32,649 nt of DNA from an uncultured Ruminobacter sp. GTDB lineage: Bacteria; Pseudomonadota; Gammaproteobacteria; Enterobacterales; Succinivibrionaceae. The position numbers and the translations under genes were made by a program. The stretch's first letter is position 1. The number at the start of each line of letters is the position of its first letter. The stretch lies in NCBI GenBank assembly GCA_902764345.1, contig CACWVT010000018.1, positions 1 to 32,649 of the forward strand. The letters run 5' to 3'. Shown piece by piece: positions 1-32,649 of the stretch. The notes beneath the pieces were generated by a model. The model ran no database searches, was not told the origin of the DNA, and saw only the letters and a program-made list of their open reading frames with translations.

Positions 1-71
1 CAGTTACGTAAAGTCTGAACATGAACACCAAGCAATTTAGCAGCCTGTCCAATTGAAATAATCTTATTCAT
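1..71 (-). CDS. IS607-type serine recombinase/MerR-like HTH protein, N-terminus only
   Basis: The gene reads leftwards off the window edge, so only the first 23 codons are visible: Met-Asn-Lys-Ile-Ile, then Ser-Ile-Gly-Gln-Ala-Ala-Lys-Leu-Leu-Gly-Val-His-Val-Gln-Thr-Leu-Arg-Asn. This is the N-terminal MerR-like helix-turn-helix typical of IS607-family TnpA, which in that family precedes a small serine-recombinase domain. In IS607 elements tnpA is usually followed by tnpB; that would lie outside the window to the left. The other possibility is a MerR-type regulator or an excisionase, because the catalytic serine region is not visible. The upstream 50 bases are very AT-rich. Confidence 0.6.
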   Translation of the reverse strand, partial: MNKIISIGQAAKLLGVHVQTLRN

Positions 72-125
72 TACAAACAAACCTATAACTATTTTAAATG
101 TATTATAAACTATTTATAGATTTAG

Positions 126-359
126 TCAAGCAGTTGTTAACCCTGATGCGTAATCAAGTTCACCGTTGAAGAATTCGTACTTGCTTAATGGATTCAATGT
201 TTCAAAACGGATTTCGGAAACGTTTTGATTAAGAAAATAAAATTTTCTGCAAGCATCAAGTCTCAGACACTTGATGAGTGATTTTCTGATTTTTGAAATA
301 TCGGCAGTTTCCACTGCATCAATAATGCCGTCGTGTATGTCCTGTTCAGTATCCGTCAT
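126..359 (-). CDS. small hypothetical protein (77 aa)
   Basis: I do not recognise this protein. It has 77 residues, starts acidic (Met-Thr-Asp-Thr-Glu-Gln-Asp) and is soluble, with no membrane segment or signal peptide. The start has a plausible Shine-Dalgarno (TAGGAT about 7 bases upstream of the ATG), and the codon use resembles a real gene more than a chance frame. It ends 54 bases before the start of the recombinase-like gene on the same strand. It could be a cargo gene of the mobile element or a host gene next to the insertion. Confidence is limited because it is short and matches no family I know. Confidence 0.45.
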   Translation of the reverse strand: MTDTEQDIHDGIIDAVETADISKIRKSLIKCLRLDACRKFYFLNQNVSEIRFETLNPLSKYEFFNGELDYASGLTTA

Positions 360-852
360 CTTTTATCCTAAAATATTAATTCCGCTTCCATGCGTTATTA
401 CGATTCTGAAGTAATATACTTTCCATTAAAGTTTTTAATTTTCCTCTTTTTCCGATTAGGAATCAACAATTAGTCGTTTTTTAATCACTAAACATGAAAT
501 ACCTCGCAACAGTAAAAAAACTCTGACTGTATAATGAAAGTGTCGGTGCTTAGATCATCCTGCTGATTACCGCTGTTTCGGTATGATAAATTTCCGAGGG
601 TTTTTACGGAGGGTTCGATCTGATGCCGCATGTATTCCGCATGCAGCCATTTTGAATCCGGATGTGTTTTCCCTTCGGACGATAATAATCACCACATATC
701 ATCCCGTGCCGCCGGTCAATCTCTGTACTGACAGTCGAGAGGCTTTTTGCCGTCAACGCCGGAAGGGTACGGTTCTTTTTTTCCGTTCGGTACTGTTCTG
801 ACGTCCGGTTTCAGGCTTTTTTGGATTAACTCAAACATTTGAGGTTTTTGAT
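360..852. other. 493-base spacer without a convincing gene
   Basis: The left half is AT-rich and probably holds the promoter of the small gene reading left. A TATAAT box at 530-535 reads right, but no good -35 box lies 16-18 bases upstream. A small hairpin (TACCG / CGGTA) lies near 568-583. The open frame at 583-801 has no ribosome binding site and a composition unlike its neighbours, so I do not call it. The rest may be the 5' leader of the lipoprotein gene. Confidence 0.4.
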
Positions 853-2631
853 ATGAAAAGTCCAAAGGTCATGCCGGCAGCTGCCATGATTGCTGCCCTC
901 TCCGCTCTGGCTGCCTGCGGGGAAACAGACATCGAACTGTGCAATACCGCCTATGATGAAGGCGATTACAGTTCAGCAATGCGCTACTGTCAGCGAAGCA
1001 AAGCCATAACTAGTCCGGATGCACTGTACATACTGGGTCGCATAAAAAGCGAAGGACTCGGCGGAATCGAGGTTGACAGATGGGAAGGCATGGACTATCT
1101 GTACAGATTCCTTTTTGTTCCGGGCATGAACATGTCGGAATATCCATATGCGTCAGACGTGCTGAGACAGCTTACCAATGACGTACCCTTCATGAGAAAG
1201 TATCCTGACAAGGCCGCCAAACTGCTGAAGCTTTTTGAAAATCTCATGAAGCGTCCGGAATTTCAGAACAGCCAGAATTACAGGGCGCTGGCAAATCTTT
1301 ACATAAACGGTCTGGGTACGGATCCTGATTATGAAAAGGCCTGGGAATACCTGGATGCCGCATCGCAGAAGAAGGATCTTGACGCCATGTATTATCAGTC
1401 AGTGATGTATATTAACGGCATGGTGGAAAAGACTCCGGAAAAAGCTGCCAGATTCAGGGAAATACTGGCCAAGCGTTCAAGATCCGGTGTGGCTTCCGTG
1501 GATGAGCTGCGTGAATATGCCCTGTCTGTTATTAATGATGGTGGGGATGACACAAACATCGAATACGGTCTTACCGTACTGAGGGAGCTTGCCACCGATA
1601 ATGACGGTGAATCGGCATTCGTCCTTGGAAATCTGGCTCTTGAAAAGAAAGACGTGGTAACCGCCAAAAAGTGGTTCCGCATGGCTGCCGAGCAGGGGAT
1701 TCCTCAGGCATCAATAAGACTGTCAGATCTTATGTATCGGGAAAAGCAGTACCTCAATTCCTTCAATCTGCTTTCTGAAGCCGCAGCATCAGGCAGTCAG
1801 CTGGCAAACTTCAAAATGGCACTTATTTATCTCGGAAAAACCAGCTACGGTTCAGATGTTCCCGTTGATTATGACAAAGGCATGGACATTCTGCAGAAGA
1901 TGTCTGCAGTGAGTCTCGATAACAGAAAGAAGGACAGTGAATACTATGCTCTTGTTGCCGCAAGAAGGGCGCTTGCATCGGTATATACCTATGGCGGATT
2001 TAATCAGTCAAAGGATTTGAAGAAGGCTGAAAGTCTGCTTCTCCCTCTTTCCGAAGCTGATGCGGATTCTGCCGGAGAACTGGGAAATATCTACGCCATG
2101 ACGGAAGGTGAGCTGTTTGACAGCACCAAGGCTCTGCAGATGTTTGAAAAATCCGTTACTTCCGGTGTTACTGAAAACAATCTGATTGTAGGTTCCATGT
2201 ATCTGCACGGTGTCGGTACAAAGCCTGACTTTGAAAAGGCGCACCGCATTTTCATGCGTGTGGCTGATGACGGCAACAACGACGCCTATAACGATCTCGG
2301 CAATATCTTCATGAATGGTCTTGGGGTTGAAAAGGATATAGAAAAGGCAGAGGATTTTTATACCAGGGCCGCAGCCAACGGCAATCACGTCTCCCTGTAC
2401 AACATGTCTCTTCTTAAGGCCTCCCAGTCCGACTATGCCGGCGCCTATGCTTGGGCAGCGGCATATACGTCATGCGGATACGGCAATGCCGCCCAGAGGG
2501 TAAAGGGCTATTTTGCCAAGATTGATAAGACTGAGCAGAAACAGGCCGTGGAAAAGGCGGTTGAGATTATCGGAAAATACGGTTGCGAGACACCTAAGAA
2601 CGTAAAAAAATGGTGGCTGAACCCTAAGTAG
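853..2631 (+). CDS. Sel1-like (TPR) repeat outer-membrane lipoprotein
   Basis: This 592-residue protein begins with a lipoprotein signal peptide: a basic N-terminus, a hydrophobic run and a Leu-Ala-Ala-Cys lipobox ending at Cys22. Residue +2 is Gly, which favours sorting to the outer membrane. The rest is a solenoid of Sel1-like/TPR repeats, recognised by recurring units such as Ala-Leu-x-Tyr-x-x-Gly-x-Gly, 'YINGLGTDPDYEKAWEYL', 'YLHGVGTKPDFEKAHRIF' and 'FMNGLGVEKDIEKAEDFY'. Such proteins usually scaffold protein-protein contacts at the envelope; the partner here is unknown. A ribosome binding site (TGAGG) precedes the ATG at a slightly long spacing. The gene stands alone and is closed by a strong terminator. 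Confidence 0.85.
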   Translation: MKSPKVMPAAAMIAALSALAACGETDIELCNTAYDEGDYSSAMRYCQRSKAITSPDALYILGRIKSEGLGGIEVDRWEGMDYLYRFLFVPGMNMSEYPYASDVLRQLTNDVPFMRKYPDKAAKLLKLFENLMKRPEFQNSQNYRALANLYINGLGTDPDYEKAWEYLDAASQKKDLDAMYYQSVMYINGMVEKTPEKAARFREILAKRSRSGVASVDELREYALSVINDGGDDTNIEYGLTVLRELATDNDGESAFVLGNLALEKKDVVTAKKWFRMAAEQGIPQASIRLSDLMYREKQYLNSFNLLSEAAASGSQLANFKMALIYLGKTSYGSDVPVDYDKGMDILQKMSAVSLDNRKKDSEYYALVAARRALASVYTYGGFNQSKDLKKAESLLLPLSEADADSAGELGNIYAMTEGELFDSTKALQMFEKSVTSGVTENNLIVGSMYLHGVGTKPDFEKAHRIFMRVADDGNNDAYNDLGNIFMNGLGVEKDIEKAEDFYTRAAANGNHVSLYNMSLLKASQSDYAGAYAWAAAYTSCGYGNAAQRVKGYFAKIDKTEQKQAVEKAVEIIGKYGCETPKNVKKWWLNPK

Positions 2632-2647
2632 TCTGAAGTAAACATCA

Positions 2648-2678
2648 ATGAGCGGCACTCGGATGCCGCTCATTTTTT
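2648..2678 (+). terminator. intrinsic terminator after the Sel1 lipoprotein gene
   Basis: A perfect 10-bp stem (ATGAGCGGCA / TGCCGCTCAT) with a 6-base loop is followed directly by a run of T residues, 16 bases after the stop codon. Confidence 0.9.
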
Positions 2679-2693
2679 AGCAGGAGATAAGAA

Positions 2694-2756
2694 ATGTCAC
2701 AAAACCAGTGCTTCAATTTCTGTTTTACGTTCCTTTATGAATTCCTTAACTTGTGA
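2694..2756 (+). CDS. possible 20-residue mini-ORF with strong ribosome binding site
   Basis: A 20-codon frame starts 7 bases after a perfect AGGAG and ends in TGA at 2754-2756. The peptide is hydrophobic and Phe-rich. It lies just after the lipoprotein terminator, so it would need its own promoter or read-through. The good Shine-Dalgarno is the only support; it may be chance, and the opposite strand also has a candidate frame here. Confidence 0.2.
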   Translation: MSQNQCFNFCFTFLYEFLNL

Positions 2757-2777
2757 ACTACCGTAAGCATCCTGAAT
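2697..2777 (-). pseudogene. 26-codon frame with AGGAG but no ATG/GTG/TTG start
   Basis: Read leftwards, a 26-codon frame has protein-like composition (charged, helix-forming, ending Glu-Ile-Glu-Ala-Leu-Val-Leu). An exact AGGAG at 2786-2790 is 8 bases upstream of an ATT codon, and a TATAAT box (2814-2819, minus strand) lies further upstream. There is an in-frame stop just before the ATT. It is either a rare ATT-start small protein or the tail of a decayed gene. I do not recognise the family. Confidence 0.25.
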
Positions 2778-3010
2778 ATTTTAATCTCCTTCTTTTCTTT
2801 ATTTTAAGGTGTGATTATAATAATAGCGGAAATACGGGGGAGGACGTTTTCAGGAAGATGACGCGTAAACCTGTAGAGGATTTTATTTCGGCGTGTAAGG
2901 CCGGCAGGTTCCGTTTGCAGTGTCCCTAAAGTTAAATAACGGTATGTTTGTCAGCTGCGCAGTATGCTCCCCGCTTTTGAATTGTAGAATTTCAACGTTT
3001 AGTTTTTAAA

Positions 3011-3628
3011 ATGCTTAAGAAAATCCCTAATGTCCTTACTCTTCTGAGAGTTTTTTTAATACCCGTATACATCATCTTCTTTCTTCTCCCGAATGAGTGG
3101 AGTAATCTTGCCGCAGCCTTTGTGTTTGTTATAGCCTGCTTTACCGATCTGCTTGACGGTTATCTGGCCCGTAAGTGGAAGGTGTGCTCAAAATTCGGGG
3201 CTTTTCTTGATCCGGTTGCTGATAAAATCATGGTATGCGTGGCACTGGTCATGCTGGTCGGCTGGTTCAGCGCACATAAGGATGACTATTACCCGGGATT
3301 CTCAATCATTCTGACAATCTGTTCCGTAATCATCATTTCCCGTGAAATCGTAATCAGCGCCCTGAGAGAATGGATGGCTGAAATCGGCAAGCGTGGTCTG
3401 GTTGCCGTAAGCTGGGTAGGAAAGTGGAAAACAGCCATTCAGATGATGGCCATAGCAGGTCTTATCTGGAGAGATAAGGAACTTATTTTCCGTGATAACT
3501 GGATGGCAAATCTGTCCTTACTGCTCATGCTTGTAGCCACAAGTCTTACAATCTGGTCAATGGTGAGTTACCTTATTGTCGGCATAAAGTATATGGATGA
3601 TGATGCCGGTCAGGCTTCAAAAGACTGA
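3011..3628 (+). CDS. pgsA: CDP-diacylglycerol--glycerol-3-phosphate 3-phosphatidyltransferase
   Basis: This inner-membrane enzyme makes phosphatidylglycerol phosphate from CDP-diacylglycerol and glycerol 3-phosphate, the committed step to phosphatidylglycerol and cardiolipin. The CDP-alcohol phosphotransferase motif is complete: Asp46-x2-Asp49-Gly50-x2-Ala53-Arg54-x8-Gly63-x3-Asp67-x3-Asp71. The N-terminus (Pro-Asn-x-Leu-Thr-Leu-Leu-Arg) is typical of PgsA, several hydrophobic segments follow, and 205 residues is close to the usual family length. It appears monocistronic and is closed by a terminator. In E. coli pgsA sits between uvrC and the glyW-cysT-leuZ tRNAs; here neither is adjacent. 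Confidence 0.93.
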   Translation: MLKKIPNVLTLLRVFLIPVYIIFFLLPNEWSNLAAAFVFVIACFTDLLDGYLARKWKVCSKFGAFLDPVADKIMVCVALVMLVGWFSAHKDDYYPGFSIILTICSVIIISREIVISALREWMAEIGKRGLVAVSWVGKWKTAIQMMAIAGLIWRDKELIFRDNWMANLSLLLMLVATSLTIWSMVSYLIVGIKYMDDDAGQASKD

Positions 3629-3649
3629 TAATGTCATTACGTATCCCGT

Positions 3650-3690
3650 AACGCCGTTATGTGAACTGCATGACGGCGTTTTTGTTTTTT
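3650..3690 (+). terminator. intrinsic terminator after pgsA
   Basis: The stem AACGCCGT / ACGGCGTT (3650-3657 with 3673-3680) has a 15-base loop with further partial pairing, and is followed by TTTGTTTTTTT. Confidence 0.85.
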
Positions 3691-3781
3691 TGCGGAGTAT
3701 TTCAATGAAAGTGCGGACTGCAGATGTGTGATGAGGCTGTCTGCCGGTGTTTCCCGTTACAATGTATGCAGTGCCGTATGC

Positions 3782-3787
3782 TATAAT
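3782..3787 (+). promoter_or_regulatory. candidate -10 box upstream of the 378-aa gene
   Basis: A consensus TATAAT lies about 125 bases upstream of the start at 3912. The best -35 match (TTACAA at 3757-3762) is 19 bases away and weak, so this is tentative. Confidence 0.3.
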
Positions 3788-3911
3788 CATGTCAGTGTTT
3801 TTGAAGGCAGCGGAAAGAGTGAACTGAAAAAACGGATGCCGCCGGATTGTGCGGCTGCATTAAGATGCGACGGTCTGATTTTTAGAAGAGAACTGCAGGG
3901 GGAGCAAGCTA

Positions 3912-5048
3912 ATGTTTTATTACGATACACAGCTGAAATCTTTATGTTCTTATGCCATTCCCGGCATAAATTACGGTATCTGCCATTTCAGTGAAGACGG
4001 AAACCGCCCGGCAGATGGCATGAATATATGCAATCATGACAAAATGACCGGCAGCTTTTTTTCCGCTGAGAAAAGATTCATAGATGCGGAAGATCACGGG
4101 AATATGCACGGCAGCCTGAAGGTTTTCCGCGAGGAACCGACTGAAGATCTTCTTAATGATTTCCGCTGCATTTTCAGTGAACTAAAAAAGGGCGGCTTTG
4201 AAAGCAGAGCCAGTATTCTTCTGGATCTTCTGGGGTTCAGGGACAGCGGTATACACATAAACGGCGATTACCTGTTTATCTATGATTTTTTCAGTTCCTT
4301 CAGAAAGTTTGAAATTTATCTGGACTGCGCCACCGGCAAGGTTACGGAAATAAATACCTTTGATTATGACAATTCCAAAGAAGTAAAGTATCCGGTTAAC
4401 GCAGACGGTTTCACTTCCATGCTCATTGAGATTCTTGAGGATCTTTTCAGCGTGGATTTGTCTCACGATACGGTATCGTCTGATGATTATCCGTTAAACG
4501 TCACCATAACTGAAGTGTCAGCATCGTGGCCTTTTAAGGCAGTTGCCTCCGCCGTTTCAGTTCCGTTCCCAAAAGGAGAAAGCGGAGAAGCTCCGGCACG
4601 GAATGATGTATCCGATAAACACCATGATGATAAAGAGCCGAAGCAGAACGGCGATACGCCCGTTTCCACAGACAATAAAGCTGCGGGAGACGACAGTGCT
4701 GTTTCTCACGGAGATGCGGATTTTTCGGAGTCGGGAAGTTTTGAAAATCAGGTCGGGGGCGGAGCATTCGGGCGTCAGTCAGGTATTCCGCAGAAGACTG
4801 AACCGACAGGTTTTGATGAAGACCGGTACGCAGCGTTTCCGGAAGACACTCAGTTAAGGAAAACTGCAAAAGAAGTACAGGAAGATCTTGATGATAAAAC
4901 AGGGATTCTTAACGGAGTCATGGAAATATGCAGGGACATGTGCATTGGGGTACTGATAATATCCTTGGTGTTAGGACACTGGCATATTGCCATTATTTCT
5001 CTGGTTTTCATTTTGTTTTGCTTTTTCTGCTCAGACAGGAAGGACTAG
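3912..5048 (+). CDS. uncharacterised C-terminally membrane-anchored protein
   Basis: I do not recognise this 378-residue protein. Residues about 1-200 look globular, with no signal peptide. Residues about 215-320 are a polar, low-complexity linker rich in Asp, Gly, Ser and Lys. Residues about 335-373 are strongly hydrophobic (one long or two short membrane segments), followed by a charged tail Ser-Asp-Arg-Lys-Asp. This suggests a cytoplasmic domain tethered to the inner membrane from its C-terminus. The start at 3912 has GGAG about 8 bases upstream. The gene ends 72 bases before the ClcA gene on the same strand with no terminator between them, so the two may be co-transcribed. Confidence 0.7.
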   Translation: MFYYDTQLKSLCSYAIPGINYGICHFSEDGNRPADGMNICNHDKMTGSFFSAEKRFIDAEDHGNMHGSLKVFREEPTEDLLNDFRCIFSELKKGGFESRASILLDLLGFRDSGIHINGDYLFIYDFFSSFRKFEIYLDCATGKVTEINTFDYDNSKEVKYPVNADGFTSMLIEILEDLFSVDLSHDTVSSDDYPLNVTITEVSASWPFKAVASAVSVPFPKGESGEAPARNDVSDKHHDDKEPKQNGDTPVSTDNKAAGDDSAVSHGDADFSESGSFENQVGGGAFGRQSGIPQKTEPTGFDEDRYAAFPEDTQLRKTAKEVQEDLDDKTGILNGVMEICRDMCIGVLIISLVLGHWHIAIISLVFILFCFFCSDRKD

Positions 5049-5120
5049 TGAATAATGAGGACTGTTTCGCGGCACGGACACCGTGCCTGCGGGATTTGAC
5101 GGAAAACTGGCGGGGCTTAT

Positions 5121-6530
5121 ATGAAAAGACAGGTGGTTAGTTCAAGAACGGCTGATTTCTTCAGAAGGCATGGTCAGAGACTGCACGTGCCGCTTATGCT
5201 TACCGTGGCATCTCTTATCATAGGTTCCGTTACCGGAGCCGTCTGTGCCTTCTTTGAGCTTCTGCCTAATCTTCTGAACGGAGTCAGAACAGAATGGCTT
5301 CAGTCTCTTCTTAATGGCGAGGCCGACAGTGTGACGGTTGCCGTTATTGCCTTCATCATAAGCTTTGTGATGATCGTGCCGGCAATATATCTAACCAGAA
5401 AATATGCACCGGAGGCAGGTGGCTCCGGCATCCCGGAAATTGAAGGAGCCATGGTTGACTTAAGACCCGTAAGATATAAAAGGGTTCTTCCGATTAAATT
5501 CTTTGGCGGTATTCTTTCCCTGAGTTCAGGCATGGTACTGGGACGTGAGGGACCGTCCATTCAGATAGGCGGTAACCTGGGGGCAGCGGTGTGCGATTTT
5601 CTTAAAATCAGAAAAGAGGATTTCTACGTACTTCTTGCCGCCGGTGCCGCATCTGGGCTTGCCAGTGCCTTCAACGCTCCTCTGGCGGGAATGCTGTTTG
5701 TCCTTGAGGAAATGCGTCCTCAGTTCAAATACAGATTTTCAGCTGTGCAGGCCGTGGCGATGGCCGTTATTCTTTCTACAACGGTAAGGGCTCTTATTGT
5801 AGGTAACGGGGATCCTGTTTTTGATCTGCCGGTGTTTGCCAGAGTAGATGCAAAGGATTTTATTGATTTTCTGATATTCGGCTGCATTGTTGGTGTGGCT
5901 GGCGTACTGTTCAACAGAGCAGTGGGCAGAATGCAGGATGCCTATGCATCGTTTTTCAGGGGGAAAATTCTCCGTACCGTTCTTACGATTTCCGTGGTCG
6001 GAGGAATATACGGTGCGGTTTCTGTCTTTTTCCCTGATGTTACGGGATCAGGCATGCATTTCATAAGCGGCTGGATAATGACCTCTTCGTCTCTGGGATT
6101 GTTGGCTGCAGTGCTGCTTGCAAGATTCATCGGCATACTGCTGTGCTTCTGTTCCGGAATTCCCGGAGGCATATTTGCACCGTCTCTTTCGGTAGGTGCG
6201 TTAATAGGGGCTGTTCTGGGTATGGGCATGCTTCATCTGGGGATTCTTAATTATGACCCCGGCATCCTTGCCATTGTGGGTATGAGTGCCTTTTTTGCGG
6301 CTTCCGTAAGGGCTCCGATAACTGGTATTATTCTTATCTGTGAAATGACCAATAATTTCCAGTTCCTGCTGCCGACGATGATTGCGGTGGCGGCAGCCAC
6401 ACAGACGGCGTCACTTCTTAAGGGCAGACCTCTTTATACCCAGATACTTGAAAGAACACTGCGTCTTTCCGGTAATGAGGAAAAGATAGAGGAATATCGG
6501 GTCTTTAAGAAGGAAAATAATGTGGATTAG
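5121..6530 (+). CDS. clcA: ClC-family H+/Cl- exchange transporter
   Basis: This inner-membrane antiporter exchanges chloride for protons and in enterics helps extreme acid resistance. All ClC selectivity motifs are present in order: Gly-Ser-Gly-Ile-Pro-Glu, Gly-Arg-Glu-Gly-Pro with the gating glutamate, Glu-Glu-Met-Arg-Pro-Gln-Phe, which holds the internal proton glutamate of E. coli ClcA (Glu203), Gly-Ile-Phe-Ala-Pro, and a late Pro-Leu-Tyr matching the chloride-binding tyrosine. Keeping both glutamates argues for an exchanger rather than a channel. At 469 residues it matches E. coli ClcA and lacks CBS domains. The start follows a GGGG-containing ribosome site. The preceding gene is the unknown membrane-anchored protein. 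Confidence 0.92.
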   Translation: MKRQVVSSRTADFFRRHGQRLHVPLMLTVASLIIGSVTGAVCAFFELLPNLLNGVRTEWLQSLLNGEADSVTVAVIAFIISFVMIVPAIYLTRKYAPEAGGSGIPEIEGAMVDLRPVRYKRVLPIKFFGGILSLSSGMVLGREGPSIQIGGNLGAAVCDFLKIRKEDFYVLLAAGAASGLASAFNAPLAGMLFVLEEMRPQFKYRFSAVQAVAMAVILSTTVRALIVGNGDPVFDLPVFARVDAKDFIDFLIFGCIVGVAGVLFNRAVGRMQDAYASFFRGKILRTVLTISVVGGIYGAVSVFFPDVTGSGMHFISGWIMTSSSLGLLAAVLLARFIGILLCFCSGIPGGIFAPSLSVGALIGAVLGMGMLHLGILNYDPGILAIVGMSAFFAASVRAPITGIILICEMTNNFQFLLPTMIAVAAATQTASLLKGRPLYTQILERTLRLSGNEEKIEEYRVFKKENNVD

Positions 6531-6591
6531 GAGCGTCTTTTACGTTTCTGAAAAACATTAATCAGCTGTTTTCCTGCTGTTGGTAAGGAGA

Positions 6592-6626
6592 AATACACAT
6601 CAATTTTACGATTATTGATGTGTATT
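6592..6626. repeat. perfect 12-bp inverted repeat between convergent genes
   Basis: AATACACATCAA (6592-6603) and TTGATGTGTATT (6615-6626) are perfect complements around an 11-base AT-rich loop. It lies between clcA and the zinc-ribbon gene, which converge. It may end both transcripts, but there is no T-run on either side, so it could also be a protein-binding site. Confidence 0.6.
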
Positions 6627-6685
6627 CTGATTTGATAAATTCCTAAGACAACATACATTACTGTCTGAAGACGGAAGTATGAATG

Positions 6686-7807
6686 CTATAACTTGTTTAG
6701 GATTTCCTGGTCTCCAAACACAGCTCTTGCTGCGATTTTTCTCTGTTCCTTGTTTTTATTATCGATGTTTAGGTTAATAATAAAAAGTGTGAGGGCTAAA
6801 CCTAACGGGATTGTTGCCCAAGCCCAGCTTGAGGCAAAAAAGACAATGACGGACAGTATTAATGAGGCACCAATGCCTAAACCGAAGCGTTCATCCATTG
6901 TTTTAAGAGCCGGATCAACCGGATGAGTCCAGTCATTTGTATTCTTATTTACTCCGGAAGAAACGAAGTAGAACTGCTGGTTACAGTATGAATACTGGGT
7001 AAACCAGAATGGAACCAAAACTGTTTCGCTTTTATCCAAAAATCGTGGATCAAGTTCGACGCTCGTGGAACACTTTAACTTGCGGAATCCTTCGGGAGCT
7101 ATTTCTCTTGCTCTGTTTTCCGCAATGCGTCCGGCTATGGTTTGACCATAGCTGTTCCAAAGGGAACGGGAATCCTGATTTGCATTTAATACTTTAAATT
7201 TTGGTTCATTTTGATCATCTGAATTCTGAACCATTGATGGTTCAAAAACAGCACCGTTTTGATTTCCAATTTCATTGTTAACTGCGAAATTATCAATGAA
7301 TTGTGCAATGCCTGATGGGAGTCTGTTTTCTTCTGAATCTGAAGCATTGCCCCATGCAGAGATCAGAATTTTAAAATTACCGTTTGTGTTGCCACTGTGA
7401 GGGCGGTATTCGGTGTTTGAACCTGATTTAATCGGTACTTCGCAGTTCCATGAGCAGTAAAAGTTTCCTTGATAGGTGAAATATGGAACATAGAGCTTTT
7501 CAATTCTGTCAAAGGATAACTGGTTGAATATATCCAGAGGAACATCACTGGTGGTTGTAAGATGTGAAATGATCTGATCACTGAAACTTTCAACATCTTC
7601 TTTAAACGGGATAATAAAAGTCGAATTTCCGGACTTTCTTTCATAAAATTCCTTCTCGCTTGACGATTCTGAATTTTTGAACGGATTCAGAAATTTCTTT
7701 TTACAAAAAGGGCATGTAACAGTATCGGCGTTCCTGTCGAAATCAGTGATGCTCTGCCCGCATCCCGAGCACTTTAATTCTTTGAGAAATTCTTCGTTAC
7801 GACTCAT
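6686..7807 (-). CDS. zinc-ribbon protein with C-terminal membrane hairpin (YdjG-like)
   Basis: This is the third gene of the SPFH operon. The N-terminus has a four-cysteine zinc ribbon (Cys13-x2-Cys16, Cys32-x2-Cys35). A long middle region of about 260 residues is polar and of unknown fold. Residues about 309-344 form two closely spaced membrane segments, followed by a basic tail. The design resembles Bacillus YdjG, a zinc-ribbon membrane anchor that works with the SPFH protein YdjI; this is by architecture, not proven homology. The start has a TGGAAA ribosome site and follows the four-TM gene by 10 bases, so the genes are surely one operon. The exact role is unknown. Confidence 0.7.
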   Translation of the reverse strand: MSRNEEFLKELKCSGCGQSITDFDRNADTVTCPFCKKKFLNPFKNSESSSEKEFYERKSGNSTFIIPFKEDVESFSDQIISHLTTTSDVPLDIFNQLSFDRIEKLYVPYFTYQGNFYCSWNCEVPIKSGSNTEYRPHSGNTNGNFKILISAWGNASDSEENRLPSGIAQFIDNFAVNNEIGNQNGAVFEPSMVQNSDDQNEPKFKVLNANQDSRSLWNSYGQTIAGRIAENRAREIAPEGFRKLKCSTSVELDPRFLDKSETVLVPFWFTQYSYCNQQFYFVSSGVNKNTNDWTHPVDPALKTMDERFGLGIGASLILSVIVFFASSWAWATIPLGLALTLFIINLNIDNKNKEQRKIAARAVFGDQEILNKL

Positions 7808-7817
7808 TTTATTTCCA

Positions 7818-8498
7818 TTACAATAATTTTAATTTGTTATTTCTGTTGGTTAATGCTGTTCTAATAGATTCAAACATTGAATTATAATCAGCCTGTTTAC
7901 CTGCTTTAATCTGATTTACTATATCGGCAACGGTGTTGCGGATCTCCTGCTCATACTCATATACTTCCGGTCTGGAGGCTGTCGGGCTGGTTCTGATGAT
8001 GTCCGCCAGCTGATTCAGCTTTTTTTTCTGTTCCTGATCAGTAAACAGGTTGGATACGCTTTGGAGATCAAAAGCAATGGTTCTCATGTTGCAACTGTCC
8101 AGAGACTGTTGAGCAATCATGTCTGCTGCGTTTTTATTTGCGAGCATGTATGTGAGTGTGGCTGCTGCTTCAATCATAAGAAGCACCAGCATTATAAGGA
8201 ATGTCTGAACCCCGAAAGACTCCGGATTAATAAACATAATCAAGAACCCGACAATGAATATTACGACAAATCCCAATGAGGTCGTCAGGTAGACCACATA
8301 GTTCGCCGCCTCCGTATTTTTCTCCTTTGGTTTAAAATAAGGAAGCATTATCATCACGATGTAGGACAGGTTAACAAATAAGCACGATATCCAGGCTGCT
8401 GCATGCATATCGGCAGAAAGTACGGTTACCAAAAATACAACGTTGAACGTTATGGGAAACACCATCTTTAATAGTGTTGAAATAATTTTAGAATTCAT
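7818..8498 (-). CDS. four-TM membrane protein of the SPFH operon
   Basis: This 226-residue protein has four hydrophobic segments within residues about 8-120 (around 8-28, 35-55, 70-90 and 96-118), then a cytoplasmic helical tail of about 105 residues. The tail includes Gln/Lys-rich and Glu-rich stretches that could form a coiled coil. It resembles no enzyme family I can name. Its place between an SPFH protein and a zinc-ribbon membrane protein points to a shared membrane complex. The ribosome site is weak, and the gene is 46 bases after the SPFH stop, so translation may rely on coupling. Confidence 0.65.
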   Translation of the reverse strand: MNSKIISTLLKMVFPITFNVVFLVTVLSADMHAAAWISCLFVNLSYIVMIMLPYFKPKEKNTEAANYVVYLTTSLGFVVIFIVGFLIMFINPESFGVQTFLIMLVLLMIEAAATLTYMLANKNAADMIAQQSLDSCNMRTIAFDLQSVSNLFTDQEQKKKLNQLADIIRTSPTASRPEVYEYEQEIRNTVADIVNQIKAGKQADYNSMFESIRTALTNRNNKLKLL

Positions 8499-8544
8499 AT
8501 TTTGTGCTTATATTTAAAATACCAAAACAGTAACGCCTAAATAA

Positions 8545-9669
8545 CTACATATTGGCAAGAATATTCTTTTTTACTGCGTCATATTCTTCCTGTTCAATCA
8601 GGCCTGCATCAAGCATTTTTTTGAGCTTGGCCAGCTTTTCAAAAGGATCCTCCGCAGATGAGTCTGTTTTTGGTGTTGAACTGTTGCCGGGCACGGCTGA
8701 GGCCGACTGAGATTCTTGAACCGTGGCCATGCCGCTAAATATTCCCTTTGATATTTCTCCGATTACGCTTCCCGCAGCCATTCCCATGCCCAGACCTGCA
8801 CCTGCACCGGCAAGACCGCCACTGTTTGGATTATTGGCTATATTCTGAATGATTTCCATGCCTTTAACAAGACGGTAATTATCGCCAAGAATATTCAGTT
8901 CACGTGAGCGGACATATGCGTCTTCAAGTTTCTGACGGTTTGGATCGTCATCAGGTATATCGAGTGCGTGAATGTTAAATGACTGCAGATTCAGACCGTA
9001 GTCTTCAAGAATCTGGGCAATTACAGGTGTTAGTACGTTTGCGAATTCTTCGAGTCTGGAACAGACACCGAGAATTTCCTCATGTGAATTTTTAAGAGCG
9101 GTTGCAATGGCTGATTTAATTTTCTGTTGGAATTGTGAGTAGAAATAATAATCCAGATCTTCCGGAGTAAATTCTCTTACATTACCGCTCAGTTTTGATA
9201 TGAAGAGACCTGCGTTGCCTACTGTAACCTTGTATGACCCTCTTCCTCTCACAGAAGTTTGCAGGGCCTGGACGGGGTCGCGCAACTGGATTGGAGAATC
9301 AGTACCCCAAAGAATTTCATTGCTTAACGCTTTTCTGACAAAGTAGATTTCTGATGTGTAGACAGACTGGCCTCCGCTTAGAAGGTTTCTGAGATTGCTG
9401 AGAAATGGGTAATTTTCAGTGCTTAGTTCGTATCGTCCGTTGTCAAACTCCTGAACAATTTCTCCGTTCTTGATGAATATTGCTGACTCACCGGGATTTA
9501 CAATCAGAACAGAATTTGTATTGAAATCCATCACTGGGGACTTCCATATCAGGAGATTTGGAGAGCCTTCATTGGCTATTGCATTCAGAATATGAACCTG
9601 CGAAGTGGATCTGACTGAACCACTATTCTGGGGGGCATTTGCGCCTCTATTCATACTAAATATTGACAT
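8545..9669 (-). CDS. SPFH-domain protein with C-terminal SHOCT domain (YdjI/virion-core-like)
   Basis: This first gene of a three-gene minus-strand operon encodes 374 residues. Residues about 60-245 match the SPFH (stomatin/prohibitin/flotillin) group known as 'virion core protein'/YdjI: an opening 'ILIWKSP'-like strand, a Gly-Glu-x-Ala-Ile-Phe segment, and the later helical region. A Gly/Ala-rich stretch near 285-305 follows, and the last 35 residues form a SHOCT motif (Leu-x-Lys-Leu-Lys-x-Met-Leu-Asp-x-Gly-Leu-Ile-x-x-x-Glu-Tyr). In Bacillus, YdjI recruits PspA to membranes together with YdjG and YdjH. No PspA gene is in this operon. AGGT upstream of the ATG supports the start. Confidence 0.8.
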   Translation of the reverse strand: MSIFSMNRGANAPQNSGSVRSTSQVHILNAIANEGSPNLLIWKSPVMDFNTNSVLIVNPGESAIFIKNGEIVQEFDNGRYELSTENYPFLSNLRNLLSGGQSVYTSEIYFVRKALSNEILWGTDSPIQLRDPVQALQTSVRGRGSYKVTVGNAGLFISKLSGNVREFTPEDLDYYFYSQFQQKIKSAIATALKNSHEEILGVCSRLEEFANVLTPVIAQILEDYGLNLQSFNIHALDIPDDDPNRQKLEDAYVRSRELNILGDNYRLVKGMEIIQNIANNPNSGGLAGAGAGLGMGMAAGSVIGEISKGIFSGMATVQESQSASAVPGNSSTPKTDSSAEDPFEKLAKLKKMLDAGLIEQEEYDAVKKNILANM

Positions 9670-9929
9670 TTACGATACCTAAAATAATAAAATGAGAAAT
9701 CCTAATAACAAGAATTATTCGGTGCTTTAGTTTCGACATGCTATATGGTCTGTAACATCTGATGCATGGAATATCCGTTAAAAAGAGTCAGAGATTCTAC
9801 GTTCAGCTGTATGATTTTATAGTTAATGGTGACTATATTTCGAATGTATGGCTTTTAAATGTATTATTTTTGTTATTTAAATCTCACATATACAAAAAAT
9901 TATTATAAAAATAGGTTTTTATGCTTCGT
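9670..9929. other. AT-rich promoter region of the SPFH operon
   Basis: This spacer must carry the promoter for the SPFH operon reading left. It is very AT-rich, and I could not pick a promoter with both boxes at good spacing. No gene is visible. Confidence 0.4.
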
Positions 9930-9967
9930 TTTTAAACAAAGAGACCGGAACTTTCGTTCCGGTCTCT
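9930..9967 (-). terminator. terminator of the his operon
   Basis: A perfect 12-bp stem (AGAGACCGGAAC / GTTCCGGTCTCT, 9940-9951 with 9956-9967) with a TTTC loop is followed, on the minus strand, by TTTGTTT. It lies 77 bases after the hisIE stop. Confidence 0.85.
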
Positions 9968-10043
9968 GATTACCTAAGATCTGACAAAATCCTTAAAAAC
10001 CGTGCCTGAATTAAATGTCATCAGGTGCGGTTCACGGCAGATT

Positions 10044-10598
10044 TTATTCATGGCTGCAGTCGCAGCTCTGTCTGAACAGTGCGTCAATGTCTCTTAATGA
10101 GATGCCTTTCTGCTTCAGAGCACCGAGTACGCTCTTGAGCAGGTCTGCGGCATTCTCTCTGGTGCTGTCCGCATTGAACTTTGACAGAAGCTTTGCGATG
10201 TCGCCTTCTGTAACTTCAGCAGCTTCAGGATTGAATACGGCAATGTTTGAAGCTTCGAGAGGCAGGTGTCCGTCAAAGCAGCTTTCAGTGCCGCGGTGAC
10301 AGGTAGGGCCAATAGGATCTGCCGCAATAAGCAGACAGTCATTGTCACAGTCTGCGGTTATGGCCTTCAGATTAAGATAATGACGTGATTCCTCACCCTT
10401 GGTCCAAAGTCTCTGCTTCGTACGGCTGTAGAATGTTACCTTGCCGATTTCCAGAGTCTTATCAAGGGCTTCAGGATTCATGAAACCCTGCATGAGCACA
10501 ACACCGGAACGGTAATTTTGCACGATAACGGGAATCTGGTTGTTAACCTTCTTCCAGTCAAGATCTTCCGGTTTAAAATTTAAGGTATAGTTAGTCAC
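10044..10598 (-). CDS. hisI: HisIE: phosphoribosyl-AMP cyclohydrolase with decayed PR-ATP pyrophosphatase domain
   Basis: The N-terminal HisI domain (about residues 1-115) looks intact: Trp-Thr-Lys-Gly-Glu-Glu-Ser, Asp-Cys-Asp-Asn-Asp and the zinc-binding Gly-Pro-Thr-Cys-His. It opens the ring of phosphoribosyl-AMP. The C-terminal HisE domain, which should first remove pyrophosphate from phosphoribosyl-ATP, is shortened to about 65 residues. Its first helices are gone, the family Gly-Glu-Glu-x-x-Glu reads Thr-Glu-Gly-Asp-Ile-Ala, and the Glu-x-x-Asp partner reads Asn-Ala-Ala-Asp. The tail (Ala-Asp-Leu-Leu ... Gly-Ile-Ser-Leu-Arg-Asp-Ile) still aligns with HisE. Total length is 184 against about 200 in E. 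coli. The gene overlaps hisF by 8 bases. Confidence 0.88.
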
Positions 10599-11364
10599 GA
10601 ACGATTACTCCTTCATTTCTGAGGTAGTCCTTCAGTTCAGGGATGTGAATCAGGCCCTTGTGGAATACGGATGCTGCAAGACAGCCGTCGCATTCCGCTT
10701 CCTTAAAGCCGTCCCTGAAGTGAGACATTTCACCGGCACCGCCGGAGGCGATGAGAGGCACGTGGGCAAGGCTTCTGATAAGCTTAAGCTGCTTCAGGTC
10801 ATATCCCTTGCGCATGCCGTCCTGATTCATCATGTTAAGTACGATTTCACCGCATCCGCATTCCTGAACCTTTTCCACCCATTCAGGAGTGGTCCACTTG
10901 GTGATAAGGGTTCTGTTTACGTCACCGGTATACTGCTTAACGAGATAACGGTCGGTGGCTTCGTCGTAGTATGAGTCGATACCGCAGACAACGCACTGAA
11001 CACCGAATCTGTCGGCGAGTCTGGTAATTAAGGTCGGATCGGCTAGGGCAGGTGAGTTGATTGAAATCTTGTCTGCACCGTATTCCAGAATTCTTGCTGC
11101 ATCCTCAACACTCTTGATACCGCCGGCAACGCAGAAAGGAATATTGATTACCTCGGCGATTTTACGTACCCAGCTCTTGTCCACGACGCGGGCATCGCTT
11201 GATGCGGTGATATCATAGAATACCAGTTCGTCAGCACCTTCGTCGGCGTAGCGCTTTGCCAGCTCAACGATGCCGCCCATAACCTCATGATTTCTGAACT
11301 GAACTCCCTTTACTACAACGCCGTCTTTAACGTCGAGACACGGAATTATGCGTTTGGCCAGCAT
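10591..11364 (-). CDS. hisF: imidazole glycerol phosphate synthase subunit HisF (cyclase)
   Basis: HisF uses ammonia from HisH to convert PRFAR into imidazole glycerol phosphate and AICAR. The (beta-alpha)8 barrel begins [11 protein letters not shown], with catalytic Asp11, and the second catalytic Asp is in the Cys-Gly-Ile-Asp-Ser segment near residue 130. Phosphate-binding Gly-rich loops (Ala-Gly-Gly-Ile and Ala-Ser-Gly-Gly-Ala-Gly) are present. The length of 257 residues is normal. It overlaps hisA by 19 bases and hisI by 8, indicating coupled translation. Confidence 0.96.
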
Positions 11365-12086
11365 GTTACAGCCTCCTTGACAGTGAATTTGCCTTCAAGC
11401 AGTGAACGGCCGATGATAATGCCTGCGGCACCGCTGTCGCGAACTGCGGCAACGTCATCAAGGCTGCCGATGCCGCCTGATGCCAGAAAATCAATGTGAG
11501 GGAACAGATTGTGCAGATCCCTGTAAAGTTCTACGTTAGATCCCTTCAGGGTACCGTCACGAGAGATGTCGGTACAGAGCACGTATTTCAGACCTACCTC
11601 AGCGAAGTCCTTAATAAGGTCCTCGATGGTTACGGCACTGTTTTCCTGCCAGCCCTTGATGGCAATGAATCTTTTGCCGGTGGCAGGATCAATGTTTATG
11701 TCGAGGGCGAGAACGATGTGTTCGGCACCGAATTTGCGGAACCAGTCCTTTGCCATCTTAGGATCCTTAACGGCTGCTGAGCCTACGACGACGCGTTCAG
11801 CACCGATGCCCAGCAGATCCTCAACATCCTTTTCGGTACGGATGCCGCCGCCGATTTCAACCGGTACTGGGGTGTTTCTGATGAGTTCGGAAATAACGCC
11901 AAGCTGTCTCTTGGAGGTATCCTTGGCACCGTCAAGGTCTACAAGGTGCAGGAATTTTGCACCTTCATTAACATAGAGATCGAAACGTTCCTGTGGATCG
12001 GCATCGTATTCGGTCTTGCGTGAGTAATCGCCCTGATAAAGACGGACAACCTTGCCGCCTATAAGGTCAATTGCAGGTATAATCAT
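11346..12086 (-). CDS. hisA: ProFAR isomerase HisA
   Basis: HisA isomerises the ribose of ProFAR to give PRFAR. The 246-residue barrel has the start Met-Ile-Ile-Pro-Ala-Ile-Asp-Leu with catalytic Asp7, the second catalytic Asp in Leu-Ala-Leu-Asp-Ile-Asn, and phosphate loops Ile-Gly-Gly-Gly-Ile-Arg and Ala-Ser-Gly-Gly-Ile-Gly. It is related to HisF by ancient duplication. Its end overlaps hisF by 19 bases; the start is 11 bases after the hisH stop. Confidence 0.96.
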
Positions 12087-12097
12087 GTCGTGTTCTC

Positions 12098-12712
12098 CTA
12101 GAGGTCAAGGAAGTTTTTAAGAAGTTTATGGCCGATAGGACCTGATTTCTCAGGGTGGAACTGGGTTCCGAAGAAATTATCCCTGTTCACAACGGCGGAG
12201 AAGGTCTGTCCGTATGTGGTGGTGGCAGCAGTATGTCCGGTTACGTCCAGTGCGTAGGAGTGAACGTAATAGAAATATGAACCGCTCGGAATGTCCTTGA
12301 AGAGAGGGCATGAACCGTCGTGATCAACCTGATCCCAGCCCATGTGCGGAAGCACCAGTCCGGGAACCTTCATAAGGCGGACGCCGCCGTCAACTATGCC
12401 GAGACATTTAACCGCATCAGTTCCCTGACTCATGCTTTCTTCGGAGAAACCGGCCAGCATCTGCATGCCGAGACAGATACCGAGAAGCGGCTGGTGAACA
12501 TTAACAATCAGATCGTCAAGGTGTCTTTCCCTGATTGATTTCATGGCTGCAACAGCAGAGCCCACACCGGGGAGAATAAGCTTGTCGGCATTTCTGATGT
12601 CACTTTCCCTGGCGCTGATGATGCAGTCTGCATCAAGTCGGTTCATGGCAAACAGTACTGATGAGAGGTTGGCTACTCCGGTGTCGATTATGGTTACTTT
12701 TTGTTTGCTCAT
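12098..12712 (-). CDS. hisH: imidazole glycerol phosphate synthase subunit HisH (glutaminase)
   Basis: HisH is a class I glutamine amidotransferase that supplies ammonia to HisF. The triad is complete: Cys80 in Gly-Ile-Cys-Leu-Gly-Met-Gln, and His186 and Glu188 in Gln-Phe-His-Pro-Glu-Lys-Ser. The oxyanion motif Pro-Gly-Val-Gly near residues 48-51 is present. Length is 204 residues. Its ATG shares one base with the hisB stop (TAATG), a typical coupled junction. Confidence 0.96.
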
Positions 12713-13827
12713 TAAAGTACTCCTTTGCTTGAAGGAAGTTCGTTTCCTTCCTTTTTCAGAGCCATGCGCAGTGCTCTGCCGAAGGCTTTGAAGAGGGCTT
12801 CAACCTGATGATGGGTGTTGCCGGTGGTAACCTTCATGTGCAGTGTGAGACCCATGGCGTATGCCAGACTGTGGAAGAAATGCGGAACCATTTCTGTTGA
12901 GAGTTCTCCGACCTGCTGACGAACGAAGTCGGCATCACAGCTGAATACACAGTAAGGTCTTCCGGAAATATCCATGCAGGCATCAACAGGATGGTTCATG
13001 AGAGAATCATCAGGGAGACCGTCAAGTTTAGCCTCAACCTCATCCATGGCAACGGCAAAGCCGAATCTGCCGATGCCTCTCTTGTCACCGAGAGCCTGTC
13101 TCAGGGCAGAGCCGAGAGCAATGCCCACGTCTTCAACTGTATGGTGTTCGTCAACGTGAAGATCGCCTGTAGCCTTGAGCTTCATGGTGATGCCTCCGTG
13201 GGTGGCTATCTGATCCAGCATGTGGTCAAAGAAGCCGATTCCTGTGGAGATTTCGCTACCGCCACTGTGGTCAAGATCCACGAAAAGATCGATTTTGGTT
13301 TCATTGGTATTGCGTACCACGTGAGCCGTGCGCGGAATCTTTGTGAGTCGTTCGGCAATCGCAGTCCAGCTGTTTGTTTCCGGATTGTAGCGTTCTCCGC
13401 CGATACCCATGTTTTTGGCGAGTTCCATGTCGGTTTCACGGTCGCCGATGACGAAGCTGTGTTCCTTGTCCACTACTCCCGGTACCAGATACTTGCCGAG
13501 AAGTCCGGTTTTCGGCTTGCGGCAGGCACAGTTTTCATGCGGGAAATGAGGGCAGATGAGAACCTCTTCGAAGGTAACGCCTTCAGAAGCCAGAACGTCA
13601 AGCATCAGCTGATGCGGTCCCTTGAAGTTTTCGTATGGAAGGGAATCGGTGCCGAGACCGTCCTGATTTGTTACCATAACCAGCTTGTAGCCGGCATTCT
13701 GCAGAGTTTTAAGACTTGAGATTACGCGAGGCTCGAATTTGAGCTTTTCAAAAGAATCAACCTGCTTGTCAATGACAGGTTCTTCGATGATTGTACCGTC
13801 ACGGTCGATGAAAAGATATTTTTCCAT
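12712..13827 (-). CDS. hisB: HisB: histidinol-phosphatase / imidazoleglycerol-phosphate dehydratase
   Basis: This bifunctional 371-residue enzyme matches the enteric HisB fusion. The N-terminal HAD phosphatase half carries Asp8-Arg-Asp10-Gly-Thr and a zinc cluster (Cys-Pro-His ... Cys-Ala-Cys-Arg). The C-terminal dehydratase half carries both metal-binding repeats, His-His-Thr-Val-Glu-Asp and His-His-Gln-Val-Glu-Ala. It catalyses steps on either side of HisC. It is separated from hisC by an unusual structured 135-base spacer, but its own end overlaps hisH. GGAAAG lies a few bases before the ATG. Confidence 0.96.
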
Positions 13828-13962
13828 TGGCTTTCCACTGAACTGCGGGGCGGTTGCTTCGCCCCGCGATGTAAAAAATTAAAACCGGCGTGAAAATTCA
13901 TTTTCGGAGATGTTCTCCGGCAGAATCGTAATCACTGCGGAACACACGCCGGAAGTTACGGA
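13828..13962 (-). promoter_or_regulatory. structured hisC-hisB intercistronic element
   Basis: In transcription order the spacer folds into a closing stem CCGGCGTG / CACGCCGG (13945-13952 with 13885-13892) enclosing two smaller hairpins: CGGAGA / TCTCCG (13915-13920 with 13924-13929) and GAAAAT / ATTTTC near 13892-13906. The closing stem is followed by TTTTAATTTTTT (13873-13884), then a second GC-rich stem CGGGGCGA-side pair GCGGGGCG / CGCCCCGC (13845-13852 with 13860-13867), then the hisB ribosome site. This looks like an internal attenuator, processing site or pause element. All other his junctions are 11 bases or fewer or overlapping. Confidence 0.6.
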
Positions 13963-15039
13963 TTACTGCTTAATTGAATGAAATACGCTTAATACCTCAT
14001 TCATTTCTTCTTCGCTGCCGATTGTTATGCGTACGCAGTTCTGCAGTCTGGTCTTGGTGTGGAAGTCTCTCAGAATGATACCCTTGTCCGCACAGGCTTT
14101 GAAGAGGGCTTCTCCGTCCTTAAAGCGGATGAGGATATAGTTTGCATTTTCATAGAATACTTCCTGAACGAAGTCCAGCTTTTTCACCTCTTCCACGAAT
14201 CTGTCGCGGCGTTCCTTGAGTTCGGCAACCCTTTCCTTCATGATTGCAATACCATGAGTGCTGAGAGCCTGTACCGCTATCTGGGCAACAGGGTCGGCGA
14301 TAGGATAAGGATCGATAACCTTGAGCATCAGCTTGATTACTTCAGGATTTGCCAGGGTGAATCCGCAACGGATGCCTGCCAGTGCGAAGGCCTTTGACAG
14401 GGTGCGGGTTATCACCAGATGGTCATAATCCTTCATGAATTTTACCTTGGTGGCTTCTGGACAGAACTCAATGTATGCTTCGTCAACAACCACAAGGCAT
14501 CTGCCCTTTGTGAATTCCAGAATTTGGGTAAGCTTTTCATCATCAACGACATTACCGGTAGGGTTGTTTGGTGAACAGATGAAGATAACCTTGATGTTAT
14601 CACTGCCGTTTTCCACTGTGTTTCTGATGGCTTCAACATCCGGCTGGAAATCGTCGGCAGGCGGAACGTCAACTGTCTTTACGCCGGCGGTGTCCGCACT
14701 GATGGAGTACATGCCGTAGGTTGGGGGGCTGATGAGAATCGCATCCTTTCCTGGTTCGCAGAAGGTGCGTACCAGAAGACCGATTGATTCGTCACTGCCG
14801 CGGGATACCAGAATGTTTTCTTCGGCAACGCCTGAGTAGTCGGCGTAGGCTTCGATAACTTCAGGAGGCTGACATTCAGGATAGCGGTTAAGAGTGATTG
14901 ACTTCATCAGGAAGGTAGCACTCTTCGGAGCTTCGTTGGCATTAAGAAAGTTGTGTCCCTTTCCGCCGATGCGTCTGGCTGAGAGATAAGGGGTAAGCTG
15001 TCTTACCCTTTCCGTAGCAAGTTCAGTAATGGTACTCAT
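13963..15039 (-). CDS. hisC: histidinol-phosphate aminotransferase
   Basis: HisC is a PLP enzyme that transfers the amino group from glutamate to imidazole acetol phosphate. The fold-type I landmarks are present: Ser-Pro-Asn-Asn-Pro-Thr-Gly-Asn, Val-Val-Asp-Glu-Ala-Tyr, and the PLP lysine in Thr-Leu-Ser-Lys-Ala-Phe-Ala-Leu-Ala-Gly. The Arg-Gly-Ser-Asp-Glu cofactor loop is also seen. The 358-residue length is normal. It starts one base after the hisD stop. Confidence 0.96.
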   Translation of the reverse strand: MSTITELATERVRQLTPYLSARRIGGKGHNFLNANEAPKSATFLMKSITLNRYPECQPPEVIEAYADYSGVAEENILVSRGSDESIGLLVRTFCEPGKDAILISPPTYGMYSISADTAGVKTVDVPPADDFQPDVEAIRNTVENGSDNIKVIFICSPNNPTGNVVDDEKLTQILEFTKGRCLVVVDEAYIEFCPEATKVKFMKDYDHLVITRTLSKAFALAGIRCGFTLANPEVIKLMLKVIDPYPIADPVAQIAVQALSTHGIAIMKERVAELKERRDRFVEEVKKLDFVQEVFYENANYILIRFKDGEALFKACADKGIILRDFHTKTRLQNCVRITIGSEEEMNEVLSVFHSIKQ

Positions 15040-15040
15040 C

Positions 15041-16336
15041 TTATTTTGCTCCCCTGAGAATGTCCATACGGATGGTTACCGCTCTCTTGTGGGCGGTGAG
15101 GCCTTCCGCATCAGCCATGAGTTCAACGGTACGGCTGAGATTGGTTAAGCCTTCGGTTGTTGCTTCCTGCACGGTATAACGGCGCAGATAGTCGGCAAGT
15201 CCCAGTGATGAACAGGTCTTTGCATAGCCGTAGGTAGGCAGGGTGTGGTTGGTACCGCTGGCGTAGTCGCCAACTGATTCAGGAGTCCAGCCGCCGATGA
15301 AGATTGAACCTGCATTGCGCAGATAAGGCAGCAGGGCACGCGGTTCCTCTGTTTCCACAATCAGGTGTTCAGGAGCGTAGATGTTGGAGATTGCGCATGC
15401 TTCCTCAAGAGATTCGCAGACAATGGCGATACTCTTTTCCAGGGCTCTGTTGGCAATGTCCTTTCTGGAAAGTTCCTGCACCTGCTTTTCAACTTCGGCA
15501 ACAACTTCGCTTCCGTAGTTAGGATTAGTTGACAGAAGCACAACCTGTGAATCAGGACCGTGTTCAGCCTGTGACAGAAGGTCGGATGCCGCAAAAGCCG
15601 GATTGGCGGATTCATCAGCGATTACAAGAACTTCTGACGGGCCTGCAGGCATGTCGATTGCCGCACCGCGGAAATCAGCGCTTACCTGCTTCTTTGCTTC
15701 GGTCACGAATGAGTTGCCAGGTCCGAAAATCTTGTTAACCTTAGGCACGGTTTCGGTACCGTATGCCATTGCGGCAATGGCCTGAGCACCGCCGACGGTG
15801 TAGATGTCGTTAACGCCACAGAGGGTAGCGGCATAAACGATAGCATCTGATACCGGTGGAGGTGAACACAGAATCACCTTAGGGCATTCCGCAATCTGGG
15901 CTGGCACGGCAAGCATGAGCACGGTACTTACCAGCGGAGCGCTGCCGCCGGGTACGTACAGGCCGACGCTGTCAATAGGATGCGTGTGGAGTTCACAGGT
16001 AACGCCCGGTCTGGTGTTTACCACTACCGGAGCAGGTTTCTGAGCCCTGTGGAACATTGAAATGTTGTCATAGGCGTTTTTAAGGGCTGTCTTGAGCTCC
16101 GGATCCACTCTGTCACATGCTGATTTTATTTCATCAGCTGTAAGTTTAATATGATCAGATTCCAGACGATCAAACTTGCGGGAGTATTCCAGTAAGGCTT
16201 CGTCACCGCGGTTACGAATGTTGCTGATTATATCGGCAACAAGCTTGGCCTTACTGCCGTCATCGGCAGTGGCGGGACGGGTGAGTATGTCTACCCGTTC
16301 CTGTTCATTTAAATCTTTCCAGCTAACAATTTTCAT
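15041..16336 (-). CDS. hisD: histidinol dehydrogenase
   Basis: HisD performs the last two NAD-dependent oxidations of histidinol to histidine. Zinc ligands are in Leu-Leu-Ser-Gln-Ala-Glu-His-Gly-Pro-Asp, in Val-Gly-Asp-Tyr, and in Leu-Thr-Ala-His-Lys-Arg near the C-terminus. The catalytic Glu-His pair is in Tyr-Ala-Pro-Glu-His-Leu. The signature Ala-Gly-Pro-Ser-Glu-Val-Leu is present, and 431 residues is typical. It starts 4 bases after hisG. Confidence 0.96.
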   Translation of the reverse strand: MKIVSWKDLNEQERVDILTRPATADDGSKAKLVADIISNIRNRGDEALLEYSRKFDRLESDHIKLTADEIKSACDRVDPELKTALKNAYDNISMFHRAQKPAPVVVNTRPGVTCELHTHPIDSVGLYVPGGSAPLVSTVLMLAVPAQIAECPKVILCSPPPVSDAIVYAATLCGVNDIYTVGGAQAIAAMAYGTETVPKVNKIFGPGNSFVTEAKKQVSADFRGAAIDMPAGPSEVLVIADESANPAFAASDLLSQAEHGPDSQVVLLSTNPNYGSEVVAEVEKQVQELSRKDIANRALEKSIAIVCESLEEACAISNIYAPEHLIVETEEPRALLPYLRNAGSIFIGGWTPESVGDYASGTNHTLPTYGYAKTCSSLGLADYLRRYTVQEATTEGLTNLSRTVELMADAEGLTAHKRAVTIRMDILRGAK

Positions 16337-16340
16337 AATG

Positions 16341-17237
16341 TTACTTCAGCATCTTTTCAATAGGTAATACGAGGATTGAGCTTGCTCCGAGGGCCTTAAT
16401 CTTTTCCATGGTTTCCCAGAAGAGGGTTTCGGTGGAAACTACATGAATTGCCACGTGAGTGCTGTTACCTGCGAGCTCGAGAAGGGTTGGGTTCTCAGCA
16501 CCCGGAAGAAGGGCAGTGATTTCCTTAACCTTGTCCTTTGGAGCGTGAAGCATGATGTACTTGCTACCGTGAGCCTGAATCATGCCGTCAATACGTCTGA
16601 TGAGAGTATCGGCAATAGCCTGCTTTTCCGGATAGAGTTCCTGATCTCTCTGAATCAGTACGGCCTTTGACTTGTAAACTACCTGAACTTCCTTGAGACC
16701 GTTGGCTTCAAGGGTGGCACCTGAACTTACCAGGTCACAGATGGCATCGGCAAGACCTGCTCTAGGAGCAACTTCAACTGAACCGGTTAAAAGTACGTTC
16801 TTGAAGTTAACGCCCTGCTCGTCAAGGTAACGCTTGGTGAGGTTAGGGTAGGTGGTGGCAATCTTTAAGCCTTCAAGACTCTGAACACCCTTCCATTCCT
16901 GTTCAACAGGGATGGCGAGAGAAAGACGGCAGCCGCCGAAGTCAAGCTTGCGAACCTGCTTATATCCTACAGGAAGACCTTCCTGCTGACGTTCAAGCAT
17001 TGTTTCTTCAAGCACGTTTTCGCCTACAACACCCCAGTCAACAACATGGTCCATGATAAGACCTGGAATGTCGTCATCACGTACACGGAGAATGTCGATT
17101 TCCATGTTTTCAACGTGAGCGATGAGTCTGTCCTCGCGCTTGTTGATCTTTAAACCGCAGCTTTCTAAAAGTTCTGTGGTTTCAACACTGAGACGACCCT
17201 TTTTCTGCATGGCGATACGAAACTTTTTGTTAGACAT
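16341..17237 (-). CDS. hisG: ATP phosphoribosyltransferase, long form
   Basis: HisG starts the pathway by joining ATP to PRPP and is feedback-inhibited by histidine. At 298 residues it is the long form with a C-terminal regulatory domain, so no HisZ is needed. It keeps Lys-Lys-Gly-Arg-Leu near the N-terminus, Asp-Ile-Pro-Gly-Leu-Ile and the PRPP-binding region with [10 protein letters not shown]. It is the first structural gene after the leader and attenuator. Confidence 0.96.
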
Positions 17238-17269
17238 TTCAAATAACCCTCTTGTATGTCTGTATAATT

Positions 17270-17308
17270 AAAAAACCCTTGGAAGTATCCGTTTTATTCT
17301 TCCAAGGG
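17270..17308 (-). terminator. his operon attenuator
   Basis: On the minus strand CCCTTGGAAG (17299-17308 complement) pairs with CTTCCAAGGG (17276-17285 complement) over a 13-base loop and is followed by six T residues. It lies between hisL and hisG. Upstream the leader can form CTGGAAG / CTTCCAG (17335-17354 region), and the second arm of that hairpin can also pair with the first arm of the terminator. That gives the alternative antiterminator fold expected for ribosome-mediated attenuation. Confidence 0.9.
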
Positions 17309-17378
17309 TCTTATGAAAATCTATACGGCACTCCTGGAAGCAAGGTCTTCCAGAAAATAAACCACTCCTCCTGAAAGA

Positions 17379-17432
17379 CTATTTAGGACGATGATGGTGG
17401 TGATGATGTAACTGACTTAACAACTGATACAT
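17379..17432 (-). CDS. hisL: his operon leader peptide
   Basis: A 17-codon frame encodes Met-Tyr-Gln-Leu-Leu-Ser-Gln-Leu-His-His-His-His-His-His-Arg-Pro-Lys. Six consecutive histidine codons make its role clear: when histidyl-tRNA is scarce the ribosome stalls here and blocks the terminator hairpin. Enteric hisL has seven His. It lies 36 bases after the -10 box of the promoter and 71 bases before the attenuator stem. Confidence 0.95.
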   Translation of the reverse strand: MYQLLSQLHHHHHHRPK

Positions 17433-17467
17433 TTTATTCTCTGTGCCGATCTTTTAAAACTGAGCCC

Positions 17468-17496
17468 ATTATACACTTTTTTTGTGTTATTGATAA
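17468..17496 (-). promoter_or_regulatory. his operon promoter
   Basis: The minus strand has TATAAT (17468-17473) and TTATCA (17491-17496) with a 17-base spacer. The -35 box overlaps a palindrome TGTTAT-TG-ATAACA (17485-17498) that could be an operator. Confidence 0.75.
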
Positions 17497-17649
17497 CAGT
17501 TTTTAGTGATTTTTATGGTTTGATTGAGGAAAACGTCCTCTGTCCGTGCTTTATAATTCGAAGACGCGTTATGGTTCCCGTCAGGCGGAAGAGAGAAATC
17601 TCGTGAGGTTGTGGCGTCCCCGTATTACCGGAAGATCGGATTCCGCACC

Positions 17650-20004
17650 TTATGCTGATTCGGCTGCGGAATTTTTAATCTCATCCTCACTGATGATTCT
17701 GTTTAGTCTGTCGGTTTCCCTCAGACTGATGCTGCGGGTCTTGTTTTTGAGCAGTCCCATGAACCTCAGTATGTCTTCAGCACTCGGCTTTATTCCCCCG
17801 AGTCCAAGATTGTCATTATTTTTGATAAGTCTGATGGTTGCGATTATTTCCTGTCTGCTCACGTATGAACTGTACCTGATTTCACGGGGACAGAATCTGG
17901 CACTGTCTCTGTCGCCGCAGAGCTTCCTGTTTCTTGAGTATACCGGGCGGTGAGGAATGTATATGAAGTCTTCGATATCGGTAATCAGGCGGTTTTTTTC
18001 AATAACGTGATTGATTTCCTGAAGAACCTTCAGCCGGTGTTCGTTTTTAAATGATGTCCCCGTCTGCTTGCAGATGTGGGCGAATCTTCTGAGAATGCAT
18101 TCCTTGCTTACGGGGGCTTCTGTCCTGATAAGCATGTTCACGGCACATGAAATTTCCTGAATGCTGAGTGCCGTAAAATCCGGTGTTATTGCCAGAGCCT
18201 GAAATACACCTTCGAGAAATGCCGGGGTATAGGCCGCAATCTTCAGCTGTGAGTGGTTGATGCGTACGCCTTTGGCATAGACCGCAGTGTCTGAATCGTA
18301 TTCCGGTCTGCTTTTTTCCGGTTTTTCTTCGGATTTCGGTGTTTTGCCGTCGTTGGCAAAAAGCTCTATAACCTCAAAATTTCTGTTCTCCGGAGCTTCT
18401 GCCAGATTTAGGAAGGCTCCCGTATCCTCGCTGTAGAAACTGAATTCCAGAAAACCTTCGGGAAGTATTCCGGATATTCCTATGCTGGCATCATCTCCCG
18501 GTTCGGTGAAGCTGATGTTTTCAAGATCGTCTTTTGAAAGATACATCTGAGGATCGCCGGCATTGTCATCATTGACGGTGCTGACTTTGGACAGGTCGAT
18601 GACAATGTCTGATTCGGTGTCCTGTCCGGCTGCAGATTCACTGCTCCCGTCTGACACTGCTTTTTCCTGATTGGTAACACCGGTATCCCGGCTTTCACAT
18701 GACGTTTTAAGCAGATCCGATGCCAGAGGCGTGACCGGAGAACTGTCCGTGAGATTCATCAGCGCCTTTTCAAGCGGCAGGGACGTGTCGGGGAGGTTTT
18801 CCGTGCCATGGTGTTCGTCGTTGGCTGCGGGCATGTCGGATGCAATTACATCGGAGTCGGGACTTCTGCCGTTAGAGGTTCTGTTCTTCGTTCCGGATGT
18901 CCCGAAGGAGGTTATCAGACCGTCGTCGTTATCAGGAAGTTCCTGTGAATCATCACGTCCGCCGGACATGATGTTAAGCTCCATGGTATCGAACACTGCC
19001 GGAATTATTCTGAGATAGCCGAAGCAGCATCCGAGCCAGGTGGCCAGCAGTTCCCTTTCATCAGTATTGTTACATTCTGAGGCAACCTTCGACACTACGG
19101 AGCGGCTGATACCGAATCTTTTCAGTTCGGAAATTGATTTCAGATATATGAAAAGAATGGAGTAGTTTTTTGAGTACAGGGTCGCAAGTGTGTGCAGGAA
19201 TTTTTCGTACTCGTCCAGTTTTTCAATCCTGACAAGAACATCGTTAAGCGAGATGTCGGGATTTTCTTCATGTATTTTAAGAAGCGTGGCGTAAACCGGA
19301 ATTTTCCGCCATTCATTGTTGTATTCAGGAGGTCTCTGATCAGAACGGTTTACGGCGTAATGATATATTTCCAGCATGTCCATGACATATCCGATATCGC
19401 CGTCAGGATAGTTTCGCGTGCGTCGATACATCGTTATCAGGGTAAGCAGTGTTCTGTATATCAGATTCGTGCGGAAGTACGGGATTTTCTTTTTTATCAG
19501 ATGGTTGGCCACGAGCAGCTCTCTCGGGGGATCCGTGCTCAAATCCAGAAGATTGTATGAGTTAATTGTAGGAGGAAGATCGCACAGCCCCATGAGAACT
19601 CTCATTGCGGCGATGCCTGCAGCACTGTTTTTCCTGACATTGTAGCTGTTGAAATTCTGAAATATGCCCTGGTATCCGGTGAGGGAATAGAATCTGAATT
19701 CTGGGAATCGCTTTTTAAGCTGTTCTCCGGCTCTGAAGTTGAGGGCTATGATGTATTCGATTTCCGATATGCAGACGTCAAGACCTCTGTCATCATCCCG
19801 TTCCTCGAGAAGGGATATGAGCAGAAACACTTTGTCAGTGACATTTTTGAAAAAGAAATTCTCCTCCAGCAGATCCTGATAGTTTGCGGTATGAGGATCC
19901 GCCGAATTGATTTCATTGAGCTCTCGCGGGGAAATATATATTTCCCCGAGACTTCTCAGCTGATTCAGCTTAAAAGTGTCAATAATAGCCAGATATCTGG
20001 ACAT
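17650..20004 (-). CDS. uncharacterised 784-aa protein with DUF3320-like C-terminus
   Basis: I do not recognise the whole protein. Residues about 1-340 look helical and soluble, with no signal or membrane segment. Residues about 345-560 are an acidic, Ser/Asp/Thr-rich linker. Residues about 585-784 resemble the DUF3320 tail of large DUF4011-type helicases: a segment with Arg-Thr-Glu-Ala-Pro-Val, Leu-Arg-Arg-Phe-Ala, then Asp-Phe-Ile-Tyr-Ile-Pro, Arg-Asn-Arg-Lys, Pro-Arg-Glu-Ile, Ser-Arg-Gln-Glu-Ile-Ile-Ala-Thr-Ile and a final Phe-Met-Gly-Leu ... Arg-Ser-Ile-Ser-Leu-Arg-Glu. That fits a winged-helix-like nucleic-acid-associated module, but no helicase motifs are present. The match is from memory of the family pattern. 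The gene stands alone between hexR and the his promoter. Confidence 0.6.
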   Translation of the reverse strand: MSRYLAIIDTFKLNQLRSLGEIYISPRELNEINSADPHTANYQDLLEENFFFKNVTDKVFLLISLLEERDDDRGLDVCISEIEYIIALNFRAGEQLKKRFPEFRFYSLTGYQGIFQNFNSYNVRKNSAAGIAAMRVLMGLCDLPPTINSYNLLDLSTDPPRELLVANHLIKKKIPYFRTNLIYRTLLTLITMYRRTRNYPDGDIGYVMDMLEIYHYAVNRSDQRPPEYNNEWRKIPVYATLLKIHEENPDISLNDVLVRIEKLDEYEKFLHTLATLYSKNYSILFIYLKSISELKRFGISRSVVSKVASECNNTDERELLATWLGCCFGYLRIIPAVFDTMELNIMSGGRDDSQELPDNDDGLITSFGTSGTKNRTSNGRSPDSDVIASDMPAANDEHHGTENLPDTSLPLEKALMNLTDSSPVTPLASDLLKTSCESRDTGVTNQEKAVSDGSSESAAGQDTESDIVIDLSKVSTVNDDNAGDPQMYLSKDDLENISFTEPGDDASIGISGILPEGFLEFSFYSEDTGAFLNLAEAPENRNFEVIELFANDGKTPKSEEKPEKSRPEYDSDTAVYAKGVRINHSQLKIAAYTPAFLEGVFQALAITPDFTALSIQEISCAVNMLIRTEAPVSKECILRRFAHICKQTGTSFKNEHRLKVLQEINHVIEKNRLITDIEDFIYIPHRPVYSRNRKLCGDRDSARFCPREIRYSSYVSRQEIIATIRLIKNNDNLGLGGIKPSAEDILRFMGLLKNKTRSISLRETDRLNRIISEDEIKNSAAESA

Positions 20005-20237
20005 TTTTGTCTCTGCTCCGGTTCCGTTCGGCCGTTAAGTGACGGCCTTTAATGCGTTTTCGGCAATACCACCCATAAACGCAGGATCTGTCGTAATGCT
20101 CATTAGTCCCGACAGTCAGTGGTCACTGAAACATTAGAATTCTCTAAAAAAACATTGTATTGTTCTGACCGCAGATAATTAATATATTAATTGTATTTGC
20201 TTCTTTATTTGTGATGCTGCGATCATTTACATCCCGC
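20005..20237. other. spacer between hexR and the 784-aa gene, with inverted repeats
   Basis: It carries GGCCGT / ACGGCC (20030-20035 with 20042-20047), TCAGTG / CACTGA (20116-20121 with 20124-20129) and a perfect 16-bp palindrome AATTAATATATTAATT (20177-20192). The promoter of the 784-aa gene should be here, but I cannot place its boxes with confidence, and I see no clear terminator after hexR. Confidence 0.5.
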
Positions 20238-21137
20238 TTACAGACCGTCGTTAGTTCCCGTATTCTGGGAACGGTCGCCATCCGCATCATCCTGCTGTTC
20301 CAGACGTGATTCCTTTATGGCTTCCTTCACATTCTTGAGATTGGCTATGAACTGAGGGCCTTTTCTCAGGAACAGTCCGGTGGCGAGAACGTCAACAAGT
20401 GCGAGCTGCGCAAGTCTTGATGCCATTGGAATGTACACGTCGGTATCTTCCGGAATCTTTGTTGAGAGAACAAGGGAACACTCTTCCGCAAGAGGGCTGT
20501 TTTCGGATGTCAGACCGATAACGGTAGCCTTGCGGCTTCTTGCGTATTTGGCAACATCAATGAGATCCTTTGTTCTGCCGGTATGTGATATAAGTACAAA
20601 TACATCTTCAAGATTGCAGTTTGAAGCACTCATCAGCATCATTACGGGATCTTCGAAGTAATTGCACGGAATGTTGAATCTGAAAAACTTGTTCAGCATG
20701 TCGTGAGCCACGGTTGCACTGGCTCCGAGACCGCAGAAAGTGATTCGGCGGGCGCAGCTCAGTACGTCAACGCATCTCTGGATGATTCTGATGTCTACAT
20801 TTTTGCGGGCTTCGTTAAGTATTGAGATTGAGGAGTCGAAAATCTTCTTTGTGTAATTTTCGGTGCTGTCGTTTTCATCCACATGGATGTTTACGTAAGG
20901 GATGCCCTTTGCAAGAGTCTGGGCAAGCTTGAGCTTGAAATCTGGATACCCCTCGGTGTTGATTTTTTGGCAGAATCTGTGAACGGTAGGTTCGGAAACT
21001 CCGGCTGATTTTGCAAGCTGGGCAATGCTTGAAGCAATGATTTTCTGCGGCTGTTCCAGCACAACGTCGGCGATTTTCTTTTCCTTCGGGCTGAAAAATT
21101 CGTACTTGCTTTTAATAAAATCTAAAAAATTCAACAT
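20238..21137 (-). CDS. hexR: RpiR-family regulator HexR
   Basis: This 299-residue protein closely follows HexR: an N-terminal helix-turn-helix with Val-Ser-Glu-Pro-Thr-Val-His-Arg-Phe-Cys (residues about 45-60) and a SIS sugar-phosphate domain (about 120-260) with Phe-Gly-Leu-Gly-type Cys-Gly-Leu-Gly-Ala-Ser-Ala, Ile-Ser-His-Thr-Gly-Arg-Thr-Lys and Val-Leu-Ala-Thr-Gly. HexR controls glucose catabolism genes (glk, zwf, edd and gapA) and responds to KDPG in related bacteria. It is divergent from glk, a probable target. The C-terminal 20 residues are acidic and variable. Confidence 0.93.
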   Translation of the reverse strand: MLNFLDFIKSKYEFFSPKEKKIADVVLEQPQKIIASSIAQLAKSAGVSEPTVHRFCQKINTEGYPDFKLKLAQTLAKGIPYVNIHVDENDSTENYTKKIFDSSISILNEARKNVDIRIIQRCVDVLSCARRITFCGLGASATVAHDMLNKFFRFNIPCNYFEDPVMMLMSASNCNLEDVFVLISHTGRTKDLIDVAKYARSRKATVIGLTSENSPLAEECSLVLSTKIPEDTDVYIPMASRLAQLALVDVLATGLFLRKGPQFIANLKNVKEAIKESRLEQQDDADGDRSQNTGTNDGL

Positions 21138-22169
21138 AATTAATTTCTCTCAATACTGACTCGCCGCCTGTCCGTATGCGGAGCACAGTCCGTCAGAAAA
21201 CGGATAATGTCAGGGACACTACCTCTTACATTTCTTACGTAACCGTGTCACCGTCAATCCTATTAGGGGAAGAAATAAGTGAAAGCCTGGCAGTCACGTT
21301 TTCTTCTTTCCGGATGTCCGGGGTCCGTGGTTATTTAATGCAGTCTGTGTTTAAACAGCTTTATCCGTGAATTTTTTATTATTAGAGGACTGATATCTAT
21401 TCTTTTACTGTCAGTCCCTGAGTTTTCCGCTATTACCTTGTATTACGTTCCGGATGCGGAGAGTGCCGTGGACGGGGTATTAAGGACAAATTCCATCCGT
21501 AAAAACGGAGCAGCACGGGAATGCTGTGTGACATCTTTATGAAAAAATGTTACGTTTGTGAAAATACACCTGTAAAATTTATTTGTAAGAATAACATACC
21601 TGTGTAAATTACAAAAACATTATCGTGCTTTTTGTTGCTTAAACCTTTATATTTTTTTGTTTGAATTTTCAGGTTTTATAACTGAAATTTATTAATTTTC
21701 AGGTCACTCTGTTAAGTACGTAATTTTCTTTCATTTTAACGAAAGGTGATAACGTTTTCAATTTTTATGTGCATTTTTTTATGCGTTTTGATTATTTTTG
21801 TGCGGAAATTTTATGTTTATCAAATTATTATCGGACTAAATTTCCTACAGTCATTTTCACGGGTTCCGTCCGATGGGGCATGTGGAGGCTTTTGCTGTTA
21901 TTCCGTCCGGTTATTAAGGCTATGATCCTTTTGTTAATTTTTTTCAGAGTGCCGATGCGTTTTTCTTTTTGTAACCCACGTCCTTTCCTGAACGAAATTG
22001 TGCCGTGCCGGACTCCGTTCAGGTTGCCATGCATCCACATAAAATATATAATACTGTTTATCGTTTTTTGTTTTCGCGGGGTACCCGGTATCCTTCTGTG
22101 AATAACGGAAAATAATGTGATTTGTAACCTTTAAATAATTAAGATAATCAAAGAGGCTTAGGAGTTTTT
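21138..22169. other. 1.03-kb AT-rich intergenic region between hexR and glk
   Basis: No gene can be supported here. Two frames at 21176-21370 and 21769-22101 lack ribosome sites and have random composition. The region holds a palindrome TGTAAATTACA (21603-21613), whose arms match the ends of reported HexR sites though the centre is short. It also has two exact copies of AATTTTCAGGT (21664-21674 and 21694-21704) exactly 30 bases apart, with an inverted AATTTCAG between them. CAGCA / TGCTG forms a small hairpin near 21510. It is probably a regulatory region for both divergent genes. Confidence 0.5.
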
Positions 22170-23141
22170 ATGTCAGGTTTTGCTTTAGTCGGTGACGTGG
22201 GCGGTACCAATGCCCGTATTGCATTATGCAATCTTGAAACCGGTGAAATTCAGGATACCGTAGTGTATTCTGCGGTTGAGAATGAAAGTCTTGAAGGTGT
22301 GCTCAGAACCTACATGGGTGAACATGCCGACAAGAATGTTAAGCAGGCCTGTATAGCCATCGCCTGTCCAATTACCGGTGATCATGTATCCATGACCAAC
22401 AACCCTTGGGAATTTTCTATTTCCGAAATGCGTACCAACCTAGGTCTGGAAAAGCTGTCAGTAATCAATGACTTCACCGCTCAGTCAATGGCAATTCCTG
22501 TTCTGGATGAAAAGGACATGGTTAAGCTTGGCGGCGGCGAGCCTGACAAGACCAAGCCTGTAGCCGTATATGGTGCCGGTACCGGTCTCGGTGTTGCCCA
22601 TCTCTTCAATTTCAACAATACCTGGTACAGCGTGCCGGGCGAAGGCGGTCACGTTGACTTTGGACCAAACAGCCCTGAAGAAGACATTTTACTGTCCGTT
22701 CTCCGTGAAGAAGTAGGTCATGTATCATGCGAAAGACTTCTGTCAGGTATGGGCCTCGTAAACATCTACCGTGCAATTGTTCTGTCAGACAACCGTATCC
22801 CTGAAGATCTTGAACCTAAGGATGTTACCGGTCGTGCTCTTCTCGAAGATCCTGATACAGACTGTCACAGAGCTCTTAACCTGTTCTGTGTAATGATGGG
22901 CCGTTTCGGCGGTAATCTTGCTCTTAACATCGGTGCTTTCGGCGGCGTTTACATTGCCGGCGGTATCGTGCCACGCTTCCTCCAGTTCTTTAAGAACTCT
23001 GGCTTCCGTGTTGCATTCGAAGACAAGGGCAGATTCAAGAACTACCTGTCAGCAATTCCTGTATACGTCATTACCAATGGTTACACCGGTTTAATCGGTG
23101 CCGGCGCATACTTAAGACAGGAACTCGGATACAAGCTTTAA
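22170..23141 (+). CDS. glk: glucokinase
   Basis: Glk phosphorylates glucose with ATP to glucose 6-phosphate in the cytoplasm. At 323 residues it aligns from end to end with E. coli Glk: [11 protein letters not shown] at the N-terminus, Asn-Asp-Phe-Thr-Ala-Gln-Ser-Met-Ala with the catalytic Asp near residue 100, Tyr-Gly-Ala-Gly-Thr-Gly-Leu-Gly, Pro-Gly-Glu-Gly-Gly-His-Val-Asp-Phe and Arg-Phe-Gly-Gly-Asn-Leu-Ala-Leu-Asn. AGGAG lies 7 bases upstream of the ATG. It is divergent from its probable regulator HexR, and its codon use looks biased towards a well-expressed gene. Confidence 0.96.
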
Positions 23142-23191
23142 AGCAGCCGGTATCCATTCCGTATTACGGAAAACAGGAACCATAAAACCAG

Positions 23192-23218
23192 GCCGGGACA
23201 AGTTCCCGGCTTTGTTTT
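23192..23218 (+). terminator. intrinsic terminator after glk
   Basis: GCCGGGA / TCCCGGC (23192-23198 with 23204-23210) has a 5-base loop and is followed by TTTGTTTT. Confidence 0.85.
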
Positions 23219-23251
23219 AAGAAAAAGAAATTACCGAGGAATCTTAAAATT

Positions 23252-23277
23252 ACACATAAAAAAGCTATGTGTTTTTT
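23252..23277 (+). terminator. second hairpin with T-run downstream of glk
   Basis: ACACATA / TATGTGT (23252-23258 with 23266-23272) is followed by a run of T. It may be a back-up terminator. The minus strand also has T residues on the other side. Confidence 0.55.
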
Positions 23278-23451
23278 AACGGACAACGTATAATTGAGAA
23301 TGTCCGTTTTGTTCCGTTACGTAACGGCAGTACCGTCAGGAATCAGTCTGTCTGTTCCGTTTCCGTTTTTCAATGAGTGTCTTTAAATGGAACTGAATGC
23401 CAGAAGAAAATACCGGCAGAATACGGGTGTCGAAACCTCAGGTGCGGAAAA

Positions 23452-23787
23452 ATGGAGAAAATAAACACTGAGACTTTGAATGAGCATAAAAAGAGGAGAA
23501 TGATGCACGGTCTTTTTTTCAGATTTGTTCTGCTGATAGTTGCCGTTATCTGCCTTTTGGCAGCTCTGATCTTTACTCATGGTGCAGCCGTTGTTGCAGC
23601 CTTTGTGTTAGCCGCTCTTGCCGCTGATTTCCTTGTAAGGGGGATGCGTGAGTATATGTGCTATAAAGGTCAGTCTACTGAACCGGCATCACCTGCAGCA
23701 GATCCATATGCCGACCTTGAACGTTACGAGGAAGAAGATGACGATGCTGACGGCCTGAATGTTGGAGAAGATAAGAGAGAACAGTAA
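23452..23787 (+). CDS. small membrane protein with acidic tail
   Basis: From the start I prefer (23452, preceded by AGGTGCGG) the protein has 111 residues. The frame is open to 23377, but that ATG lacks a ribosome site. An AGAGGAGA just before 23503 suggests a shorter start there. Two hydrophobic segments close together (Phe-Val-Leu-Leu-Ile-Val-Ala and Ala-Ala-Val-Val-Ala-Ala-Phe) form a membrane hairpin. The C-terminal 35 residues are strongly acidic. I do not recognise the family. Confidence 0.6.
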   Translation: MEKINTETLNEHKKRRMMHGLFFRFVLLIVAVICLLAALIFTHGAAVVAAFVLAALAADFLVRGMREYMCYKGQSTEPASPAADPYADLERYEEEDDDADGLNVGEDKREQ

Positions 23788-23844
23788 ATATCGTCTTTTG
23801 CAGATGATTTTAAGTGCGATGACAGTGAGTGGTTATTTTTTCAT

Positions 23845-24114
23845 ATGGATAAAAGCAGAACAGAAGTAGAGCCGGTAAACGGCAATGATGGGCAAAAGAG
23901 GAGCGTTCCTCTTTCCTATCTCATCAGGTGTGTGATTCTTCCGGTCATTATCGGTGTGGCGGCCATAGCATTCGGCTTTCTGAAGGAGCCTGAGACCGTA
24001 AGGACCTGGAGCAGACTGTGGAATCTGGTTAACGCAAAACCCGAGTATGCGGCCATGTTCGGCGTGTTTCTCATTGTGCTGGCAGTAAGGGCGTATTTCA
24101 GGGGCGGAAAATAG
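23845..24114 (+). CDS. small two-TM membrane protein
   Basis: This 89-residue protein has two hydrophobic segments (about residues 26-45 and 68-84) joined by a polar loop with Trp-Ser-Arg-Leu-Trp-Asn-Leu, and a basic end. The ribosome site is weak. It lies between the other small membrane gene and the helicase gene, in the same direction, so the group may be one operon. I do not recognise the family. Confidence 0.5.
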   Translation: MDKSRTEVEPVNGNDGQKRSVPLSYLIRCVILPVIIGVAAIAFGFLKEPETVRTWSRLWNLVNAKPEYAAMFGVFLIVLAVRAYFRGGK

Positions 24115-24221
24115 TTTTTTTCAATGTTTCCGTTTTTTAACCGTGTCGGCCCGGACGATTTAGTCTGTTGCCCCGTTAACTGTCCTTCCGGACCGTAAGT
24201 TTTTTAAGGAATATTCTGTAA

Positions 24222-26954
24222 ATGCAAGATTCAATGCCGTCACCATTTGAATTCGACGGAACGTCTGGAGATACGGCAGCTCAAAAAAAGAAGGCTGACA
24301 GTTCCCCGTATATCAAAAATAGCGACTGGGATGAGCAGGACGAAGACAGGGTTGCTGAAAGTTCCCGACTGGCATCTGAAGATGATGTGGTTCGGGTATT
24401 CGACAATAAGGGGCCACTGTCTGAAAAGGAAGGGTACAGAATCAGACCCGGACAGGTGCAGATGGCACGTGATGTTCTTGATGCCATTTATGACGGTCAC
24501 AATCTTGTGGTGGAGGCCGGTACCGGCGTAGGTAAGACCTTCGCCTATCTGGTGCCTATTCTGCTTTCAGGCAGAAAAGCACTTATTTCCACTTATTCCA
24601 AGGCACTGCAGGATCAGCTTTATGACAAGGACATAAAGTTTCTGACACAGGTTCTTGACATTGATGTTTCGATTTCAATCCTTAAAGGTGCTTCAAATTA
24701 TCTCTGCATGAAAAACATGAGCAGGGTATTCGGCGTTCCTGAACCCCGCGGTGAGCAGGGGAGGAGTCATCCCGGCCAGGAAACGGATTCCGTTCCTCCG
24801 GTACCGGGAACCGGTGTCGGCATCCAGACTGATCTGCTGATGGGAGTTACCGGTGGTTCCCCGGCACTTAATACCGAGAGCATAAACAGAAACAGGAAGA
24901 TAATAAACGCCATAAAGAATTATATCAGGTGTGCAAAAACCGGAGAGATAGAGGAATTCAAGAACCACATGCAGGCTACGGCCGGAATTGAGGCATCTGA
25001 ACTTAATCTCGGGCGCATCGGCGTCAACAAGATAAACTGTTCCAAAAGGAACTGTCCGTTCTATGATGAGTGTTATCTGGTAAATGCCAGGAAAAGGGCC
25101 AAGAATTCAAGAATTGTCATACTGAACCAGTCACTGCTGTGTTACGGCGTGCAGAATGACGAGATGCTCTTTCCGAAGGCCGGTATTGTGGTAGTGGACG
25201 AGGCTCATAAGTTTGAGGATACGCTCAGAGATGCATTCAGTGCCGAAATCGGTACTGAATCGATTAATGAGGCCATAACGTCCGTATACCTGACAAAAGC
25301 CTACGAAAAGATTAAGAATGATATTTCGGCGACTGAAAAAAGAATTAAAAAGTCTAATGCCGACACAAAAAACTCTGCTTCGGCAAAAGGTGCGGCCGGG
25401 ACTTCCTGTCTCTCTGATGAGGAAGAGCGTAGACTCGGATATCAGCGGGTCATTCTTCAGGAGATTGATAAGGTTCTTGCTGATCTCAGACATTTTGCCG
25501 AGGGCAAGAATACGGATTCCTTCCCTTCTTTCATTGACAATATCTACACCGATGAGGAGTGCTGTCTGCTTCCTCAGTATGAGAAGATGTCATACAGAAT
25601 CAGTACATGCGCATCTTCAAGAAGCAGAAATTCCGCGGTTGTGCAGCAGGCTTCGGAAGAGGCCGTGCTACTGGATCTGAACCTTGATAAGTTCATAAAG
25701 GGGATTCACCTGTTCGGGGAAAAGGTAGGTGCCGTGTATATGAAGCTTACCGGACTGAGTGACGCCGTCAGAATCCTGTATTCGGAGGATAACAGCTCGA
25801 CCGAACTCAAGGAATGCATTGATGAGCTTGAGGAAGTTACCAAGGTTTTCATCGATACCTACGATTTTATAGGAGGTACCATCCAGTATCTCAATACATG
25901 TAAATCCTCAGGTATGATGGCATCTTCCTATTATTACTGGTACAGAAAGGTTTCGGGGGGCGGTTTTACCATAACGAAGTCGCCATTCAGACCAAGTATG
26001 GAATTTAAGAATTTCTTCCTGTCAAAGGAAGACTGCTTCCACAGCTTCATTTTTGCCAGTGCCACCATTGATACCGGAGGCGTTAAGTCTCCGGCCATTG
26101 ATCTTCTGGTGCAGGATGAATCAGCCGCGAAAACATCAGATGAAGCGGATGAGACTTCTCGGGTGGCAAAGGAAACCGACTTCAGAAATTTCAGATACGG
26201 CATAGGCTTAAGCAGTGATAACACCATATGCAAACTGGTGTACAGTCCGTTTGACTTCAAGAATAATGCCATACTGTGCGTTCCCGAGGAACTGGCCTCA
26301 TTTACGTCAAGCTACGACGACAGTCTGAGCAAGAATCTGGTATATGCCAGTCCGACCAATATTCTGAAAATGCTGGCACCCGTAATCAATGCCACCAGGG
26401 GCGGAGTGTTCATTCTGGTTACTTCCTACGACGCCTGCCGCAGATATGCGGATGCGCTGCGTAAGAACCAGGTTCTGACACTCGGTTTTGATCGTACGCG
26501 CAAGGTGTTTGAGCAGGAAAAGAATATTTCCAACAACAACCACCTGATACGCAGATTCAGGGAGGCCGGAGATGCGATTCTTATCGGCACGAAATCATTC
26601 TGGGAAGGGGTGGATATTCCGGGCTCTGCGCTGTCGCTTGTCATAATTGACAAGATTCCGTTCCCTCAGAAGACGGTTCACAGATTCATGACCAGAATGA
26701 TGTATGAATCTGAAGGAATGAATGCCTTTGACCGTGTGGACGTGACTTCGGCCATCATTGATCTGAAGCAGGGAGCCGGCAGATTAATCCGTACCGAAAG
26801 GGATAAGGGGGCGGTAATCATCTGTTCCCGTGATCTGCTTAATTCGGCAAATAAGAGTTATGCCGGCAGAATTCTGAACAGTCTCTCCTATTTCAATATG
26901 ACAAACAGGATAGACGTGGTCAGGGATCTGATTGAGAATGACTTCGGAAAATAA
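24222..26954 (+). CDS. yoaA: DinG/YoaA-type Fe-S DNA helicase, enlarged
   Basis: This is an XPD-like superfamily 2 helicase of the DinG/YoaA group, which unwinds damaged or stalled DNA 5'-3'. Walker A (Ala-Gly-Thr-Gly-Val-Gly-Lys-Thr, 99-106), DEAH box (326-329), the late Gly-Thr-Lys-Ser-Phe-Trp-Glu-Gly-Val-Asp and motif VI Gln-Gly-Ala-Gly-Arg-Leu-Ile-Arg are present. Four Fe-S cysteines are at 162, 273, 278 and 284. It has 910 residues against about 636 in E. coli YoaA; the extra length is a 70-residue acidic N-terminus, an insertion near 172-225 inside the Fe-S region, and others near 370-400 and 625-645. It precedes tsaB, as in related bacteria, which supports YoaA over DinG. Confidence 0.88.
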   Translation: MQDSMPSPFEFDGTSGDTAAQKKKADSSPYIKNSDWDEQDEDRVAESSRLASEDDVVRVFDNKGPLSEKEGYRIRPGQVQMARDVLDAIYDGHNLVVEAGTGVGKTFAYLVPILLSGRKALISTYSKALQDQLYDKDIKFLTQVLDIDVSISILKGASNYLCMKNMSRVFGVPEPRGEQGRSHPGQETDSVPPVPGTGVGIQTDLLMGVTGGSPALNTESINRNRKIINAIKNYIRCAKTGEIEEFKNHMQATAGIEASELNLGRIGVNKINCSKRNCPFYDECYLVNARKRAKNSRIVILNQSLLCYGVQNDEMLFPKAGIVVVDEAHKFEDTLRDAFSAEIGTESINEAITSVYLTKAYEKIKNDISATEKRIKKSNADTKNSASAKGAAGTSCLSDEEERRLGYQRVILQEIDKVLADLRHFAEGKNTDSFPSFIDNIYTDEECCLLPQYEKMSYRISTCASSRSRNSAVVQQASEEAVLLDLNLDKFIKGIHLFGEKVGAVYMKLTGLSDAVRILYSEDNSSTELKECIDELEEVTKVFIDTYDFIGGTIQYLNTCKSSGMMASSYYYWYRKVSGGGFTITKSPFRPSMEFKNFFLSKEDCFHSFIFASATIDTGGVKSPAIDLLVQDESAAKTSDEADETSRVAKETDFRNFRYGIGLSSDNTICKLVYSPFDFKNNAILCVPEELASFTSSYDDSLSKNLVYASPTNILKMLAPVINATRGGVFILVTSYDACRRYADALRKNQVLTLGFDRTRKVFEQEKNISNNNHLIRRFREAGDAILIGTKSFWEGVDIPGSALSLVIIDKIPFPQKTVHRFMTRMMYESEGMNAFDRVDVTSAIIDLKQGAGRLIRTERDKGAVIICSRDLLNSANKSYAGRILNSLSYFNMTNRIDVVRDLIENDFGK

Positions 26955-27061
26955 GACTGCTGTCAGACTTTGTTCAAAACGTAATGGGGTATCAGCCGGC
27001 TGAAAGCAATTGGTATCGTGCCCCCCAAAGGCTTCGTGTGGCGGTTTGTCGACGGTTGGTT

Positions 27062-27067
27062 TATAAT
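27062..27067 (+). promoter_or_regulatory. candidate -10 box upstream of tsaB
   Basis: A consensus TATAAT lies 63 bases upstream of the tsaB ATG. No good -35 box is at the right spacing, so tsaB may also depend on read-through from the helicase gene. Confidence 0.35.
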
Positions 27068-27130
27068 GAGCCGGATTCCGGTAAGACCGAGATATCCCGG
27101 TTACCGGTAAAACAGGATTAAGAGGGTAAT

Positions 27131-27832
27131 ATGACCAGGATTTTAGCGATAGACGCGGCAACCGAAGGCTGCAGCGTTGCTTTGTATCAGGATGGCGCTG
27201 TTGAGTCTGTCAGAAGCGTGTCTCCACAGGGACATACCAGACTTTTACTGCCTTATATCGATGATGTTTTAAAAAAGACTAATCTCAGACTTCAGGATCT
27301 GGATGCCGTGGCCTGCGGTCGCGGTCCGGGGTCATTTACCGGCGTGCGCATCAGCGTAAGCATGGCTCAGGCGCTGGCGTTCGGTGCCGAAAAGCCTCTA
27401 ATCGGCATTGTCGATCTTCGGGCAATGGCAATGAGAGCTCATAAGGAAACAGAGAGTGAGTACGTTGTGGCTGCCATTGATGCCAGAATGGGAGAGGTCT
27501 ATCTCGGTATTTACGCATTTTCCGGAAAAGTGCCGGAACCGGTTGTTCCAGAAGCGGTGGTTCCTCCGGAAAAGGCCGTTGAGCTTGTAAGGGATGCACT
27601 TGGCGGTAAATCATTTACGGCTACCGGAACCGGCTTCGGAGCATATCCTCTTCTCGCAGATTCCTTTGATGGATGCATTACCCGGGCATCAGAGAATCTT
27701 CCCGATGCCGTGGAAATTGCTGAACTTGCTGCGGTTTCCTTTGCTGAGAACGGTGGCGAGGAGCCTGAGAATGTTCTTCCGGTGTACCTCAGGGACAACG
27801 TTTCCTGGAAAAAGGTGAGCGAACAGCACTGA
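27131..27832 (+). CDS. tsaB: tRNA t6A modification protein TsaB
   Basis: TsaB pairs with TsaD in making threonylcarbamoyl-adenosine at position 37 of ANN-decoding tRNAs. The 233 residues match the family: Ile-Leu-Ala-Ile-Asp-Ala-Ala-Thr-Glu-Gly-Cys-Ser-Val-Ala and the Gly-Arg-Gly-Pro-Gly-Ser-Phe-Thr-Gly-Val-Arg signature near residues 62-72. A GAGGGT ribosome site precedes the ATG. It follows the yoaA-type gene by 176 bases and is closed by a terminator. Confidence 0.95.
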   Translation: MTRILAIDAATEGCSVALYQDGAVESVRSVSPQGHTRLLLPYIDDVLKKTNLRLQDLDAVACGRGPGSFTGVRISVSMAQALAFGAEKPLIGIVDLRAMAMRAHKETESEYVVAAIDARMGEVYLGIYAFSGKVPEPVVPEAVVPPEKAVELVRDALGGKSFTATGTGFGAYPLLADSFDGCITRASENLPDAVEIAELAAVSFAENGGEEPENVLPVYLRDNVSWKKVSEQH

Positions 27833-27836
27833 TACG

Positions 27837-27868
27837 TAAGAGCCGACTGTGTCGGCTCCTTATTTTTC
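27837..27868 (+). terminator. intrinsic terminator after tsaB
   Basis: GAGCCGAC / GTCGGCTC (27840-27847 with 27851-27858) with a TGT loop is followed by a T-rich tail. Confidence 0.85.
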
Positions 27869-28102
27869 TCCAAAGGTCTGCGTTTACAGGCTGAAGGCCG
27901 ATAAACGCAGTAATACCTAAATCCCAAAAGTATACCGTCAAATATCAATAATGTGACAGTGTATAATGCAAATTCCGCGTTTTTGATTTATGCTTAAAAT
28001 GTATGTTTCGGAGCATTGTCCGCATGTATCGGCTTTTATGATGAGGCTGTCGTGTGACACCTGTTCCGTCTGATAGGTTGTTTTTATAAATGGTTTCGCA
28101 TT

Positions 28103-29179
28103 ATGGATGATTCTAACGCTGATTCTCGTGGATACGGTGTGGCAATTATCGGTGCCGGAGCCATGTCACGCGAGCGAATAAAGATATATCGCACTCTAAA
28201 CCGTCCGATTACTGCCATATACAGTCATAATACGGATAAGGCCAAAGCCCTTGTGGAGGAGTTCGGCTTAACCGGACAGACTGTTGTTTTTGACAGTATT
28301 TCCAGCTTCTGGGATTACGAGAAATCATCCTATGTGTACATAGCATCAACAAATGATTCCCACTGTAATTATGCCACTGAAGCCATGATGCATGACCGTC
28401 ACGTTCTGGTTGAACAGATGATGGTATGTTCAGTCAGTGAACTTGCAAAGGTTAATGAGTGTCTCAAGAACAGTAAAAAGATACTCATGGAAGCCAATCC
28501 TACGCTTTCTTCTCCTCTCATTAACGGATTTGGCAGGGTTATAAGGGGACATCAGGTCTTTGAAGATATCGGCAGACCGACAAACGTGTGTATAAGCTAT
28601 GGTCGATCTAATTCAAAATTCGTGAGAGATGATTTCCTGCGTCAGAAAATCACAATTTCCGACGGAGTCCTTTTCAATCTCGGCGGGTATGCGATAGGTG
28701 CCGCAGTATCACTTCTCGGGACTCACGTTGAGGTTATAAATTCCCATCTGGACATATCACATGAGTATCATGTGGGGGTAAATGCGAATATCATACTGCG
28801 CAACCGACAGGGAGTGACGGCAACCATAACAATTTCCAATGTTTCCAATCTTCCGTGTGCTCTCGATATCGGTGGCAGTTACGGATATTATTTCATCAAG
28901 GATTTTGTTCATTCCCAGTCCTATCTGAGCTGTCTTAACGGAAATCCTCCGGAGAAGCATGACATGACCGCCAGATTCGACAGCGAGGCTAATATAAAAA
29001 GAAGTTTGTTTGAAACTGATTCAGCATATAATTTTGCCCTGCAGATACTGCATTTTGAGAGCCTTCTGGATCGCGGTTATGATGCCTGCATGGCAGACAA
29101 TCAGAATCATTTCAGGGAATCAAAGGCGGTATTCAGAGTTATTACCGAAGTTCTTGCCAATAACTTCAGTGATGTGTAA
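28103..29179 (+). CDS. Gfo/Idh/MocA-fold oxidoreductase with altered catalytic motif
   Basis: The 358-residue protein has an N-terminal Rossmann fold (Ile-Ile-Gly-Ala-Gly-Ala-Met, residues 15-21), the Thr-Asn-Asp-Ser-His segment (83-87), and the family position that is normally Glu-Lys-Pro reading Glu104-Gln105-Met106. The second landmark, normally Asp-Leu-Gly-x-Tyr, reads Asn-Leu-Gly-Gly-Tyr. The normal catalytic lysine is therefore missing. It may bind a nucleotide without usual dehydrogenase chemistry, or use a different residue. The start lacks a good ribosome site. The substrate cannot be told from the sequence. It stands alone, converging with the DUF4124 gene over a strong terminator. 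Confidence 0.78.
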   Translation: MDDSNADSRGYGVAIIGAGAMSRERIKIYRTLNRPITAIYSHNTDKAKALVEEFGLTGQTVVFDSISSFWDYEKSSYVYIASTNDSHCNYATEAMMHDRHVLVEQMMVCSVSELAKVNECLKNSKKILMEANPTLSSPLINGFGRVIRGHQVFEDIGRPTNVCISYGRSNSKFVRDDFLRQKITISDGVLFNLGGYAIGAAVSLLGTHVEVINSHLDISHEYHVGVNANIILRNRQGVTATITISNVSNLPCALDIGGSYGYYFIKDFVHSQSYLSCLNGNPPEKHDMTARFDSEANIKRSLFETDSAYNFALQILHFESLLDRGYDACMADNQNHFRESKAVFRVITEVLANNFSDV

Positions 29180-29223
29180 CGACGGATTCGGTTAAATCAA
29201 GGATTCATTTTATATCAGGGAAA

Positions 29224-29259
29224 AAAGCAAAGGCCTCAGAAATCTGAGGCCTTTGCTTT
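29224..29259. terminator. bidirectional terminator, 17-bp perfect stem
   Basis: AAAGCAAAGGCCTCAGA (29224-29240) and its exact complement (29243-29259) flank a 2-base AA centre. A and T runs lie on both flanks, and the two neighbouring genes converge, so it probably ends both transcripts. Confidence 0.9.
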
Positions 29260-29287
29260 GGAAAATTGCTTTCGCAAAGTAATAATG

Positions 29288-30022
29288 TTACTGTTCGGCA
29301 GGTGCCGGTGCAGCCTTAGGTTCTTTTTTCTGTTCCTCCTGCTGCTTGTTCTTTCCTTTAGCCTTATTCTTTGAGGAAGTTCTGAGCTTCTTCTTTGGAG
29401 CTTCCGTTTCGGCGTCAGCGTTCGGATCCATCATGTTCAGGTCTTCGGTCTTAATTTGAGGAGCCTCGCGGTATTTCTGCATAACCGTGTCAATCATGCT
29501 CTGATCAGTAATGGTTTGGAAGCAGTGGTTTGCACTCTGCTCAAGAATCTTGAGGTTCTTCAGACGTTCGCTTTCAACCTGAAGGATACACTGGTCATAT
29601 TTTGCTGACTGCTTGTTACGGTTATATTTGTATTCGCAGTCAAGCTTCTGCTTTATGCTGTTGTCATCGATGTGACGTTTCTGATAGCTCATCTTGTCGA
29701 AGGTTATGTCAACACATGTCTGCAGACGATCCAGATCCTGCTTTCTTTTCAGTTCCTTTTCCTGAGTGATCTTATCCTGATTCTGGATAAGGTAAAGCTC
29801 CTGCTTTTCCTTATTGGATTTCTTGATGGCTTCAAGCTGCTTGCTTGAGAATGTGGTGTCGATTACTTCTATGTTTTTTACGCCGTAAGGCTTGCTAGGG
29901 GAGTAGTGGATTGCTCCGTTGCTGTCCTCCCAGCGGTAGAATTTGTTGCCGGCATATGCAGAAGAAGAAAGAACGGCGCAGACCGTTACTGCAGCTGCCA
30001 TCAGTGTAAATTTGTTAAACAT
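29288..30022 (-). CDS. DUF4124-domain exported protein
   Basis: A 244-residue exported protein. The signal peptide runs to Ala-Tyr-Ala (residues 22-24) with probable cleavage before Gly-Asn-Lys. The DUF4124 motif follows at once: Phe-Tyr-Arg-Trp-Glu-Asp-Ser-Asn-Gly-Ala-Ile-His-Tyr-Ser. The middle is a long, charged, helical region with four Cys, and the C-terminus is Lys/Gln/Pro/Ala-rich low complexity. It probably acts in the periplasm. DUF4124 has no firm function. Confidence 0.8.
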   Translation of the reverse strand: MFNKFTLMAAAVTVCAVLSSSAYAGNKFYRWEDSNGAIHYSPSKPYGVKNIEVIDTTFSSKQLEAIKKSNKEKQELYLIQNQDKITQEKELKRKQDLDRLQTCVDITFDKMSYQKRHIDDNSIKQKLDCEYKYNRNKQSAKYDQCILQVESERLKNLKILEQSANHCFQTITDQSMIDTVMQKYREAPQIKTEDLNMMDPNADAETEAPKKKLRTSSKNKAKGKNKQQEEQKKEPKAAPAPAEQ

Positions 30023-30355
30023 CCTGTAAACGACTCCGTAAAAAGTGTATGTGGTTAATTATTTACGATAATATGCACTAAATCCTCTTTCAGTCCGCAT
30101 TGATAACCATTCCGGGGACTAAAATTATTGTCCGTAACTGTACTCATACACGCAAGCAGATGTGTATATTTATATAAGTTATACAATAATTAAAAGTGAT
30201 ATTCTATAATTATTTTACCATTTAATAAGTATTTGATAGCATACTCAATAAAAATGCTAAAACATTCCGTAAATATATAAGTAATTTAATCATAAACCGT
30301 ATAAGCGGCTATTATATATGATCTTTTATTCTTAAACATTTTTTTATAAAATTTA
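30023..30355. other. AT-rich spacer
   Basis: Very AT-rich sequence with no supportable gene. It contains the promoter of the DUF4124 gene, which I cannot place with both boxes. No repeats of note. Confidence 0.4.
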
Positions 30356-30393
30356 TTATAAAAACAGATATATGTAATACTTTTATCTGTTTT
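30356..30393 (-). terminator. terminator after the 534-aa exported protein gene
   Basis: AAAACAGATA / TATCTGTTTT (30361-30370 with 30384-30393) forms a 10-bp stem with a 13-base loop. On the minus strand T residues follow. It is 45 bases past the stop codon. Confidence 0.7.
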
Positions 30394-30437
30394 CCCGTTC
30401 CGGTGCACTCTGTTCACTGTCGGTTACGGAGCGGTTT

Positions 30438-32042
30438 CTATTTTTTCTTTTTCTTTGCCAGCAGTGACGAGTACTGACGTATAAGCTCAAGCTGATCTTC
30501 AGGACTTGCATCTCCGTGCTCTGCAAGAGCCTTTTCCGTTTCGGTAAGGAACTTCTCCCATGATTCCTCATCCTGTTCTTCAGGTTTCATGTTGAACCAG
30601 TTTTTAATTCCAGGTACGGCGGATATGAAGCTCTTCTCCAGTTCTGTCAGGTTTCGGAGTGACGGAGTCCATCTGAGATTATTGTACAGCAGGCCTGCAC
30701 TGATGAAATCTTCAATTTCGTTGTCCGTATTGTCACCGAGAAGAAGAATCAGCATGACGGAATCCATGTTGCCTGAATCTTCATCCGTTTCTTCACTGTC
30801 CGGCATTAGTGACTGAACCTTCAGCATCAGGTATGATTTGGTGATTTCTTCGGTGCCGTACGTACTGTCACAGTCAACAATAACGCTTGGCAGTCCCATG
30901 AGCTCCTTTTCGTTAATTTCGTGCGGAGCCATGCAGGTTTTGTCTTCAGCTATTTTGGCGGCTATCTGTATCATGTCTTCAGCCCCCATGAGCTTAGGAG
31001 TAATCATGGTTGTCGCTGCGACATGCTCACCCTGAGCATCGCTGAAAGTCAGCAGGTTGTTGCCGAAACGGTTTTCGGTAACGTTGACAAGGGAAAGTGG
31101 AACTGTTGCCGACTCTCCGTTAATCTGCAGCGGTTTGAAATTGTTTTTGCGGGAAGGGATAAGAAGCTTCGTGTTGAAAAGAGTGTCCTTCAGGATGTCT
31201 TCCGCACGGCTGTGAAGAACGTCGAAATCACTGGCAAGGGATTCGTTCATGTCTTCAGCCTGTCCTTCGGCATTTCTTCTGCTGAATGATGATGACAGAT
31301 AAACGTTGATGGCGGCTTCAGGTATGACCAGACCGCTCAGCGTCTTTTCAGGATGTTTGTAGTTTACCAGTTCACGTGACAGGTAGTTAATGATCAGAAC
31401 CTTTCTGTTTTCGGCCGGATCCGATTCTCCGTTTTTAGGTTTTACGGCTTCATTTGCGTACATGTATGTCTGGCCGATATGTTCGTCATCGTTCTGAACG
31501 ATGACGTAGAAATCCGCATTGCGTGATGAGCAGCCGAAATATGTAACGTTCTGATCGTTTATGCTGAAGGTTTTGGTGTAAAGGTTACGGCATTCCTCGG
31601 AAAGATTTTTTGATATGTTTTCAAGTGTCAGGGCATCGCCGCTCTGAACCAGAGAGCCTGACAGCTCCGGGGAGATTTCAGACATTTCGAATCTGGAAAT
31701 TCCGGAATCCTTTAATGCTATGAATTCAACGAAGGGCTTGCCATAGAACAGTTCCCTGATTTTCATGCTGTTGTTTACGATAACAGGAGGCGTGAATGTT
31801 ATGCCCATTGAAAGCGTGTCGTAGCGTTCAGGGTAAAGAATCATGTCGGCGGTAGAGAACAGGGTCTGCTTTGGCATCGGATACAGTGCGGAATTGGCGT
31901 AGATGCCGATAAAAGAGGTGTTTATGTCCTGAGGTATCGTTACGTTTACTTCGGAAAAAGTTTCGGCAACAGCAATCCCTGAGACTACTCCCAGAGACAG
32001 CAGCACTGCCTTATAAATTTTCTGAAGTATTTTTGCTAACAT
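30438..32042 (-). CDS. uncharacterised exported protein (534 aa)
   Basis: A signal peptide (basic start, hydrophobic core, Ala-Val-Ala near residues 24-26) directs export. The rest is a soluble, mixed alpha/beta periplasmic protein with four or more Cys and no membrane segment. The C-terminus ends in a run of five lysines after an acidic helical stretch. I do not recognise a family. A 23-codon upstream frame (32036-32107) overlaps its start by 7 bases. The own ribosome site is weak, so translation may be coupled to that frame. Its terminator is at 30356-30393. Confidence 0.72.
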   Translation of the reverse strand: MLAKILQKIYKAVLLSLGVVSGIAVAETFSEVNVTIPQDINTSFIGIYANSALYPMPKQTLFSTADMILYPERYDTLSMGITFTPPVIVNNSMKIRELFYGKPFVEFIALKDSGISRFEMSEISPELSGSLVQSGDALTLENISKNLSEECRNLYTKTFSINDQNVTYFGCSSRNADFYVIVQNDDEHIGQTYMYANEAVKPKNGESDPAENRKVLIINYLSRELVNYKHPEKTLSGLVIPEAAINVYLSSSFSRRNAEGQAEDMNESLASDFDVLHSRAEDILKDTLFNTKLLIPSRKNNFKPLQINGESATVPLSLVNVTENRFGNNLLTFSDAQGEHVAATTMITPKLMGAEDMIQIAAKIAEDKTCMAPHEINEKELMGLPSVIVDCDSTYGTEEITKSYLMLKVQSLMPDSEETDEDSGNMDSVMLILLLGDNTDNEIEDFISAGLLYNNLRWTPSLRNLTELEKSFISAVPGIKNWFNMKPEEQDEESWEKFLTETEKALAEHGDASPEDQLELIRQYSSLLAKKKKK

Positions 32043-32107
32043 CGGGCAATATTTCTCTTATCTTCCTGATCTGCGAATGAAATAAATGCGGTTTCTTCAG
32101 AATTCAT
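32036..32107 (-). CDS. possible 23-codon upstream frame overlapping the exported-protein gene
   Basis: Met-Asn-Ser-Glu-Glu-Thr-Ala begins the frame. Its stop TAG falls inside the first codons of the 534-aa gene (ATGTTAG), a typical coupling arrangement. It has no clear ribosome site, so support is weak. Confidence 0.25.
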   Translation of the reverse strand: MNSEETAFISFADQEDKRNIARC

Positions 32108-32487
32108 GTTTAAAATTTCTGTCTTCGCCTGCAAAACAATCCTTATAACGCGCGCGATTAAGGTATGAAACCGTTCTTAAATTATAATTCAAGTGTTGAA
32201 AAACATAAAATTCGAGTTAAAAAAATTAATCATGCGTCTTGTGTTTTGTGATCTGAATTCGAACTGGACGTTAAAAGAGTGTGAAAATCGAATAACAAAT
32301 ACACTGTACGGCCGTTCTTTCAAAAAAATGATTAGGAAGGGCTTTGGACAAGGTTTTTGGTTTTGTTATGAATTATTGCGAGCTGTCCGAATGGGGGTAT
32401 AAAAGCCATCAAAAACATGTTTGTTGTATGTTTTGTGGACGTTTAGCTCAATTTTTGAATAAACAGGTGAAAATGTTAAATTTTTTT
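32108..32487. other. AT-rich spacer before the tRNA cluster
   Basis: No convincing gene. A 69-residue frame at 32193-32402 lacks a ribosome site. The stretch holds the promoter of the exported-protein gene (a TATAAG near 32150 on the minus strand, weak) and AT-rich DNA that may help the tRNA promoter. Confidence 0.4.
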
Positions 32488-32515
32488 TTGACAGATAAAT
32501 AATTTTCTATATAAT
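32488..32515 (+). promoter_or_regulatory. strong promoter of the tRNA cluster
   Basis: TTGACA (32488-32493) and TATAAT (32510-32515) are both consensus, with a 16-base spacer and a T-run just upstream. A small leader hairpin TCTCT / AGAGA (32525-32529 with 32533-32537) precedes the tRNA. Confidence 0.9.
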
Positions 32516-32552
32516 ACACCATGTTCTCTGACAGAGAGCAAAGCATTGAGAT

Positions 32553-32628
<76 letters not shown>

Positions 32629-32634
32629 AAGTTT

Positions 32635-32649
32635 GGCGCGTTAGCAAAG
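32635..32649 (+). tRNA. cysT: tRNA-Cys, 5' end only
   Basis: Six bases after the CCA of tRNA-Gly, GGCGCGTTAGCAAAG matches the start of gammaproteobacterial tRNA-Cys with one difference from E. coli. The window ends before the anticodon. The order Gly-Cys matches the E. coli glyW-cysT-leuZ cluster. Confidence 0.8.

Follow-up and report, generated by a model that had tools for sequence, protein, structure and literature searches.

Loss of recognisable HisE from an otherwise complete histidine operon in Ruminobacter and most other Succinivibrionaceae

The his operon and the tail of hisIE

The window, i.e. the whole stretch of 32,649 nucleotides analysed here, comes from an uncultured Ruminobacter sp. 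and carries the complete his operon hisGDCBHAFI with a histidine leader placed upstream of hisG (Table 1). Its relatives are R. amylophilus DSM 1361, with 83% identity, and Ruminobacter sp. RGIG8895, with 96%. No added domain was found by the Pfam scan in the his genes of the window. The gene next downstream of hisIE codes for a Band 7 protein, which is adjoined by two ORFs, while on the other side of the operon, upstream of hisG, lies an ORF of 784 aa whose relatives are present in two other Ruminobacter operon loci (L059, L060).

Table 1. Positions of the his genes, the attenuator and neighbouring ORFs in the window
Feature	Position	Strand	Evidence
ORF without family match	6686..7807		no family match above cut-off
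ORF without family match	7818..8498		no family match above cut-off
SPFH/Band 7 protein	8545..9669	-	SHOCT-like tail just below cut-off
hisIE, 184-aa ORF, GTG start	10044..10598	-	
HisE remnant, residues 111-184 + stop, first half of domain lost	10044..10268	-	below PRA-PH cut-off; 2/5 conserved acidic residues
HisI (PR-AMP cyclohydrolase) domain, residues 1-110 of hisIE, intact	10269..10598	-	PF01502 104 bits; dN/dS 0.01-0.06 in six genus pairs (dS >1 in five of six)
hisF	10591..11364	-	PF00977
hisA	11346..12086	-	PF00977
hisH	12098..12712	-	PF00117
hisB (phosphatase + dehydratase)	12712..13827	-	PF00475 + HAD-type matches
hisC	13963..15039	-	PF00155
hisD	15041..16336	-	PF00815 548 bits
hisG, long form	16341..17237	-	PF01634 + PF08029; closest solved relative E. 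coli HisG 1h3d
HisG codon CAT (His) at E. coli Gly65 position	17046..17048	-	row comparison
Histidine operon leader (attenuator), RF00514	17267..17403	-	65.3 bits, gathering score 49
Leader peptide MYQLLSQLHHHHHHRPK, six consecutive histidines	17379..17432	-	read from sequence
784-aa ORF upstream of hisG	17650..20004	-	no Pfam or NCBIfam match

The two halves of hisIE are in very different condition. The HisI half scores above the PRA-CH (PF01502) cut-off, and its D83, C84, D85, D87, C100, H101 and C107, some of which presumably bind zinc, are invariant in an alignment of 39 rows. This domain is under strong purifying selection, as judged from the pairs compared within the genus (Table 1). The tail behind it gave no HisE match in Pfam or NCBIfam family models, and its score against PF01503 (PRA-PH) is 12.1 bits, below the cut-off of 21.3. 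A first-pass annotation of this DNA had described the HisE half as decayed and shortened to about 65 residues; the low score agrees with the decay, but the tail is 74 residues long. It had also stated that the first part of HisE is missing, and the first half of the domain is indeed absent in the alignment with full HisIE proteins. The replacements it had listed were found again with 20 full HisIE proteins, where T-E-G-D-I-A stands opposite G-E-E-x-x-E and N-A-A-D opposite E-x-x-D. Five acidic columns (E152, E153, E156, E172 and D175 in E. coli numbering), which we take to be the metal binders of HisE, are invariant in all 20 of these rows. The tail of the window retains two of the five, E152 and D175, the alignment near the first three (E152, E153, E156) being uncertain, and none of the five is common to all seven tails compared.

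Against a HisE profile the tail of the window scores 7.7 bits, a value reached by none of 1000 shuffles, and the same (0/1000 each) holds for two other Ruminobacter tails, while the four tails of three other genera were not significant (60, 81, 85 and 189 of 1000 shuffles). In the profile-profile alignment, tail and HisE are paired over 30 columns close to the end (P 0.0044; HHalign probability only 7.9%), which is in accordance with the annotated likeness of the last 30 residues to HisE. Because of the shuffling results in the three Ruminobacter tails and the location behind HisI, sequence comparison indicates that the Ruminobacter tail shares descent with HisE, the likeness being weak but real. 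Four genomes of Ruminobacter carry the tail, as do four from three other genera, and it is therefore not the product of one sequencing slip. Its dN/dS within the genus is 0.16-0.27 (four of six pairs computable), i.e. below 1, so some constraint acts on it. Hydrolysis of PR-ATP by the tail is nevertheless very unlikely, because the conserved acidic residues are mostly gone, as is the first half of HisE, and the earlier reading that the domain no longer hydrolyses PR-ATP thus gains support.

HisE and MazG in the genome, the family and the order

If the tail is inactive, a second HisE or a MazG-type enzyme could have filled the step, as the first-pass annotation had proposed. The own genome, which is 92% complete, shows neither by profile search: PF01503 matches only the hisIE tail, and PF03819 (MazG) gave zero matches at E up to 10. 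Neither PRA-PH nor MazG is above cut-off in the three other Ruminobacter genomes. The same is seen in most of the family, whose assemblies are 59-99% complete. HisI is present in 51 of 56 Succinivibrionaceae genomes (missing from G013, G035, G040, G046 and G053), and PRA-PH is above cut-off in only six, all from genera g12 and g13, which have full HisIE. The other 45 HisI-bearing genomes are without PRA-PH above cut-off; eight, from genera g1, g7, g10 and g14, possess the tail and 37 match the query over HisI only. The HisI-only proteins, 23 of the 37 having been read, end 126-144 residues from the likely start, except for two frames reading longer upstream. MazG is above cut-off in two of the 56 genomes, the HisE-bearing G049 and G037, and thus in one of the 49 outside g12 and g13. 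G037 (L050, G037:C188:3184-3396) is the sole HisE-less genome of the family with a MazG domain, which scores 33.1 bits in a frame of 121 aa. HisE loss is therefore not peculiar to the window but common to most of Succinivibrionaceae, and although one genome could hide a HisE, its lack in 45 genomes is hardly an assembly gap.

The rest of the pathway is well maintained. All eight his genes are present in 20 of 21 family loci, and in the remaining one, from G055, masked sequence covers hisA as well as part of hisH and of hisF. An apparent HisH-HisA-HisF fusion in G055 was rejected as an artefact of this masked N sequence, which also makes the hisA and hisF rows of G055 unreliable and inflates the counts of partial changes for HisA and HisF. 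G013 (92% complete) has zero HisI match, so some members of the family may have lost the whole pathway.

Outside the family HisE is the rule. The order sample comprised 119 genomes, 105 of them with HisG; PRA-PH is above cut-off in all 98 of these that lie outside the family, although in G091 only by a 31-bit match in a frame that is MazG-like in look, and in none of the 14 genomes without HisG. All seven family genomes in the sample have HisG, and six of them are without PRA-PH above cut-off. Candidatus Haliotispira (L083) was considered as a further HisE-less case and rejected, its HisI continuing into a HisE-like domain.

In a maximum-likelihood tree built from concatenated HisG, HisD and HisC (42 rows) the genera with HisIE, with the tail and with HisI only form one group each, and the latter two are moderately supported sisters (88/76). 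A single loss of HisE activity therefore suffices. It would have taken place in the ancestor shared by Ruminobacter and most other Succinivibrionaceae, after which an inactive C-terminal stub would have been retained on HisI in Ruminobacter and three other genera, while the remaining HisE-less genera, with HisI alone, would represent a clean loss. The His_leader model is above cut-off in all eight tail genomes and in none of the 37 HisI-only genomes, so the attenuator argues for Ruminobacter's group only. In the branch that dropped the HisE stub entirely, the attenuator was seemingly lost too or has diverged too far for the Rfam model.

What may carry out the PR-ATP step

Since the set of his genes is complete, HisI evolves under purifying selection and an attenuator precedes hisG, PR-AMP is probably still made in Ruminobacter. 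A selected HisI needs PR-AMP, which calls for either another PR-ATP hydrolase or a HisG making PR-AMP directly. What is observed, a HisE remnant, no HisE or MazG match beside it, a complete and selected operon and, in Ruminobacter's group, the attenuator, is most likely explained by a single HisE loss with the pathway retained and the PR-ATP step taken over by an unlinked enzyme outside the HisE and MazG families. A Nudix-type or other housekeeping pyrophosphohydrolase would then convert PR-ATP to PR-AMP. From this we infer histidine synthesis, with a separate hydrolase carrying out the step. It counts against this explanation that the medium of a published growth study contained 30% rumen fluid, and a literature search with most subscription papers outside its coverage yielded nothing decisive on growth without histidine. 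By titles and the beginnings of abstracts the search, with the same coverage, yielded no paper on missing HisE in Succinivibrionaceae either.

The replacement was sought as an added domain of a his gene, as a neighbour of hisI, by means of a second His_leader and as a HisE or MazG relative, and none was found by these routes. The screen for candidate hydrolases covered Nudix genes. His_leader matches above cut-off number 13 in 56 genomes, one per genome, and at least eight of the 13 stand directly before a located hisG; no second leader marking a replacement emerged with strict filters and up to 50 candidates scored per genome. Four weak second matches were read and rejected as pointers, having no run of His codons in the leader or being a His-rich coding stretch; L266, L267, L268, L281 and L282 were outside this reading. 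One gene lies directly behind hisI in nine of 21 family loci, all HisI-only. It was rejected as the replacement, as the member in L063 belongs to the TerC/Alx membrane proteins and the ten members that were read resemble one another. This TerC/Alx-type metal homeostasis gene (L063:3645-4679, the family having been checked for L063 only) has its counterparts behind hisI in L064, L065, L066, L067, L070, L072, L073 and L074, and in L061 (g2) a relative is situated about 7 kb away.

Histidine could be made without PR-ATP if HisG of the HisE-less Succinivibrionaceae used AMP (or ADP) instead of ATP, a change marked by Gly65 to His. By the AMP route PR-AMP would be made directly, a PR-ATP diphosphatase would not be required and the second textbook step would be nonexistent. 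We regard this as unlikely. Eight his enzymes were compared in 18 HisE-less rows and up to 24 HisE-bearing rows (24 including G091 with its weak PRA-PH). HisG position 65 is H in all 18 of the former, and G in 23 and N in one of the latter. Four positions that are at least 95% conserved among the HisE-bearing rows differ in nearly every HisE-less row: HisG G65, HisD L395, HisH C10 and HisA Q200. Only G65 goes to a single residue in all 18, HisD 395 changing to A/V and HisA 200 to I/L, and in the other seven enzymes a conserved residue is lost in all HisE-less rows only at HisD 395 and HisA 200 (the HisA row of G055 being unreliable). A pattern built on H65 gave 14 matches in 369 class genomes (all genomes, with or without HisG), among which HisG was found only in the own genome; an independent origin of H65 was thus rejected, none being seen among the 369. 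In the HisI-only genera R38 of HisG is changed to H in 12/12 (R in 22/24 HisE-bearing rows), and S172 and E178 are changed in 12/12. R38 was aligned by eye, via shared motifs, with Arg56 of P. arcticus HisG, a catalytic residue according to passages of PMC9734150. Switched sites among those conserved in the outgroup are 8/130 in HisG and 17/625 in the other enzymes of these genera, a difference of marginal significance that was tested post hoc (one-sided Fisher P 0.05). Passages of PMC10795190 give ADP as a true substrate of short-form HisG; they also state that ADP inhibits the long form, and in the passages on HisG substrates there is no report of AMP use.

Against a changed HisG stands that all HisE-less rows come from one clade, which makes the correlation of G65H with HisE loss a single event and not many. 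R54, matched by eye to the arginine of the gamma-phosphate, is kept in 18/18 rows; the counterpart, Arg73 of P. arcticus HisG, holds the ATP gamma-phosphate according to passages of PMC10998830. R38 and S172 are unchanged in 6/6 tail rows and E178 in 5/6, which leaves G65 as nearly the sole mark in Ruminobacter. HisG of the HisI-only genera (L061-L067, L069, L070, L072-L074) carries, at positions that relatives conserve, S18T, S172C/V, E178Q/H/A and H232N in 12/12, and Glu74 is replaced by Gln in 9/12.

About as doubtful is a special case of the takeover by an unlinked hydrolase, in which NudJ, the native Nudix enzyme encoded beside mnmA, hydrolyses PR-ATP to PR-AMP. Of the family genomes, 45 of the 49 outside g12 and g13 carry a NudJ-like gene, against none of the seven inside, and E. 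coli NudJ converts nucleoside tri- and diphosphates to monophosphates, which speaks for such a role. However, the gene belongs to an ordinary nudJ-mnmA locus found also in HisE-bearing E. coli, whose hisE mutants are auxotrophs despite NudJ, and the pattern can be explained by one nudJ loss in g12/g13. Within the sample a NudC-like Nudix group is likewise confined to HisE-less genomes, G055 and G012 being without it, and G045 (95% complete) has HisI and zero NudJ match. Nudix genes as a whole number 5-10 per family genome outside g12 and g13 versus 2-6 inside. The distribution of NudJ is thus a lead and not functional evidence. In L195 (G000:C9:9900-17200), G023:C34 and G021:C70 a stretch of about 6 kb contains three Nudix genes. 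Genera g1, g7 and g14 have a further NudJ-like paralogue, which adjoins the first copy in g1 and g7 but is located on a separate contig in g14.

Slightly less probable still is that the pathway is idle, histidine being taken from the rumen and hisE being the first gene lost. The rumen habitat, the attenuator not above cut-off in HisI-only genera, G013 without HisI match and the fact that we found no published proof of growth without histidine would all fit. For Ruminobacter a simple need for histidine, the other possibility raised in the first-pass annotation, is unlikely, because the operon is complete, a His_leader of 65.3 bits is present and HisI is under strong purifying selection. That the shortened tail, dimeric with HisI, still hydrolyses PR-ATP is highly improbable: its dN/dS below 1 and the E152 and D175 kept in the window speak for it, but no acidic ligand is common to all seven tails and the sister clade of HisI-only genera does without any tail.

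Comparison with known systems

Histidine synthesis is among the best-known pathways and is regarded as almost without variation. The larger part of a family with members in culture retains its his genes, and Ruminobacter also its attenuator, without recognisable HisE and almost without MazG, which implies either a PR-ATP diphosphatase yet to be discovered or a pathway that is one step shorter. What is probably new is that the PR-ATP diphosphatase would be displaced or bypassed without a HisE or MazG relative, as the replacement of HisE by MazG is already known.

For Succinivibrionaceae of the rumen, auxotrophy calls made from absent hisE may be unsafe. In a survey of gut genomes HisE is bracketed among the genes required for predicted histidine prototrophs, according to a table of PMC9026213, and its absence was seemingly accepted in predicted prototrophs, which rests on our interpretation of the brackets. 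In the main text of that survey no word starts with Succinivibrio or Succinatimonas, and MazG is absent as well.

Bifunctional HisIE of E. coli and Shigella (6j22) has the same gene place at the end of the operon and the same HisI, and the Ruminobacter tail sits at the location of HisE. There, however, HisE is full and has five acidic residues, while Ruminobacter possesses a stub of 74 aa with two. In Desulfovibrio, according to passages of PMC5764234, the MazG-family PR-ATP diphosphatase DVU1186 replaces HisE. The replacement there is a MazG relative, whereas the Ruminobacter genome is without MazG match, but in both HisE is missing from an otherwise complete pathway, and in Desulfovibrio, by the same passages, the missing activity has been replaced.
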